A stretch of 59,342 nucleotides of DNA from a bacterium (lineage in GTDB: Bacteria > Electryoneota > JAOADG01): positions 1 through 59,342 of the forward strand of contig JAOADG010000032.1 of NCBI GenBank assembly GCA_026417415.1, in the 5' to 3' direction. The notes beneath the pieces were generated by a model that saw only the letters and a program-made list of their open reading frames with translations, was not told where the DNA came from and ran no database searches. A program made the translations under genes and the position numbers. This document shows, piece after piece, positions 1 to 59,342 of the stretch (position 1 is the stretch's first letter; each line of letters opens with the position of its first letter).

Positions 1-116
1 TCTTGTTCCATTGCTGCTTTGTCAATTTGCTTTGCTGCCTCCAGTGTTGGGGCACCGAACGCAAAAGAAACTGAAAAGAGCAAGGTTGTGAGAATGATTA
101 GATATCGATTTCTCAT
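1..116 (-). CDS. secreted protein, N-terminal fragment (cut by window edge)
   Basis: Only the first 38 codons are inside the window; the gene continues past the left edge. Reading leftwards from the ATG at 116, the product starts with a basic tip (MRNR), a hydrophobic stretch and an AFGAP-like cleavage region, which together look like a Sec signal peptide. A charged, helix-like segment (EAAKQIDKAAME) follows. AAAGGAG lies 5 nt before the ATG, which supports the start. The rest of the protein is not visible, so no function can be given. The 243 bases between it and ssb hold AT-rich sequence with no convincing gene. Confidence 0.6.
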   Translation of the reverse strand, partial: MRNRYLIILTTLLFSVSFAFGAPTLEAAKQIDKAAMEQ

Positions 117-359
117 AACTACTCCTTTATTATTAAACAAATAAATTTACGCCTCACTTATTTGTGAACTCTTCAATGCTCGCAATTCATAGTCAAATAA
201 GTTCTTCGTAGAAAAAAAACTAACACAAACTAAAGGGCTACTATTGTTCAAGTCAACAGTTTTTTTGAAATTTGAAAAAATTTCCCGAAATCCCTCGTGT
301 AACCCAAATCACAATTCAATCTTACTACAATCAAAGTTGTTAGAAAATTCTTGAATATT

Positions 360-905
360 CTAAAAAGGTAAATCGGATTCGATATCAATATCCGGAGGTT
401 CATCGACTCTTGGAGTATTTGGTTTTTCCTTTTCCCACCCACTGTCTTTGCTTTTCTCAGTTACTCTTGGAGAATTAGGCGGTTTAGGCCCAGTAGGAAC
501 ACCCTTTGCCTTAGGGGTATAGACCTCTTGATATTCATTTTCTTGCTCATTCGGAACATTTTCCTCTTTTCCTCTTGAAGATAGCATGGTAAAATCGGAG
601 GCGATGATTTCATACGCTCTACGATTCACATTGTCGCGATCCACATAGTCACGCGATTGAATCTTTCCTTCAATATAGACCAACATTCCTTTTTTAAGAT
701 ATTGATTGGCAAGCTCTGCTTTCTTACGATACATAATGATGTTGTGCCACTCGGTACGTTCAACCTTTTTGCCGTCACGATCAATAAACGATTCATCCGT
801 TGCTAAAGAAAATTTGACGATGGGTATCCCTTCGCCGGTAAATGTGATTTCAGGATCCTTTCCTAATCTTCCAATTAACAGGACTTTATTCAGTGAAGCT
901 GCCAT
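360..905 (-). CDS. ssb: single-stranded DNA-binding protein
   Basis: Binds and protects single-stranded DNA during replication, recombination and repair, normally as a homotetramer. The first ~110 residues form the SSB OB-fold: it opens MAASLNKVLLIGRLGKDPE, followed by the conserved TEWHNI and YIEGKIQSR segments. A proline- and charge-rich linker follows, ending in an acidic tip with hydrophobic terminus (DIDIESDLPF), the docking tail for partner proteins. The length of 181 aa is normal. It is the last gene of a minus-strand run with the SPFH and NfeD genes, 18 nt after the SPFH stop. That is an unusual neighbourhood for ssb, which more often sits by rpsF/rpsR. Confidence 0.96.
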   Translation of the reverse strand: MAASLNKVLLIGRLGKDPEITFTGEGIPIVKFSLATDESFIDRDGKKVERTEWHNIIMYRKKAELANQYLKKGMLVYIEGKIQSRDYVDRDNVNRRAYEIIASDFTMLSSRGKEENVPNEQENEYQEVYTPKAKGVPTGPKPPNSPRVTEKSKDSGWEKEKPNTPRVDEPPDIDIESDLPF

Positions 906-923
906 TCACTCGCTCCTTTTATT

Positions 924-1835
924 TCAATCTTTATTCGGTTTAATCACACTCATCGCCGTGGCTATCAGCGATGCAATGTTGGATAAATCTGCAGGTAAAA
1001 TTAATGTATTGTTTTGCTTTGCCAGTTTACCAAATTGCTCAATGTATTGTTCTGCAACTCGTAATTGAACCGCTTGCAACCCACCCGGCTCGTTGATCGC
1101 TTCTGCAATTCTTCGGATCCCCTCAGCCGTTGCAGTTGCAATGGTGAGAATGGCTTGTCCTTCTCCTTCGGCTTCATTGATTTGCTTTTGCTTTTGCGCT
1201 TCCGATGCCTTTATGACTTTTTGTTTTTCTCCTTCAGCCGTATTGATGGCAGCATCTCTTTGTCCTTCTGATTGCAAAATGATGGCGCGTTTTTCACGCT
1301 CTGCTCTCATTTGCTTTTCCATCGCCGCAAGCACATCTGCAGGAGGTGTAATATTCTTGATTTCATAACGGAGTACTTTTACACCCCAAGGTTCGGATGC
1401 TTTATCCAATTCGGTCACCACTGCAGTGTTAATCATATTGCGCTCTTCAAAAGTTTTATCCAAATCAATTTTACCAATTTCAGATCGTAGTGTGGTTTGT
1501 GCGAGTTGAGAAATTGCAAAACGATAATTGGCTACACCATAAGACGCGCGTTCCGGATCCATCACCTTTAGATATAAAACACCATCCACTTCCACTTGCA
1601 CATTGTCTTTGGTAATACAGATTTGTGGTGTAATATCCAACGCCATTTCTTTCAAATCGTGACGATAACGTACTGTATCAATAAAAGGAAGTAAAAAATG
1701 AAACCCTGCGGTTTTGGTATCATGATACTTTCCAAGTCGTTCCACTACATATGCACTCTGCTGCGGAACAACAATCGCCGACTTTGCAACAATCAGCACA
1801 ATTAACAACACGAGTACGAGTAGAGCAATTAACAT
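924..1835 (-). CDS. SPFH/Band 7 (stomatin/QmcA-like) membrane protein
   Basis: A 303-aa stomatin-type scaffold protein. A single N-terminal membrane segment (about residues 2-17) is followed by the Band 7 domain. Typical motifs are VVPQQSAYVVERLGKYH near residue 25, VDGVLYLKVMDPERASYGV, and the helical ETLE-like region rich in Glu/Ala/Lys (EKRAIILQSEGQRDAAI) that forms the coiled-coil arm. The family oligomerises in the membrane and partners with NfeD proteins; here nfeD lies 14 nt upstream in the same direction, the classical pairing. The exact role (membrane microdomain organisation, protein quality control) is known only for the family. Paraslipin/QmcA is closer than HflK/HflC. Confidence 0.93.
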   Translation of the reverse strand: MLIALLVLVLLIVLIVAKSAIVVPQQSAYVVERLGKYHDTKTAGFHFLLPFIDTVRYRHDLKEMALDITPQICITKDNVQVEVDGVLYLKVMDPERASYGVANYRFAISQLAQTTLRSEIGKIDLDKTFEERNMINTAVVTELDKASEPWGVKVLRYEIKNITPPADVLAAMEKQMRAEREKRAIILQSEGQRDAAINTAEGEKQKVIKASEAQKQKQINEAEGEGQAILTIATATAEGIRRIAEAINEPGGLQAVQLRVAEQYIEQFGKLAKQNNTLILPADLSNIASLIATAMSVIKPNKD

Positions 1836-1849
1836 AGATATTCCTTTTT

Positions 1850-2296
1850 CTATTCTTGGTCTAAAGATACATCAAGCCGAAGCCCAACGACCTTTTTAAT
1901 GTAACAAGTATTGCCTTTTTCAATCGGTTTTGAGCCGATGTTTTTTGCTTTCCAAGGAACGCCACGAAACTCAACCGTCCCTACTTCATCCACGGGAATC
2001 TCTGAGGTAGAAATTGCAGATTCACCAATCACTGAATCTACTTTCTCTGAATTGCTTGATTCCATTTTTTGCATCAACCGTTTACGAAATAGAATTAGTG
2101 AAACTACTGAAATCACAAGGAAAAGAATAATTTGCAGGGCTAACTTCATCGGTATCCCAAACAACAAAAGCAGACCGGTAAGAATTGCACCTACACCAAA
2201 AAAGAAGATATAAAAACCACCAGGAGTGATCATTTCAATGACGAGCAGTAACGAACCTAAAACAACCCAGAGCCACCATATCATAGGAGTGTCCAA
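1850..2296 (-). CDS. NfeD-like membrane protein, short form
   Basis: A 148-aa protein with three to four hydrophobic segments in the first ~75 residues (including MIWWLWVVLGSLLLVIEM and the glycine-rich ITPGGFYIFFFGVGAILTG) and a C-terminal OB-like NfeD domain. The latter begins at the VGEVGTVEFRGVPW-like segment (here VDEVGTVEFRGVPWKAK) and ends KGNTCYIKKVVGLRLDV. It lacks the N-terminal ClpP-type protease domain of long NfeD. It is the first gene of the nfeD-SPFH-ssb run and probably works with the SPFH protein in the same membrane complex. Its start is divergent from the tmRNA gene. Confidence 0.88.
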   Translation of the reverse strand: MDTPMIWWLWVVLGSLLLVIEMITPGGFYIFFFGVGAILTGLLLLFGIPMKLALQIILFLVISVVSLILFRKRLMQKMESSNSEKVDSVIGESAISTSEIPVDEVGTVEFRGVPWKAKNIGSKPIEKGNTCYIKKVVGLRLDVSLDQE

Positions 2297-2406
2297 ACTT
2301 GATTTATCTAATAAGTTATGCTTCCTATTTTAGATATACAAGTCAAAGAGTATTTTTCTTTAAGAATTTTTATTGCGTCAAATTCTGTAGTCAATGGTTT
2401 TTCTGC

Positions 2407-2435
2407 TTGCAATCTTCAAAAAACACTCGTATTAT
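2407..2435 (+). promoter_or_regulatory. putative sigma70-type promoter of ssrA
   Basis: TTGCAA (2407-2412) and TATTAT (2430-2435) are separated by 17 bases. The second hexamer ends 15 bases before the mature tmRNA 5' end at 2451, so transcription would start a few bases before it, leaving a short leader for RNase P to trim. This is inferred from sequence match only. Confidence 0.5.
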
Positions 2436-2450
2436 TTACAGCACCATTTT

Positions 2451-2807
2451 GGGGGCGATCGGCTTCGACGGGATGGATGATGGTGTTCTTTGCAGGTCGT
2501 GGTAAGTAGTCCACGTAAATCCACTACTAAGCACTTAAAGTGCCGACAATCATTCTTACGCTTTGGCTGCTTAATAGAAATCTTTGCAGTCCGGTTGCTT
2601 GATCTGCGCCCATCGGATTAAGCGGACCGTCGTTTTTTGGGCTATAGCAACACGTTGCCACAACGATTGCTGAACTTCTTTGTGGCTCGTTCTACAAACG
2701 TGGAGTTCTTACGGATTGTAGAATAAAATTGGAAATGAACTCTAAACCTGTAGTAGGGAACATGGTCAACATTTCGGACGTGGGTTCAATTCCCACCGCC
2801 TCCACCA
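2451..2807 (+). ncRNA. ssrA: transfer-messenger RNA (tmRNA)
   Basis: Rescues stalled ribosomes and tags the unfinished protein for proteolysis. The 5' end GGGGGCG (2451-2457) pairs with CGCCTCC (2797-2803), followed by the discriminator A and an encoded CCA (2805-2807). The tRNA-like T arm shows GGGTTCAATTCCC (about 2782-2794). The 5' consensus CGGCTTCGACGGG is present after the acceptor strand. The internal reading frame runs 2542-2571 and encodes ADNHSYALAA, followed by TAA TAG (2572-2577). The ALAA end is the standard protease tag. The 357-nt length fits a one-piece tmRNA; no permuted form is seen. Confidence 0.97.
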
Positions 2808-2810
2808 ACT

Positions 2811-2846
2811 ATCCTCCATTGTTGAAGGCAATGGAGGATTTTCGTT
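2811..2846 (+). terminator. intrinsic terminator after ssrA
   Basis: A 10-bp perfect stem, ATCCTCCATT (2811-2820) with AATGGAGGAT (2830-2839), has a 9-nt loop and is followed by TTTTCGTTT. It starts 3 nt after the CCA end of tmRNA. Confidence 0.85.
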
Positions 2847-2879
2847 TCAAAGTCCTCTTTTTCTGAATAGGAATGGAAT

Positions 2880-4145
2880 ATGAAGCGGTTTTGGATTGGA
2901 TTTTTCTTTCTGTTTTGGTTTTATTCAGGAAACGCAATTGCCCAATTTTTACTGATTCCTATGGATCAGATGCAACGTGATCATTTGAAAGCATATGGGG
3001 TTGCTTATGAAGTGTTGGAAAAAGGTGGTGTCGTTGAGTGGTTGTTGAATTATCGTGGTGGATCGTTCCGTACAGAAGCCCATCAAGAAATTGAACGCAT
3101 CTGCTTTTTACGTGGTGTGACTGTAGAACCTTTAACTGCTTCACAATCCGCATCCATAGATGCAGAAATTGAGAGTACCAACAAAGAAGCAATCCGTTTA
3201 GAAAAAGCACCTAAAATTGGTGTGTATGCTCCACCTTCTGCTCAACCTTGGGATGATGCAGTACGATTGGCATTAGAATATGCCGAAATACCTTATACTC
3301 GCATTTATGATGAAGAAGTGCTTGCAGGAAAACTAACCGAATTTGATTGGCTACACTTACACCACGAGGATTTTACTGGTCAATATGGTAAGTTCTATGG
3401 AAGTTATCGTAATGCAGAGTGGTATATGCGCGATCAACGCGAAGAAGAAGCACGTGCAAAACGGTTAGGATTTGCTAAGGTTTCTGAGCTCAAAGGTGAG
3501 GTGGCTTGGAAGATTCGTGAATATGTGGAAAATGGTGGGTTCTTGTTTTCTATGTGCAGTGGAACCGATGCATTGGATATTGCACTTGCTGCTCGCGGAG
3601 TAGATATCGTGGATGTGCCATTTGACGGTGATCCGCCGGATCCAAATGCTCAACGAAAATTAAACTTCAACGCTTGTCTCGCATTTCAAAATTTTCAGTT
3701 GTATTTCGATCCCAATTTGTATGAGTTTAGTGATATTGATGTTTCCCCAGAATTAGGAATGTCCATTCGTAGCGAAGAATACGATTATTTTTCTTTGTTT
3801 GAGTTTGCAGCCAAATTTGACCCAGTACCGACGATGTTAACACAATGTCATACTTCTTTAGTTAAAGGATTCATGGGTCAAACCACTGCATTTCACAAGC
3901 GATTGTTAAAACCGGGTGTCATCGTTATGGGTGAGGTAGAAGGCGAAAATATCGCCAAGTACATTCATGGAATTGTTGGAAAAGGTACTTGGACCTTTTT
4001 AGGCGGTCACGATCCGGAAGATTATCGTCACCGCGTTGGTGACCCACCTACGGATCTCAATTTACATCGCAATAGTCCCGGCTACCGATTGATTTTGAAT
4101 AATGTTTTGTTTCCAGCAGCAAAGAAAAAAGAATTGAAAACGTAG
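2880..4145 (+). CDS. exported GATase-like protein of the Bacteroidota 'asparagine synthetase B' family
   Basis: A 421-aa protein with an N-terminal signal peptide (hydrophobic residues 5-21, ending NAIAQ). I recognise the family from Bacteroidota genomes, where it is commonly labelled asparagine synthetase B. Nothing in the sequence supports that reaction: there is no N-terminal Cys2 Ntn-glutaminase and no SGGxDS ATP-pyrophosphatase motif. What can be seen is a ThuA/class I amidotransferase-like core: an APKIGVYAPP strand, then the family-conserved DWLHLHHEDFTGQYGKFY block. Next comes a FLFSMCSGTDALD segment resembling a nucleophile elbow with Cys near residue 225, and a late GTWTFLGGHDPEDYRH segment. 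The biochemical function is unknown. GGAAT-rich sequence precedes the ATG; the gene stands alone after the ssrA terminator and converges on the VanZ gene. Confidence 0.75.
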   Translation: MKRFWIGFFFLFWFYSGNAIAQFLLIPMDQMQRDHLKAYGVAYEVLEKGGVVEWLLNYRGGSFRTEAHQEIERICFLRGVTVEPLTASQSASIDAEIESTNKEAIRLEKAPKIGVYAPPSAQPWDDAVRLALEYAEIPYTRIYDEEVLAGKLTEFDWLHLHHEDFTGQYGKFYGSYRNAEWYMRDQREEEARAKRLGFAKVSELKGEVAWKIREYVENGGFLFSMCSGTDALDIALAARGVDIVDVPFDGDPPDPNAQRKLNFNACLAFQNFQLYFDPNLYEFSDIDVSPELGMSIRSEEYDYFSLFEFAAKFDPVPTMLTQCHTSLVKGFMGQTTAFHKRLLKPGVIVMGEVEGENIAKYIHGIVGKGTWTFLGGHDPEDYRHRVGDPPTDLNLHRNSPGYRLILNNVLFPAAKKKELKT

Positions 4146-4157
4146 ATTCAGTTTAGA

Positions 4158-4556
4158 TTATTTTTTCTTTCGTTTGGCACCCGAATTACTCATCCACAAC
4201 CGAACCAACAATACTCCGATTGTGCCTCCAATGATGTCTGCATAAAAATCGTAGATGCTTGAATACCTACCGGGGACAAAAGATTGATGGACTTCATCCA
4301 CTGCACCAAACACCGCAACAAAAAGAACGGTCACAATGACTCGTGCAGCATAGGGCAAAATTAGCGATTGTCCAACAAAATAACCGAGTGGAATGTAAGC
4401 ACTTAAATGTAACAACTTGTCATAGGATAAAAATGAATAGTTCGGAAATGAACTTCCCGGTATTTGTGATGCAGTGGTCAACAACAATGCCCATACTATT
4501 GCAATTATAAGCCAACTCTTATGAAATTTTTTTGTCTTAGCAGAAGATTTTTTCAC
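4158..4556 (-). CDS. VanZ-like small membrane protein
   Basis: A 132-aa protein with about four hydrophobic segments (WLIIAIVWALLLTTASQIP, a YIPLGYFVGQSL segment, VIVTVLFVAVFGAVDEVHQ, IIGGTIGVLLVRLW). The motif DKLLHLSAYIPLG followed by DEVHQSFVPGRYSSIYDFYADIIG is diagnostic of the VanZ-like family, whose general role is unclear (VanZ itself gives low-level teicoplanin resistance). The start is GTG, 6 nt after the nnr stop, so it is the last gene of the MBL-HAD-acpS-nnr-vanZ minus-strand run. The C-terminus is basic (AKRKKK). Confidence 0.85.
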   Translation of the reverse strand: MKKSSAKTKKFHKSWLIIAIVWALLLTTASQIPGSSFPNYSFLSYDKLLHLSAYIPLGYFVGQSLILPYAARVIVTVLFVAVFGAVDEVHQSFVPGRYSSIYDFYADIIGGTIGVLLVRLWMSNSGAKRKKK

Positions 4557-4562
4557 AGCAAT

Positions 4563-6158
4563 TTAACCACACAAAACGTTTTGAAGTTCATCAAGTAAAA
4601 TCTGGGAATGAAAAAATTCAGGACGCTTGCCTGCTTGAAGCCACTTGTCAGCAATCAAACCATGCAAATAGCAGGCAACAACCGCAGCAAGTTCTGGTTG
4701 TTGAAGTTGATGCGTTGCGTTCATTCTTGCTAAAATGGCCACGATCATCCCAGTTAGTACATCCCCTGAACCACCAGTAGCAAGTGCATGATTGCCTGTC
4801 GGATTAATGTAGAGAGTCCCATCAGGTGTCGCAATGAGGGTTGGATAACCTTTGAATACCAGAATAACCTGATTTAGAACAGCAAAGTGGACTGCAGTTT
4901 CAATACGATTGGGTTCAATGGATTCTGCTGGTAATCCCACTAAATTTGCAAATTCACCTAAATGAGGCGTTAAAATACGAATGTGTTTCGTTTTTGGTAA
5001 CGAACCGCTTTCAGATTTTATTTTTGATAATGCAAAGAGGGCATCTGCATCAACCACCATCGGTAGCGGTACATTGAGATAAATTTGTTTGACTAAATGC
5101 GTGATCGCCGCGCTTCTACCTAAACCGGGTCCGATTGCCCAAGCGTGTGCCCAATCGCTCCAATGAGGTAAATATTGAAGTGCAGATTCATCCAATTTGC
5201 CGTCTCTTTCTGGCAAGGGTGTGGACATTGCTGAGATAAGTTTAGATGCAATGGTAATTTCTGCAGTTTCTGGAGCACCAACGGTAACTAAACCTGCTCC
5301 CATTCGAACAGCAGCATTGGCAGCCAATGCTGCCGCACCGGTTAGCCCTACTGAACCTGCCAATAGAAATACTTTACCACGATCACCTTTATGAACATTT
5401 TGTGGAAGAGGAGGTAAAATGTTTTCAATATCTTCTCGTTCGCATTCAAATATAGTTGCATTGGATTGAAGAACGTCTCTCGGGATTCCGATATCGTGGA
5501 CGATTAACTCACCACATAACTCTTTTGATACGATATGTCCAATTTTTTTTGCTGCAAACGTTACAGTAACATCTGCTCCAGCACAAGCAGTGTGCACTTT
5601 CCCAGTATCTCCCGATAAACCACTAGGAATATCCACTGCTAAAATTTTAATGTTTTCTGAACGAAAACTTTTCAATAATTCGATTCCGTTACTCAGTTCC
5701 TCACTCAACTCTCCCTTCAAACCAGTCCCTAATAATGCATCAATCACCAGATCGAAATGAATGTAAGAAAGGGGTTTAACTTCAGATTCACTAAGTGTTT
5801 CAATCTCACCATCATTTTTCATACCACGTTGTTTTCTCATTCGTAAAAGTGGGACAAGCATTTGATATGCGTCCCCTTTCATTTTTGATTGATCTCCTAC
5901 GATTCTTATCCACACTTCAATTCCTGCATTCATCAAATGTCTAGCCGCTACAAATCCATCTCCACCATTGTTTCCTGTTCCACAAAGGATAAACACTCTG
6001 TTAGATTTTTGATTCGGAAGGGAGTGTACTATTTTCAAAGCATAATCTGCAATTGCACGTCCCGCTGACTCCATTAGTGCAAGTGAAGGAATCCCAAACT
6101 CATCAATAGCAATTTTATCCGATTGTTGCATTTGTTGGTTGGTCAATAATGGTCTCAT
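4563..6158 (-). CDS. nnr: bifunctional NAD(P)H-hydrate epimerase / ADP-dependent NAD(P)H-hydrate dehydratase
   Basis: Repairs hydrated NADH/NADPH: the N-terminal half interconverts the R and S forms of NAD(P)HX and the C-terminal half dehydrates the S form using ADP. The N-terminal YjeF domain (residues 1-~225) has ALMESAGRAI, CGTGNNGGDGFVAARHL and AVDIPSGLSGDTG. The C-terminal ribokinase-like domain (from ~245) has KGDRGKVFLLAGS, GAAALAANAAVRMGAGLV, VDADAL and the catalytic NPTGNHALATGGSGDVLTG block. The length of 531 aa is usual for the fused bacterial form. The start codon overlaps the acpS stop by 4 nt, so the two are translationally coupled. Confidence 0.96.
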   Translation of the reverse strand: MRPLLTNQQMQQSDKIAIDEFGIPSLALMESAGRAIADYALKIVHSLPNQKSNRVFILCGTGNNGGDGFVAARHLMNAGIEVWIRIVGDQSKMKGDAYQMLVPLLRMRKQRGMKNDGEIETLSESEVKPLSYIHFDLVIDALLGTGLKGELSEELSNGIELLKSFRSENIKILAVDIPSGLSGDTGKVHTACAGADVTVTFAAKKIGHIVSKELCGELIVHDIGIPRDVLQSNATIFECEREDIENILPPLPQNVHKGDRGKVFLLAGSVGLTGAAALAANAAVRMGAGLVTVGAPETAEITIASKLISAMSTPLPERDGKLDESALQYLPHWSDWAHAWAIGPGLGRSAAITHLVKQIYLNVPLPMVVDADALFALSKIKSESGSLPKTKHIRILTPHLGEFANLVGLPAESIEPNRIETAVHFAVLNQVILVFKGYPTLIATPDGTLYINPTGNHALATGGSGDVLTGMIVAILARMNATHQLQQPELAAVVACYLHGLIADKWLQAGKRPEFFHSQILLDELQNVLCG

Positions 6159-6583
6159 AAGCTTTCGCCTTTTTCAACAGTATCGGGCCAAATAATTGCA
6201 ACTGCAATAGCCATCCCACCATCGTGGCTGATGCTGACGTGAATTTTTTTTCCAGCACCAGGACCGTTGATAATTTTTGCATACGGTGCACCATCTTCAG
6301 TATGTAAAATTTCCACATCTTGCCATGCTAACCGTCCCAGTCCCATAAGTCCTTTGCCTGTTGCTTTAGCAATTGCTTCTTTTGCAGCGTACATTCCCGC
6401 TACATGAACCGCAAATCTTGCTTTTTGTGTGCCACTTTCAGATTGGAATCTCGTATACATCCTCTCTCTTTCATTGGCTGTAAAAATTCTCTCCATCCAT
6501 ACTTTACCCATGTCTGTATCTAAAAGTTCACGAACACGTTCAACCGTGCAAACATCAATCCCTATCCCCCGATCCTCTTCCAT
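6155..6583 (-). CDS. acpS: holo-[acyl-carrier-protein] synthase
   Basis: Transfers the 4'-phosphopantetheine arm of CoA to a serine on apo-ACP for fatty-acid synthesis. The metal-binding aspartate lies in GIGIDVCTVERV (residues 6-17) and the second signature is AAKEAIAKATGKG. The F-T-x-x-E-R segment (FTANERERMY) is also present. The length of 142 aa is slightly long for the family (about 120-130) because of an extension around residues 50-60. AAGGAG lies 6 nt before the ATG. The next gene (nnr) overlaps by 4 nt, a common pairing in bacteria. Confidence 0.95.
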   Translation of the reverse strand: MEEDRGIGIDVCTVERVRELLDTDMGKVWMERIFTANERERMYTRFQSESGTQKARFAVHVAGMYAAKEAIAKATGKGLMGLGRLAWQDVEILHTEDGAPYAKIINGPGAGKKIHVSISHDGGMAIAVAIIWPDTVEKGESL

Positions 6584-6599
6584 AATGTTCTCCTTCTAA

Positions 6600-7328
6600 T
6601 TATTCAAATAGATTCATTTGATGGTCTGATTCTTTTCTTATTGGAACTGGTACGCCCAAGTGATCCACAATTGCAATTAAATCGTTTAGACGATACAATT
6701 CAAAATCTGCACCGGACAATTTGGTCTCATCTATCAGCGTTCCATATCGCGCGAATGCTGTATATAACCCTAATGCTTTAGCACCTCTCATATCTCTTTC
6801 TGGCCAGTCACCGATCATAATGGTTTCTGTGGGTAAAACGTGCAATTTCTCCATAGCCATTAAAAACGGTTCGGGGTTGGGTTTCAATTTTCCAGTATCT
6901 TCAAATGCAACTACAACATTAAAAAAAATATCTAATCCTGCATCTACCAATCTTAACCAGGCCTGTTTCCGAGGTGCATCGGAAACTACACCCAACTCGA
7001 TACCTCGTTTGATAAGTTCTAATAATGTTTCTTTGACGCCCGGATACGGATTAATGTGCAAGGTTCTGGTTTTACGATATGCTGAAATTGCCGCAGCCAA
7101 AAATCTTGGATGGGAAAGATGAATCTCTTCTAAGAAACGATCAAAAACTTCTTGATACTCAATTCCATGCTTGGAGTAAATGGCATAGATTTTTTGTGTA
7201 GCTTCTTGGTGTGACATCTTTAGACCAACATCCCGCATCGCTGTCACTGCAGCTTCTACACAAGCATGCTTCATTTGCATGAAATCTACAAGGGTATTGT
7301 CTAAATCAAATAGAATTGCTTTGATCAT
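6600..7328 (-). CDS. HAD-superfamily hydrolase, subfamily IA
   Basis: A 242-aa phosphatase-like protein. Motif I is ILFDLDNTLVD (nucleophile Asp near residue 8), motif II LGVVSDAPRKQ, motif III lysine in DTGKLKPNPEPF and motif IV MIGDWPERDMRGAKALG. The cap domain is helical, as in subfamily I. The start is set at the ATG giving MIKAILFD; a TTG three codons upstream is possible. It lies 5 nt after the MBL hydrolase stop and 16 nt before acpS. The substrate is unknown; relatives include phosphoglycolate phosphatase and house-cleaning nucleotidases. Confidence 0.88.
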   Translation of the reverse strand: MIKAILFDLDNTLVDFMQMKHACVEAAVTAMRDVGLKMSHQEATQKIYAIYSKHGIEYQEVFDRFLEEIHLSHPRFLAAAISAYRKTRTLHINPYPGVKETLLELIKRGIELGVVSDAPRKQAWLRLVDAGLDIFFNVVVAFEDTGKLKPNPEPFLMAMEKLHVLPTETIMIGDWPERDMRGAKALGLYTAFARYGTLIDETKLSGADFELYRLNDLIAIVDHLGVPVPIRKESDHQMNLFE

Positions 7329-7333
7329 TGGCT

Positions 7334-8227
7334 TCAAGTTAAAAGAATTGTTTCACCATCTTTAGGTTCCAAAACAGTAAGCCCACTCTCATTAAGTCGT
7401 GCAATTTGATCTTGCATTCGTTGACGAGAATGGAAAGGATGAAAATGAATCGGTACAAGATGTTGAACAGCAGCTTGCAATGCAAATTCTGCAACATCGG
7501 TATCACAACTATGCCAAGATATTTTTTCCAACTCATTTTTTTGTTTCATCTCTTCCATATCAAAGGAATCATAATAAATTTCATGGAACAAATATGCCAC
7601 TCCATTACAATACTTTATAGCACGATTCATTACAGAGGTATCCGTTACGTAAGCCAAAGATTTTCCAAATGCAAATCCAATACTTGCATCACTATGTTTT
7701 TGATGCCATACATTTACTTGAATGTGATCCACTTGATTCAAACCGATTTGCAAAGGTACAATTTCTTTTCTGAATGGTAACATGGGAAATGGTATCGGAT
7801 AAAATGGCATTCTGATAAGCATTTCCAATGCTTCCTCTGGATCATAATAAGCAATGGTTTTATCGGGTGCACAGATGACCAAAGTTTGGTCAGATCGTAG
7901 AATTCCATCTAAATAGGATAGACCAATGGTATGATCCAGATGATAATGAGATAGAAATAAGTAAATTTTTTCCTGCTGTTGAATTTTGTTTTGAAATTCA
8001 GGGCTTACTAATCTTCTTAATCCACTTCCAGCATCCAACAGTAAAAGGGAATCATTGATTTCCCATAAGTACGATGCCGTCTCACGTTCCGCAGTAGCCA
8101 TCCACCCTCCCGTTCCGAGAGGGGTTAATTGTCCGTGTTTTGCCACTTTTCCCCCTTTGATTGAAAAGTTCAATATAGGTTCTAAACCTTTCAATCTCAA
8201 TTTAGTACGAGAGCTTTTTTTATTCAT
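7334..8227 (-). CDS. metallo-beta-lactamase-fold hydrolase, RNase Z-like
   Basis: A 297-aa protein with the binuclear zinc motif HYHLDH inside LFLSHYHLDHTIGLSYLDG, an N-terminal LTPLGTGGWMATAERETASYL segment and the LLLDAGSGLRRL strand seen in RNase Z/PhnP-type enzymes. Later metal ligands are likely the Asp in LAYVTDTSVMN and the His in VPIHFHPFH. Whether it acts on RNA or on small phosphodiesters cannot be told. It is the first gene of the minus-strand run leading to acpS and nnr, divergent from cmk with 49 bases between. Confidence 0.85.
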   Translation of the reverse strand: MNKKSSRTKLRLKGLEPILNFSIKGGKVAKHGQLTPLGTGGWMATAERETASYLWEINDSLLLLDAGSGLRRLVSPEFQNKIQQQEKIYLFLSHYHLDHTIGLSYLDGILRSDQTLVICAPDKTIAYYDPEEALEMLIRMPFYPIPFPMLPFRKEIVPLQIGLNQVDHIQVNVWHQKHSDASIGFAFGKSLAYVTDTSVMNRAIKYCNGVAYLFHEIYYDSFDMEEMKQKNELEKISWHSCDTDVAEFALQAAVQHLVPIHFHPFHSRQRMQDQIARLNESGLTVLEPKDGETILLT

Positions 8228-8276
8228 TCTAAATTGTTGTTATACTATAAAGGATTAATAAAACCAAGAATTTACT

Positions 8277-8957
8277 TTGGATACTCATTCTACATCTGTA
8301 CCAGTCATAGCGATTGATGGTCCTGCCGGTTCCGGAAAAAGTTCGGTTGCGAAACGTGTTGCCGTACGTTTGGGTTTGCCTCATATTGACACTGGTGCAA
8401 TGTACCGTGCCCTAACATTGAAAGCATTGCAATCAAACATCAATCTAAATGATGGCAAAGCACTGGCAGAATTGTTAAGGGCGACGAAAATTCATTTCGG
8501 TCCTAATCAGATCACATTTTTAGATGGAATGGATGTTAGCAGCGATATTCGAGGTACTGAAGTATCTTCCTATGTAAGTCGTGTGGCGGCGCATTCTGAG
8601 GTACGAGAATGTTTAGTTTCACTTCAACGCGAAATCGGAAAACATGGTGGTGTAATGGAAGGACGTGATATTGGTACAGTGGTTTTTCCGGATGCAAAAT
8701 TAAAAGTATTTTTATATGCTTCGTTAGAAGTTCGCGCTCAAAGGCGACAAAAAGATTTACGAGATCTCCATATCTATAAAAGTTTAGAAGAAGTCATGAA
8801 AGAACTGGATGCACGTGATCGCTTCGACTCTGAACGTGAGGCCTCACCACTCCGATGTGCACCTGATGCAAAAGAATTGGATACAACCAATCTTACAATT
8901 GACGAAGTGGTTCAACAGATCGTCCAATGGGCAAAAGAAGTTGGTTTTCAGGTTTGA
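8277..8957 (+). CDS. cmk: cytidylate kinase
   Basis: Phosphorylates CMP and dCMP with ATP. The P-loop is GPAGSGKSSVAK near residue 16, followed by LPHIDTGAMYRA, MEGRDIGTVVFPDA, and the C-terminal DARDRFDSEREASPL lid region. The length of 226 aa is normal. The only plausible start in frame is TTG at 8277, because an in-frame TAA lies at 8259. AAAGG lies 23 nt upstream, too far for a good Shine-Dalgarno, so initiation is unusual here. plsC follows after 12 nt, a conserved cmk-plsC arrangement. Confidence 0.95.
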   Translation: MDTHSTSVPVIAIDGPAGSGKSSVAKRVAVRLGLPHIDTGAMYRALTLKALQSNINLNDGKALAELLRATKIHFGPNQITFLDGMDVSSDIRGTEVSSYVSRVAAHSEVRECLVSLQREIGKHGGVMEGRDIGTVVFPDAKLKVFLYASLEVRAQRRQKDLRDLHIYKSLEEVMKELDARDRFDSEREASPLRCAPDAKELDTTNLTIDEVVQQIVQWAKEVGFQV

Positions 8958-8969
8958 ACATAGTCCTTT

Positions 8970-9617
8970 ATGCTTTACGGTAAAATGAGGTTAGGTTATC
9001 GTATTGTAAAAGAGTTTGCTCATGTTTTGCTTACCTTTTTTGCTGGCAAAAAAGTAGTTGGATTAGAAAATGTTCCATTAAGTGGTCCACTTTGGATTGT
9101 TAGCAATCACCAATCTAATGTCGATCCACCACTGATAGGTTCTACTATACCACGTGAAATTTTTTATGCAGCAAAACGGAGTTTATTTCGTGGTTTGTTG
9201 GGTAAATTGATCACTTACCTTAACGCTGTTCCTGTCAATAGAACCGGTTTTGATAAAGATATGGTGCGAAGATTAACTCGCGAAGTGAACAATGGAAATG
9301 CGGTTCTTATTTTTCCAGAAGGAACACGATCTTTAGATGGCACCTTTTTACCGATTAAACCCGGCTTAGGGATGTTATTTCTTTTAGCACCAGCACCTGT
9401 TTTACCTATCCGTGTAGAAGGGAGCTGGCAACTGGATAAAAAACGATTACGAAAAGAACCTTTGATAGTATATATTGGAAATATCATTTCGGCAGAAGAA
9501 CTCTTAGACGTATCCAAACAAGCCACAGACAAACATCAAGCAATCACAGAGTTTGTATTTCAACGAATCCGCCAAATGGGAAATGGCAATCCCTATCGTG
9601 CGGCTAAAAGCGAATAA
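8970..9617 (+). CDS. plsC: 1-acyl-sn-glycerol-3-phosphate acyltransferase
   Basis: Acylates lysophosphatidic acid to phosphatidic acid at the inner membrane. Motifs: the catalytic NHQSNVD (NHx4D block) near residue 48, AAKRSLF, FPEGTRSLDG and a late VLPIRVEGSW segment. The N-terminus is hydrophobic (IVKEFAHVLLTFFAG). The length of 215 aa is typical of short PlsC proteins. It is co-directional with cmk, 12 nt downstream, and probably cotranscribed with it. Confidence 0.92.
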   Translation: MLYGKMRLGYRIVKEFAHVLLTFFAGKKVVGLENVPLSGPLWIVSNHQSNVDPPLIGSTIPREIFYAAKRSLFRGLLGKLITYLNAVPVNRTGFDKDMVRRLTREVNNGNAVLIFPEGTRSLDGTFLPIKPGLGMLFLLAPAPVLPIRVEGSWQLDKKRLRKEPLIVYIGNIISAEELLDVSKQATDKHQAITEFVFQRIRQMGNGNPYRAAKSE

Positions 9618-9677
9618 ATAAAGGATACGTATCAATTGTATTATTAACAAACCGTTGTTCATAAAGGGAATCTTTTT

Positions 9678-11507
9678 ATGTTAAATATTGAAGTCCTTCC
9701 AGAAGAGGTAAGAAATTCATTACGCTTTCAACTTGAGAACAAATTAGTTGAAAATGAATCTGTTTTTGAATCCGAAGTTCAACGAATTATTGCTATAATC
9801 AAAGAACTGGCCGAATATGATGGGAAACTGCGTACTTCGGCAAGGTTCTGTTTAGAATACTTTGAGAAATATGAAACTCTTTCTACCATCTTAGATAAAT
9901 TGAGTATTTACCGCACTTTGGATGAATCCATTGATACACGAAAAACGGGAACTGCAAGTGCTTTTTACTCCAGAATTTCACCTTACTTTACTCAATTGGT
10001 TTTTGCGGATTTAGAGTTACAAGAAATTGATGAAAATACATGGAATAAATGGTGTGAAGAACTTCCGAAACTTCGGCTCTATTCGGACTATATGAGAAAA
10101 TTGTGGCGAGTTAAACCTCACACACTTTCAAGAAAAGAAGAAGAATTGTTGACCCGACTAACACCTTTGCTTACCCAATGGCAAAAGGATTTGTACCAAC
10201 AATTGGTACTTCGTGCAAAATTTGAAGAGTTTGATGTAGATGGAAAAAAACTCCATTCAATGCGAGATTATAGCATTTTAATGTTACACAAAGACCGTTC
10301 TTTACGTGAGCGCGCTTGGAAAGCGTATTTCCAAGGTTATAGTACACAACGGGATCTTTTTGCTTTCGCATTGTACCGTGTAGCAGTGACTAACAATACC
10401 AAAGCCCAATTGTCAAACTTTCAAGATGCCTTAGAAAAACAAGCGTTTTATCTTGAATTCACTCCTCGGCAAGTTGAAAATCTATGGGTTGGTGTAGAAA
10501 AAATGACACCACTTTTAAGAAGATATCAGTTGGCGGACTTAGAACGTAAGCAAAAAATTCTTCAACTCTCAGAGGTAGAACCCTGGGATATGGAGCAAGA
10601 AGGACAACAGTTTGATCCGCCCTTGTATCCTGCCCTTCAAGCATTTGATTACATTACCGAAGCATTAAACTTGTTGGGTGACAAGGTCGTCACTGAATTA
10701 AAGAATTTACTCAATCCACAAAGTGGTAGAGTAGATATGTATGGTGGACCATACCGCCGACCGGGCGCTTTTTCCATCAATTCAGGATCATTTCCCGGCT
10801 TCTTTTACTTGGATCAGTACCACGGTACTTTTGATCAGGTGCGCACCATCGCTCACGAAGCCGGTCATACCGTGCACCATACTTTAATGGCACAAAAAGG
10901 GCTTCCATCTTATACAAACCACGGTCCTTCCTACGTCACTGAAACTGCGGCGATGACTTTTGAAGAAATACTCAATCAATTTCTATTAGACCACGAAACC
11001 GATGAGAAAACGAAAGATTATCTATGGAGAAAACAATTGTCTGATTTAATGACTACTCCTCGAATAGGGTGGGTAGCCAAATTTGAAGCCAGCATTTACC
11101 AAAAAGCGCTTGAACAAGAATTTAGTGGCAAAGGACCTTTACAACCGGACGAGTGGGATGAACTGGCTGTACCCGCAGTATCTGCACTGAGCATTTTCTA
11201 TCCAAAATACAAAGAACCCTTAGCGATTTGGCAGCGCATACATCATTACTATACAGTACCTCTTTACAACCTGAACTACCTTATCTCTAAGCTACTGACC
11301 TACGAAATCACGAGCCGATTATTCCAAGATCCTTCATTCGCTAAATCAATCACAGAATTGTTTTCCCATCCTTTCGATCGGCCGCCGTATCAAATCATTT
11401 TGAATACTGTGGGAATTGATTTTAATCGTGATGATTGGTTTAATCAAGCTCTTGTCCAGATGGAAAAACAAGTCGCTCATTTTGAAGTGTATGTTCGTTC
11501 AATGTAA
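9678..11507 (+). CDS. pepF: M3-family oligoendopeptidase (PepF-like)
   Basis: A 609-aa zinc endopeptidase that cleaves oligopeptides in the cytoplasm; there is no signal peptide. The catalytic zinc motif HEAGH lies in TIAHEAGHTVHHTL near residue 395, with the third ligand expected in the ETAAMTFEEIL segment ~25 residues later. The RRPGAFSINSG and PGFFYLDQYHGT segments match oligoendopeptidase F. The size matches PepF (about 600 aa). The gene follows plsC after 60 nt and is closed by a strong hairpin terminator at 11529. Confidence 0.92.
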   Translation: MLNIEVLPEEVRNSLRFQLENKLVENESVFESEVQRIIAIIKELAEYDGKLRTSARFCLEYFEKYETLSTILDKLSIYRTLDESIDTRKTGTASAFYSRISPYFTQLVFADLELQEIDENTWNKWCEELPKLRLYSDYMRKLWRVKPHTLSRKEEELLTRLTPLLTQWQKDLYQQLVLRAKFEEFDVDGKKLHSMRDYSILMLHKDRSLRERAWKAYFQGYSTQRDLFAFALYRVAVTNNTKAQLSNFQDALEKQAFYLEFTPRQVENLWVGVEKMTPLLRRYQLADLERKQKILQLSEVEPWDMEQEGQQFDPPLYPALQAFDYITEALNLLGDKVVTELKNLLNPQSGRVDMYGGPYRRPGAFSINSGSFPGFFYLDQYHGTFDQVRTIAHEAGHTVHHTLMAQKGLPSYTNHGPSYVTETAAMTFEEILNQFLLDHETDEKTKDYLWRKQLSDLMTTPRIGWVAKFEASIYQKALEQEFSGKGPLQPDEWDELAVPAVSALSIFYPKYKEPLAIWQRIHHYYTVPLYNLNYLISKLLTYEITSRLFQDPSFAKSITELFSHPFDRPPYQIILNTVGIDFNRDDWFNQALVQMEKQVAHFEVYVRSM

Positions 11508-11528
11508 TCTTATCAGTGTAAACTTAGA

Positions 11529-11560
11529 AAAACGCCTGCTTTACAAAAAGCAGGCGTTTT
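11529..11560. terminator. bidirectional terminator between pepF and the minus-strand cupin operon
   Basis: A 14-bp perfect stem, AAAACGCCTGCTTT (11529-11542) with AAAGCAGGCGTTTT (11547-11560), and a 4-nt loop. A/T tracts flank both sides, so it can stop transcription from pepF and from the convergent gene ending at 11563. Confidence 0.88.
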
Positions 11561-11562
11561 GT

Positions 11563-11748
11563 CTAATTGACCTTGGGTAAAAAAATGATGTAATAAAGAA
11601 CATACAACCACGAAAAAAGTCCGTGAATGATAGCCCAAATTACGGAATGATTGATAGACCATGAAATACAAATGGCTAAAGCACTACCAAAACTTATACC
11701 GGTTTTAATACTGGATTTTACGTAAGTACCACTTCTTTCGTAAAGCAT
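11563..11748 (-). CDS. small two-helix membrane protein, unknown function
   Basis: A 61-aa protein with the start set at MLYERSGTYVK. An earlier in-frame ATG at 11823 would overlap the preceding gene by 50 nt, whereas the chosen start leaves a 25-nt gap and has GAGGAG just upstream, although only 3 nt away. Two hydrophobic segments are visible: SFGSALAICISWSI and IWAIIHGLFSWLYVLYYIIF. Similar short proteins with an SFGSALA...WAIIHG pattern occur widely in Bacteroidota as hypotheticals. It is the last gene of the cupin-DUF721 run. Confidence 0.65.
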   Translation of the reverse strand: MLYERSGTYVKSSIKTGISFGSALAICISWSINHSVIWAIIHGLFSWLYVLYYIIFLPKVN

Positions 11749-11773
11749 CGTCTCCTCATCTTTAATGCGTTTT

Positions 11774-12061
11774 CTAAATAAAGAAAATTTGTTTAACTGA
11801 GTGATTTGAGTATTGATTGACACGTTGTAAAAGTTCTTCTTGATTTAATTCTGCTTCGTGTCTCCATTCTGCTGAATCGACTCGAATTACTAACCTTCCT
11901 TTTTCAAACGAAATCGGTTCAAAATGGCTACCAAAATTATTTCCAAAAATTTGTTTTTTGTGCTTACGAAAGGCAGCCAACAAGTAACCATCATACAAAT
12001 CAAAGCGTATTAACGTTTTTTCAATCAATGAACCAATAGGTTTAAATTTGCTGGATGACAT
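11774..12061 (-). CDS. DUF721 / DciA-like protein
   Basis: A 95-aa protein built of an N-terminal helix (SKFKPIGSLIEKTLIRFDLYDGYLLAAFRK in parts) and a short beta region with FEKGRLVIRVDSAEWRHEAELNQEELLQRVN. The GRLVIRVDSAEWRHEL-type motif is the hallmark of DUF721. Some DUF721 proteins (DciA) load the replicative helicase; dnaA lies about 1.7 kb away, which fits but does not prove such a role. It begins 10 nt after the cupin gene stop. Confidence 0.75.
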   Translation of the reverse strand: MSSSKFKPIGSLIEKTLIRFDLYDGYLLAAFRKHKKQIFGNNFGSHFEPISFEKGRLVIRVDSAEWRHEAELNQEELLQRVNQYSNHSVKQIFFI

Positions 12062-12071
12062 CTTGCATTTT

Positions 12072-12491
12072 CTACAAATTTGGAAGAATGATTTCTTCTT
12101 TCACTCGATCCGGATGGATCGGGTCGTACGATTTAGAACCAAACGCAATTGCAATAGCAGCCACTAATCCATCGTTCCTTAATGCATGCGGTACATTGGG
12201 TGGAATTACGTACAAAGTCGTCGCAGGCAGTGGATTTTCTTTGAAAAGTAATTCCTCTTCTTTCCATGCTACCGTTATTCTTCCGAACAAGGGAAAGATA
12301 ATTTCTGTGGTCTCTTGATGGTAATGGTTTCCACGAATGGTATTCGGTTCTAATGAAACGATATGGATATCTTCTATTGGAGAAATGTATTCTTTAAGAA
12401 TTGGCATGAGTTGAATTAGCCAACCTCGCTCTTTCTGTTCAATTCGTTTGTCCGATAGAAAAAGTCGTATTACTTTCTTCTGTTCATTCAT
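12072..12491 (-). CDS. cupin-domain protein
   Basis: A 139-aa single-domain cupin. The metal-binding first motif is RGNHYHQETTEIIFPLFG (residues ~54-71) and the second is VIPPNVPHALRND; the family binds a divalent metal through the histidines and a glutamate. Its fold resembles small sugar-nucleotide epimerase-like and dioxygenase-like cupins, and the substrate is unknown. It leads the minus-strand run cupin-DUF721-small membrane protein. GGAG lies 5 nt before the ATG, inside a palindrome shared with the divergent gene. Confidence 0.8.
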   Translation of the reverse strand: MNEQKKVIRLFLSDKRIEQKERGWLIQLMPILKEYISPIEDIHIVSLEPNTIRGNHYHQETTEIIFPLFGRITVAWKEEELLFKENPLPATTLYVIPPNVPHALRNDGLVAAIAIAFGSKSYDPIHPDRVKEEIILPNL

Positions 12492-12492
12492 A

Positions 12493-12500
12493 GGAGCTCC
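12493..12500. promoter_or_regulatory. palindromic Shine-Dalgarno serving two divergent genes
   Basis: GGAGCTCC is its own reverse complement. On the minus strand it puts GGAG 5 nt before the cupin ATG (12491). On the plus strand it puts GGAG 10 nt before the saccharopine-dehydrogenase-like ATG (12507). Only 15 bases separate the two start codons. Confidence 0.6.
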
Positions 12501-12506
12501 ATTCCA

Positions 12507-13715
12507 ATGAGATACTGGGTATTAGGATGTGGCCGTATCGGCATATCAGCAGTTTACTATTTAATCATTAACGAACCAAATGCTTCCATTGTTGTAACGG
12601 ATTCGAGTGTCGCTGTTTTACGATCAGCCCCCGATAAATTGATACGATCAGGGGTATCACGAGAAACCATTGAATCCCGAGTGACATTTTTACCACTTGA
12701 TGGTACGACTGGTTTAAGTGAAAAACTGGAAGCAGGAGATGTAATCCTTTCTTGTCTTCCTTATAGTTTGAATTTTGGTGCAGCACAAACTGCGGTGAAC
12801 TGTGGTTGTCACTATGCAGATTTGGGTGGAAATATTGATGTAACCTCCGAAGTTTTGTCATTACATCCCTTGGCAAAAGAACGTGGTGTAACCCTTATAC
12901 CGGATTGTGGATTAGCACCGGGTCTGGTAGGAATTTTAGCGATGGATGGTATTCCACTTTTTGATGAAGTGGACTCGGTTAAACTTCGTGTCGGCGGTTT
13001 ACCTCAAACACCAGAAGGTCCTTTTAAGTACTCATTGGTTTTTTCTTCCGAAGGTTTGGTCAATGAATATGTGGAACCTGCGTTAGCATTGCGGAATTAT
13101 GAAATTCGTCAACTACCACCCATGAGCGAACTAGAAGATATTCCTTTTTCACCACCTTGGGGACACTTGGAAGCATTTACTACTTCCGGTGGAACCTCCA
13201 CCTTACCAAAAACCTTACGTGGTAAAGTTCGGAATTTAGATTACAAAACGGTACGATACCCGGGTCATTGTGAAAAGGTACGGACCTTGTTGGATTGTGG
13301 GCTTGCCGATCAGACCATATGGAATGTTCCGAGTGGCAGTGTTAGGCCACGTGAAATCTTAGAAGAAATCTTTAGACGTACCTGTCCTGCAGATCAACCG
13401 GATGTGGTCTTATTGCGTGTTGAACTCAAAGGAATGTTTCAGCATCAAGAACGTCGTGTTATTTACGAAATGATTGATATGTTTGACCGTTCTACTGGTT
13501 TCAGTGCAATGCAGCGTACCACTGGGTTTCCATTGGCGATTATTGGTGCTATGATTGGGAATCAAATCATTACTGAGCGTGGTGCACTTCATCAAGAACT
13601 GGTTGTCCCTGCGGAACCTTTGTTAATTCAACTGGCGAAGATGGGTGTTAAAATCACGCGGAGTGTTCACCCGTCGTTAGACGATGAACCTTCTGTTTAT
13701 CAACGAGAGGTGTAA
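12507..13715 (+). CDS. saccharopine dehydrogenase-family oxidoreductase
   Basis: A 402-aa NAD(P)-dependent enzyme. An N-terminal Rossmann fold starts immediately (MRYWVLGCGRIGISAVYYL), with IVVTDSS as the second strand and DVILSCLPYSLNFGAAQTAVNCG typical of the family. The middle holds the CHYADLGGNIDV and IPDCGLAPGLVGILAMDG segments, then the catalytic-domain stretch with PFKYSLVFSSEGLVNEY and DYKTVRYPGHCEK. These features fit lysine 6-dehydrogenase or saccharopine reductase relatives. The exact amino-acid substrate is not determined. It is a single gene converging on dnaA with 10 nt between stops and no terminator hairpin. Confidence 0.87.
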   Translation: MRYWVLGCGRIGISAVYYLIINEPNASIVVTDSSVAVLRSAPDKLIRSGVSRETIESRVTFLPLDGTTGLSEKLEAGDVILSCLPYSLNFGAAQTAVNCGCHYADLGGNIDVTSEVLSLHPLAKERGVTLIPDCGLAPGLVGILAMDGIPLFDEVDSVKLRVGGLPQTPEGPFKYSLVFSSEGLVNEYVEPALALRNYEIRQLPPMSELEDIPFSPPWGHLEAFTTSGGTSTLPKTLRGKVRNLDYKTVRYPGHCEKVRTLLDCGLADQTIWNVPSGSVRPREILEEIFRRTCPADQPDVVLLRVELKGMFQHQERRVIYEMIDMFDRSTGFSAMQRTTGFPLAIIGAMIGNQIITERGALHQELVVPAEPLLIQLAKMGVKITRSVHPSLDDEPSVYQREV

Positions 13716-13725
13716 GGAGATTCTA

Positions 13726-15141
13726 TTAGATTGCAAGCCCTTGTTCGGCTTGTCGCCGGTACGATTCAATTTTATTCTTGAAGTCCAAATCGTTTTCACA
13801 TCTTTGCCGAATGGTGTCACGTGCATGCATAATGGTGGTATGATCTCTACCTCCCAACTTTGCACCAATACTATTCAATGATAATCCCGTTAGTTCACAA
13901 GCGATTGCCATCACCACCATTCGCGCTTCAGCAATGGGTTGTCGCCTGGTTTTATCGGCAAGTAGATCGGGATGGATGTTGTAATCTTTACAAACAATTT
14001 CAATAATCCGCTCTATGGATACTTTACTTTGTTTTCTTTCTAACAAATCGTGAACCGCTCTTCTTGCAGTTGCAACGGTCAATTCACCCTTGGTAAAATC
14101 AGAAATGGCTAACAATCGTACAATTGCACCTCGTAAATTCCGCACATTAGAAGTAATATGAGTGGCTAAAAATTCTTCCACATCTTTAGGTAGGGATAAC
14201 CCTTCTTTTTCTGCCCATACTCTTAAAATCGCAATTCTGGTTTCATAGGCAGGTGGTAAAACCTCTACCACTAAACCTTGGGAAAATCTACTTCTTAATC
14301 GTTCATCTAATCCATCCAATTCACGAGGTGGTCGGTCACTGGTCATCACAATTTGTTTTCCAGCATTGATCAAACTATTAAAGGTATGAAAGAATTGTCT
14401 TTGAGTTTGTTCTCGACCAATTAAAAATTGCACATCATCCACTAAAAGAATGGTAGCGTTTGCATATTGATCCGCAAAATCTAATTTTTTATCGTGTTGT
14501 ACCGCTCGGATAAAATCCGCAGTAAATTGCTCGCTGGTAGTTAAAATCGGTACACAGTGAGGATGTAATTCCAAAGCCAACCCTGCTATGGCGTGTAGCA
14601 AATGGGTTTTTCCTAATCCGACACCACCGTGGATTAACAATGGATTAAACTTACTACCCCCCGGAGAGTTTGCTACCGCCAACGCAGCCGAACGTGCGAT
14701 CCTTGAACCTTCATCCGCGATATAAGTATCAAAGGTACACTCTTTCATAATTTTCATGCTTATGGCTGGAAGTTCACGTTTGGGCGGTTCACGTAACTGA
14801 AGGACTTCTTGAGTGACAACAGGTTTGGAAACAACTTTTCGGATAGAATGGGTGATTTCATATTGAATTTGAAATCCCACACCTAACACCAATTCTATCG
14901 ATTCACGAATTGCTTCGCTAAAGTTGGAGATGACCCATTCCTTATGAAATTCTGAAGGTATAGCAACGACAATTTTTTCATCTTCAATTTCTAAACGAAG
15001 CGGTAACAATGGTTCAAACCAAACACGAAACGCTTCGGAACCTATACGCACTGCAATTTCGTTGGTTATGCGACGCCAAATGGTTTCAATGCTCTCGTCT
15101 GCAAAGGGAATTTGTGAGGGCTTTACTACTTCTGCTGTCAT
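13726..15141 (-). CDS. dnaA: chromosomal replication initiator DnaA
   Basis: Binds DnaA boxes and melts the replication origin. Domain I (residues ~15-90) includes FRVWFEPLLPLRLE. A linker of ~40 residues follows. The AAA+ domain has Walker A GGVGLGKTHLLHA, Walker B LLVDDVQFL, sensor I MTSDRPPRELDGLDERLRSRF. Domain IV carries the DnaA-box helix-turn-helix with LGGRDHTTIMHARDTI. The length of 471 aa is normal. The start has a weak AGG close to it. Neighbours are not dnaN/recF, so the classic dnaA-dnaN cluster is absent in this lineage or lies elsewhere. Confidence 0.97.
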   Translation of the reverse strand: MTAEVVKPSQIPFADESIETIWRRITNEIAVRIGSEAFRVWFEPLLPLRLEIEDEKIVVAIPSEFHKEWVISNFSEAIRESIELVLGVGFQIQYEITHSIRKVVSKPVVTQEVLQLREPPKRELPAISMKIMKECTFDTYIADEGSRIARSAALAVANSPGGSKFNPLLIHGGVGLGKTHLLHAIAGLALELHPHCVPILTTSEQFTADFIRAVQHDKKLDFADQYANATILLVDDVQFLIGREQTQRQFFHTFNSLINAGKQIVMTSDRPPRELDGLDERLRSRFSQGLVVEVLPPAYETRIAILRVWAEKEGLSLPKDVEEFLATHITSNVRNLRGAIVRLLAISDFTKGELTVATARRAVHDLLERKQSKVSIERIIEIVCKDYNIHPDLLADKTRRQPIAEARMVVMAIACELTGLSLNSIGAKLGGRDHTTIMHARDTIRQRCENDLDFKNKIESYRRQAEQGLAI

Positions 15142-15170
15142 CCTATTTGATATTAAATTGTATGTTTTAA

Positions 15171-15214
15171 CGATAGAACCGCCCCCCTGAGGAGGAGCGG
15201 GGGGCGGGTTATCG
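15171..15214. promoter_or_regulatory. GC-rich imperfect inverted repeat in the dnaA 5' region
   Basis: CCGCCCCCC (15179-15187) pairs perfectly with GGGGGGCGG (15199-15207) around an 11-nt loop, and an outer CGATA (15171-15175) pairs with TATCG (15210-15214) across a small internal loop. It lies 30-73 nt upstream of the dnaA ATG in otherwise AT-rich sequence. No T-run follows on either strand, so it is not a standard terminator. It could be a structured leader of dnaA mRNA or a protein-binding site. Confidence 0.55.
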
Positions 15215-15293
15215 AATTGGTAAACCCCTTAACGGGGTGTAATGAGTATACATCAAGTCAAAGTCAGTGGCAAGAGTATATTGATTTACAAAC

Positions 15294-15310
15294 ATTATGG
15301 TTTTCATAAT
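15294..15310. promoter_or_regulatory. inverted repeat, possible operator
   Basis: ATTATG (15294-15299) and CATAAT (15305-15310) form a 6-bp inverted repeat with a 5-bp spacer. This is the geometry of small dimeric repressors such as Fur/PerR-like proteins, though the match to a PerR box is only partial. It could act on dnaA or on the peroxiredoxin gene 195 nt away. Confidence 0.25.
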
Positions 15311-15504
15311 AGAAATCCTTTTATCCGATTTTTCATATACTTTCTGTATCATTAAGGTACCCGACAGGTCGGAAAAAACTCTGTGAGTTCATCTATTGTA
15401 TGAAAAAACAGTCAAAGATATATTCTAAACTAAAAATTCTTTCTATTCAATACGTTCACTTTCGTATTATTACATTAGTCATTTAACCAATAAGGAGAAA
15501 ATTT

Positions 15505-16146
15505 ATGTCTGAACATCAAAATGGATGCAACTGCGAAGATTATCAAATGCCTTTACAAGTCGGTGACATTGTACCCGATATCCGTATGGATTACTATGAT
15601 CCGATTAAAAAGGACTTTGGCACATTGTCTTTAGGCGAACTACGTGAACAAGGAAAATATGTCATTCTGGTCTTCTATCCGGGAGATTTTACCTTTGTTT
15701 GCACCACTGAATTAACCGCCCTTGCTGAACAGTATGATCGCTATAAAGCATTAGGTGCTGAAGTGATTTCCGTAAGTTGTGATACCAAATTTGTTCACCT
15801 CGCCTGGCAACGCGATGAAAAACATTTACATGGAGTCAAATTCCCGATGGCTGCTGATCCAACAGGTGAGATCGCTGAATTGTTTGGTATCTATGTAGCA
15901 GATAAAGGTTATGCCAGACGGGGTACGTTTATCATTAATCCCAAAGGTGAGTTGTTAGTTAGCGAAATTCATATTGACTTTCTGGGCAGGAATATGGAAG
16001 AATTAATGCGACGTTTCAAAGCAATTCTTATGATTGCTAAGAATCCGGATAAGGCCTGTCCTTCTAAGTGGAAAGATGAAAACGATCCGTTGCTGAAGCC
16101 GGGTGCTGATTTGGTGGGTAAAGTTTCAGATACTTACAATCAATAA
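15505..16146 (+). CDS. 2-Cys peroxiredoxin (AhpC/TSA family)
   Basis: Reduces hydrogen peroxide and organic peroxides. The peroxidatic cysteine is in FYPGDFTFVCTTEL (Cys near residue 66) and the resolving cysteine in KACPSKWK near residue 191, as in typical AhpC-type Prx1 enzymes. The length of 213 aa fits. The N-terminus carries two extra cysteines (GCNCEDY) that are not part of the catalytic pair. A strong AAGGAG lies before the ATG. It is a single gene between its own upstream region and a strong terminator at 16166. No AhpF or thioredoxin partner is adjacent. Confidence 0.95.
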   Translation: MSEHQNGCNCEDYQMPLQVGDIVPDIRMDYYDPIKKDFGTLSLGELREQGKYVILVFYPGDFTFVCTTELTALAEQYDRYKALGAEVISVSCDTKFVHLAWQRDEKHLHGVKFPMAADPTGEIAELFGIYVADKGYARRGTFIINPKGELLVSEIHIDFLGRNMEELMRRFKAILMIAKNPDKACPSKWKDENDPLLKPGADLVGKVSDTYNQ

Positions 16147-16165
16147 GCAACAGCATTAGAAAGTA

Positions 16166-16197
16166 AAAAGGGACGCATTTGAAAAAGCGTCCCTTTT
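16166..16197. terminator. terminator after the peroxiredoxin gene
   Basis: An 11-bp stem, AAAAGGGACGC (16166-16176) with GCGTCCCTTTT (16187-16197), and a 10-nt loop. The T-run is part of the descending arm on the plus strand, and the mirror-image A-run allows function for the convergent YHS gene. Confidence 0.85.
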
Positions 16198-16222
16198 CTT
16201 ATTGGATGGATGGAAGGGTTGA

Positions 16223-16792
16223 TTAAGATTTCGTCTCTTTTTGAATTGCAAACTTTGACGGATTTTTAACAAATGCTGGTTTACAATCATCACAACAGAA
16301 ATAATAGGTATGACCTTCATAAACATAGAATGGTGAATCTTTTTTCACTTTGAATTGTTCACCTGATACTGGACACTTTGCCCACATTGTTTTTCCATCC
16401 ACTTTTACAATAAACGCAGGTAAGGATAACTTTTCAAGATACTTAGCAGGATCTTTTTGAAAAGGTTCAGCACATCCCGCACAGCAGTGATAAAACCGTT
16501 TTCCTTGAACGTCACTGTAAGACGTTGCATCTTTTACATTGCCATGATTTCCCATCACCGGACAAACAAATCGTTCACTTCCATCTAAAGTCCGATACAC
16601 ATTTCCTGCAGGAAGTGTTTGAACATCTTCAGCTTTTTTCACTTTTCCATCGTTGAATTGAACTTTGCTCTCACTGTTTGCTTTTTTGGAGGATGGACAA
16701 CCTCCACAGCCCGTTGCAGGACATTGGCCACCCGCAACGGCAAATATAGAGTAAATGGTTAAAAGCCCTGCTACTATTAAATAACGAAACAT
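16223..16792 (-). CDS. exported protein with two YHS-type metal-binding domains
   Basis: A 189-aa protein with an N-terminal signal peptide, then a short Cys cluster (CPATGCGGCP) that may be the start of the mature protein or a metal site. Two repeats follow. Repeat 1 (residues ~74-125) has FVCPVMG ... YHCCAGCAEPFQKDPAKYL; repeat 2 (~135-185) has KCPVSGEQF ... YYFCCDDCKPAFVKNPSKF. Each keeps a CPV pair and a CCxxC pair, the YHS/TRASH-like pattern known in copper- or iron-handling proteins. GGAGG precedes the ATG by 6 nt. It is co-directional with, but 53 nt downstream of, the urea transporter-peptidase gene. A role in periplasmic metal handling is inferred. Confidence 0.82.
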   Translation of the reverse strand: MFRYLIVAGLLTIYSIFAVAGGQCPATGCGGCPSSKKANSESKVQFNDGKVKKAEDVQTLPAGNVYRTLDGSERFVCPVMGNHGNVKDATSYSDVQGKRFYHCCAGCAEPFQKDPAKYLEKLSLPAFIVKVDGKTMWAKCPVSGEQFKVKKDSPFYVYEGHTYYFCCDDCKPAFVKNPSKFAIQKETKS

Positions 16793-16845
16793 AAATTTCC
16801 TCCAAGTTGATTAAAGAAGGTTATACGATTAAAGGTTAAAAAATA

Positions 16846-19032
16846 TTACAGATGCCAAGAATGAAGACGTGATTGATAGTTCAATAAATCAATAGAATAC
16901 AAGAGGTTTTTGTTTTTTATCACTTGGACTTGCATTAGACCAATGTGTTTTTCAAAAATTAAATGATAATCAAATTCTTCATTCGTTTCTGTAATCACTT
17001 GGGTATGTAAATGAAGTTGGGGAGTTCCAAGCTCGGTAATTCTTAAGGTGTAACCTTTCGCTTTGGCCTTTCCGTAACCGCTTAACTCAAAAAACCGTTT
17101 CAATGGGCTTGCTACCCAGCGGCTGGTAACTTCATTTTCCCATTCAAATTTCGTTCCAACATATAAAGGTAAAATGGTTATTGCTGGGATAATTCTTTCT
17201 AACAATTTGGATTTTCCATTGGATTTGAAATCGGGATCCGTTTCATCCAAGTGAGACATCTGCCAATGTCCATAGGTTTTAATGGCTTGAATGACAATCG
17301 CACCATCATCTAACAAAAATCTTCCATACAATCCGGGACGACATAACAACCGAACTTCTTCTTGGGAATGCTTGGAAGAAATTCTATACAACCACTCCGC
17401 ACCTAAAATAGACCAAGGGAAAAATTCTTCCAATGAAACTGTATTCATTGCAAAATAGTTTGCTACTACATCCCCTTTTTGAGGTGAAGAATTCGTTAAA
17501 TAGTTCCATTTCCCATTTCTAAAAACTAGCAGACCTTGCCATTTCGCTGGAATGGTTTGTGCTAAAGGGTACCAATTGGATTGTAATGCGATATGTAAAT
17601 GAGGTTCCGGTGAACGACCTGAGTTTCCTACTTTGGCAATCTCTTGCCCAATATAAACTGGTTGCCCTACAACAACTTTGACTGAATTCTGTTTTAGATG
17701 TGCCAGTATAGAGTATTCATTCGGCGCATGATAAATTGAAATGAAATTTCCATAAGGATTTTCAGTATTGACTGTTTGAGGTGGGTTATCTGGAATTGAG
17801 TTTTCCACCGCAACCACCGTACCGTTTGCAGGTGCCAATACCGGCATTCCGTAGCCATAATAATCCGAAAGTGCTAAACCGGGATATGCAGCCGATCTTT
17901 CTTGGTCATCCAATAACATGAAATCCCAAGAATATTTTCCGACGCCTGTATGCGTAGGAAAGGTATCGTTGCCTTGGGTTACTGTCCATTTACCAAAATG
18001 TGGAAAACTTAACACTGTAAATGGATAAGATGCTTTTCTTAACCATTTCCAGTACTGTCTAAGATTTGCTTCAGCAGTTCCTACAGAAGCAAGCGGGTAA
18101 AGATGTATTCCTGTAAAAAGCCCTAACCGAAATGGAATAAGCAATACAATCACACCTATTGAAAAAGGAAAAGCCAATGGTGGAAGTTGTTCCTGTCGGA
18201 AATAGGTTTGAGTTGCAATAGAAAGTAATCCAACTAAAATTGTCCCAAATATAGCAAAAAGGATTCCATTTCGATTCGGAAGAACAAATACCCCACCTAA
18301 AGCCCCAGCAGCAAACACACAATTAAACGCAGCCAGAATCAGTTCGTTGTTCGGTAATTGATTGCCTGAAAGGATAAGAACGGTTCCCATCCCAATCAAG
18401 GTTCCAAAAATCATTGCAATTGCTGTTATTCTGGTTCCTAATACAATTCCTATTAAAATCAAAAGCCCAGCAAATACATTGGTTTGAAGTGAGGTAGCAC
18501 TGACAACCTTAAGAAAAGTGGAGATTTCTTTAGGGATTACGATTGCGAGTTGTGTATCCAAAGAATTGATCCACTCAAATTGAAAAGGTTCAATAACTTT
18601 ACCAAACCAACCTGTTTCAATTGCTACTTTATCTGCCAATAGACCGACCCATGTAGCGAAAACAAATGGCAATGCAAGAGATGGTATCCCATATTTCCAT
18701 CCTAAGATGGAAACGCTCACAGCAGTAAAAAAAGCCGAAAGCACCGCACATAACGGTACCAGAATAAACAAACTTGGAGTGGGTTTGATGTATAACGATA
18801 GTGCTAATCCAGTTAACAATCCACTTGCACCAAATACTCCCGCTTTGTGATAAGAACGATCCACTTTCATACTTAACGCAGTCAAATGCGCCGTAAGTGC
18901 TCCGATTAAACCGATTAAGCCGTGAAGTGGATTTAAAAAGGTTGCCAATAGAAAGAAAATGCCTGTACGTTTTCTACCACTAAATAGTACAGCACCATAT
19001 GCAGTTAAGAGATCTTTGATGATTTGATTCAT
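16846..19032 (-). CDS. urea transporter fused to an M23 (LytM-like) peptidase domain
   Basis: A 728-aa fusion. The first ~310 residues are a urea-transporter (UT) channel: ten or so hydrophobic segments, an early FLNPLHGLIGLIGALTAHLTA and a second half repeat, the pseudo-duplicated pattern of UT proteins. Residues ~345-495 are an M23 domain with THTGVGKYSWDFML (first His and Asp ligands), VLAPANGTVVAV, NFISIYH and SILAHL, and the final PHLHIAL zinc ligand. The last ~220 residues are beta-rich and unassigned. The same UT-M23 combination is known from some Bacteroidota. Why a urea channel carries a cell-wall peptidase fold is unknown. The start is an ATG without an evident Shine-Dalgarno, 39 nt after the ABC ATPase. 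Confidence 0.88.
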   Translation of the reverse strand: MNQIIKDLLTAYGAVLFSGRKRTGIFFLLATFLNPLHGLIGLIGALTAHLTALSMKVDRSYHKAGVFGASGLLTGLALSLYIKPTPSLFILVPLCAVLSAFFTAVSVSILGWKYGIPSLALPFVFATWVGLLADKVAIETGWFGKVIEPFQFEWINSLDTQLAIVIPKEISTFLKVVSATSLQTNVFAGLLILIGIVLGTRITAIAMIFGTLIGMGTVLILSGNQLPNNELILAAFNCVFAAGALGGVFVLPNRNGILFAIFGTILVGLLSIATQTYFRQEQLPPLAFPFSIGVIVLLIPFRLGLFTGIHLYPLASVGTAEANLRQYWKWLRKASYPFTVLSFPHFGKWTVTQGNDTFPTHTGVGKYSWDFMLLDDQERSAAYPGLALSDYYGYGMPVLAPANGTVVAVENSIPDNPPQTVNTENPYGNFISIYHAPNEYSILAHLKQNSVKVVVGQPVYIGQEIAKVGNSGRSPEPHLHIALQSNWYPLAQTIPAKWQGLLVFRNGKWNYLTNSSPQKGDVVANYFAMNTVSLEEFFPWSILGAEWLYRISSKHSQEEVRLLCRPGLYGRFLLDDGAIVIQAIKTYGHWQMSHLDETDPDFKSNGKSKLLERIIPAITILPLYVGTKFEWENEVTSRWVASPLKRFFELSGYGKAKAKGYTLRITELGTPQLHLHTQVITETNEEFDYHLIFEKHIGLMQVQVIKNKNLLYSIDLLNYQSRLHSWHL

Positions 19033-19071
19033 AATGTTTGGACAACCACGATTGTGTATTGTTTAGAATAC

Positions 19072-19818
19072 TTAAACCATGCCTTGTACCTTTTTTAGAT
19101 ACTCTTGTAGTTCATCCCAATTGGTCGGTGGTGATTCGTTGGGAAACTTGGATTGAATTCTATTCCATATCTTGGCCACCGTCGGAAGAAGATGTTTTAC
19201 ACGATGCAACTTTTTTTCATCAAAGATCACTTTCTCTTTTGCTTCGTCCCAGATCATCATACCATTTTCAAATGCAACTATCCGTTCACACGTTTCAATT
19301 AAAAAATCCAAATCATGGGAAACTATAATGTACCCAAGAGTACGACGTTTAAGAATGGAGATTAACGATTGTATTCCTTTGTAATCGAGACCATTGGTTG
19401 GTTCGTCCCATAATAAAAAACATTCTGATTTGGACAACGTCTTAGCCAATGCAACTTTTCGGGCTTCCCCACCAGATAAACTATAAGGATCACGGTTTGC
19501 ATCAATACACTCATTCCACTGAAAAAGTTGCAACTGTTTTTGATAATCTATTCCTAATTCATCTTTTACTGTGGCCTCAAAAAAACATTCTTCTGCTCTT
19601 TGAAATGCTACCGCTACTTTCCAATCTTTGGTTGGTTGTACCTGTCCATTCGTCGGTTTAAGCAATTGGGCAACAACCAACAAAAAAGTGGTTTTTCCCG
19701 AGCCATTATCCCCAATAATACCGATACGCTCTTTATCGTGAAGAGTAAAATTAGGTACCTTCACACGTACTTTGGAATGGTTTGATACAACGATGTTTTT
19801 TAAGGTAATTGAAGCCAT
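19072..19818 (-). CDS. ABC transporter ATP-binding protein (second of a pair)
   Basis: A 248-aa nucleotide-binding domain. Walker A GDNGSGKTT, Q-loop in AFQRAEECFF, signature LSGGEARKV, Walker B LLWDEPTNGLD and an H-loop in YIIVSHDLD are all intact. The order and size resemble the CbiO/EcfA ATPases of energy-coupling-factor transporters. The start is placed at MASITLKN because this is the usual beginning of the fold; an ATG 13 codons earlier lies further inside the preceding ATPase gene, which this start already overlaps by 19 nt. No permease gene is adjacent, unless the urea transporter fusion downstream is the membrane partner, which is not known for that family. Confidence 0.82.
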   Translation of the reverse strand: MASITLKNIVVSNHSKVRVKVPNFTLHDKERIGIIGDNGSGKTTFLLVVAQLLKPTNGQVQPTKDWKVAVAFQRAEECFFEATVKDELGIDYQKQLQLFQWNECIDANRDPYSLSGGEARKVALAKTLSKSECFLLWDEPTNGLDYKGIQSLISILKRRTLGYIIVSHDLDFLIETCERIVAFENGMMIWDEAKEKVIFDEKKLHRVKHLLPTVAKIWNRIQSKFPNESPPTNWDELQEYLKKVQGMV

Positions 19819-20501
19819 TCTACATTCCAATTTGGCTGTATTCCCCAACGGATCCATTCCGCATTGCTAACTTGTTCAAGGGGTTGTATTTGGGTATCCC
19901 ATACGATTTCACCTTTCCAAAGCACCAAGGTACGCGGGAATTGGATTGCTTCCTGTAGGGATAATGTAAACCAAACTAAGGTAGAAGGTAAACGCATCAA
20001 ATCTTGCATCAATGCTTGTTTGGTTAATGGTGGCAAATCGTTGGCTGGTTCATCGGTCACAATGAGTTTTGGTGGAACAATTGTAATTGCTTTGACCATC
20101 ACTTTTAGCCGTTCACCTTCAGATAAATGTTGCATTTCAGTATCTGGTGAAATGGATAATGATTGAATGGCATCATTACACAATTGCTGTATGGTTAGTT
20201 TGGATAAACCACAAAAGGTAGGCAACAAAGACAATTCTTCCTGCACGGTTTTAGATAAAACCTGTTTCTTAGGATTTTGCAACAGAATCTGCCTTTCTGT
20301 AGGCAAAAGAGGAGTACTCCATTCAATTGTACCTTGAGTAGGTTGAAGTATGCCCAGCATCAATAACCCTAAGGTGGATTTCCCCGATCCATTTTCACCA
20401 ATCACAGCCACCTTTTCACCACTTTGAAGATGAAAAGTACACTCTTTGAGAACAACCCGCTGATCCGGCAATACATACCATACATTGTTCAACGTAACCA
20501 T
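19800..20501 (-). CDS. ABC transporter ATP-binding protein (first of a pair, degenerate H-loop)
   Basis: A 233-aa ATPase domain, with the start at MVTLNNVWYVLPDQ one base after the waaA stop. Walker A is GENGSGKST and Walker B LIVTDEPANDL. The signature is LSEGERLKV instead of LSGGQ. The place of the catalytic H-loop histidine reads LVWFTLSLQEA and has no His. Paired with the next gene it would make a heterodimeric EcfA1/A2-like module in which one composite ATP site is probably weak, as known for several asymmetric ABC pairs. The substrate is unknown. It is in one run with waaA and the GT9 gene. Confidence 0.82.
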   Translation of the reverse strand: MVTLNNVWYVLPDQRVVLKECTFHLQSGEKVAVIGENGSGKSTLGLLMLGILQPTQGTIEWSTPLLPTERQILLQNPKKQVLSKTVQEELSLLPTFCGLSKLTIQQLCNDAIQSLSISPDTEMQHLSEGERLKVMVKAITIVPPKLIVTDEPANDLPPLTKQALMQDLMRLPSTLVWFTLSLQEAIQFPRTLVLWKGEIVWDTQIQPLEQVSNAEWIRWGIQPNWNVEWLQLP

Positions 20502-20502
20502 T

Positions 20503-21759
20503 TTACAAGGACTGAATCCATTCCAACACTTTATTTGTAGCACCAGCAGATTGCTGAACAAATTGGAGACATTGATTGGAAGCAGTTTGGTATGCCTGCT
20601 CATCATTGAATAGACGGATTAAGGTTTCTTTCCAATTGGTTTGATCGCTAACCACAAATCCAGCACCCCATTGAATTAACAGCCTTGCTTCTCTGGACAT
20701 CAAGTGATTGGGACCAAAAAACACCGGAACCCCAAAAGCAGCCGGCTCCAAAACACTATGCACACCTTGTCCAAAACCACCACCAACCCATGCAATTTTG
20801 GTATCACGATACATGGTTGCCAATATCCCTTGTACATCAATTAGCAATACTTGATAATGGTCAATATCTTCCATTCCTTCCGTGTACTTTTTTACTAAAT
20901 AATTGTACTTTGATAACCGATTTAGAGTTGCTCGTATCGATTCTGCATATGTTTCGTGAGGTACAACAATAAGGTGATAGTCAGTTGTAATGGATTGTAA
21001 CGCTTCAAACAATAGTTCTTCATCCATTTCCCAACTGCTTCCAAGAATGATAGTCGGTTTGCTACGTATCCATTGGACTACTTTGATAGGCCGCTTATCC
21101 ACTTGGCTCGCAATTTGGAGGACCCGATCGTAACGTGTATCGCCAGTAACTTTGATTTCTGTCCTTTGATGTAATAAATCACGAAACCGATTTGCATCCT
21201 CATCTGATATCGCACCAATACCTTGGAGTGCACCCAATAACGAACGTTGAAAAGATCGGATGAGTGCCACATTTCTTTTAGAATCGGGACGAAAATTCGC
21301 ACTTTGCAACAAAACAGGAATTTGCAATTCACGCGATCTCCACACCAATTCGGGCCAAATATCGTGCTTGGTGATGACAATGGCTTTAGGTTGAACTTTC
21401 TTTAGAAAGGTTTCAACCTGCGAGGGTATGTCTAATGGGGACCAGCACCAAAAAAATCCTGCATTCGCAAAGGCAGATCTTCTCGATTCCAATGACGGTG
21501 AACCCATTGCTACAATTGGTGTATTGTTTGCTCTCACCAATTCTTCTATAATTGGTCGTGCTGCTTCAAATTCACCCACAGAAGCACAATGAAAAACAAA
21601 TTGATTCGTGGGTAAATGATCCCATGTTTCTGCTGATCGCAATTGAAGTGTTTTTTCAAATTTTTCATCCCAAAACGCTAAAATTTTCGCCAATTTGAGA
21701 AAAAATGGCGAACACCAACGATAAGATTTTCTCCAAATTGGATGGGGTGGTGTACTCAT
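20503..21759 (-). CDS. waaA: 3-deoxy-D-manno-octulosonic acid (Kdo) transferase
   Basis: Adds Kdo from CMP-Kdo to lipid A precursors on the cytoplasmic face of the inner membrane. The diagnostic N-terminal block is VFHCASVGEFEAARPIIEEL near residue 55, where the Glu serves as catalytic base. Later segments include AIVITKHDIWPELVW, NFRPDSKRN, VTGDTRYDRV, ILGSSWEMDEELL and the C-terminal VGGGFGQGVHSVLEPAAFGVP. The length of 418 aa is normal. Its start overlaps the preceding heptosyltransferase by 4 nt (ATGA), so both are coupled. With gmhA at 47510 it shows the organism makes LPS. Confidence 0.95.
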   Translation of the reverse strand: MSTPPHPIWRKSYRWCSPFFLKLAKILAFWDEKFEKTLQLRSAETWDHLPTNQFVFHCASVGEFEAARPIIEELVRANNTPIVAMGSPSLESRRSAFANAGFFWCWSPLDIPSQVETFLKKVQPKAIVITKHDIWPELVWRSRELQIPVLLQSANFRPDSKRNVALIRSFQRSLLGALQGIGAISDEDANRFRDLLHQRTEIKVTGDTRYDRVLQIASQVDKRPIKVVQWIRSKPTIILGSSWEMDEELLFEALQSITTDYHLIVVPHETYAESIRATLNRLSKYNYLVKKYTEGMEDIDHYQVLLIDVQGILATMYRDTKIAWVGGGFGQGVHSVLEPAAFGVPVFFGPNHLMSREARLLIQWGAGFVVSDQTNWKETLIRLFNDEQAYQTASNQCLQFVQQSAGATNKVLEWIQSL

Positions 21760-22757
21760 GATTTAAGAATGGTGGCTAATCTCATCCAAACTTCTTCCAC
21801 CGCAATCTCTTCCATACAGCGGTGATGATTGAGTGGACAAACTTTTGTGCCGTGTGCAGAACAGGGACGACACTCAATCTCCTTTTCTAAAACTGTAAGT
21901 TGAGAACGAAATGGTGCAAATCCAAATGATTGAATGGTGGGTCCAAATAGTGCAATCCCTTTACGGTTTGTTGCAACCGCGATGTGCATTGCAGCCGAAT
22001 CGTTGGTAACAATGGCTTGACAACGAGCAATGGCAGAAAACAGATCATGAAAATGCCAATCTACTGAGGTGGTAAATACTTGATTAGGAAATTGGGTTGC
22101 AAGTACTCTTATTTCACTCAGTTTATCCCTTTCATATGGACCGACCATCCATAACACACGCATATTTCGTTGTAACAATCGGTTAGCGATTTCACGAAAA
22201 TTATCCCATTTCCAACATTTGGTGAAGTGTTTTGATCCGTGTGCCAGTGCGATTATAGGAGGTTCAGTTTCTTTTGGAAAATGTTCAATAGGATGATGGT
22301 GGATTGGTAAATGCAACCCTTCACCATCGTCATGGACTCCATCTTGTTTTGCTACTGAAAGGTATCTTAAGGGTACGGGTGGAACATGGGTTAGAAAGTT
22401 CCACCGTGTATAAATGGTTAACCATCTTCTTAACCGTGGAGGTCGTACACTTCTTTTGATTTTGGATTGGATACGATTCAAAGCTTTCCACGATTCAAAG
22501 GAGGATTGAACATCGTAAAGGTATTCAATGCTCAATTCGTTTAATGGATTCAACCAATCTTTTGAATTCTTGGAATACAGAATTGTTCCATCTATCCAAC
22601 CCGTGCCTTCCCATATTGTATGATAAGGAGATTTGGTCATCCAAAACAGACGATGTTCAGGAAAACGTTTGCGAAGCCCGCGAAACAGCGGACCTAATAA
22701 AATACAGTCCCCCAGAGAAGAAAATCGTAGCACTAGGATTGCAGGCGGTTTTACCAT
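21756..22757 (-). CDS. glycosyltransferase family 9 (heptosyltransferase-like)
   Basis: A 333-aa GT-B enzyme. The N-terminus AILVLRFSSLGDCILLGPLFRGLRK matches the ADP-heptose:LPS heptosyltransferases. The C-terminal half has IIALAHGSKHFTKCWKWDNF and the donor-site block AIVTNDSAAMHIAVATNRKGIALFGPT. CRPCSAHGTKVCPLNHHRCM near the end is a Cys-rich segment common in this family. It leads the run GT9-waaA-ABC-ABC-UT/M23. Heptose transfer to the LPS core is inferred from the family and from waaA next door. Confidence 0.9.
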   Translation of the reverse strand: MVKPPAILVLRFSSLGDCILLGPLFRGLRKRFPEHRLFWMTKSPYHTIWEGTGWIDGTILYSKNSKDWLNPLNELSIEYLYDVQSSFESWKALNRIQSKIKRSVRPPRLRRWLTIYTRWNFLTHVPPVPLRYLSVAKQDGVHDDGEGLHLPIHHHPIEHFPKETEPPIIALAHGSKHFTKCWKWDNFREIANRLLQRNMRVLWMVGPYERDKLSEIRVLATQFPNQVFTTSVDWHFHDLFSAIARCQAIVTNDSAAMHIAVATNRKGIALFGPTIQSFGFAPFRSQLTVLEKEIECRPCSAHGTKVCPLNHHRCMEEIAVEEVWMRLATILKS

Positions 22758-22840
22758 TCCGTTTTTGTTATCTCGTTTCTGTTCACTAAGATACCAATCG
22801 GAATGAATGAAAAGAAGTGATCTCAGAACATTTAAAAATG

Positions 22841-24202
22841 CTAATTTTTTTCTAAGTTGTAGAATAAAACTTTAAGTGTATTTCCAATTGAAGTATTGTC
22901 AATATAGAAGCCGTATCGTTTATCTTTACCAATGATGGCTTTTTGAAATTCTTCGCTTCCTTTACCTTTGGCATAAAACGGAACCAATGAATTAGAATGA
23001 CGCGTTGAATAAAATTTCATATTGGGTAATTTTCCTTTTCCATTGGATTGGATGGGCTTCCAATCAGGATTAGAACCTTCTCCCCATAGGTATCCCGTTT
23101 CGTGATCACCTGTAACAATGATTAATGTTTCATTCCAATGGCTATTTTTCTCCACCCACTGAATAGCAGCATCAATAGCATGATTGAAGTCAATCATTTC
23201 TTCAATCAACCTCGCGGGTTGTTGATCATGTCCTGCCCAATCAATTGCACCACCTTCTACCATCAAACAAAAACCATTAGGATTCTCATCCAAAACGTTG
23301 ATGGCAACCTCCACCAAATCGGAAAGTGCTGGTGCTGTTTCATTGGGCTGGATTTGATAAGGTAAGATTGTCCGATCGTTAGGTTGTGGAGGATTTTGAC
23401 GCTTTTGTTGCAAAGTACTTGCAAAAGGCACTATTCCTAACAATCGTTTCGGTGTGTTCCCCGTTTTCAAAGATAGAAATTGCTCTTTAGATTGTACCAA
23501 AGTCCAGTAATCGGGTTTACCATCACCATTTTCATCATTTCCTGCTTTGCCAGCAACAATTTTATCCCAAAATTCTTTTCCACCCACATATTTGTATTCT
23601 TTGTCTTCTCTTAACTTTCCATCATCATTATAGTTTGGATGGCCTGCTCCAATTATTACATCCAATCGCGTGCTATCAATCATTTGGATTGCGATCTGTT
23701 CATAATTTTTTCTTGATAGATTATGTGCGATAAAACCAGCAGGTGTAGCGTGGCTAAAGGGGACTGTTGTGACAAGCCCGCTACTTTTACCCACAATTTC
23801 TCCAAGTTCAAAAGCATGTTGCAACCGTTTCTTTTGCAAATCTACCCCGAGAGCATTGTCATAGGTTTTTACCCCTGTTGAAATTGCTGTAGATGAACTT
23901 GCTGAATCCGTTGGTCTTTGAAGCAACCACTCCCAGCTGGACCAAGCCAAATCGGTATGATACACTTGACTTCCATCGTGTACCACATTGTTTTGATCTG
24001 CCAAGGAATATGTACTCATTGCATATTGAACAGGAAAATTTTGGTAGGACTGTTTCTCTACACCAAGGTAAAAATTAGTTGCTTCAATGTGGTTATACCC
24101 CCAACCGTCGGCTAAAAAAATGATCACATTTTTTACAGCATAAACTGAGGATTGTACTGTACCTATCCATAGAATACAAAAAATAAGTGTTTTTAGGTTC
24201 AT
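22841..24202 (-). CDS. alkaline phosphatase, exported
   Basis: A 453-aa protein with a signal peptide (hydrophobic residues 5-22). The metal/Ser site block is NVIIFLADGWGYNHI (first Asp ligand) and the nucleophile region SASSSTAISTGVKTYDNALGVD. Zn ligands are expected in MVEGGAIDWAGHDQQP and IIVTGDHETGYLWG. The architecture fits the PhoA-type alkaline phosphatase superfamily. A DENGDGKPDYW insertion near residue 225 looks like a calcium loop. It is a single gene on the minus strand. It would release phosphate from organic phosphates in the periplasm or outside. Confidence 0.92.
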   Translation of the reverse strand: MNLKTLIFCILWIGTVQSSVYAVKNVIIFLADGWGYNHIEATNFYLGVEKQSYQNFPVQYAMSTYSLADQNNVVHDGSQVYHTDLAWSSWEWLLQRPTDSASSSTAISTGVKTYDNALGVDLQKKRLQHAFELGEIVGKSSGLVTTVPFSHATPAGFIAHNLSRKNYEQIAIQMIDSTRLDVIIGAGHPNYNDDGKLREDKEYKYVGGKEFWDKIVAGKAGNDENGDGKPDYWTLVQSKEQFLSLKTGNTPKRLLGIVPFASTLQQKRQNPPQPNDRTILPYQIQPNETAPALSDLVEVAINVLDENPNGFCLMVEGGAIDWAGHDQQPARLIEEMIDFNHAIDAAIQWVEKNSHWNETLIIVTGDHETGYLWGEGSNPDWKPIQSNGKGKLPNMKFYSTRHSNSLVPFYAKGKGSEEFQKAIIGKDKRYGFYIDNTSIGNTLKVLFYNLEKN

Positions 24203-24253
24203 TGTCTTTAGAAAAATAGATTTACAAAAAGGTACGGTTTGAATTTGAATTTT

Positions 24254-24288
24254 TTATTAAAAAAATGGTGAACACTCGGTTCACCATT
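24254..24288 (-). terminator. terminator after nfnB
   Basis: AATGGTGAA (24264-24272) pairs with TTCACCATT (24280-24288) around a 7-nt loop. On the minus strand the hairpin is followed by TTTTTAATAA, closing the ackA-nfnA-nfnB transcript. Confidence 0.8.
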
Positions 24289-24314
24289 CTTTTATCTTAT
24301 CATCTACTTAGTTT

Positions 24315-25730
24315 TTAGTTTTTTGCAGATTTAGGTACCCTTTCCATCATATATTCATGCATGGCTTTGGATGCTTTTCGTGCAGCACCCATAGCCAAAA
24401 TAACAGTCGCTGCACCAATCACCACATCTCCACCTGCATACACCCCTTCAATTGAAGTTAACCCATTTTCATCAGCAAGAATGTTTCCCCATTTGTTTGT
24501 ATTTAAGCCCGGAGTAGTTTGTGGAATCAATGGATTAGAGCCATTTCCAATAGAGACCACGATAACATCACACTCTTGCTCATATTCAGAATTGGGTATC
24601 ACCACAGGACGTCGTCTTCCACTGGCATCAGGTTCACCTAATTCCATTCGTACCAGACGCATCCCTTTTACCCATCCTTCTTCAGTACCCAGAATCTCGG
24701 TGGGATTGGTTAAAAATTGGAACTCAATTCCTTCTTCTTCCGCGTGATGAATCTCTTCTATCCTTGCTGGCATTTCATTTCTACTTCTACGATAGACCAC
24801 GGTAACTTTTTCAGCACCAAGTCGTAAAGCGGTCCTTGCGGCATCCATAGCCACGTTTCCACCCCCTAATACTGCCACTTTTTTCCCTCGGATGATGGGG
24901 GTATCTGCATTGGGAAAATCAAATGCACGCATCAGATTGCTACGCGTTAAAAACTCATTTGCAGAATACACGCCATTGTAATTTTCACCGGGTATATTCA
25001 TAAAATAGGGCAAGCCCGCACCTGTACCGAGAAATACTGTATCAAACTTTTCTTCATCAAGCAATTCATGAACGGTAAAAGTTCTACCGATTACCGCATT
25101 AAAAACAAATTTGACACCTAATCGTTCAAGATAATTAACTTCCGCCTCCACTATTTTCTTAGGCAAACGAAATTCAGGAATTCCATAGACCAATACTCCA
25201 CCTGCCTTATGCAATGCTTCAAATACTGTTACATCGTGCCCTAACAAAGCCAAATCTCCTGCAACAGTTAATCCAGCGGGACCACTACCCACGACTGCTA
25301 CCCTTCTACCGGTTGGTGGAGCACACGGAGGGATCTCTACCAAATTGTTTTCACGTTCATAATCCGCTGCAAATCGCTCCAAACGTCCGATTGCAACAGG
25401 TTCTTGTTTTATTCCAATCACACATACAATCTCACATTGATCCTCTTGTGGACACACACGTCCACAAATTGCTGGTAGCGCATTTCTTTCTTTGATTTTT
25501 CTGGCTGCAGCAGCAAATTCACCCTCTTTAATGAGTTTTATAAATGCAGGGATATCAATACCTACCGGACAACCATCCACGCATTTCGGATTTTTGCATT
25601 GGATACACCTACTTGCTTCGGCTACTGCCAATTCGGCAGTGTATCCATAAGGCACTTCAAGAAAATTTTTTGCTCGTACCAGCGGCTCTTGTTCGGGCAT
25701 TTTCTGGCGGGGGAGTTTTTCTTTTGGCAT
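24315..25730 (-). CDS. nfnB: NfnB/GltD-type NADPH-binding flavoprotein (large Nfn subunit)
   Basis: A 471-aa flavoprotein of the glutamate-synthase small-subunit family. N-terminal [4Fe-4S] motifs are CIQCKNPKCVDGCPVG and ICGRVCPQEDQCEIVC; the FAD site is RVAVVGSGPAGLTVAGDLA and the NADPH site KKVAVLGGGNVAMDAARTALRLGA. The family also serves as GltD, but no gltB (large glutamate synthase subunit) is present. The adjacent upstream gene is an NfnA/SudB-type subunit, so the pair fits NADH-dependent ferredoxin:NADP+ oxidoreductase (electron-bifurcating transhydrogenase) or sulfide dehydrogenase SudAB. It is the last gene of ackA-nfnA-nfnB and is closed by a terminator. Confidence 0.88.
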   Translation of the reverse strand: MPKEKLPRQKMPEQEPLVRAKNFLEVPYGYTAELAVAEASRCIQCKNPKCVDGCPVGIDIPAFIKLIKEGEFAAAARKIKERNALPAICGRVCPQEDQCEIVCVIGIKQEPVAIGRLERFAADYERENNLVEIPPCAPPTGRRVAVVGSGPAGLTVAGDLALLGHDVTVFEALHKAGGVLVYGIPEFRLPKKIVEAEVNYLERLGVKFVFNAVIGRTFTVHELLDEEKFDTVFLGTGAGLPYFMNIPGENYNGVYSANEFLTRSNLMRAFDFPNADTPIIRGKKVAVLGGGNVAMDAARTALRLGAEKVTVVYRRSRNEMPARIEEIHHAEEEGIEFQFLTNPTEILGTEEGWVKGMRLVRMELGEPDASGRRRPVVIPNSEYEQECDVIVVSIGNGSNPLIPQTTPGLNTNKWGNILADENGLTSIEGVYAGGDVVIGAATVILAMGAARKASKAMHEYMMERVPKSAKN

Positions 25731-25754
25731 CTATTGCTCTCCTGTCAGTCAATA

Positions 25755-26594
25755 TTAATGCCGCGTAGCGGCATGGGATAAATACAGTTCCAACGCTTCT
25801 TTTTCTTGTGGAAGATATTGTCTCTGTCTAAGCATGAGTTCTTTGAAATCCACTTTGTGTCCATCAAACTCAGGTCCATCTACACAAACAAATCGCGTTC
25901 TTCCATCCACACTCACTCGACACGCACCACACATTCCAGTCCCGTCCACCATAATGGGATTTAACGATACTAAGGTAGGTACATTGAACTCTTTGGTGAC
26001 CTTACAACAGGCATTCATCATTGGAACAGGTCCGATGGCAACCACCTCTTTCACCTCTTTGGTAGATAAGATGACCCTTAGTTCATCCGTCACAAAGCCG
26101 TGTGTACCATAACTTCCATCGTCAGTAGTAATGTGAAGTTCGTCGCAGATTTGACTCATTTCTTTTTCAAGAATCAATAAACTTTTGGTTCTTGCTCCGA
26201 TAATTCCAATAACATGGTTTCCTATTTTTTTCATGGCTTGTGCAATGGGATGAACCGGAGCAACACCGATACCACCACCAACCACACATACTGTACCGCG
26301 ATATTCAATGTGCGTCGGTTTTCCCAGTGGACCACAAACATCTGCCAACTGGTCGCCTACATTCATATCGCCTAATTCGTAAGTGGATTTTCCTACCTCT
26401 TGGAAGATAAGTGTGATGGTCCCTTTTTGTGGATCTGCATCAGCAATGGTCAGTGGAATTCGCTCTCCTAATTCTGTGGTGCGTAAAATAATGAATTGAC
26501 CTGCAAGACGTTTTTGAGCAATTCGCTCTGCAAGCACCACAATTTTTTTCACCCTATCTGCTAAAATCTCTTTTTCAAGAATGATATATCCCAT
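25755..26594 (-). CDS. nfnA: NfnA/SudB-type FAD/NAD-binding, [2Fe-2S] subunit
   Basis: A 279-aa ferredoxin reductase-like protein. The FAD-binding barrel has FIILRTTELGERIPLTIAD; the NAD-binding domain has VCVVGGGIGVAPVHPIA. The C-terminal [2Fe-2S] site is DGTGMCGACRVSVDG followed by FVCVDGPEFDGH, as in PyrK/SudB/NfnA. The DGPEFDGH motif is typical of the Sud/Nfn branch rather than of PyrK. It lies 3 nt after ackA and 24 nt before nfnB, so the three genes are one transcription unit. It takes electrons from NADH in the bifurcating complex, if the Nfn assignment is right. Confidence 0.88.
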   Translation of the reverse strand: MGYIILEKEILADRVKKIVVLAERIAQKRLAGQFIILRTTELGERIPLTIADADPQKGTITLIFQEVGKSTYELGDMNVGDQLADVCGPLGKPTHIEYRGTVCVVGGGIGVAPVHPIAQAMKKIGNHVIGIIGARTKSLLILEKEMSQICDELHITTDDGSYGTHGFVTDELRVILSTKEVKEVVAIGPVPMMNACCKVTKEFNVPTLVSLNPIMVDGTGMCGACRVSVDGRTRFVCVDGPEFDGHKVDFKELMLRQRQYLPQEKEALELYLSHAATRH

Positions 26595-26597
26595 GCA

Positions 26598-27812
26598 TTA
26601 ACCCTTTTGAAGTTCACGAACTAACTTTTCAGTATCCCTCGCAATAACCAATTCTTCATTGGTGGGAATGACCAAAACCCGTACTTTAGACGATTCATCA
26701 CTAATGTCACGTTCAGTATTGGGTAAATTCTCATTGGCAACATAGTTAAGGACGATACCCATTTGCTCTAAATTCTGTAAAACACGTTTACGAACTTCTG
26801 CTGCATTTTCACCAATACCACCAGTAAATACAACTGCATCTAAGCTTCCTAATACCGTCCAATACGCACCAAGATATTTTCGAATTCTATAACAAAAAAC
26901 ATTGAGTGCTAAATTGGCACGTTCATTTCCGTTTCTAATCTCATTTAAAATATCTCTCATATCTGAAGATGTACCGGAAAGCCCAATTAGTCCGCTGTGT
27001 TTATTCATTAACGCATTGGCTTCGGCTCGTGAGAGATCCTCTTTTTCCATAATGTGCAATAGAGCAGCAGGATCAATATCGCCACACCTTGCACCCATCA
27101 CTAGCCCCTCTACCGGTGTAAAGCCCATGGAGGTATCTACCGATTTTCCATAGTTTACAGCTGCCATACTGCAACCATTTCCTAAATGAATGGTAATCAG
27201 TTTTAATTCTGTTATCGGTCTCTTTAGCATTGCAGCAGCACGATGGGCAACATAGTAATGGCTGGTTCCGTGAAAACCAAATCGCCGAATGCTATACCTT
27301 TTGTACAGAACATAAGGCAAAGCGTACATATATGCATAATCTGGAATAGTATGATGAAACGCAGTGTCAAATACGCCCACTTGAGGAATTGTAGGCATTA
27401 ATTGTTTACATGCTTTAATTCCTTTGATATTCGCCGGATTATGCAAGGGTGCGAGTTCAATACATTCATGAAGTTGTGCCATCACCTCATCATCAATCAT
27501 TACCGAACCTGTAAACTTCTCGCCACCATGTACAACACGATGTCCGACAGCATCAATCTCGTTACGATCTTTGATTACGCCATGGTTAGATGACATTAAG
27601 ATAGCAAGAATGTATTCAATGGCTACTTGGTGGTCAATGATTTCAGAAACCAATTTGACCTTATCACCATCTATGCGGTGGTGATTCAAAATTGCATCAC
27701 GCATTCCAATGCGTTCAACAAGCCCTTTGGCTAAAGGTTGTTCGCCTTTATCCGTATCAAACAGTTGATACTTGATAGAAGAACTTCCACAATTCAGGAC
27801 GAGGATTTTCAT
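26598..27812 (-). CDS. ackA: acetate kinase
   Basis: Makes ATP from acetyl phosphate and ADP, or the reverse. Motifs: N-terminal MKILVLNCGSSSIKYQLFD (phosphate 1), VGHRVVHGGE, FDTAFHHTIPDYAYMYALP, RRFGFHGTSHYYVAHRAA, HLGNGCSMAAV, and VFTGGIGENAAEVR. The length of 404 aa is normal. The start is placed at MKIL, with GGAG 7 nt upstream; an ATG 17 codons earlier gives an atypical extension. No phosphotransacetylase gene is beside it. Linkage to the Nfn pair suggests fermentative or acetate-based energy metabolism with NAD(P)H balancing. Confidence 0.96.
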   Translation of the reverse strand: MKILVLNCGSSSIKYQLFDTDKGEQPLAKGLVERIGMRDAILNHHRIDGDKVKLVSEIIDHQVAIEYILAILMSSNHGVIKDRNEIDAVGHRVVHGGEKFTGSVMIDDEVMAQLHECIELAPLHNPANIKGIKACKQLMPTIPQVGVFDTAFHHTIPDYAYMYALPYVLYKRYSIRRFGFHGTSHYYVAHRAAAMLKRPITELKLITIHLGNGCSMAAVNYGKSVDTSMGFTPVEGLVMGARCGDIDPAALLHIMEKEDLSRAEANALMNKHSGLIGLSGTSSDMRDILNEIRNGNERANLALNVFCYRIRKYLGAYWTVLGSLDAVVFTGGIGENAAEVRKRVLQNLEQMGIVLNYVANENLPNTERDISDESSKVRVLVIPTNEELVIARDTEKLVRELQKG

Positions 27813-27979
27813 AGGTTGGCTCCATATGGATCGTTCAGGTAGGTAGAGAAAATAGGTTCCCATTCCTAAAACAAAGTTAAAAGATAATACAAAAAATTGT
27901 GAACTGGTAATTGTTTAATTTCTACTGTTTGAGTAGAAAATGGAATTGTTGTTCATTGAAAGAGAGGTCTGCGAGTGAT

Positions 27980-27991
27980 ACAGAATTCTGT
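27980..27991. promoter_or_regulatory. 12-bp perfect palindrome, possible operator
   Basis: ACAGAATTCTGT is self-complementary and lies 71 nt upstream of the TTG start of the MFS exporter gene, in the 249-bp divergent region with ackA. A second hairpin, TTTCTACT-GTTTG-AGTAGAAA, lies near 27917-27938. No other sites of the same sequence were noticed. Function is not shown. Confidence 0.25.
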
Positions 27992-28061
27992 CGTTTTTTT
28001 GAAATGGTTTAAAATTGAATTAACTTGATTTGTAGAACCTTATTAATAATGTATCGGTGCA

Positions 28062-29279
28062 TTGAACTTTCTTCTAAGAACCACATTTCGTGCCTTCACG
28101 CATAGAAACTACAAGTTATTTTGGACTGGGCACGCCATCTCTTTAATTGGCAGCTGGATGCAAACGCTGGCTCAGGGTTGGTTGGTTTGGCGTTTAACTC
28201 ATTCTCCCTTTTGGTTAGGCGTTGCCAGTGCAATGTCTCAATTGCCTTCGTTACTATTGGGCTCAGTAGGAGGAGTCATTGTTGATCGTTCACGAAAACG
28301 TCTCGTTTTATTCATCACTCAAAGCGGTCTAGCCATAACCGCAATGTTATTGGCCATTCTCACATTTTTCGAGATCATCCGAGTGGAAGTAGTGGTTTTT
28401 CTGGCTGCAGTATCCGGAATTTTTGCAGCAATTGATGCACCTGCTAGATTATCATTTGTTCAAGATTTAGTGGGAAAAGAAGATGTGGGAAATGCTGTTG
28501 CCATCAATTCTACCACCTTTAATGCCGCCAGATTGGTTGGACCATCCATTGCTGGAATTTTAGTCCCTTATATTGGTGAAGCGGGTTGTTTCTTTCTGAA
28601 CTCAATTTCTTATGCCGCTCTGTTATTCACCTTGAGCTTAATGACCAATCTTCCAAAACCTATTCCCAATCATCACAATTCTTTTCGTGAGCAGTGGTTA
28701 GAAGCATTTCAATATGTTCAACATTCACAACTCCATCGGCTTATATTGCTTAATACAGCAGCATTTGGTTCCTTTGCCTTTGCCTATACAGTTTTAGCCC
28801 CTGCTTTTGCTGGAAAAGTTTTGAATATCGGAGTACAGGGATTAGGATTATTGATGGGAACGGTGGGTGCAGGCGCACTTACAGGTGGTTTGACTTTAGC
28901 AAGCTTTCCAAGAAATACCCCTCGTGGAAAAATTATACGAGTATCTGGGTTTATACTCTCTTTAGTCGTTTTCATTTTTTCAATTTCAAAGATAATTCCA
29001 CTTTCTTTCGTAATGCTGTTTTTGATTGGTTTTTCGGGTATTTTTTTACTTGCTTCCAGCAATACCGTTTTACAACTTCATACTCCTGATCATTTACGTG
29101 GTCGTGTTTTAGGATTATATACCACTTGCTTTTTGGGTGTTTCACCAATCGGTCATTTTCTGGTGGGCTCTTTGGCTGAAAGAATTGGCATCCAAACAGC
29201 ATTAGCTCTGGTTAGTGGACTTTGTTTTTTGATTGCCCTATTTACTTTAGGTAGAAATCAAGCATTGCGGAAAGTGTAA
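28062..29279 (+). CDS. MFS transporter of the EntS/enterobactin-exporter-like group
   Basis: A 405-aa protein with about 12 hydrophobic segments. The opening FRAFTHRNYKLFWTGHAISLIGSWMQTLAQGWLVWRLT (in parts) and PSLLLGSVGGVIVDRSRKR loop 2-3 motif place it in the MFS_3 family, whose members export siderophores, drugs or metabolites. The substrate is unknown. The start is TTG at 28062; no ATG or GTG fits in frame. The stop is directly followed by the ATG of tag without a gap, so the two genes are coupled. The upstream region may carry TTGATT and TAATGT promoter elements. Confidence 0.87.
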   Translation: MNFLLRTTFRAFTHRNYKLFWTGHAISLIGSWMQTLAQGWLVWRLTHSPFWLGVASAMSQLPSLLLGSVGGVIVDRSRKRLVLFITQSGLAITAMLLAILTFFEIIRVEVVVFLAAVSGIFAAIDAPARLSFVQDLVGKEDVGNAVAINSTTFNAARLVGPSIAGILVPYIGEAGCFFLNSISYAALLFTLSLMTNLPKPIPNHHNSFREQWLEAFQYVQHSQLHRLILLNTAAFGSFAFAYTVLAPAFAGKVLNIGVQGLGLLMGTVGAGALTGGLTLASFPRNTPRGKIIRVSGFILSLVVFIFSISKIIPLSFVMLFLIGFSGIFLLASSNTVLQLHTPDHLRGRVLGLYTTCFLGVSPIGHFLVGSLAERIGIQTALALVSGLCFLIALFTLGRNQALRKV

Positions 29280-29834
29280 ATGAGTCAGGTGGGAACAGAT
29301 GGCATTTTTAGATGTGATTGGGCTTATGAGCATCCACTGTTACTTGCGTATCACGATGAAGAGTATGGAATACCAATCCACGACGATAACTTGTTATTTG
29401 AACGATTGGTTTTAGAACAAATGCAAGCAGGTTTATCTTGGTTAACTGTCCTGAAAAAACGACATTATCTTCGAGAAGCGATGGATCAATTTCAAGTTTC
29501 CATTGTGGCTCATTATGATGATCAAAAACTCGTACAACTGTTATCCAATGCAAATCTTATTCGGAACCGAAAAAAACTGGTTTCAGCCATTGAAGTTGCG
29601 AAAAGAATCAACCAATGGCATCTACAAGGTTATTCTTTTGATCAATGGTTAAAAGAGAATGGCAGTCGGATCACCGAGTTAGAGGAATGGGTCACACTTT
29701 TTAAGCAAACCTTTGTTTTTGTAGGATATGAAATCGTGAAGGAGTTTTTGTTAAGTATTGGTATTCTTGAATATCCTCACCAACCGAAGTGTTTTTTAGT
29801 CCACCGTAAAGTAAACTTTTTTGAAAGGAATTAG
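29280..29834 (+). CDS. tag: DNA-3-methyladenine glycosylase I
   Basis: Removes 3-methyladenine from alkylated DNA (base-excision repair). Family motifs: RCDWAYEHPLLLAYHDEEYGIP with the zinc Cys/His, LFERLVLEQMQAGLSWLTVLKKR, and RNRKKLVSAIEVA. A C-terminal His and Cys (YPHQPKCF) are in place for the structural zinc. The length of 184 aa is normal for the family. It starts directly at the MFS stop codon and is followed after 9 nt by the aldo/keto reductase gene. Confidence 0.93.
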   Translation: MSQVGTDGIFRCDWAYEHPLLLAYHDEEYGIPIHDDNLLFERLVLEQMQAGLSWLTVLKKRHYLREAMDQFQVSIVAHYDDQKLVQLLSNANLIRNRKKLVSAIEVAKRINQWHLQGYSFDQWLKENGSRITELEEWVTLFKQTFVFVGYEIVKEFLLSIGILEYPHQPKCFLVHRKVNFFERN

Positions 29835-29843
29835 GGGGAACTC

Positions 29844-30854
29844 GTGAAATACAAATTGCTTGGACATAGTGAATTACTGGTATCCGAATTATGTTTAGGT
29901 ACGATGACCATGGGCTGGCAAAATGATGAACGCGAATCGTTTGAAATTTTAACCTATGCCTTTGATCATGGCATTCAATTTATTGACACAGCAGATGTTT
30001 ATAGCCGTTGGGTTCCCGGTAATCCGGGGGGTGTTTCTGAAACCATTATTGGAAACTGGATAAAAAAGCGTGGAATCCCACGACATGATCTTATTCTTGC
30101 TACTAAAGTTCGTGGTAGAATGTGGGATGGTGAAGATGGTGAAGGACTATCAGCAAAACATATTGCGCGAGCAATTGATGATTCGCTCCGCCGTTTGCAG
30201 ATGGATACAGTAGATTTATACCAATGCCACGCTCCGGATTACAATACACCAATTCAAGAAACTTGGTATGCTCTCTCCCAATTGGTCAAAGACGGTAAGG
30301 TACGATATTTAGGATTATCCAATTACAATGGTGCACAGCATTTAGAAATCATTCAATTTGCAAAATCCGAAGGATTGCCATTGCCTGTATCTACCCAACC
30401 GAAGTACAATCTTACTGTGCGAGGCGAAGTAGAACTGGATTTAGTACCCATAATTCAAAAGTATCGTATAGGGATGATTCCCTATAGTCCATTAGAAGGT
30501 GGATTGTTAACCGGAAAGTATCGCCGAGATCAAGATTTGCCGCACAATGCACGACATACCTTAAATGGACGTGCTTTAGAAAAATTAACCGATCAAGTGG
30601 TTGAAATACTTCGGATCTTAGAACGAATTGCTAAAGAACGGAATGTGTCTATGGCGGCTGTTGCGATTGCTTGGATGCAACGTTGGGATTGGATGACTTC
30701 GCCGATTATTGGTGCTACCTCCATTCAACAATTGCAAGAATCGCTCCAATCCACAGAATTCACACTAACCGATGAGGAGTGGCAATGGTTAAGCGATGCA
30801 AGTCAGTACGATGAGCAATCCATTCATTTTATTCAACGTGGTCCTGTAACTTAG
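29844..30854 (+). CDS. aldo/keto reductase
   Basis: A 336-aa NADPH-dependent oxidoreductase of the TIM-barrel AKR superfamily. It opens YKLLGHSELLVSELCLGTMTMGWQND; the catalytic Asp/Tyr pair is in FIDTADVYSRW, the Lys in LILATKVRGRMWDG and the His in VDLYQCHAPD. The C-terminal cofactor segment IIGATSIQQLQESLQ is present. The closest group is AKR11/Tas-like. The substrate is unknown. The GTG start is preceded by AGGGGGAA. It lies 9 nt after tag and 13 nt before the DUF2892 gene. Confidence 0.92.
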   Translation: MKYKLLGHSELLVSELCLGTMTMGWQNDERESFEILTYAFDHGIQFIDTADVYSRWVPGNPGGVSETIIGNWIKKRGIPRHDLILATKVRGRMWDGEDGEGLSAKHIARAIDDSLRRLQMDTVDLYQCHAPDYNTPIQETWYALSQLVKDGKVRYLGLSNYNGAQHLEIIQFAKSEGLPLPVSTQPKYNLTVRGEVELDLVPIIQKYRIGMIPYSPLEGGLLTGKYRRDQDLPHNARHTLNGRALEKLTDQVVEILRILERIAKERNVSMAAVAIAWMQRWDWMTSPIIGATSIQQLQESLQSTEFTLTDEEWQWLSDASQYDEQSIHFIQRGPVT

Positions 30855-30867
30855 AATAGGAGGCAGA

Positions 30868-31065
30868 ATGAAAAAAAATGTTGGGGGTATGGATCGTTTG
30901 ATGCGATTTATTGTTGGTGCTTCGTTTACCTTATGGGGGATATTGGGTGGACCGTGGTGGACCTGGATTGGTGTAGTTATTTTACTGACTTCTATTACAC
31001 AAAAATGTTTCATTTATTCTTTAATTGGATTCACTACGCACTTTCATAAAAGAGATTTTTTTTAG
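30868..31065 (+). CDS. DUF2892 (YgaP-type) small membrane protein
   Basis: A 65-aa protein starting KKNVGGMDRLMRFIVGASFTL, a pattern diagnostic of DUF2892 transmembrane domains. A second hydrophobic segment (TWIGVVILLTSITQ) follows, ending with KCFIYSLIGF, where related proteins have a CPLY.LLG motif. GGAGG precedes the ATG. Such domains accompany rhodanese in YgaP, but here it is stand-alone. Function unknown. Confidence 0.82.
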   Translation: MKKNVGGMDRLMRFIVGASFTLWGILGGPWWTWIGVVILLTSITQKCFIYSLIGFTTHFHKRDFF

Positions 31066-31141
31066 AATGTATTTGTTATTCTAAATTGTGTTAGATTATT
31101 TTTACAAGTTCTTCAACATTAGAAAATCTTATGAAGGGGGT

Positions 31142-32083
31142 ATGAAATTTGGAATCCTGTTGATCTGTTTTTTGATGGTTCCTTTAGGATGCAGTAAACA
31201 CAATCCAAAAACAGAACCAAGGAAACATCAAAAACAGTTTGTAACTACCACAGTTTTATTAAAAGAAATTGTGTCCAATGTTACGAAAGATTCTGTACAT
31301 ATAACCGTTTTAATTCCTAACCAAACTGATCCACATCTTTACTCACCCACTCCAAACGATATTCAAAAAATTGCGAAAGCCGATTTCATTCTACTCAATG
31401 GATTGGGATTAGAAGGTTCCTTTCAAAAAACGATAGTAGAAAATGCAAAAGGGATAATCTATTCGTTTGGAGATACAGTTTTATCCACTTCAGAAGACAA
31501 TCTTAGGGAAGATGATATTGAATTGCATCAAGAGCACAAGGAACATTCGCACCAAGATCCTCATTTTTGGTTTGACCCTCTTTTTGTGCATCACGGTCTA
31601 CAAAAACTCGTTGGTTTTTTAGCAGACCAGTTTCCCAACTGTCGGGATTATTTTTATCAAAACGGAAATGCTTACCTCGACTCGCTATTCCGTGTTCATA
31701 CGACCATTCAAAGCTATGTTTCAAAGGTACCAGTTTCCAAAAGATTGATTGTAAGTGATCACTTCCAATTTTCTTATTTTTGTAAACGATATGGATTTAA
31801 GGAAGTTGGTGCGATAGTTCCGAGTTTACATACCCATTCAGCCCCATCATCACGTGAACTTGGAAGATTAAGCCAACTTATTCGTGAACAAAAGATTGAG
31901 GTTTTGTTTGTTGATCGCTTTTCACAAAGTACGGTTGCACAGCAGTTTGCTAACGATCTGCAAATTCGTATGATCCCTTTACAAACGTTTTCTCTGGGAG
32001 AAAAAGGTTCAGGAACGGAAACATACATTCAATTTTTATGGTGGAATGCCAAACAAATCTGTGATGCTTTAATGGAAAAATAG
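31142..32083 (+). CDS. znuA: zinc/manganese ABC transporter substrate-binding lipoprotein (ZnuA-like)
   Basis: A 313-aa binding protein of the metal (cluster 9) family. The lipobox is VPLGCSKH, so the mature form is anchored in a membrane. Metal ligands are expected at NQTDPHLYSPTPND, in PHFWFDP, in SDHFQFSYF and in the late VLFVDRF region. A His-rich loop (HQEHKEHSHQDPH) lies near residue 130, as in zinc-specific ZnuA proteins. The start is placed at MKFGILL with AAGGGGG very close upstream; a GTG 18 codons earlier is less likely because the signal peptide would be buried. It is first in znuA-znuC-znuB. Confidence 0.9.
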   Translation: MKFGILLICFLMVPLGCSKHNPKTEPRKHQKQFVTTTVLLKEIVSNVTKDSVHITVLIPNQTDPHLYSPTPNDIQKIAKADFILLNGLGLEGSFQKTIVENAKGIIYSFGDTVLSTSEDNLREDDIELHQEHKEHSHQDPHFWFDPLFVHHGLQKLVGFLADQFPNCRDYFYQNGNAYLDSLFRVHTTIQSYVSKVPVSKRLIVSDHFQFSYFCKRYGFKEVGAIVPSLHTHSAPSSRELGRLSQLIREQKIEVLFVDRFSQSTVAQQFANDLQIRMIPLQTFSLGEKGSGTETYIQFLWWNAKQICDALMEK

Positions 32084-32084
32084 G

Positions 32085-32921
32085 ATGTGGAAAAACCGAA
32101 CCAACGATCAACATGTTCATTCTTCTGAAGTGCCTTTTCTTCAGGTAGAACAACTATCCCATTCTTTTGGTGAGAACCTTGCTTTGGATCAACTTCAATT
32201 TACAATCCAAAAAGGTGAGGTAATCGGATTAGTAGGACCAAATGGTGCAGGAAAAAGCACCCTCTTGCAACTGCTTGCGGGTATCCTCCCTGTCCAACAA
32301 GGAAAGATTCTTTTTTATGGTACTGAACCCAACAAACATCTATGTATTGGTTATATTCCTCAACGCCCGTCTATTCGTTGGAATTTTCCCATTACTGTCA
32401 ATGAAATGGTCATGATGGGACGCGTTAGAAAAATACCTTTTTTTCGCCTTCCAACTTCTAAAGATTGGTCAATTGTTCGTCAAGCATTAGAAACCGTACA
32501 ACTGGAATCCTTTGCTTCTAAACCCATTGATGCTCTTTCAGGTGGTCAACTGCAGCGCCTATTTTTAGCCAGAGCATTAGCCCAAGAAGCGGAACTTCTA
32601 TTGTTAGATGAGCCGTTGAATCATTTGGATCAATCCTCAAGAAAGCTATTTTTACAAACACTTCAGCAAATTCATTCTTCGGGAACAACAATCATTTTAG
32701 CGTTACATGATTTAATCATTGCTTCCAAGTATTGTAATCGTGTTATGGTTCTAAATCAACGTATCTTTGCTTTTGGTACACCCAAACAAGTTTTATCTGA
32801 TACGACATTTTATCAAGCATATCCTACCCATTTCTCTTCTTTTCAAGCATTTCATGCATCGTTACTTTTGGACGATTCCTGTCATTCGTTAGAGGATTCT
32901 GACGATGAACCTGTTTCTTGA
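32085..32921 (+). CDS. znuC: zinc/manganese ABC transporter ATP-binding protein (ZnuC-like)
   Basis: A 278-aa ATPase. Walker A GPNGAGKST, Q-loop IPQRPSIRWNFPI (the metal-family hallmark), signature LSGGQLQRL, Walker B LLLDEPLNHLD and H-loop ALHD are all intact. It starts one base after the znuA stop and overlaps znuB by 17 nt. The C-terminus after the ATPase fold carries a short acidic tail (EDSDDEP). It powers metal uptake with ZnuA and ZnuB. Confidence 0.93.
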   Translation: MWKNRTNDQHVHSSEVPFLQVEQLSHSFGENLALDQLQFTIQKGEVIGLVGPNGAGKSTLLQLLAGILPVQQGKILFYGTEPNKHLCIGYIPQRPSIRWNFPITVNEMVMMGRVRKIPFFRLPTSKDWSIVRQALETVQLESFASKPIDALSGGQLQRLFLARALAQEAELLLLDEPLNHLDQSSRKLFLQTLQQIHSSGTTIILALHDLIIASKYCNRVMVLNQRIFAFGTPKQVLSDTTFYQAYPTHFSSFQAFHASLLLDDSCHSLEDSDDEPVS

Positions 32922-33729
32922 ACCGTTACAATACCCCTTTTTCGTTCGTGGTCTATATGCCACCTTATTTATTGGTGTTTTATGTTCCGTTGTGGGAACA
33001 TTTGTGGTGGTTCGTGGAATGGCTTTTTTTGGTGATGCATTGGCCCATTCCATCATGCCGGGTCTTGCGATTGGGTATCTTGTTGGTGGTAGCCAACGGT
33101 CTTCGCTTTTTTGGTGGGGAATCGCTGCAGCAATTGTCAGCGCTTTAGGTATTAGCAGTATTCAACAAAAAACCAAATTTAGCGAAGATACTGCAATTGG
33201 TATTGTTTTCGCTGGAATGTTTGCATTAGGGATCGCAATCATCTCTTCTACCCCAAATTATCCTGTAGATTTGAATCATTTGTTGTTTGGTGATGTTTTA
33301 GGGATTTCTAAGCAAGATTTAATCCGAACTGGGATTTTTAGTGTACTTATTGTACTAATAATCCTAATCTTTTTTAGAATTTTTGTGTTAATTTCTTTTG
33401 ATAGAACTCTTGCCTTAACTTTACGCCTTCCGTTAAAATTTTATGATACATTGCTTTTAATTTTCATTGCCATCAGTATTATTGTATCTTTGCAAACGGT
33501 AGGAGTAGCAATGATGGTTGCCATGCTCATTACACCGGTAGCCACGGCACTTTTGTTTACCCATCGGGTTATGCGTGTCATGATCTATGGCTCCTTCCTT
33601 GCTTGTCTAAGTGGTATTATGGGATTGTACATTTCACACCATATCAATATCGCATCCGGAGCATCAATTGTTTTGACCGCAACGATTCTATTTTTTGGTG
33701 GGTGGCTATTGAAAATGGTAAAAAAATAA
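32905..33729 (+). CDS. znuB: zinc/manganese ABC transporter permease (ZnuB-like)
   Basis: A 274-aa inner-membrane protein of the ABC-3 family with about eight hydrophobic segments. Family features: FVRGLYATLFIGVLCSVVGTFVVVRGMAFFGDALAHS near the start and the SLQTVGVAMMVAMLITPVATA coupling region (both cited in parts). It overlaps znuC by 17 nt. With znuA and znuC it makes a complete high-affinity Zn2+ or Mn2+ importer. No zur or other metalloregulator gene is adjacent. Confidence 0.93.
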   Translation: MNLFLEPLQYPFFVRGLYATLFIGVLCSVVGTFVVVRGMAFFGDALAHSIMPGLAIGYLVGGSQRSSLFWWGIAAAIVSALGISSIQQKTKFSEDTAIGIVFAGMFALGIAIISSTPNYPVDLNHLLFGDVLGISKQDLIRTGIFSVLIVLIILIFFRIFVLISFDRTLALTLRLPLKFYDTLLLIFIAISIIVSLQTVGVAMMVAMLITPVATALLFTHRVMRVMIYGSFLACLSGIMGLYISHHINIASGASIVLTATILFFGGWLLKMVKK

Positions 33730-33761
33730 ATTGTTCTTACACATTTGAAAGGGGTTTCTAT

Positions 33762-34130
33762 ATGGTTGCTAAATTAATTTGGTATTGGGTTGTAGATTTT
33801 GATAATATGCGACAATTTTACGAAGATGTACTTGGATTGAAATTGGTTCGTTTAGATGAATTTGGAGGTTGGGCTGAATATGAAAGTGGAATACCGAATT
33901 TTCATATAGCCATCCACGAGTATTCTTTTGATGAAGAGGATGAAGAGGAGTACGAATTAGAAACTGGTGTAGGTGGAATTTTAACCTTTGCAACACCTGA
34001 CATTTATAAAACTCATCAACAATTTCTTGAAAAAAATGTTGAATGCGAAGATATCGTCACGGATGAATTTGTTACACGTTTCAACTTTTGGGATCCGGAA
34101 GGGAATCCGTTTCAAATGATTCAGATGTAA
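33762..34130 (+). CDS. VOC (glyoxalase/bleomycin-resistance fold) protein
   Basis: A 122-aa single VOC module: KLIWYWVVDFDNMRQFYEDVLGLKLVR at the start and FWDPEGNPFQMIQM at the end, as in glyoxalase I-like proteins. An acidic loop (FDEEDEEEYELE) near residue 55 is unusual. The start at MVAKLIW has AAAGGGG ahead; the open frame extends upstream into znuB but without family similarity. Substrate unknown. It lies 32 nt after znuB and 9 nt before livG. Confidence 0.8.
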   Translation: MVAKLIWYWVVDFDNMRQFYEDVLGLKLVRLDEFGGWAEYESGIPNFHIAIHEYSFDEEDEEEYELETGVGGILTFATPDIYKTHQQFLEKNVECEDIVTDEFVTRFNFWDPEGNPFQMIQM

Positions 34131-34139
34131 CCGAAGAAT

Positions 34140-34934
34140 TTGAAAACATCTCAAGATCAACCCTTTCTACTACAGGTCTGCAATTTACATAAACGTTTCG
34201 GCGGTGTTTACGCCGTAAAAGACATTACTTTTGATGTTCCTACTGGTATCATCTATGGGATTTTGGGTCCGAACGGTTCCGGAAAAACAACGTTATTTAA
34301 TTTAATCAGTGGTGTAACGAAACCTGATGCTGGGCAAGTGTTTTTTCAGGGAAATGAGTGTACGGCTTATCCAGCGCATTCTCTTGCAAAACTTGGGATT
34401 GCAAGGACCTTCCAAAACCTTCGTCTGTTTACCGGAATGACTGTTTTAGAAAATGTGCTTGTTGGTGGTCATTTAATCACTCCTACCAATTTGTGGACCA
34501 TTGGTTTTGTCCAACATTCTCATAAAAAAATAGAAGCTGAACTTTATGATAAAGCTCTTCAATGGATTGAATGGGTAGGTATCCAAGAATATCGTGACCT
34601 ATTAGCCAATCAACTTCCTTATGGCGCTGCGCGTCGCCTTGAAATTGCAAGGGCTTTGATGAGCAATCCCAAATTGTTGCTCTTAGATGAACCTGCTGCC
34701 GGAATGAATCCTAATGAAGCCGCCAGTTTATCCGATCTAATTCGTTCGATTCGTGATCAAGGGGTAACGGTTGTCATCATTGAACACAATGTACGTTTGA
34801 TGGTTTCTTTGTGTGATACCATTTTAGCGATTGATCACGGTGAATTTTTAGCGATCGGTACTCCTAATGAAATCGTACGTCATCCGTTGGTTATTGAAGC
34901 GTATATTGGTACCTCCAATGGACTGGCAAAGTAA
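34140..34934 (+). CDS. livG: Liv-type ABC transporter ATP-binding protein (LivG-like)
   Basis: A 264-aa ATPase of the branched-chain amino-acid/amide/urea importer family. Walker A is GPNGSGKTT; the LivG-specific GIARTFQNLRLFTGMTVLENVLVG follows. The signature region reads QLPYGAARRLEIARAL instead of LSGGQ, as normal for LivG. Walker B is LLLDEPAAGMNPNE and the H-loop IIEHNVRLM. The start is TTG, 9 nt after the VOC gene. It overlaps livF by 17 nt. Confidence 0.92.
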   Translation: MKTSQDQPFLLQVCNLHKRFGGVYAVKDITFDVPTGIIYGILGPNGSGKTTLFNLISGVTKPDAGQVFFQGNECTAYPAHSLAKLGIARTFQNLRLFTGMTVLENVLVGGHLITPTNLWTIGFVQHSHKKIEAELYDKALQWIEWVGIQEYRDLLANQLPYGAARRLEIARALMSNPKLLLLDEPAAGMNPNEAASLSDLIRSIRDQGVTVVIIEHNVRLMVSLCDTILAIDHGEFLAIGTPNEIVRHPLVIEAYIGTSNGLAK

Positions 34935-35646
34935 AACTCATTTTTTTTCAGTTTCCAATTTATCGGTAAAGTACGGTGGGATCTGCGCGGTCAATCAGAT
35001 TTCGCTGGATGTTTCCGAAGGAGAAATTGTTGCTTTATTGGGAGCCAATGGTGCTGGAAAAAGTTCAACCTTATCTGCAATTACTGGAACCTGTACAATT
35101 GCAAGCGGTGAAATTTGGTTTTTAGGTGAACGAATAGATACGCTTTTACCATCAGACCGTGTAAGAAAAGGAATTGTGCTTTGTCCAGAAGGAAGACGAA
35201 TTTTTCCACATCTCACTGTTTTGGAAAACTTGTATGCGGGTGCTTTCCTCCAAAAAAACACTCTCCACATTGAGAATCAACTTCAAAAAGTGTACCAATT
35301 ATTCCCAGTATTGGCACAACGGTCCACTCAAAGCGGTAGGACTTTATCCGGTGGTGAGCAACAGATGTTAGCAATCGGCCGAGCATTGATGAGTTTTCCT
35401 AAATTGTTGCTTTTGGATGAACCCTCTTTAGGACTTGCGCCAGTTGTAGCACAAAAAATCTTTCAAACAATACACGAACTAAGGACCATTGGTGTGAGTA
35501 TGCTATTGGTAGAACAGAATGCAAAAGCTGCGTTAGAATTGGCCGATCGCGCCTATGTATTGGAAACGGGGAAAATTGTAAAAAGTGGACATTGTTCAGA
35601 ACTGAAAAATGATCCTGCAATCCAAAGTGCTTATTTAGGTGGGTAG
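34918..35646 (+). CDS. livF: Liv-type ABC transporter ATP-binding protein (LivF-like)
   Basis: A 242-aa ATPase, partner of LivG. It has SNLSVKYGGICAVNQISLDV, Walker A GANGAGKSS, LivF-type LCPEGRRIFPHLTVLENL, signature TLSGGEQQMLAIGRAL, Walker B LLLDEPSLGLAP and H-loop LVEQNAKAAL. The start is placed at MDWQSKTHFF; an ATG 17 codons earlier is further inside livG. The permeases LivH and LivM are not present between livF and the matching binding protein at 38717, where a sorted phosphatase gene intervenes. Confidence 0.92.
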   Translation: MDWQSKTHFFSVSNLSVKYGGICAVNQISLDVSEGEIVALLGANGAGKSSTLSAITGTCTIASGEIWFLGERIDTLLPSDRVRKGIVLCPEGRRIFPHLTVLENLYAGAFLQKNTLHIENQLQKVYQLFPVLAQRSTQSGRTLSGGEQQMLAIGRALMSFPKLLLLDEPSLGLAPVVAQKIFQTIHELRTIGVSMLLVEQNAKAALELADRAYVLETGKIVKSGHCSELKNDPAIQSAYLGG

Positions 35647-35819
35647 CTTTCAAGTATCAATCAAGGAGAATGATTAGTTCTTTTTCAGATTTTCCAAATT
35701 AGAAAGGGAAATGGAAACACCAATGTCACTGATTGCCTTATACTCGGTAGGCATTACTTACATCTCCAATAGATTGAATGCAATTCACAAGGTTCAGATT
35801 TTTTAAGGAATTAGGCAAT

Positions 35820-35849
35820 TTGAGAAAAGAGAAAATATTCTACTATATA
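35820..35849 (+). promoter_or_regulatory. putative promoter for the sorted metallophosphatase gene
   Basis: TTGAGA (35820-35825) and TATATA (35844-35849) with an 18-base spacer, 86 bases upstream of the ATG at 35935. It lies in the 288-bp gap after livF, which otherwise shows no gene. Sequence match only. Confidence 0.4.
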
Positions 35850-35934
35850 ACCGTTTCATCATACGATTAAGATCTTAGGAAGTAAACCATTTTCTTACTA
35901 CTTTTCAGAAACAACACTTTGATAAGAGGTGAAA

Positions 35935-38694
35935 ATGTTACATGATTTTTGCCAATATCGTAACTTTGGAACTCTTATGATCTTTGTGGTTTCTATTTTT
36001 CTGATCAATTCTGCTATTGGTGGTGTTAACGGGATGATTGTTGATTCATTAAGTGGACAACCTATTCCCGGTGCATTGATCAAGATTGGTCTCCAAGATT
36101 CAACCTTTACCGCTACCAATGGAATGTACAACTTACCTAATGTTGGTGCGGGAACGTTTCAAGTAGAAATCCGCAAATACGGTTATTTCAACCATTATAC
36201 GACTATCGTGCTTCAAATGGGTTCAAACACGGTCAATTTTTCTCTATATCCACTTACTTCTCCCCATAACCCGATTGGACAATGGGATTTTGATTTTCCG
36301 AGCAACTTGCTGCGTGCTACTACTGGCAACCATTTGGTGTTACAGGGCAATCATACTGCGGTTGTCGGTCCCGCAACTGGGAATGGTGCTGTCAACATTG
36401 GAGTAGGAAGTTTTTACCGATGCTACCATAATATTGCACCCAATGGTGGTAGTAGTTCCTGGGTCAATGAATACAGCATTTTAATTGATTTTAGAGTTTC
36501 TCAACTCGGTAGATGGTACACCTTTTTTCAAACCAACCTCAACAATTCTAATGATGGGGATTGCTTTATCAATCCAAACGGCAACATTGGAGTAGGTGCG
36601 ACGGGATACTCTTCCTATAGTATCGTACCGAACGAGTGGTATCGTTTGGTTGTTTCTGTGGATTTAGGAAGTAGTTATACATACTATTTGGATGGACAAT
36701 TGTTGCATCAAGGTACCAGTCAAGCGGTGGACGGACGGTTTGCCCTTTACTCAACTGTAAACGGAAATCAAATCTTGTTTTTTGCGGATGAAAATGGTGA
36801 AGATAATCCTATTGATGTTGCCCAAATTAGAATATACGACCGTCCTCTGACCAATCAAGAGGTGAATCAATTGGGTGGTTATGGACATTGGATCCAAAAC
36901 CCTCTGAATGTAATGACTCCTTATCTCCAAACCCCAACCCCAAATAGTATCACCATCGGCTGGCATTGTCCAATTTCTACTCATACTGTGGTAGAATATG
37001 GAACTACCCCTGCTTTAGGATTGATGCAGAGTGGTTCTACGGTCCAACTTAGTCCACAACAACTATGGCATCAGGTTACTTTACAGAATTTGCAACCAAA
37101 CACACGATACTATTATCGGTGTATTACGGATACTGCAGCCACGGCGGTTGCTACCTTCCATACCCCACCTTCTTATGGATCGTACCAAGGAAAATTGCGA
37201 TTTCTTCTTATCAGTGATTCTCAGACGAATATCTCTACCAGCAGTTGGATCTCCTCTATGATTGAACAGACCTTGATACAACGCTATGGTACCAATTACT
37301 CCGACAGTGTTCATCTAATCTTACATTGCGGTGATATCGTGGGGAATGGTTTCAATTTACCCTCTTACCAAACCGAGTATTTCCTTCCGTTTTCTAATCT
37401 TACAAAGCGTATCCCCTTTATGGTAAGTATCGGTAATCACGAATCAGAATCGCCTTACTTTTACAACTATATGCACTATACCCCTTTCGGAGGGGATGGC
37501 GGGGAATTGTATTATTCGTTTCAATTGGGTAGAGTGTTGTTTATTTCACTCAATTCCAATACCCAAGGGACAACCCAATTACAATGGCTAGTGAATCGTC
37601 TCAATCAAGCACAAAACGATACCACAATAGACATGATTTTTGTTGCGACTCACAAGCCGGGACGTAGCGAAGTTTGGCCCGATGGGAACACCGGTTGGGT
37701 GTACAATTCGGTGATGCCAATTTTAGATAACTATTCCAAGGTTGTTCTAATAAGTTTTGGCCACTCTCATAACTATGAACGTGGTGTTCGGCCGAGCGGA
37801 AATTATCGGACGGTAATCTGTGGTGGTGCAGGTGGTACCTTAGATCGCTGGAGGATGTATGGGAACCAAACCAATTATCCTGAGATTCACCGCTCGTTGG
37901 ATTATTATCATTATGTATTGGTAGAAGTATCTCTATTAAACGCTTCTTATCGTGCTTACGTGTATGGTTTAGGGAATGAACAGGTAACCATGAACAATGT
38001 TTTGGTGGATGTTTGGGAACATTTTCTTAATGCACCTTTAGGAAATCAACCCATTGGTTTGCAACCTTCCAACCAAACTTATGGGTATGTTCATCTTCTT
38101 GCATCGCTGTATGCAGGGGTGGATACTGTCTTTTCTTCGCAATTTCAAATTACCAATGTTCCCGGAAATTACAATAATCCGATTTTAAATGTTACCCGAC
38201 ATTTTGAAGATTATTATTATGACACAGGCAATCCAGAATATCAACCCATCAATTGGAATCAAGGTATTGAATTGCATCGCCTCAATCGGTTGGACACATT
38301 GCTCACTGTGGGTTCTACCTATGGCTGGCGAATGCGTTATCGTGGAAGTAACTTAAAGTGGACCCCTTGGTCAGAAGAACAAGTGTTTACTTGGAATGGC
38401 TTATCTGCAAGCGATATGAATTCAGAATTACCACAAGATTGGGTATCTCAAAACTATCCCAATCCTTTCAATAGGACCACAAAAATCGCTTATTCATTGT
38501 CAAGACCTAGTAAAGTTGAGATTACGCTTTACAATGAAATTGGACAAAAAGTAAGAGATTGGTATCTTGGTGAAAAACCAAAAGGAAATCATCTTTTCGA
38601 GTTAAGTGGTGAAACGTTAACTTCTGGAATATATTATCTGGTTGTAAAAACTGATTTTTATCGCGTACATAAAACGCTTCACCTAATCCAATGA
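35935..38694 (+). CDS. secreted purple-acid-phosphatase-like metallophosphoesterase with type IX sorting domain
   Basis: A 919-aa secreted protein. Order: signal peptide (to ~residue 28); carboxypeptidase-regulatory-like beta domain with SGQPIPGALIKIG; LamG/concanavalin-like domain (~105-300) with YYLDGQLLHQG and RIYDRPLTNQEV; a PAP-type Fn3 domain with TVVEYGTTPALG and NTRYYYRCITD; then the calcineurin-like catalytic domain (~405-660). Metal motifs in it are LISDSQTN, HCGDIVGNG, SIGNHESE, ATHKPG and FGHSHNYERG. A linker beta domain follows, and the C-terminal ~80 residues begin NYPNPFNRTTKIAYSL, a YPNPFN-type sorting signal. It likely releases phosphate outside the cell. It sits between livF and a Liv-type binding protein. 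Confidence 0.9.
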   Translation: MLHDFCQYRNFGTLMIFVVSIFLINSAIGGVNGMIVDSLSGQPIPGALIKIGLQDSTFTATNGMYNLPNVGAGTFQVEIRKYGYFNHYTTIVLQMGSNTVNFSLYPLTSPHNPIGQWDFDFPSNLLRATTGNHLVLQGNHTAVVGPATGNGAVNIGVGSFYRCYHNIAPNGGSSSWVNEYSILIDFRVSQLGRWYTFFQTNLNNSNDGDCFINPNGNIGVGATGYSSYSIVPNEWYRLVVSVDLGSSYTYYLDGQLLHQGTSQAVDGRFALYSTVNGNQILFFADENGEDNPIDVAQIRIYDRPLTNQEVNQLGGYGHWIQNPLNVMTPYLQTPTPNSITIGWHCPISTHTVVEYGTTPALGLMQSGSTVQLSPQQLWHQVTLQNLQPNTRYYYRCITDTAATAVATFHTPPSYGSYQGKLRFLLISDSQTNISTSSWISSMIEQTLIQRYGTNYSDSVHLILHCGDIVGNGFNLPSYQTEYFLPFSNLTKRIPFMVSIGNHESESPYFYNYMHYTPFGGDGGELYYSFQLGRVLFISLNSNTQGTTQLQWLVNRLNQAQNDTTIDMIFVATHKPGRSEVWPDGNTGWVYNSVMPILDNYSKVVLISFGHSHNYERGVRPSGNYRTVICGGAGGTLDRWRMYGNQTNYPEIHRSLDYYHYVLVEVSLLNASYRAYVYGLGNEQVTMNNVLVDVWEHFLNAPLGNQPIGLQPSNQTYGYVHLLASLYAGVDTVFSSQFQITNVPGNYNNPILNVTRHFEDYYYDTGNPEYQPINWNQGIELHRLNRLDTLLTVGSTYGWRMRYRGSNLKWTPWSEEQVFTWNGLSASDMNSELPQDWVSQNYPNPFNRTTKIAYSLSRPSKVEITLYNEIGQKVRDWYLGEKPKGNHLFELSGETLTSGIYYLVVKTDFYRVHKTLHLIQ

Positions 38695-38716
38695 ACTTCT
38701 AAACTTAGGAGTGTTT

Positions 38717-39817
38717 ATGAGACGTTTCTTTCTACTGGCTCTGTTCCTAATCGTTTTGTTCTGGATCTCCAGCGGTTGTAAAGGCGGTTCACATATTGTG
38801 ATTGGTTATGCTGCACCGATGACGGGCGAATCCGCAAAGATGGGAGACGATATTTCCAAAGGCGTACTCCTTGCAGTTGAAGAATGGAATACCAAAGGGG
38901 GTATTCACGGAAAAAAGATTCGTGTAGAAGGATACGATGATCGCGCAGATCCAAAGGAAGCGGTCAGTGTAGCACAACGCGCCATATCCCAAGGTGTACG
39001 GGGTGTCATTGGACATTACAACTCAAGTTGTACCATACCCGCATCCAACCTTTATGATGAAGCCGGTGTTATCATGATTACACCCGCATCTACTAATCCA
39101 CAAGTTACCTCCCGTGGATTAAAACATATTTTTCGGGTCTGCGGCCGTGATGATCAACAAGGCAAAACTATGGCGGACGCACTCCAACCATTAGGAAAAA
39201 TTAAAGTGGCTATACTCCACGATAAAACTACCTATGGCCAAGGTTTAGCCGACGAATTCCGTAAGCATTTGTCTTCAGATATTCAAGTGGTGTTGTATGA
39301 AGCCATTCAACGTGGCGATAAAGATTTTTCGGCAGTACTCACCAAAGTAAAAAGTGTCCAACCTAATGTAGTGATGTTTGGTGGACTTTATCCTGAAGGT
39401 GGCCTAATCACCAAGCAAATGCGTGATTTGGGTATCTCTTCTATCTTTCTTTCTGGGGATGGGACTTATGATCCGGAATATATTCGGATTGCAGGAAAAG
39501 CTGCGGAAGGGGCTTGGTTAACGTATGCACCACCGGCTGATGAAATTCCTACTGCCAAAGAGTTTCTTAAAAACTATCAAGCCAAGTACGGCGAAGTTGG
39601 TCCATACTCTTTGTTTGCTTACGATGCTGCCAATATCCTGTTGGGGGCTATTGCGAAAAAAGTAGATGCCAGTGGTTTGGAATTGGCAAATATCATCCGT
39701 AGTACCCAATGGCAAGCTGCAATGGGAACCATTGAATTTACTGAACAAGGTGATCCAAAACAGGCACCCTATGTAATGTGGACCGTAGAAAACGGAAAGT
39801 TGGTGGTGAAAAAATAA
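38717..39817 (+). CDS. Liv-type ABC transporter substrate-binding lipoprotein
   Basis: A 366-aa periplasmic binding protein of the LivJ/LivK (type I) family with lipobox WISSGCKGG. It has VIGYAAPMTGESAKMGDDISKG, then LAVEEWNTKGGIHGKKI, RGVIGHYNSSCTIPAS and HIFRVCGRDDQQG. This fits amino-acid ligands, though exact specificity is not clear. The start is at MRRFF with GGAG upstream; a GTG two codons earlier is possible. It probably belongs with livG/livF 3 kb upstream, but no livH/livM is seen. A terminator follows. Confidence 0.9.
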   Translation: MRRFFLLALFLIVLFWISSGCKGGSHIVIGYAAPMTGESAKMGDDISKGVLLAVEEWNTKGGIHGKKIRVEGYDDRADPKEAVSVAQRAISQGVRGVIGHYNSSCTIPASNLYDEAGVIMITPASTNPQVTSRGLKHIFRVCGRDDQQGKTMADALQPLGKIKVAILHDKTTYGQGLADEFRKHLSSDIQVVLYEAIQRGDKDFSAVLTKVKSVQPNVVMFGGLYPEGGLITKQMRDLGISSIFLSGDGTYDPEYIRIAGKAAEGAWLTYAPPADEIPTAKEFLKNYQAKYGEVGPYSLFAYDAANILLGAIAKKVDASGLELANIIRSTQWQAAMGTIEFTEQGDPKQAPYVMWTVENGKLVVKK

Positions 39818-39839
39818 CTCATAACAAACGACCTTGGAT

Positions 39840-39863
39840 AAAAGGGGCATTTGTCCCCTTTTT
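39840..39863 (+). terminator. terminator after the Liv-type binding protein gene
   Basis: AAAAGGGG (39840-39847) pairs with CCCCTTTT (39855-39862) around a 7-nt loop, followed by more T residues (TCATTTTT). Confidence 0.8.
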
Positions 39864-39918
39864 CATTTTTCTTTCACAATTTTTTTGATTTTTTACCTGA
39901 ACTGTCGGTTACTCTCAA

Positions 39919-41439
39919 ATGACCTTGAACCAAAACTTTTTTTTCAAACTTCATCAAAGTTACCAACAACATCCACTCTTTTGGATACTCTCTATTGGGT
40001 TACTTGCAAGAGTATTTGCTAGTTTTTTTGGGGGTGGGTATATCGCATCGGATGACCATTTTTTAGTCATTCACATCGCTTGGCGTTGGCTCAATGGATA
40101 TACCAATTGGTTAGGAGATGATGTAAACCGCTTTGGACACTCACTCATTTACCCAAGTATCCATCTACTTCTCTTGAAATGGTTTCATTGGATTGGGCTT
40201 AATGATACGTCTTGGCAGATGGTGATCGTCCGTTTGTTTCATGCATTTTGGTCTTTGCCTGTCCTCTATTTAGGGTATCAATTCACTAAAGAAAAAGTAT
40301 CTCAAACTGCTGCCAACACAGTGGGTTGGCTTTTAGCGATCCTGTGGATACAACCGATACTAAGCGTTCGCCAATTGGGTGAAGTGGTAAGTATGGTACC
40401 TTTGTTGTATTCTCTGATACGACTTGAAAGACATTTTACACATTCTAACTGGAAACAGTGGTTTCTCGCAGGTTGGTGGTTGGGCTTTGCATTTTGTTTA
40501 CGGTATCAAGCAGGGTTTGCAGGTATTGGTGTATTTGCTGCTTTACTTTTGCTTAAACAACCAAAAGTAGCATTTTATTATACTTTGGGTGCTATCGTAG
40601 GTACCTTTCCCGTAGGTATCATAGATTGGATTATGTATGGATATCCGTATGCCAATCCGATATGGTACTTTCAATACAACTCCTCTTCAGCGATGTACGA
40701 ATACATCACTGGACCTTGGTACAAGTATCTTTTACTTATTCTTGGGGTCTTTATTTTTCCTTTTAGTTTGTTTTTACTGATAGGATTCTTACGAAGCATT
40801 AAGGTCGCGCCATTTCTGTTTAGTGGTACGTTTGCGTTTTTATTGATTCACAGCATCATCCCGAATAAACAAGAACGTTTTATTGCGACAATTCTTCCAG
40901 AACTGGTAATTTTAGGAATCATTGGAATGTACCAACTTCTTGAAAAAATTCAGTATCCAATGATTCAACGTTGGTATCGGATCAGTTATCGGATTTTTTG
41001 GGTATTGAACATCCCACTCTTAATCCTCACAATTTTTACTTACAATAAACATGCAGAAATTCAATCGTTGTGTTATTTACAAAAACATACAGAGATCGGC
41101 GGAATCGTTTTAGACCAGCGAACTAAACCTTTTTTAGCACCATGGTACTACTTGGGCAAAGCATGGCGACCCGATCTGTGGTTGGTAGAAGTTAAGAATG
41201 AACAAGATTTTCAAGATCTCCTGACCTATATTCAAACCAAACAGAAACGACCCGATTATGTAATCATCTATCAAGATTTTCAATTGGAACAAAAACGAAA
41301 AGCGTGGGAACGAGTGTTAGGTCCGATGCAGTTTGAAAAGAAAATTGGACCATCGTTGGGTGATTGGATTCTCCACCAATTGAATCCAAAGTACAATCCA
41401 AGCATTACAGCAAACATCTTTCGTGTAAAATCGGAATAA
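39919..41439 (+). CDS. integral-membrane glycosyltransferase (GT-C, mannosyltransferase-like)
   Basis: A 506-aa protein with roughly ten hydrophobic segments up to residue ~370 and a soluble C-terminal part. The first periplasmic loop holds GGGYIASDDHFLVIHIAWRW, with the acidic DD pair typical of GT-C enzymes that use lipid-linked sugars. The overall layout resembles the Alg9/PIG-B (GT22) group. The acceptor is unknown; candidates are LPS, a surface polysaccharide or the sorted glycoproteins nearby. No clear Shine-Dalgarno is seen. The gene is single between a terminator and the subtilase. Confidence 0.72.
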   Translation: MTLNQNFFFKLHQSYQQHPLFWILSIGLLARVFASFFGGGYIASDDHFLVIHIAWRWLNGYTNWLGDDVNRFGHSLIYPSIHLLLLKWFHWIGLNDTSWQMVIVRLFHAFWSLPVLYLGYQFTKEKVSQTAANTVGWLLAILWIQPILSVRQLGEVVSMVPLLYSLIRLERHFTHSNWKQWFLAGWWLGFAFCLRYQAGFAGIGVFAALLLLKQPKVAFYYTLGAIVGTFPVGIIDWIMYGYPYANPIWYFQYNSSSAMYEYITGPWYKYLLLILGVFIFPFSLFLLIGFLRSIKVAPFLFSGTFAFLLIHSIIPNKQERFIATILPELVILGIIGMYQLLEKIQYPMIQRWYRISYRIFWVLNIPLLILTIFTYNKHAEIQSLCYLQKHTEIGGIVLDQRTKPFLAPWYYLGKAWRPDLWLVEVKNEQDFQDLLTYIQTKQKRPDYVIIYQDFQLEQKRKAWERVLGPMQFEKKIGPSLGDWILHQLNPKYNPSITANIFRVKSE

Positions 41440-41580
41440 TTCCATCATTCGTTTTTTTATCTTAGTTTCCATTGCACAAATGAAAATTCGTTTGCATATT
41501 GGTTCAGTTTTTCAATCGTGAATTTGTTCGGAATTGAAACTACGTTAATGGAGACCTTGTTTTCCGAAAGGAGTTGAATT

Positions 41581-44500
41581 ATGGCAGTAAAATCGTTCTT
41601 TACCGTATTTATCGTGTTTACATTGTTCTTCTGTTGTATTCCTACTGTTACCATTGCTGCAGAAGAAGATGTGATCTATTGTCCAAATCGCGTCTGGCTC
41701 TACCTTAGTCCTTCTCTTTCTTCTCAGTTGGTGCGAACGGATGATGGAAAAATTTTCTTTCCTACTGGTAATCGTGATTTAGATGCAATTTTAGCTGAAT
41801 ATCGTGTACAAGTACTGTATCCAACGTTTACTCACGATCCAATTTCCAAAGCCAATCCTTCTTTTTATTCCATTGGATTGGACCGTCATTATACGGTAAA
41901 ACTAACAGATCCGCAGTTTCAGAATCTCTCTGATAGAGATCTTTTTTATCTATGCAATCAATTCAAATCAGTTTGGGGTGTTGAAGATTCAGCACCTATT
42001 CCCTTGCATTGGGCACTTCTCACACCCAACGATTGGAATCTTGGTGGACGGAGCATGTGGGGATTGGATGCGATGTTTTGCCGCCAAGCATGGGATACTC
42101 AAACAGGTAACCCTTCCATTTTGGCTGTAACGATTGATACAGGCGTAAATTTTACTCATGAAGATTTAGCTGCCAATTTCGCAGTCAATCCAGCAGAAGA
42201 TATCAATGGAGACGGACAGTTTAGCACAGCCGATTTGGATAACATAGACAATGACAACAATGGTTTTGTTGATGACGTCATTGGTTGGGATTTTGTAAGT
42301 CACAGTTATACTGAAGTTGGAGGTGCATCGGCTGCACAAGGTGAAGATTATGGTCCACGCGATAATATCCCAAGCGATGTTCACGGACACGGCACGCATG
42401 TGGCTGGATCATTGATAGCCGTCACAAACAATTCGGTAGGGGTTTGCGCTGCCAGTTTTAATGTGAAGACCTTCGGTATGCGTGCAGGTTTTGCATTCAT
42501 TTACAACGGCGGTTTAACTGGTGCGGGTTTTGTAGATGACTTTGTTGCAGCGGTTCAATATGCAGTCAATCGTGGCGCTCGTATCATTAGCATCAGTTTT
42601 GGTGGTTCACAATCCAACACCAGTTATGCAGCAGCCATATCTTATGCACGTGTAAACAACTGTTTGGTGTTTGGTGCAGCAGGCAATAGTGGTAACACTT
42701 CACCCCGCTATCCAGCAGCATACGATAGTGCTTTAGCCGTAGCAGCCGTTCAACCCGGTTTAATCAAAGCCGACTTTTCTAACCATGGTGCTTGGGTAGA
42801 TTTTGCAGGTCCGGGAGTAAACATTTGGTCCACGATGGTGGTAAATACCTATAATCCACAGGCCTACGTCAATTGGGATGGTACTTCCATGGCTGCACCA
42901 AATGTGGCCTCTGCTGCAGCTTTAATTCTATCACGTGATCCCGGCTTAACTGACAATGAATTAGAAAGCATTATGCGAAACACGGCGACGGATATTAGTG
43001 ATCTTAATCCGGGCTATCAATTGGGTTCAGGAGTACCTAACACCAATGCTGCTGTAAATTCCATCACACCTTCCGGGATTTATATCGTAAGTCCAAATGG
43101 CGGCGAAGAGTGGTGGTTGGAACAAAACCAACGCATCCGTTGGATTGCCGCGGATTCTATACAAAACGTGCGTATTCAAATCAATCGGAGTTTTCCATCC
43201 AACAACTGGGAAACCCTGTTTGCTTCAACCCCAAATGATAGTCAACAATACTGGCTTGTAAATGGGGATACTTCTTCATTTTGCAGAATCCGAATTTTAA
43301 ATGCAGCCAATCTTAGCCGTTCTGACACATCCTCACAAAATTTTGCCATTCGCATGCCGTGGATTCAATTGACCTCTCCAACAGGAACGGATGTACTTCG
43401 CCAAGGAATTGCTCATACCATTACTTGGAACAGTGGTGGAATCGATTCCGTGATGATAGAATTGAATCGCAACTATCCGAACGGAGCATGGGAAATTATT
43501 GTACCAGCAATTGCTAATACTGGTTCCTACGCTTGGACCGTTACTCCACCTGCATCAAACAATGCCCGTATGAGAATATCCTACTTAAACCACTCAGAAT
43601 ACAACGATGTGTCCGATAGCAGTTTTGTTATCCTTACCCCGGGAATTACTGTAACTGCACCCAATGCTGCCACCGATTGGTACATCAATACAACTCAATC
43701 TATCCGTTGGTATTCCATAGGCGTGGGCCGAGTGAATATAGAAATCAATCGCAGTTATCCTTCATCCAATTGGGAAACGATTGCAAACAATGCTTTAAGT
43801 AATGGAATTTACAATTGGTTAGTGACTGGACCTACGACCAATTCGGCACGTATTCGTGTCACCAATGCCAACAACCCTAACCAATCCGATACCTCGGATG
43901 TAAACTTCAATATTGTTCCGTCAGATGTTATCATTACTTCACCTAATGGTGGTGAAGAACTTACCATCAATACAACTTATTCCATCACTTGGACAAGATT
44001 AGGGATCAACAACGCACGGATTGAGATTAACCGCAATTATCCTTCCGGTGCATGGGAATTGTTGGCTTCTAATGTAACCGCAGCAGGAGTTTGGAATTGG
44101 CAAGTTACTGCTCCTCCGTCCAGTGGAGCACGAATTCGTATTCTTAGTGAAACTAACCCTTCTTTAGGGGATACTTCCGACGCAAACTTTACCATCTCGG
44201 CACCGTGGATACGAACAATTTATCCAACAGGCGAAGATACCATCTTTATACGTCTTAATACTACGCTTCAATGGCAATCTGCTGGTTTTCCGGGAAATGT
44301 ACGCATAGAATTGAATCGGAACTATCCCAGTGGAACTTGGGAAATACTGTTCGACTCTATAGCAAATAGCGGTACTCAAGTGTGGAGCGTAACTGGACCT
44401 TCTACGAATCGTGCCCGAATCCGAATTCGTGCTTTGTCTGATACAGCGACAGCACTTACACCATCTAATTTTTCTATAATTGCTGGGACATACACCATAC

Positions 44501-45072
44501 TTGAACCGAACGGAGGCGAAGTTCTCACCTTAGGTTCAAATTACGATATTCGTTGGATTTCCAATTTACCGGGACGCTTTAACATTCAAATTGATCGCAA
44601 CTATCCCTCTGGTCAGTGGGCAACGCTCTTTTATGGTACACCCAATGACGGTGTCCAACGTTGGGTGGTCAATTCACCGACTTCCAATGCAGCACGGATT
44701 CGTTTGGTGTATGAAGGAAATTCTGCATTTGCAGATACCAGCGATGGTAACTTCATTATCACAGCATCCAGTGTATTAGAGCGTTTACAAGGAATACCTA
44801 CCCATTATGAATGCTCCATTTATCCTAACCCGTTCAATGCAGAGACCTCAATTCGGTTGGCTATTCCTGAAAGTGGTGATTTGTCTGTATCAATTTATGA
44901 TATGAATGGACGCTTGGTTTCAAAATTGGTCCAAGAGTTTGTTCATGCTGGTAGTTATACTTTGCGATGGAACAGCCAAACGCATCAACAACTCTTGCCC
45001 AGCGGGATTTACTTTTTACGTGTTCAGACCAAACATTGGCGCACAACAGAAAAATTGGTTCTACTCAAGTGA
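41581..45072 (+). CDS. secreted subtilisin-like (S8) protease with six beta repeats and type IX sorting domain
   Basis: A 1163-aa protein with signal peptide (to ~residue 26), then a pro-region. The catalytic triad is in AVTIDTGVNFTHEDL (Asp ~184), HGHGTHVAGSL (His ~270) and GTSMAAPNVASAAAL (Ser ~437). A calcium-loop-rich insert DINGDGQFSTADLDNIDNDN follows the Asp site. Residues ~500-1060 are six repeats of about 94 aa. The C-terminus starts IYPNPFNAETSIRLAI and ends KLVLLK, a YPNPFN sorting domain. AAAGGAG precedes the ATG. Its likely role is extracellular proteolysis or processing of other surface proteins. Confidence 0.94.
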   Translation: MAVKSFFTVFIVFTLFFCCIPTVTIAAEEDVIYCPNRVWLYLSPSLSSQLVRTDDGKIFFPTGNRDLDAILAEYRVQVLYPTFTHDPISKANPSFYSIGLDRHYTVKLTDPQFQNLSDRDLFYLCNQFKSVWGVEDSAPIPLHWALLTPNDWNLGGRSMWGLDAMFCRQAWDTQTGNPSILAVTIDTGVNFTHEDLAANFAVNPAEDINGDGQFSTADLDNIDNDNNGFVDDVIGWDFVSHSYTEVGGASAAQGEDYGPRDNIPSDVHGHGTHVAGSLIAVTNNSVGVCAASFNVKTFGMRAGFAFIYNGGLTGAGFVDDFVAAVQYAVNRGARIISISFGGSQSNTSYAAAISYARVNNCLVFGAAGNSGNTSPRYPAAYDSALAVAAVQPGLIKADFSNHGAWVDFAGPGVNIWSTMVVNTYNPQAYVNWDGTSMAAPNVASAAALILSRDPGLTDNELESIMRNTATDISDLNPGYQLGSGVPNTNAAVNSITPSGIYIVSPNGGEEWWLEQNQRIRWIAADSIQNVRIQINRSFPSNNWETLFASTPNDSQQYWLVNGDTSSFCRIRILNAANLSRSDTSSQNFAIRMPWIQLTSPTGTDVLRQGIAHTITWNSGGIDSVMIELNRNYPNGAWEIIVPAIANTGSYAWTVTPPASNNARMRISYLNHSEYNDVSDSSFVILTPGITVTAPNAATDWYINTTQSIRWYSIGVGRVNIEINRSYPSSNWETIANNALSNGIYNWLVTGPTTNSARIRVTNANNPNQSDTSDVNFNIVPSDVIITSPNGGEELTINTTYSITWTRLGINNARIEINRNYPSGAWELLASNVTAAGVWNWQVTAPPSSGARIRILSETNPSLGDTSDANFTISAPWIRTIYPTGEDTIFIRLNTTLQWQSAGFPGNVRIELNRNYPSGTWEILFDSIANSGTQVWSVTGPSTNRARIRIRALSDTATALTPSNFSIIAGTYTILEPNGGEVLTLGSNYDIRWISNLPGRFNIQIDRNYPSGQWATLFYGTPNDGVQRWVVNSPTSNAARIRLVYEGNSAFADTSDGNFIITASSVLERLQGIPTHYECSIYPNPFNAETSIRLAIPESGDLSVSIYDMNGRLVSKLVQEFVHAGSYTLRWNSQTHQQLLPSGIYFLRVQTKHWRTTEKLVLLK
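43078..44764 (+). repeat. six tandem ~94-residue beta-domain repeats in the subtilase
   Basis: Each unit starts with a (S/E)PNGGE- or (Y/S)PTG-type turn, then I-x-W, then a conserved IEINRNYPSGAWE-like block, and ends with ARIRI...DTSD.NF.I. Approximate unit starts are 43078, 43363, 43642, 43928, 44206 and 44490. The NRNYPSG core is nearly identical in most copies, while the connecting segments vary. The fold resembles the Ser-Thr-rich/Kre9-KNH-like beta domains found in surface proteins of FCB bacteria. Confidence 0.88.
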
Positions 45073-45097
45073 GTTGCGGTTAACCATTTATAATACA

Positions 45098-45122
45098 AAA
45101 AAGGGGCAGATTGCCCCTTTTT
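45098..45122. terminator. bidirectional terminator between the subtilase and crotonase genes
   Basis: An 11-bp stem, AAAAAGGGGCA (45098-45108) with TGCCCCTTTTT (45112-45122), and a 3-nt loop between convergent genes. Confidence 0.88.
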
Positions 45123-45143
45123 GTTTGATACGAGTATGTTCCT

Positions 45144-45908
45144 TTACGGATCGAAACGGGGTGTTCTGCCTTCTAATGCAGCGTTGATTCCTTCTCTTGC
45201 ATCCGGGCTAATCATCAACTCGTTTAAGAAAATATCTTCACTAATTTTCACAGCCCGTGTCACCGGTTCGTACAATCCACCATCCACAGCCCGCTTGACA
45301 CAACGTAGCGCCAAATGACTATGCCGTACAATTCTTCTTAAAAATACTCTAAGCCGATCTTCAAATTCAGCAGTAGGATACACAGCATTGACCAATCCAA
45401 TTTGCTTGGCAGTGATGGCATCAATCGGATCACCAGTTAATAGGATTTCCAAAGCACGATTTCTGCCACATAATCTTGGTAACAATGCAGTTGCAACCGG
45501 TGGAAAAATGGACAATTCCACTTCGGGCTGACCAAAAGTAGAACGTGCAGAAGCGACACATAAATCGCAAAAGAGTGCGATTTCACAGCCAGTACCCAAT
45601 GCTTCACCGTTAACCGCAGCAATGGTTATCACATTAGGGATATTGAGGTTCTCAAAGAGTTTATCCAATTCAAACATCATATCCCCGACTCTGGACGGAG
45701 CCATATCTTCTACATTGATTCCAGAGGAAAAGACCCCACCTGTGCCACGAAGAACAATGACTTTCAACCCTTTCACATGACTTAATTTGATTAATTCATC
45801 ATTTAACTTTCTTGCTAGTTGCAAGGAAATTAGATTGTTCGGTGGCCGTGATAAAGTTACCTCTGCCACATTTTCGCGCATGGTAACCGTAACTTCAAAG
45901 GTATTCAT
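45144..45908 (-). CDS. crotonase-family enzyme, dienoyl-CoA hydratase-like
   Basis: A 254-aa enoyl-CoA hydratase/isomerase fold protein. The oxyanion-hole segments are VFSSGINVEDM and NGEALGTGCEIALFCD; the two acidic positions of hydratases are kept (E in GCEIA, E in FGQPEVELS). The segment SIFPPVATALLPRLCGRNRA, with FPPVA, recalls cyclohexa-1,5-diene-1-carbonyl-CoA hydratases (Dch/BamR) more than classic crotonase; this assignment is tentative. GGAGGAGG precedes the chosen ATG; the open frame extends 15 codons further upstream. It is the last of QueE-like, crotonase, crotonase; an 84-nt gap separates it from the crotonase gene before it. Confidence 0.82.
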   Translation of the reverse strand: MNTFEVTVTMRENVAEVTLSRPPNNLISLQLARKLNDELIKLSHVKGLKVIVLRGTGGVFSSGINVEDMAPSRVGDMMFELDKLFENLNIPNVITIAAVNGEALGTGCEIALFCDLCVASARSTFGQPEVELSIFPPVATALLPRLCGRNRALEILLTGDPIDAITAKQIGLVNAVYPTAEFEDRLRVFLRRIVRHSHLALRCVKRAVDGGLYEPVTRAVKISEDIFLNELMISPDAREGINAALEGRTPRFDP

Positions 45909-45992
45909 GGGTTCCTCCTCCGAAAAATAGGTAATGGGTTGTTCCCTATTCATTAAACTGTATCTTTATTAGATCAACCATTCAATTAAAAA

Positions 45993-46781
45993 CTATTTAT
46001 TTGACCAATTGGGCTTTCTTTTCTCTAAAAATGCTGCTGTCCCTTCTTTCATATCTTCTGTACCGCAGGTTACACCAAACCAATGCGCTTCCCGATTTAA
46101 TGCAACATCCAGCACTACCTCTTGTCCACCATACACTGCTTTGATAATACTTTGGACAGCGATGGGTGCTTTGGATAATATCGTACCGAGTAATTTGTAG
46201 CAACTGTTCATTAACTCATCGTGCGGAACGACTTGATTGACTAATCCGATTCTATAGGCCTCCTCAGCAGATATGGTTTCACCTGTGAGTAACAATTGTA
46301 ATGCTCTTCCCATTCCAACCAATCGTGTAAGCCGCTGTGTCCCACCAAATCCGGGAATTAATCCTAAATTTACTTCGGGTTGACCAAATTTGGCTTTATC
46401 CGATGCGATACGGATATGACAAGCCATCGCCAATTCACAGCCACCACCTAAAGCATACCCGTTGATAGCAGCAATCACAGGTTTTCGCAATAGTTCAATG
46501 CTTCGCATCGCACGATTCCCACGGATAGAATAAAATTCACCTGCTTCACGATCCAATTGCCGCAGTTCATTGATATCTGCACCCGCAACAAATGCTTTGT
46601 CGCCGCTTCCAGTGATAATAATGGCTTGTACTTCATCATCACTTGACACCACGGCAGTAAAATGCTGCAACTCCTCAATGGTCTCAATGGATAGCGCATT
46701 CAATGCTTGTGGACGGTTGATGGTCACTTTAGCAATATGATTGTCTATCTCTACCAATAGGTTTTTGAAATTGTATTTCAT
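45993..46781 (-). CDS. enoyl-CoA hydratase (crotonase)
   Basis: A 262-aa protein close to classic short-chain enoyl-CoA hydratase of beta-oxidation or butyrate metabolism. It has VTINRPQALNALSIETI, oxyanion hole KAFVAGADINEL and INGYALGGGCELAMACH. Both catalytic glutamates are present (GGGCELA and FGQPEVNLGLIPGFGGTQRL). GAGGAG lies before the ATG at 46781; an earlier ATG 20 codons upstream overlaps the QueE-like gene. It is 16 nt downstream of the QueE-like gene. Confidence 0.93.
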   Translation of the reverse strand: MKYNFKNLLVEIDNHIAKVTINRPQALNALSIETIEELQHFTAVVSSDDEVQAIIITGSGDKAFVAGADINELRQLDREAGEFYSIRGNRAMRSIELLRKPVIAAINGYALGGGCELAMACHIRIASDKAKFGQPEVNLGLIPGFGGTQRLTRLVGMGRALQLLLTGETISAEEAYRIGLVNQVVPHDELMNSCYKLLGTILSKAPIAVQSIIKAVYGGQEVVLDVALNREAHWFGVTCGTEDMKEGTAAFLEKRKPNWSNK

Positions 46782-46797
46782 GATCTCCTCGTTTTCT

Positions 46798-47379
46798 TTA
46801 TTCCAAAGGATATGCCAAGCGAATGGGCAATCCTGTTTCAAATATCCATCTACCTAACTCTTTTCGCGTAACCTTACCATCGGGGATCATTTCCACGTGT
46901 ATATGCTTGGTTAAACGATGCTGTCTTACACGTTCTAAAGCCCAATCAAAAGAACTTTTGGATTCAATAAAAAATGCTAATTCGTCGTTCTCAATAAGTT
47001 CTAAAATGACCTGTTCACTTGGTAATGCCGAGGTTGTCCACGGGGTCTTAGGTTTTCTCCAAATGACTCGCCGAAATACCCCTTCAGGTAATCTTGCAAG
47101 TGAAATGGAGCCGGGTGTTTCCACACGTACTGTATGTCCTTTTTCCAATAGCAACTTACACGTACTGGTTAATGCTCCATATGCCAATGGTTCACCACCG
47201 GTAATAATCACAGGTGTTTCAGGAAATGAACTGCACGCTGCAGCAATCTCGTCGGCTTCTAATACTTCACTGGGTAAATTCGGATGGTTTTCAAAATCAG
47301 CAAGATTGACCACCCAACATGGCAAGCCATCCCATTTTCCACCAAAAGCATACGTATATTCTATCGTTACCACACGCAT
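46798..47379 (-). CDS. QueE-like protein lacking the radical-SAM cysteine motif
   Basis: A 193-aa protein that keeps the layout of 7-carboxy-7-deazaguanine synthase: the YTYAFGGKWDGLPCWVVNLADFEN start parallels the family's YSLQGEG...G.PA.FVR (quoted in parts), PVIITGGEPLAYG carries the SAM-binding GGEP motif (residues 61-64), and VRVETPGS matches the family's ETNGS-type strand. Where QueE has its CxxxCxxC-type cluster site (GCNLRCSWCDT-like) this protein has only Cys21 and then NLADFENHP. It therefore cannot hold the usual [4Fe-4S] cluster. It may bind a substrate or SAM without radical chemistry, or be an evolved paralogue. The ATG has GAGG 5 nt upstream. It is first in a run with two crotonases. 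Confidence 0.7.
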   Translation of the reverse strand: MRVVTIEYTYAFGGKWDGLPCWVVNLADFENHPNLPSEVLEADEIAAACSSFPETPVIITGGEPLAYGALTSTCKLLLEKGHTVRVETPGSISLARLPEGVFRRVIWRKPKTPWTTSALPSEQVILELIENDELAFFIESKSSFDWALERVRQHRLTKHIHVEMIPDGKVTRKELGRWIFETGLPIRLAYPLE

Positions 47380-47509
47380 AAACACCTCAGTATATCGGGG
47401 GATATAAAGATATTCCGTTGTAATATAAGAAATGATTTAAATGGAATGGAACATTTTTTTAAACACGATTTCTTTTTTTAACTTTTTTTCGTAGTGGATT
47501 GGAACTTCT

Positions 47510-48112
47510 ATGACGACTGAACAAATACGCACTCTTTTTTCACAAGGTCTGCTTGAATCTTCTGAGTTAAAACGCAAATCGTCAGAAGACCGAACCTTGT
47601 TGGACGCATTGGCCGAGGTCTCTTTGGTCATTGCTGATTCGTTACGAAAAGGTGGCAAGGTGATGTTTTGTGGAAATGGTGGTTCTGCAGCAGATGCTCA
47701 ACATCTTGCTACTGAGATGGTGGTTCGTTTAACCAGTGATCTGGAACGCCCCGCAATTGCAGCGATTGCGTTGACCACGGATACTTCCATTTTGACAGCG
47801 ACTGCCAACGATTATGGTTACGATTTTGTCTTTCGTAGGCAAATTGAAGCATTAGGAAATCCTGGAGATGTACTCATTGCAATTTCTACTTCTGGGAAAT
47901 CCTCTTCGGTGCTTGCTGCTATGGCTGCAGCACGTGCTAAAAGAATTTTTACTGTAGCATGGTGTGGTGAAGATCCACGTGGAATGGCACCCCTTGCTGA
48001 TGCTGTGGTTGCTGTGCCCAGTCAGATTACTGCACGAATTCAAGAATGTCACATTACACTTGGACATTTGCTTATTCACACTGTTGAACGATTGTTGTAT
48101 TCCAATTCATGA
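47510..48112 (+). CDS. gmhA: phosphoheptose isomerase (sedoheptulose-7-phosphate isomerase)
   Basis: Converts sedoheptulose 7-phosphate to D-glycero-D-manno-heptose 7-phosphate, the first step of ADP-heptose synthesis for LPS. SIS-domain motifs: KVMFCGNGGSAADAQHLATEMV near residue 50, LTTDTSILTATANDYGYDFVF and LIAISTSGKSSSVL. The C-terminal ITARIQECHITLGHLLIHTVE holds the zinc-binding Gln/His. The length of 200 aa is normal. It overlaps the VWA gene by 4 nt. With the GT9 heptosyltransferase at 21756 it points to heptose-containing LPS core. Confidence 0.95.
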   Translation: MTTEQIRTLFSQGLLESSELKRKSSEDRTLLDALAEVSLVIADSLRKGGKVMFCGNGGSAADAQHLATEMVVRLTSDLERPAIAAIALTTDTSILTATANDYGYDFVFRRQIEALGNPGDVLIAISTSGKSSSVLAAMAAARAKRIFTVAWCGEDPRGMAPLADAVVAVPSQITARIQECHITLGHLLIHTVERLLYSNS

Positions 48113-50040
48113 ATTGGATTAATCCTCCACTACTCGGATTTTTAGCAGCAGTTGGAATACCGCTCCTTCTTTATTGGTTATCAAGAAGAAAATTACCTAA
48201 AATTTATTTTCCAACCCTCCGTTTTCTTAAAGATCTGGAAAAAAAACAATATCGTAGAATTCAAATAACCCAGTGGCTATTGATTGTTTTACGGATGCTT
48301 GCAATTCTTTGCATTGTGCTGGCTTTCGCGCGACCTTTATTAACTGGAGCAGTCCCTATTGGAACCTATGCAAATAGTGATTGGGTTGTGGTGCTAGATC
48401 GTTCGGCTTCTATGAAAAGTTATATCGGAAATGTTACAGCATATGACCAATGTTTGCAATTTCTACGGATGTTTCTCAATTCACTTGAACCCAATGATCA
48501 AGTGACACTTTTTTTTGCGGACCGAGTAGATACATCACAAATTTTCAACAACACTATTCTTATCCGTAATGCATTGGATGGTTCTTCACCACTGGACATC
48601 GTGGATGATTTATCCTTCGGATTACGACGTGCAGAAAAGCATTTGCAAAATAGTACTAGCCCTTACCGAGCCATTTTAGTATTGACCGATGGAAAAGGAG
48701 TAGAGGATACAACCGTTCATATTCAACAAACAGCTCTTCATTATTTTCTTTGGCAACCGCCGCTCGTTTCTAAAAACAATGTTGCAATCAATCAATTGAA
48801 ACTTGCTGAGCCATTATTAAATGCAGAAAATGGAGCAAAAATCTCTTTTCAAGTTCAATCGTATGGTGATGACGCCCAATCGGTATTGATCAAAGTTTCC
48901 GTACAATCCAATGGTAGTTCGTTCCAAGCGGTGGGTGAGAAGACCCTTGAACTTGCTGGAAACTCTACCGTTCCGATTGAATGGAGGGTTCCACTGACCA
49001 ATCAAGGTCCGTGGATTATTCGGTGTGAACATCTTTTTGAAGATGTATTTCGCAGTGATAACATTGGTGAACTTTATATTTTAGCCACGTTTCATCCATC
49101 TGTCTCAATCAGTGGTGATCTTGCTGAAAAAAATCGCTTAGAGCGGCTTTTACAAGTAAACACGATTGCCGTTCTACCACAATACGAACATCAAGCGCTT
49201 CACATCCATGCAGGGAAACAACCTCCTATTGAACCAAGTTCCATTTGGAAAATGCGACTTGAAAATGGGGGTAGATTGTGGCTCATTCCTTCTCATCAAG
49301 CAGATATCCTTGCTTGGAATAGATGGTTAGAGAATTTAGTACCCATTCAGATGAAACAGTACGATTTTCACTTATCTGGACTTTATGCTTTGGATGAACG
49401 TGACTTAAAGATGTTGTTAACGGATTGGGTAAAAGCACCAAAAGGTACCACCAACGGACGATGGATTTTACAAGGTGATCCTGCCACCATACGATTTCAA
49501 GATGGTTCACCTTTTTGGATTGATTCTCCAATACAAAATGGTATTCTCAGAATTCAAAGTGTACCCATCACAGGAACCAGTTTTGAAACAGAACCAATTC
49601 AAGTTCCTCTTTTTGTAAAAGGGATTCAGATGCTACAACGTAGCGAAAGTGTACCTGTATCGGAAGCAGGTTATGAAGTTGAGGTTCCCTATCAATATGA
49701 ATTCTTTAGCGAGTGGACAAGTCCCAGTGGAAAAACACTGTTTTCGTTGAATAGAAAATTCCTTTTTACAGAAATTGGATTTTGGAAAAATGATAGCAAC
49801 CAAGTATGGTCTATTGTTTTTCCTAAAAGTGAAAGTGAGTTTACCTTACGAAAGAGAATCGGTGGTATTCCAAAAGAGAAATTCAATGTACTACCCGATG
49901 AATATGATGGTGCTATTCAAGCTATCCTTCGCTTACGAAATGGAAGAGAATTACGGACACTGCTTATTGGCATCGCTTTGGGTATCTTGATGGTAGAAGG
50001 TTTCCTCGGAAGAGGATTACGGAGCAAATCAAATGCATGA
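48109..50040 (+). CDS. BatA-type membrane protein with VWA-like domain
   Basis: A 643-aa protein. The N-terminal PF07584-type double-TM region (FLAAVGIPLLLYWLSRRKLPKIYFPTLRFLK in parts) is followed by a second TM (ILCIVLAFARPLL). A von Willebrand A-like domain then carries the MIDAS motif DRSASM (DxSxS). A beta-rich region and a C-terminal TM (TLLIGIALGILMVEGFLG) complete it. Bacteroidota often carry several Bat proteins with MoxR ATPase; here it stands alone between gmhA and hflX. Role unknown; aerotolerance and envelope functions are known for Bat operons. Confidence 0.85.
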   Translation: MNWINPPLLGFLAAVGIPLLLYWLSRRKLPKIYFPTLRFLKDLEKKQYRRIQITQWLLIVLRMLAILCIVLAFARPLLTGAVPIGTYANSDWVVVLDRSASMKSYIGNVTAYDQCLQFLRMFLNSLEPNDQVTLFFADRVDTSQIFNNTILIRNALDGSSPLDIVDDLSFGLRRAEKHLQNSTSPYRAILVLTDGKGVEDTTVHIQQTALHYFLWQPPLVSKNNVAINQLKLAEPLLNAENGAKISFQVQSYGDDAQSVLIKVSVQSNGSSFQAVGEKTLELAGNSTVPIEWRVPLTNQGPWIIRCEHLFEDVFRSDNIGELYILATFHPSVSISGDLAEKNRLERLLQVNTIAVLPQYEHQALHIHAGKQPPIEPSSIWKMRLENGGRLWLIPSHQADILAWNRWLENLVPIQMKQYDFHLSGLYALDERDLKMLLTDWVKAPKGTTNGRWILQGDPATIRFQDGSPFWIDSPIQNGILRIQSVPITGTSFETEPIQVPLFVKGIQMLQRSESVPVSEAGYEVEVPYQYEFFSEWTSPSGKTLFSLNRKFLFTEIGFWKNDSNQVWSIVFPKSESEFTLRKRIGGIPKEKFNVLPDEYDGAIQAILRLRNGRELRTLLIGIALGILMVEGFLGRGLRSKSNA

Positions 50041-51523
50041 GCTTGTTTACGTTGAACCTAAAAAAGAACGTGCCATCATCGTAGGAGTTTTATTCAAAGG
50101 AGTCAACAAACAATGGCTTAACGAAACCTTAGAAGAAATGCGGCAATTAGCAGATACTGCCGGTGCTATAGTTGTAGATACCGTTGTACAAGAACGCTTG
50201 TCACCCGATAGAACTACTTTTATTGGGAAAGGTTTGGTGGTTGAACTGGCAGAGCGTGTACAAAAAGAAAAGATTGATGTAATTTTATTTGATGATGACC
50301 TTACTCCTGCTCAAACTCGCAACTTAGAAAATGTCCTACAGACAAAAGTTGTGGATCGCACAGGTTTAATTTTAGATATCTTTGCAATCCGTGCTAAAAC
50401 TCGCGAAGCAGAAATTCAAGTTGAACTTGCTCAATTGGAATATCAACTCCCAAGATTAACTGGACGTTGGAAACATTTGGAACGACAACGTGGTGGGATT
50501 GATATGCGCGGTCCCGGTGAGACGCAGTTAGAAACAGATAGACGTCTCGTACGTGAACGTATCGCTCATTTGAAAAAACTATTAGAACATATTCAACAAT
50601 CTCGTCAAGTACAACGCAGTCGTCGAGATCAATTGTTCAAAGTCGCCATCGTAGGATATACCAATGCTGGCAAAAGTACATTATTTCGGGCACTCACCGG
50701 CGGTAATCCTTTTATAGAAAATAGATTGTTTGCAACATTAGACCCTTTAGTTCGTCCGATGCGTTTGCCACATTGCACTGAGCCGATCTTGTTGTCTGAT
50801 ACTGTGGGATTTATACGAAAGTTGCCTCACAGTTTAGTCGCCAGTTTTCACAGCACTTTAGAAGAAACGACTACTGCCGATTTGTTGCTCCACGTAGTTG
50901 ATCTTTCTAATCCTGCTTTTGAAACACAAATGAGTGATGTACTGGTGGTACTCAAAGAAATTCATGCCGATCAAATTCCGACCCTATTGATATTTAATAA
51001 AATGGATAAAGTCCAGGATGATCAACTCATCGCTAGAGTTCGGAAATCTTATCCCGATGCACTTTTCATAAGTGCCGAACGAGGACACCGTATTTGGGAA
51101 TTGAAAAATCGCTTGGCTGAAATTCGTAGTTCACTTTGGGAAGGTTATGAAATTGTCCTAACCGCTGAAGGTTCAGGAAAAGGTTTAGCAGCAATTTACG
51201 AATATGGGGAGGTGATTCATCAAGAAACTTTGGATGATGGACGAATGAAAATTCGTTACAAGGTTCCGATGAAAAACTATCGGAAATTAGAAGAAATCCT
51301 TTACCCTCTTATGTGGAAGCAAGAATTGCCTAAACGAAAGTTAAGCACTTCCATTTCTACCATTCGTAAAAAAACCTTGAAAATGCAGCAAAAACCTCTG
51401 TCTAAAACGCGTAGGCAATCCCAAAGCACTTTCAGCCAACGCAAACACGCTAGTAAAACTAAAAACTCCTATCCTACAACAAAAAGGAAAAACGCAGGTC
51501 CTAAACCCTCTCCCAAAAAATAA
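50033..51523 (+). CDS. hflX: ribosome-associated GTPase HflX with basic C-terminal tail
   Basis: A 496-aa GTPase that binds the 50S ribosome and helps split or rescue stalled ribosomes. The N-terminal HflX domain has FIGKGLVVELAE and DDDLTPAQTRNLE; the linker has RQRGGIDMRGPGETQLETDRR. The G domain has GYTNAGKSTLF (G1), LSDTVGFIRKLPHSLVASFHSTLEE (G3 and switch II, in parts) and NKMD (G4). The last ~65 residues are an added lysine/serine/threonine-rich tail of low complexity. It overlaps the BatA-like gene by 8 nt. Confidence 0.95.
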   Translation: MHELVYVEPKKERAIIVGVLFKGVNKQWLNETLEEMRQLADTAGAIVVDTVVQERLSPDRTTFIGKGLVVELAERVQKEKIDVILFDDDLTPAQTRNLENVLQTKVVDRTGLILDIFAIRAKTREAEIQVELAQLEYQLPRLTGRWKHLERQRGGIDMRGPGETQLETDRRLVRERIAHLKKLLEHIQQSRQVQRSRRDQLFKVAIVGYTNAGKSTLFRALTGGNPFIENRLFATLDPLVRPMRLPHCTEPILLSDTVGFIRKLPHSLVASFHSTLEETTTADLLLHVVDLSNPAFETQMSDVLVVLKEIHADQIPTLLIFNKMDKVQDDQLIARVRKSYPDALFISAERGHRIWELKNRLAEIRSSLWEGYEIVLTAEGSGKGLAAIYEYGEVIHQETLDDGRMKIRYKVPMKNYRKLEEILYPLMWKQELPKRKLSTSISTIRKKTLKMQQKPLSKTRRQSQSTFSQRKHASKTKNSYPTTKRKNAGPKPSPKK

Positions 51524-51557
51524 ACCACCTTGTGTAAAAACTCTGAGAGCAATTGAT

Positions 51558-52055
51558 TCAGCGATCCGTTGGCAAATAGTTAAGAACCACATCTGTAATT
51601 TTTTGTTTTAATTCCTTTGAGTTGGGTGGTAAACGGAGAAATAAAGCACGGTATGCTTCCAAACGGGATTCACTTTTGAAAGGTGATAAAATCAGGCCAC
51701 GTGGGTCATCTTTTAATGCGCGAAAACGACTCCATGGATGAACCAATTTGTAAAATGGTGTCTTCACTTCAACACCCTTATCGTCCACTTTATAAAAAGT
51801 AGGGGTCCAAAACATCCTCAAAGAGCCAAATAAAAAAATTGCTGATAACAGTGTGAGCCATCTCTCCTGAAAGGATATTTGGATTATGGCGATTAACCCA
51901 AACGTAATCAAAAAAAATGCTACTGTATTTTTCCAATTTTCAGTGATGGGAAAAATCATCCATTCAATAGATGGATTTTGCTTTGGTTCTGTGGTCTGGA
52001 GGGGCGGTTCCATAATCTTTTTGTTTTTTTTCATTGTAATTTTTGTAAAAATCAT
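51558..52055 (-). CDS. two-TM protein with PH-like C-terminal region, unknown function
   Basis: A 165-aa protein without a recognised family. After a polar N-terminus (MEPPLQTTEPKQNPSIEWM) come two hydrophobic segments (TVAFFLITFGLIAIIQI and LTLLSAIFLFGSLRMFW). A short beta-rich region follows with VDDKGVEVKTPFYKLVHPWSRFRALKDDPRGLILSP, reminiscent of bacterial PH domains (quoted in parts). The start at 52055 is chosen for GGAAG 6 nt upstream; ATGs at 52034 and 52013 are also possible. It is convergent with hflX and divergent from the EthD gene. Confidence 0.55.
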   Translation of the reverse strand: MIFTKITMKKNKKIMEPPLQTTEPKQNPSIEWMIFPITENWKNTVAFFLITFGLIAIIQISFQERWLTLLSAIFLFGSLRMFWTPTFYKVDDKGVEVKTPFYKLVHPWSRFRALKDDPRGLILSPFKSESRLEAYRALFLRLPPNSKELKQKITDVVLNYLPTDR

Positions 52056-52110
52056 TTGCAACTTCCACAGAAGTTTGTATCTTCCCACTTTTTAGAGTAA
52101 AGGAGAAAGT

Positions 52111-52422
52111 ATGATGAACAAAATGGTCGTTTTTTACAAGCAGCCAGAAAACATTGAAAGTTTTGTAACACGCTTCAAAACCCAACATCTGGAAATTTTA
52201 AAAAAGATTCCGGGTGTAACATCGGTCAAATTTACGATCCTTACTAAAACATTGGTAGGTGAAAATCCTTACTGGGCTTATTCAGAAACTTTTTTTGAAT
52301 CAGCAGATTCTTTGAAAGCAGCACTTAAGAGTCCTGAATTGGCAGAATCAGGAAAAGATGCAATGGAATTTGCTGCTGGTCTTTTTACCGTGATTCTTGC
52401 TACAGAGGAGACCTTATGCTAA
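52111..52422 (+). CDS. EthD-family small protein
   Basis: A 103-aa ferredoxin-fold protein. The pattern MNKMVVFYKQPENIESFVTRFKTQHLEILKKIPGVTSV (in parts) and SLKAALKSPELAESGKDAMEFAAG matches EthD/ABM-like dimeric alpha-beta barrel proteins, which assist oxidative catabolism or act as isomerases. AAAGGAG precedes tandem ATGs at 52111 and 52114. It overlaps the following crotonase-zinc ribbon gene by 7 nt, so coexpression is likely and its role is probably in the same acyl-CoA pathway. Confidence 0.75.
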   Translation: MMNKMVVFYKQPENIESFVTRFKTQHLEILKKIPGVTSVKFTILTKTLVGENPYWAYSETFFESADSLKAALKSPELAESGKDAMEFAAGLFTVILATEETLC

Positions 52423-53384
52423 AACGTCGCTATGTCGGTAAATCACCGGAAGCATTCAATTTTACACACTTGCTATATTCCAAACACGATGGCATTGCCA
52501 CCGTGACAATCAATCGCCCTCATAAATACAACGCATTGAATTGGGACACCCTTCGTGAAATGAGCATTGCTTTTGAAGATGTAAGTTGGGATGATAGCAT
52601 CGGAGTAATGGTTCTCACAGGTGCTGGTGATCAAGCATTTTGCACGGGTGCCGATTTAGATGAACAGATTGATGAGTTTTTGGAACGTCCCCGAGATTAT
52701 TGGAAATGGATGAATGCATTCATAGAAGCTCACGATCGTTTGCGAAACCTTGGAAAGCCCACCATTGCCAGATTAAATGGCATTGTGGTAGGAGGCGGAA
52801 ACGAATTCAATATCGCTTGTGATTTTGCAATTGCTGCAGAAGATATTTACATCCGTCAAGTTGGACCTGCACGTGGTAGCGTCCCTGCAGGTGGTGCAAC
52901 TCAATGGTTGCCGATTATTATTGGAGATCGTCGTGCAAGAGAATTGTTGATGTTGTGTGAAAATTTACCTGCACAAAAAGCATACGAATGGGGATTGGTG
53001 AATGAAGTGGTTCCACGAAGTGAATTGGACATTGCTGTCAATCGGATGGCAAAAAAACTTCTTCACCGTTTACCCAACGTAACACGATATACCAAAACTC
53101 AAGTAAACTTTTGGCGTGATTTATCATGGGGTTTAACCATTCAACACGCTAGAGATTGGTTAGGTATCCACACGGCATACCCCGAGATTTATGAAGGAAT
53201 GCATGCCTTTCGAAATAAACATTTACCCAATTATGACAAGATACGTGCAATGTGGAGCAATGATGAATCACCTGAGTATTTGTGGGGTGCTCCTAAATTA
53301 ACCTGTTCCCATTGTCAAACCGTTAATCCATCAAAAGCAAAATTTTGTATAGAATGTGGAACAAAATTCAAAGTGAGTGAATGA
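52416..53384 (+). CDS. crotonase-family enzyme (BamA/OAH-like) with C-terminal zinc ribbon
   Basis: A 322-aa protein. Residues ~15-280 are a crotonase fold: VTINRPHKYNALNWDTL, oxyanion hole AFCTGADLDEQ and NGIVVGGGNEFNIACD. The run VGPARGSVPAGGATQWLPIIIGDRRARELL resembles 6-oxocyclohex-1-ene-1-carbonyl-CoA hydrolases (BamA/Oah) (cited in parts). The second acidic position of classic hydratases (QPE) is VGP here. The C-terminal ~28 residues form a zinc ribbon CSHCQTVNPSKAKFCIECG (CxxC-x10-CxxC), an uncommon appendage to a crotonase. It lies between EthD and another crotonase, overlapping both. Confidence 0.85.
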   Translation: MLKRRYVGKSPEAFNFTHLLYSKHDGIATVTINRPHKYNALNWDTLREMSIAFEDVSWDDSIGVMVLTGAGDQAFCTGADLDEQIDEFLERPRDYWKWMNAFIEAHDRLRNLGKPTIARLNGIVVGGGNEFNIACDFAIAAEDIYIRQVGPARGSVPAGGATQWLPIIIGDRRARELLMLCENLPAQKAYEWGLVNEVVPRSELDIAVNRMAKKLLHRLPNVTRYTKTQVNFWRDLSWGLTIQHARDWLGIHTAYPEIYEGMHAFRNKHLPNYDKIRAMWSNDESPEYLWGAPKLTCSHCQTVNPSKAKFCIECGTKFKVSE

Positions 53385-54157
53385 TGAGTTCGTCGTTAGT
53401 ACTCTCTGAGATTCAAAATCACGTTGCCATTCTACGTCTAAACCGTCCACAAGTGCTGAATGCTCTTTCTTTAGAGTTAATGGACGAATTGGTCACGTGT
53501 ATAGAGATGTTTGACCAAGATGAGCAAATTCGCTGTATGGTCATCACAGGCAATGAACGTGCCTTTGCGGCTGGTGCAGATATTGGCGATATGGCAACTG
53601 CCACACCGATAGAAATGTATTTACGTGATCAATTTACAAAGTGGGAACGGATACGAAAGGTAAAGAAACCACTTCTTGCAGCGGTGAATGGATATGCCTT
53701 AGGTGGAGGTTGTGAGCTTGCAATGTTGTGTGATCTCATCGTTTGTGGAGAAAATGCTCGTTTTGGTCAACCGGAAATCCAATTGGGCATTATACCCGGT
53801 GCAGGTGGTACTCAACGATTAACACGTGCTGTTGGCAAATCCTTAGCAATGCAAATGATTCTTACAGGTCGTACAATCAGTGCAGAAGAGGCCTTGCAGT
53901 ACGGGTTAGTGGTAAAGGTGGTGCCAGTAGAATGTACTCTAAAAGAAACCATTAAAATTGCAGAAGAAATTGCAGCAAAACCTCCTATTGCAGTTCAAAT
54001 GGCGAAAGAAGCGATCCTAATGGCTTTTGAAACCAGTTTAAGCGAAGGGTTGCTCTTTGAACGAAAAAATTTCTATCTCTTGTTTGCAACCGAAGATCAA
54101 AAAGAAGGAATGAACGCTTTTACAGAAAAAAGAAAACCACAATGGAAAGGTAAGTAG
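53381..54157 (+). CDS. enoyl-CoA hydratase/isomerase family protein
   Basis: A 258-aa crotonase with LRLNRPQVLNALSLELM, oxyanion hole RAFAAGADIGDM and NGYALGGGCELAMLCD. Both catalytic glutamates are kept (GGGCELA and FGQPEIQLGIIPGAGGTQRL), so it should be a genuine hydratase. It starts at tandem ATGs overlapping the preceding gene by 4 nt. Similarity to the crotonase at 45993 suggests paralogy within the window. Confidence 0.92.
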   Translation: MMSSSLVLSEIQNHVAILRLNRPQVLNALSLELMDELVTCIEMFDQDEQIRCMVITGNERAFAAGADIGDMATATPIEMYLRDQFTKWERIRKVKKPLLAAVNGYALGGGCELAMLCDLIVCGENARFGQPEIQLGIIPGAGGTQRLTRAVGKSLAMQMILTGRTISAEEALQYGLVVKVVPVECTLKETIKIAEEIAAKPPIAVQMAKEAILMAFETSLSEGLLFERKNFYLLFATEDQKEGMNAFTEKRKPQWKGK

Positions 54158-54189
54158 CATCTTGGGAAACGAACTTATTATTTTCTATT

Positions 54190-57100
54190 GTGTGTCCACG
54201 ATTCATCCTTTATCACCTTTGGGTTCGGTATTTTTCTAAATTTTATTTACGTGTACTTGCGCTTGCGTTATGTGGATTTTCTCTTTTATGGGATAGTTAT
54301 GCTGAAGAATGGTTTGATGTTGTACAACGCAGTGTTTTAAGAGGTGCAGGAAAACCATTTCCTGCAGGTGAACTCTACAATTTTCGGAGACAATCGTTTT
54401 CCTTACCCAACCTTCCTGATCCATCGCCTCATAGTTCGCTAATGCCTACCTCGCTTGAATGGAGTGGACTACAAAATCATTATCGTTTTCACCCAGAACT
54501 ACAAAATGCTTTGGAAGTTGCCATTGAGCATCATCTTCAACAAACTTCTATCAAAGTCCAACATCTTTCCCGCACCGCACTTTTACTAACTGCCAAGGGT
54601 TTCATTGAACAAGATACAATGTTGCTTCTCCAATCCAAACAACTTTTACTTTCGCTTCCTTCTGCACCTTCCAAAGGAAGTTGGGCAAGAAATGATATGG
54701 ATCAGTATTGGGGTGATATGTTAGAAAGTTCATACTCAATGGTTTACCTCGCCATCTGTTACGATCTTATGCGTGGTCTGTTTTCAGACGGGGAACGACA
54801 TACGATACTGAATCAAATTGCTCAGATTTGCAGACGTTTAGAATATGGTGCAGAGGTAATTGGTCCCAATAATCATGCAGTTATCTCCGGTTGCCATTTA
54901 GCAACTACACTTCTTCTTTTGAATGAATCGGATTGTTCACAACACAAACTTCGTCGGATTGATCTTTGGAAACTCAGTGAACGTTTAATGCGAATTGGAC
55001 TGGCACAAGTTAGTGCTGATGGTATCTATCGTGAAGGTCCGGGCTATGCACAAGAAGTACTTAGAAGTATTACTCATTTGGGACTTCTTCTAAAATTACG
55101 TACCAATCAAAATTTGTTGAATGAACCATTACTAAAGAAACTTGCTTATAGCACAGCCAATTTATGTGATGAAAAAGGCAATCCATTACCCTTTGATGAT
55201 ACCTATCCAGTTAGTAAAAATTTGTGGCAATTGATCTCTATCTTGATTCCTCATTCACCCACCATCCTTTCATTTTCACAGGAACCACCACATCCCTATG
55301 CAAATGTTGAAGGTCTATTTTTTATGGTTCGCTTCCCTTATCGTCATTCTATTCCCATCCATTTGACTTCGGTACAAGAAATCTATTTGAATGGCGGTCA
55401 TTCTGTTTGGCGTGAACCGAATCAATGGGTAATTGCAATTAGTGCAGAATCACGGAAGCAATGGACAGGTCGCCATGAACAATTGGATATTGGGAATCTA
55501 TGCATCGCAATGAACGATCAAGTGTGTATAACCAGCGGTGGGTATGGTCAATATGGCGTAACCGATGAATCAAGACGATACTTTTTATCCGGCGAATCGC
55601 ATAGCAGTTTTCTCGTTCGTGGCAATCCCATGATAGAATGGGTGAACACTCCTGATATAGAAAATCATCCCTTATGGTCAGGTACTCAATGGAATTCCGA
55701 CGGTTTTTTTGGAACTGTACAATGGATACAAGATGGTGTTTCTATCCGAAGAAATTTTTTACGAGCAGGAAAACGTTTGATTCTAATTGATGAAACCCCT
55801 TCCGTAGATGAAGTGGAGAATCAATTTCTGTGTAATGGAGAACTTGTCCAACATTCAATTGGAGATTGGAAAGTTGTATCAAAAACGGGTGAAGCGATTC
55901 ATTTACAAACCCTACCCTTATCTTCAGGCAACGTTTCTAAAGGAATCACCACACTTGCTGCAAATCAACGCTCTTTTGTTCATCGCATCCGTTTTACAAT
56001 CCCCAAAAAACGGATTACTCTCTTTTCGCCGCGTGATGAATCGTTTGCTTTACGATACTTTGAATTGGATAGTAACAAACAACGAATAGAAATTTTGGAG
56101 TGGATTGAAGAAGATGGATCCAAATGGACCGTACGATATTTTACTCAATCTTCTCGTATTTGGATTTTGAAAAGCAATTTTCGTGATGCTTATTTGCATT
56201 GGATTAGCGATGAACCTTTTGATGCTGGATTTACTTTAATCTGGCAAGATGAACGTGGTTTTGCACTCTATCCATCTCCGATTGCCTATGATGAATTATC
56301 CGATTCTAAAAAAGTCAATCAAGTATTGAATCATTATCGTGAGATCATCCCTTTAGAACAATCGGTACAAGGTTATACTATTCTATCCAATTGGTTGGTG
56401 TATGGCACACCGCAAATTCAGTTGTTTCGCTTTGATGAATCAGTTTCATCCAACGCTTTGTCACGATTATCCAACGTACCTAATGGATTAGAATTTTCTG
56501 ATTGGTATCGCTCACTTGATAGCAAAACCGAATCAGAAATGGAGCAATCTGCAGCAGACAGTGTTTTACAATATGCTAAGCAAGCATTAGACACGTTGCA
56601 GTTTCATCAAACTTTTCGTGTAGCAACTGCTTTGATTGATGCAACTACGGATGGTTTTGTCCCTAATGTTTTTCGCATTCCTTTTGATGTTAGAGAAACC
56701 TTTTCCTTTTCTGATTCAAGCTGCGTAGTCATTGATACGCGTGGTGCTTGGGGCAGTGGATTACGAATGGATCATCTTCGTTTGCAATATCGCACGTATC
56801 CTAATGGAGGTTGGGAGATTGGTAGATCTACACCCCACCAACATTTAGAGAGTTATTCATTCACTTTTTGGAACGATCGTTGGTCGTTGAGTGCGGATCA
56901 TTCCGATTCGTACCTAAGTGGAATTTGTACCAGATACTCCAATGCTGCTACGTTGCTGTTTTTTAGAAGTGAGTTGTACCAAAAGGAGTATGTTCAATTT
57001 TCCAGTTTTGGATTTTGGAAAACTCATCAATATGAATTTTCTCACACCAAAGAAATGTTTTCAGTAGGTTACACTAAGCAACTGGAATGGAACAAGTTTT

Positions 57101-57876
57101 TCATTACCAGCGGTATAAAATATCAACAGAATCAACAGAACCGAAACGAAAGAAAAAGAGGATATTTACTCTTGAATCATTCCAATCGTGTGCATTCAAC
57201 CTTTGACGTACAGCATTTAAACAACCAATTTTATTCCATTACGAACTTACGATTCCACTTTCCAAACTTTCAAATTCACACACTTTACCAACACTTTGCA
57301 CAAAGTCGGTTCCATCAAACAGGACGTTTTTTGACTCCTTCTATCTTGGGTGAAAAAGGGCACGGTTCATTCGCATATGAACGAACTTCCAATCAACCGT
57401 TTCATTTCACTTTTGCTCGTTATCCTATCATTAACAGACGACCAATGCAATGGTTTATTGGTTATCAACAATTGGATTGTCCATACAAAACAGTTGAAAG
57501 TAACTTGAAATTGCCTTTTGGATTTTTTTCTTCTTTAATTGGAATAACCAGTCGTTCTTTTTTATTTCGTTCCGAGGTCTCTATTTCACGAGGTACACAA
57601 ACAGCATGGTTTTCATGGTTAGCGGATCATCAAAAATACCAAATCACCACCAATTACGCTTTACACTTACTCCAAAATTCCTCTCAATTTCTTTTAGAAG
57701 TGCAATGGAATGAATATCGCAATAAATCTCATTTCACAGGTTATGAGGATCTCTGGAATGTTCGGTGTTCTTTACAACACTTGACATCACAACAAGGCAT
57801 CATTCAGAAAGTGCATTTAAAAAAATTGCATACTGGTGAACTTTTTGCAGAAGGTGGATTTGTGTTCAATTGGTAA
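54190..57876 (+). CDS. heparinase II/III-like polysaccharide lyase with barrel-like C-terminal region
   Basis: A 1228-aa exported protein (signal peptide about residues 20-38, ending in YAEE). Residues ~80-330 form the helical toroid domain typical of chondroitin/alginate lyases, with ARNDMDQYWGDMLESSYSMVYLAICYDLM and GPNNHAVISGCHLATTLLL. Residues ~370-620 form the heparinase II/III beta-sandwich with NGGHSVWREPNQW, RHEQLDIGNLCIAM and YFLSGESHSSFLVRG (His pair). The last ~350 residues are alternating-polarity strands ending GGFVFNW, like an outer-membrane beta-barrel. The start is GTG without a strong Shine-Dalgarno. It probably degrades uronic-acid polysaccharides at the surface. Not sure whether the barrel is real. 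Confidence 0.75.
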   Translation: MCPRFILYHLWVRYFSKFYLRVLALALCGFSLLWDSYAEEWFDVVQRSVLRGAGKPFPAGELYNFRRQSFSLPNLPDPSPHSSLMPTSLEWSGLQNHYRFHPELQNALEVAIEHHLQQTSIKVQHLSRTALLLTAKGFIEQDTMLLLQSKQLLLSLPSAPSKGSWARNDMDQYWGDMLESSYSMVYLAICYDLMRGLFSDGERHTILNQIAQICRRLEYGAEVIGPNNHAVISGCHLATTLLLLNESDCSQHKLRRIDLWKLSERLMRIGLAQVSADGIYREGPGYAQEVLRSITHLGLLLKLRTNQNLLNEPLLKKLAYSTANLCDEKGNPLPFDDTYPVSKNLWQLISILIPHSPTILSFSQEPPHPYANVEGLFFMVRFPYRHSIPIHLTSVQEIYLNGGHSVWREPNQWVIAISAESRKQWTGRHEQLDIGNLCIAMNDQVCITSGGYGQYGVTDESRRYFLSGESHSSFLVRGNPMIEWVNTPDIENHPLWSGTQWNSDGFFGTVQWIQDGVSIRRNFLRAGKRLILIDETPSVDEVENQFLCNGELVQHSIGDWKVVSKTGEAIHLQTLPLSSGNVSKGITTLAANQRSFVHRIRFTIPKKRITLFSPRDESFALRYFELDSNKQRIEILEWIEEDGSKWTVRYFTQSSRIWILKSNFRDAYLHWISDEPFDAGFTLIWQDERGFALYPSPIAYDELSDSKKVNQVLNHYREIIPLEQSVQGYTILSNWLVYGTPQIQLFRFDESVSSNALSRLSNVPNGLEFSDWYRSLDSKTESEMEQSAADSVLQYAKQALDTLQFHQTFRVATALIDATTDGFVPNVFRIPFDVRETFSFSDSSCVVIDTRGAWGSGLRMDHLRLQYRTYPNGGWEIGRSTPHQHLESYSFTFWNDRWSLSADHSDSYLSGICTRYSNAATLLFFRSELYQKEYVQFSSFGFWKTHQYEFSHTKEMFSVGYTKQLEWNKFFITSGIKYQQNQQNRNERKRGYLLLNHSNRVHSTFDVQHLNNQFYSITNLRFHFPNFQIHTLYQHFAQSRFHQTGRFLTPSILGEKGHGSFAYERTSNQPFHFTFARYPIINRRPMQWFIGYQQLDCPYKTVESNLKLPFGFFSSLIGITSRSFLFRSEVSISRGTQTAWFSWLADHQKYQITTNYALHLLQNSSQFLLEVQWNEYRNKSHFTGYEDLWNVRCSLQHLTSQQGIIQKVHLKKLHTGELFAEGGFVFNW

Positions 57877-57883
57877 AATGAAA

Positions 57884-57908
57884 AAGGGCGGTTCACTCAA
57901 CCGCCCTT
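57884..57908. terminator. bidirectional terminator between the lyase and cytochrome genes
   Basis: A 10-bp stem, AAGGGCGGTT (57884-57893) with AACCGCCCTT (57899-57908), and a 5-nt loop. On the minus strand a T-rich stretch (TTTTTCATTTT) follows, so it mainly ends the cytochrome transcript. Confidence 0.85.
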
Positions 57909-57927
57909 ATTCATCTGAAAATGAGAT

Positions 57928-59342
57928 TTATGGATTCGTTAGCAAATAGGCAATGGCATTATCTAGCAAGGATAACGCATACGCTGGATTGTGAACGCCT
58001 TTACTCTTATCCGCACGAACAAACGTATATGCCCATAATGCTTTTCTATGGTTGGGTGTAACTCCCGGTCTTTGATTCCATACCCCAATGCTATCCGGAT
58101 TGTTTCTAAAATCAACACCGGATAGATTGGAAATAAGCAGCAATACAGAATCCATTTTAGTTTGAATTCTGGTTTGGAATCCGTTCAAATCAAAGTTGGT
58201 AGCACCGGGATGGCAACCAGTACAAGCATTGATCACGGTTTCAAAACGATGATCGGAATGTGGATGAGTCCCTGTAGTGGTCATATGACAACTGACACAT
58301 GCCTTGGGTATGGTTTTATGTCCAACGGTAGACGAACCGCGGTTATAAGTGTAGCCCGCAATTTCATAAGAACCACCACCTAAGAACATATCCATCTGAT
58401 TGCTTTCATGTGGTCCAAATCTGAGCGCATGTCCATTGGCGATCTGCCCTGCTACATAAGTACTATCCCGTCTATCCTTATGGCATTGTACGCATGATTG
58501 TCCTGTACCATAACCACTAAACACAAAGATCCCGTGCGTACGATTGGTTACCGTATCCGTTGTTAAATTACGAAGTTGGTAAGTTCCTGACGCAGTTTGT
58601 TTATGCGGATCGTGGCACGTGGGACAGCCAATTAATTCCGCTACAGCAGGTCGTTCCATATTGGTATAATTGGGATCGTTTGCACGAATGAACCCTTCCG
58701 AAGTGTGACACTCCCAACAATTATTCAGATTGCCAATCGGATTGGTTGACCATGTTGCTCGCACAAATTCAGCAGTAAATTGCTCAATGGTTCTTCCAGA
58801 TCGGGTTAAGGTATTTCCGTGCCCGGATTGTGCCCATTCATCAAGTTGTGTGTTGTGACAAGGTGTGCAAAGAGATTGAGACACACCACCTACAGTACGA
58901 CTACCAAAGGATACTTTTGGTAACGTCGCATTTGCAGGTCCGTGACACGCCTCGCATTGAACATTTTTCAATGCTTCCATTCGTGCTAAGGATAAAGAAT
59001 CTGTTTTGTTCCAATAATCATCAAAACCATTTCTATCTGGTCCATAATTTGTAATGACCGTATCACCCATCGCGATAGGAGAATCCCATCCGGTGGTATG
59101 ACAACTTAAGCAGTAACCAGTATTTTGCATATTGGCTGGTAAATAAGAAAATGCTTGGGCATGTTTCGTACCTAACCATTGCTGTGTATTGGACAAATGG
59201 CAGTGCCCACATTCCAGCATATTGTTCCCACGGTAGGTAAATCTCGTCAAATCTCGTCCATCATGTCCGGGAGGTCCTGGAGGTCCAGCGGGACCTTGTG
59301 GACCAGCAGGTCCTTGAGCACCATCTTCACCTTTACATCCAA
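57928..59342 (-). CDS. collagen-like, multiheme c-type cytochrome (partial, open at right edge)
   Basis: The reading frame is open to the window edge, so the 5' end is missing. Translated from the edge: a Gly-Cys (possible lipobox end), then ten uninterrupted Gly-X-Y triplets (59251-59340), then ~440 aa with nine CxxCH heme sites (CGHCH, CLSCH, CEACH, CTPCH, CWECH, CPTCH, CVQCH, CVSCH, CTGCH). Many extra His could be distal ligands. The last ~90 residues are helical and lack hemes. The domain resembles cytochrome c554/NrfA-like surface multihemes. The codon at 59250 is TTG (Leu), not a start. It should be exported and matured by a c-type system. Confidence 0.88.
   Translation of the reverse strand, partial: GCKGEDGAQGPAGPQGPAGPPGPPGHDGRDLTRFTYRGNNMLECGHCHLSNTQQWLGTKHAQAFSYLPANMQNTGYCLSCHTTGWDSPIAMGDTVITNYGPDRNGFDDYWNKTDSLSLARMEALKNVQCEACHGPANATLPKVSFGSRTVGGVSQSLCTPCHNTQLDEWAQSGHGNTLTRSGRTIEQFTAEFVRATWSTNPIGNLNNCWECHTSEGFIRANDPNYTNMERPAVAELIGCPTCHDPHKQTASGTYQLRNLTTDTVTNRTHGIFVFSGYGTGQSCVQCHKDRRDSTYVAGQIANGHALRFGPHESNQMDMFLGGGSYEIAGYTYNRGSSTVGHKTIPKACVSCHMTTTGTHPHSDHRFETVINACTGCHPGATNFDLNGFQTRIQTKMDSVLLLISNLSGVDFRNNPDSIGVWNQRPGVTPNHRKALWAYTFVRADKSKGVHNPAYALSLLDNAIAYLLTNP
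59251..59340 (-). repeat. collagen-like Gly-X-Y triplets at the cytochrome N-terminus
   Basis: Ten in-frame triplets encode GCK GED GAQ GPA GPQ and GPA GPP GPP GHD GRD, with proline in five of the X and two of the Y positions. Only GPA and GPP are repeated and most triplets differ, so the stretch is not a simple DNA microsatellite. Confidence 0.9.

Follow-up and report, generated by a model that had tools for sequence, protein, structure and literature searches.

OcwA of Thermincola potens, the nearest solved relative of the protein described here, is a nonaheme terminal reductase of the cell surface that occurs as a monomer or dimer. Seven of its hemes are six-coordinate and two (hemes 2 and 5) are open, and the purified protein acts on nitrite and hydroxylamine (PMC6703420). 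In Geobacter sulfurreducens, the extracellular cytochrome PgcA is lipid-anchored and carries proline-rich repeats between the lipid site and the hemes (PMC5732950). Gly-X-Y repeats, in turn, are known from a published outer-membrane collagen-like protein, Bucl8 of Burkholderia (PMC7682875). A search of the open-access literature found no paper joining 'collagen-like' with 'multiheme cytochrome', and a looser one turned up nothing relevant.

We analysed a window of 59,342 nucleotides that is an entire contig (C19 of genome G000). Its last gene probably encodes a surface-tethered nonaheme lipoprotein reductase of the OcwA/NrfA type in which a collagen-like run would serve as the spacer tether; the surface orientation, the electron route and the acceptor are what we infer rather than observe. 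Both modules, the OcwA-type nonaheme head and the collagen-like lipoprotein tether, are known already; their combination is the new part.

A nonaheme cytochrome preceded by Gly-X-Y triplets

The open frame (57928-59340, minus strand) is uninterrupted over 470 residues and runs off the right end of the contig (Table 1). Its first 30 residues are ten Gly-X-Y triplets (GCKGEDGAQGPAGPQGPAGPPGPPGHDGRD), with Gly at every third residue and no break, and the first of nine CxxCH sites (residues 44, 77, 129, 158, 208, 239, 283, 348 and 373) follows 13 residues downstream of the run. The translation therefore bears out the order of ten unbroken triplets and nine heme sites that a sequence-only reading of this DNA had described. 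That reading also expected an N-T-T codon ahead of Gly-Cys, in agreement with the two T present at the contig end. Among 20,000 shuffled versions of the sequence, one had a run of 7 Gly-X-Y triplets and none a longer one. The motif GC-x-G-x-x-G-x-x-G is invariant in an alignment of 19 family members; since they share the same Gly-X-Y start at the same place and the frame is continuous, a frameshift artefact was ruled out as the source of the run.

Table 1. Coordinates of the nonaheme cytochrome gene, its parts and its convergent neighbour in the window.
Feature	Position	Strand	Basis or remark
Nonaheme c-type cytochrome gene	57928..59342	-	5' end lost at contig end; 470 residues left
Stop codon of nonaheme cytochrome gene	57928-57930	-	
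Collagen-like tether, ten Gly-X-Y triplets (GCK-GED-GAQ-GPA-GPQ-GPA-GPP-GPP-GHD-GRD)	59251..59340	-	position shared by 19 aligned proteins
Cys codon, expected lipidation site (+1 of lipobox [FLIV]-G-C)	59335..59337	-	inferred from aligned homologues
Heme motif 1, CGHCH	59197..59211	-	sequence
Heme motif 2, CLSCH	59098..59112	-	sequence
Heme motif 3, CEACH	58942..58956	-	sequence
Heme motif 4, CTPCH	58855..58869	-	sequence
Heme motif 5, CWECH	58705..58719	-	sequence
Heme motif 6, CPTCH	58612..58626	-	sequence
Heme motif 7, CVQCH	58480..58494	-	sequence
Heme motif 8, CVSCH	58285..58299	-	sequence
Heme motif 9, CTGCH	58210..58224	-	sequence
C-terminal long helices, NrfA/OcwA type, residues 385-468	57937..58188	-	AlphaFold model and alignment to OcwA 6i5b C-terminus
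Convergent neighbour, 1228 residues	54190..57876	+	weak heparinase II/III C-terminal match below cut-off

With so short a run, the Pfam Collagen family (PF01391) scored 19.6 and 24.7 bits on the protein, both below the curated cut-off of 27.2; the homologue in genome G018 just reaches it, at 27.2 bits. The single-chain AlphaFold model leaves the stalk unstructured (pLDDT about 30). We also looked for lipobox-collagen starts with the DNA pattern GC-x-G-x-x-GP-x-GP. Besides nonaheme proteins, it matched non-heme lipoproteins of the host phylum and others, some of which have 26-48 triplets, as well as a diheme protein (L235) and, in another phylum, a six-heme relative (L240). As unrelated lipoproteins carry it too, the Gly-X-Y start is, judged by these matches, best read as a generic, reusable lipoprotein tether that is not heme-specific. 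Collagen-like lipoproteins of another phylum (loci L243-L245) likewise have Gly-X-Y directly after the lipidated Cys; they differ in having no hemes and 13-48 triplets. Together, L243, L244 and L245 hold several such lipoproteins, some in tandem. By analogy, the spacer appears to play a part similar to that of the proline-rich repeats in PgcA, which differs in carrying three hemes between PTX repeats and in being released by processing (PMC5732950). Collagen matches in two relatives (L073 and L083) were rejected, being FtsZ C-terminal linkers with NGT/NGK-type repeats.

Relationship of the heme domain to OcwA and NrfA

A profile built from 19 family members was searched against the PDB. The best match was OcwA (6i5b, E 1.5e-21), whose nine heme motifs align in the same order; NrfA (4.5e-13), octaheme nitrite reductases and MccA came next. 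Pfam recognised pieces of cytochrome c554, c7, c3 and c552 in the protein. Its AlphaFold model is weak overall (mean pLDDT 63.7), with C-terminal helices at about 77-95; Foldseek matched this low-confidence model to an undecaheme S-layer cytochrome and NrfA-type proteins at TM about 0.3, which we take as supporting only. The profile match and the model together indicate two traits of the NrfA/OcwA superfamily, the heme motif order and the C-terminal helical bundle, and on this comparison we place the head as a distant relative of OcwA within the NrfA superfamily.

Shared with OcwA are the nine c hemes in order, a CE-x-CHGP at heme 3, an EW-x2-[ST]GH segment and C-terminal helices ending DGS-x-GVHN. 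Unlike OcwA, the protein has no inserted beta-sheet domain, and the gap between motifs 1 and 2 is 28 residues versus about 100 (PMC6703420). The His-His motifs that OcwA has over hemes 2 and 5 are not conserved in the collagen-tethered family, and the alignment of 19 members holds no invariant His-His pair outside CxxCH. As the inserted domain and these motifs are absent, the protein is a relative rather than OcwA proper, and its acceptor need not match that of OcwA. Seven non-motif His are invariant for the nine hemes (residues 60, 174, 246, 311, 341, 364 and 450), a number that would fit two of the hemes being open; this may be the case.

A probable lipoprotein start and a possible export signal

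Intact homologues read signal peptide, lipobox, Cys, Gly-X-Y run and nine CxxCH, as in the G001 homologue from a genome of the same family, which begins MKSTTVWILLFTIVAALLLVGCEGKEGKQGPAGPAGQNGNNG. The Cys of Gly-Cys is invariant in all aligned homologues, with a signal peptide ahead of it in each intact one. In these proteins the stalk stands directly between lipid and heme domain, the placement that the sequence-only reading had given it. The lipoprotein assignment made there gains from the same homologues, but the gene's own upstream sequence was not recovered from any contig end: a check of the two ends of each of the other 39 contigs for a signal peptide running outward gave no convincing candidate. 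A synteny route gave no link either, the gene upstream of the G001 homologue sitting mid-contig in the host genome. The missing N-terminus counts against the surface-tether explanation. On the homologues, an outer-membrane lipoprotein is nonetheless a well-supported assignment, with the lipidation of this copy deduced from theirs. Here too OcwA differs: in its Gram-positive host, cleavage behind the signal peptide leaves a protein beginning EKPAD... (PMC6703420).

The start C-[EKQ]-G-x-[EDQ]-G could also serve mainly in sorting, by causing the lipoprotein to be flipped onto the surface in a Bacteroidota-like manner and leaving the other triplets as mere spacer. Nearly all aligned members have an acidic residue at +4 and/or +5 (KGEDG in the window), near the acidic pair of the Capnocytophaga surface-export signal, C-X-K-(D/E)2-X (PMC5080379), and even the members with Ig-like domains keep the first four triplets. 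A Bacteroidota-like envelope is further suggested by type IX secretion tails on two window proteins. However, one member lacks an acidic residue at +4/+5 (EGPQG), many have just one, and both position and charge deviate from the published consensus, which comes from another lineage. We rate sorting as the main function as rather unlikely. It is compatible with, and not exclusive of, a surface tether, and we would guess by analogy with the Capnocytophaga acidic residues that the first triplets may double as an export signal.

The two window proteins ending in Por_Secre_tail (type IX secretion) are a purple-acid-phosphatase-like protein (35929-38694) and a subtilase (41581-45072); such tails point to a Bacteroidota-related envelope and would suggest that the host phylum falls within the Bacteroidota-related (FCB) group.

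Distribution of the stalked protein and variation of the spacer

Searching the proteins of 60 related genomes gave many full-length homologues, the closest being that of G001 (51% identity). The stalked nonaheme protein occurs in 19 of 39 genomes of the host phylum and in four of five genomes of a second, small phylum. Whether this lineage has the architecture had been left undecided in the sequence-only reading; it is common there and not peculiar to the host organism.

Triplets number 4-13 across intact relatives of both phyla. Counted by hand from the sequences, 13 of the 39 genomes have 6-11 triplets and six more have 4-5, in nearly all of which an Ig-like domain then follows; the four genomes of the second phylum have 7-13. 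The distance from Cys to heme 1 is 30-51 residues with a full stalk and 117-120 with 4-5 triplets plus the Ig-like domain. In one paralogue (L056), an N-terminal region of about 441 residues replaces the stalk and heme motif 1 lies at residue 439-441. When the heme domains were placed in a maximum-likelihood tree, the stalked members formed a single group of 27 rows with weak support (83/79). The tree requires several changes of spacer label, so the spacer has been shortened, joined to an Ig-like domain or, as in L056, replaced. Farther out in the family, the N-terminal domains differ and the collagen run is missing. The host genome itself carries a paralogue of this non-collagen sort on contig C38, with a lipobox, a spacer that is Ig-like by eye, and nine hemes. 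A separate scan of genome contigs gave distant relatives only. Elsewhere (L065, 8230-11221), tandem paralogues have eight CxxCH only, the ninth motif of the first being C-T-C-H, one residue short.

This variation bears on the proposal, made in the sequence-only reading, that a collagen helix joins three copies of the protein in a 27-heme conduit on a stalk. HAO-type proteins of the wider superfamily are trimers, and a true triple helix would suit the ten perfect triplets (five GPX, two of those GPP), the start that is invariant across 19 aligned proteins and the long runs of the second phylum; several relatives, however, are down to 4-5 triplets followed by an Ig-like domain, and no separate trimerisation domain was seen in the protein. 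Reported melting temperatures are about 27 °C for (Gly-Pro-Pro)10, <27 °C for (Gly-Pro-Pro)7 and about 10 °C for (Gly-Pro-Hyp)6 (PMC7824840). Compared with these peptides, a stalk of ten triplets, two of them GPP, would probably not keep a triple helix together by itself, and on the published values we read the stalk as a spacer.

No measurement points to trimerisation, stalk length varies and proline is low, so that the helix trimer of the earlier proposal is not supported. Its 27-heme conduit fares no better, with a stalk replaceable by Ig-like or other domains and OcwA a monomer or dimer (PMC6703420). We consider the trimer highly improbable, and the protein most likely works as a monomer or dimer. 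Were the helix to work after all, a long shot in our judgement, a trimeric 27-heme surface reductase would stand several nanometres off the outer membrane and would be kept in at least two uncultured phyla. As a spacer, the 30 collagen-like residues would place at most about 8-9 nm, when extended, between the lipid and one or two nonaheme heads, with no trimerising helix, and would bring the conduit exit as well as the acceptor within reach of a head.

Gene neighbourhood and a proposed electron route

A gene for a heme-free beta-barrel (porin) protein of about 420 residues lies within about 2.5 kb of the nonaheme gene at 8 of 16 loci in the host phylum. The protein is predicted to be an outer-membrane barrel of about 22 strands with an N-terminal helix (signal peptide). 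At 11 of the 16 loci there is a multiheme/quinol dehydrogenase cluster near the gene. The conserved set comprises a CbcL-like protein in which 17-19 hemes are joined to a cytochrome b561 domain, an ImcH-like protein that starts like NapC/NirT and has 17-18 hemes, and 11-, 7-8- and 4-heme proteins; domains were checked on the host-genome copies and one relative. In the host genome, the 19-heme b561-fused protein, the 17-heme NapC/NirT-type protein and the porin are encoded on C38 at about 396-404 kb (L068, 6035-16539) with an NrfD/Fe-S/tetraheme group and without the stalked nonaheme gene, which is on C19.

Porin-cytochrome genes near the gene, which the sequence-only reading proposed to look for, are thus found in relatives but not in the host genome, where the conduit genes do not adjoin the nonaheme cytochrome; this, too, is a point against the surface-tether explanation. 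Electron transfer at the outer membrane is supported by the porin and multiheme genes beside the homologues. As in Geobacter conduits such as ExtABCD of Geobacter sulfurreducens, the genes for a barrel, a periplasmic multiheme protein and an outer-membrane lipoprotein cytochrome lie together at about half of the relatives' loci (PMC6148476, PMC12307469). Unlike in ExtABCD, the lipoprotein is an OcwA-type nonaheme protein with a collagen-like tether, and its gene in the host genome lies apart from that of the barrel.

In the route we propose, menaquinol would be oxidised by the CbcL-like and ImcH-like inner-membrane multiheme proteins, and the electrons would cross the periplasm and outer membrane via multiheme carriers and the porin. 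The tethered head would then receive them from the conduit and pass them to an extracellular acceptor (a mineral, a partner protein or a soluble acceptor).

None of the sequence features tested showed surface exposure of the head, which tells against this route. The lipoprotein, having no proven surface signal, might instead face the periplasm from the inner leaflet of the outer membrane, as a reductase of the NrfA superfamily for a soluble acceptor (nitrite, hydroxylamine, tetrathionate or similar). After OcwA, its C-terminal part is nearest to NrfA and the octaheme nitrite reductases, and OcwA, when purified, shows activity with nitrite and hydroxylamine (PMC6703420). Yet all nine motifs are CxxCH, with no CxxCK active-site heme among them, the closest relative of solved structure sits at the cell surface, and porin and conduit genes adjoin the gene in relatives. 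We therefore hold a periplasmic reductase to be unlikely; most likely the head lies on the cell surface and passes respiratory electrons outside the cell.

Many members of one uncultured phylum, and a second small phylum as well, retain the design, often beside porin-cytochrome genes, which suggests that OcwA-type surface reductases are not limited to Gram-positive bacteria. With a natural spacer of 4-13 triplets, it should be possible to test directly how tether length affects extracellular electron transfer.

The heparinase-like neighbour of the nonaheme gene (Table 1) has a counterpart of similar size beside the gene in G001; in both genomes such a heparinase-like gene, and not the conduit genes, adjoins the cytochrome. 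The window (52111-57876) and another family member (L051, 3163-10955) have in common a small protein of 103-120 residues, two enoyl-CoA hydratases and a protein of 1230-1250 residues; the orientation of the nonaheme gene relative to these kept neighbours differs between the two. The window also contains a tmRNA gene (2451-2807; Rfam RF00023, 164.7 bits) and a 728-residue protein in which a urea-transporter domain is fused to a peptidase M23 domain (16849-19032).
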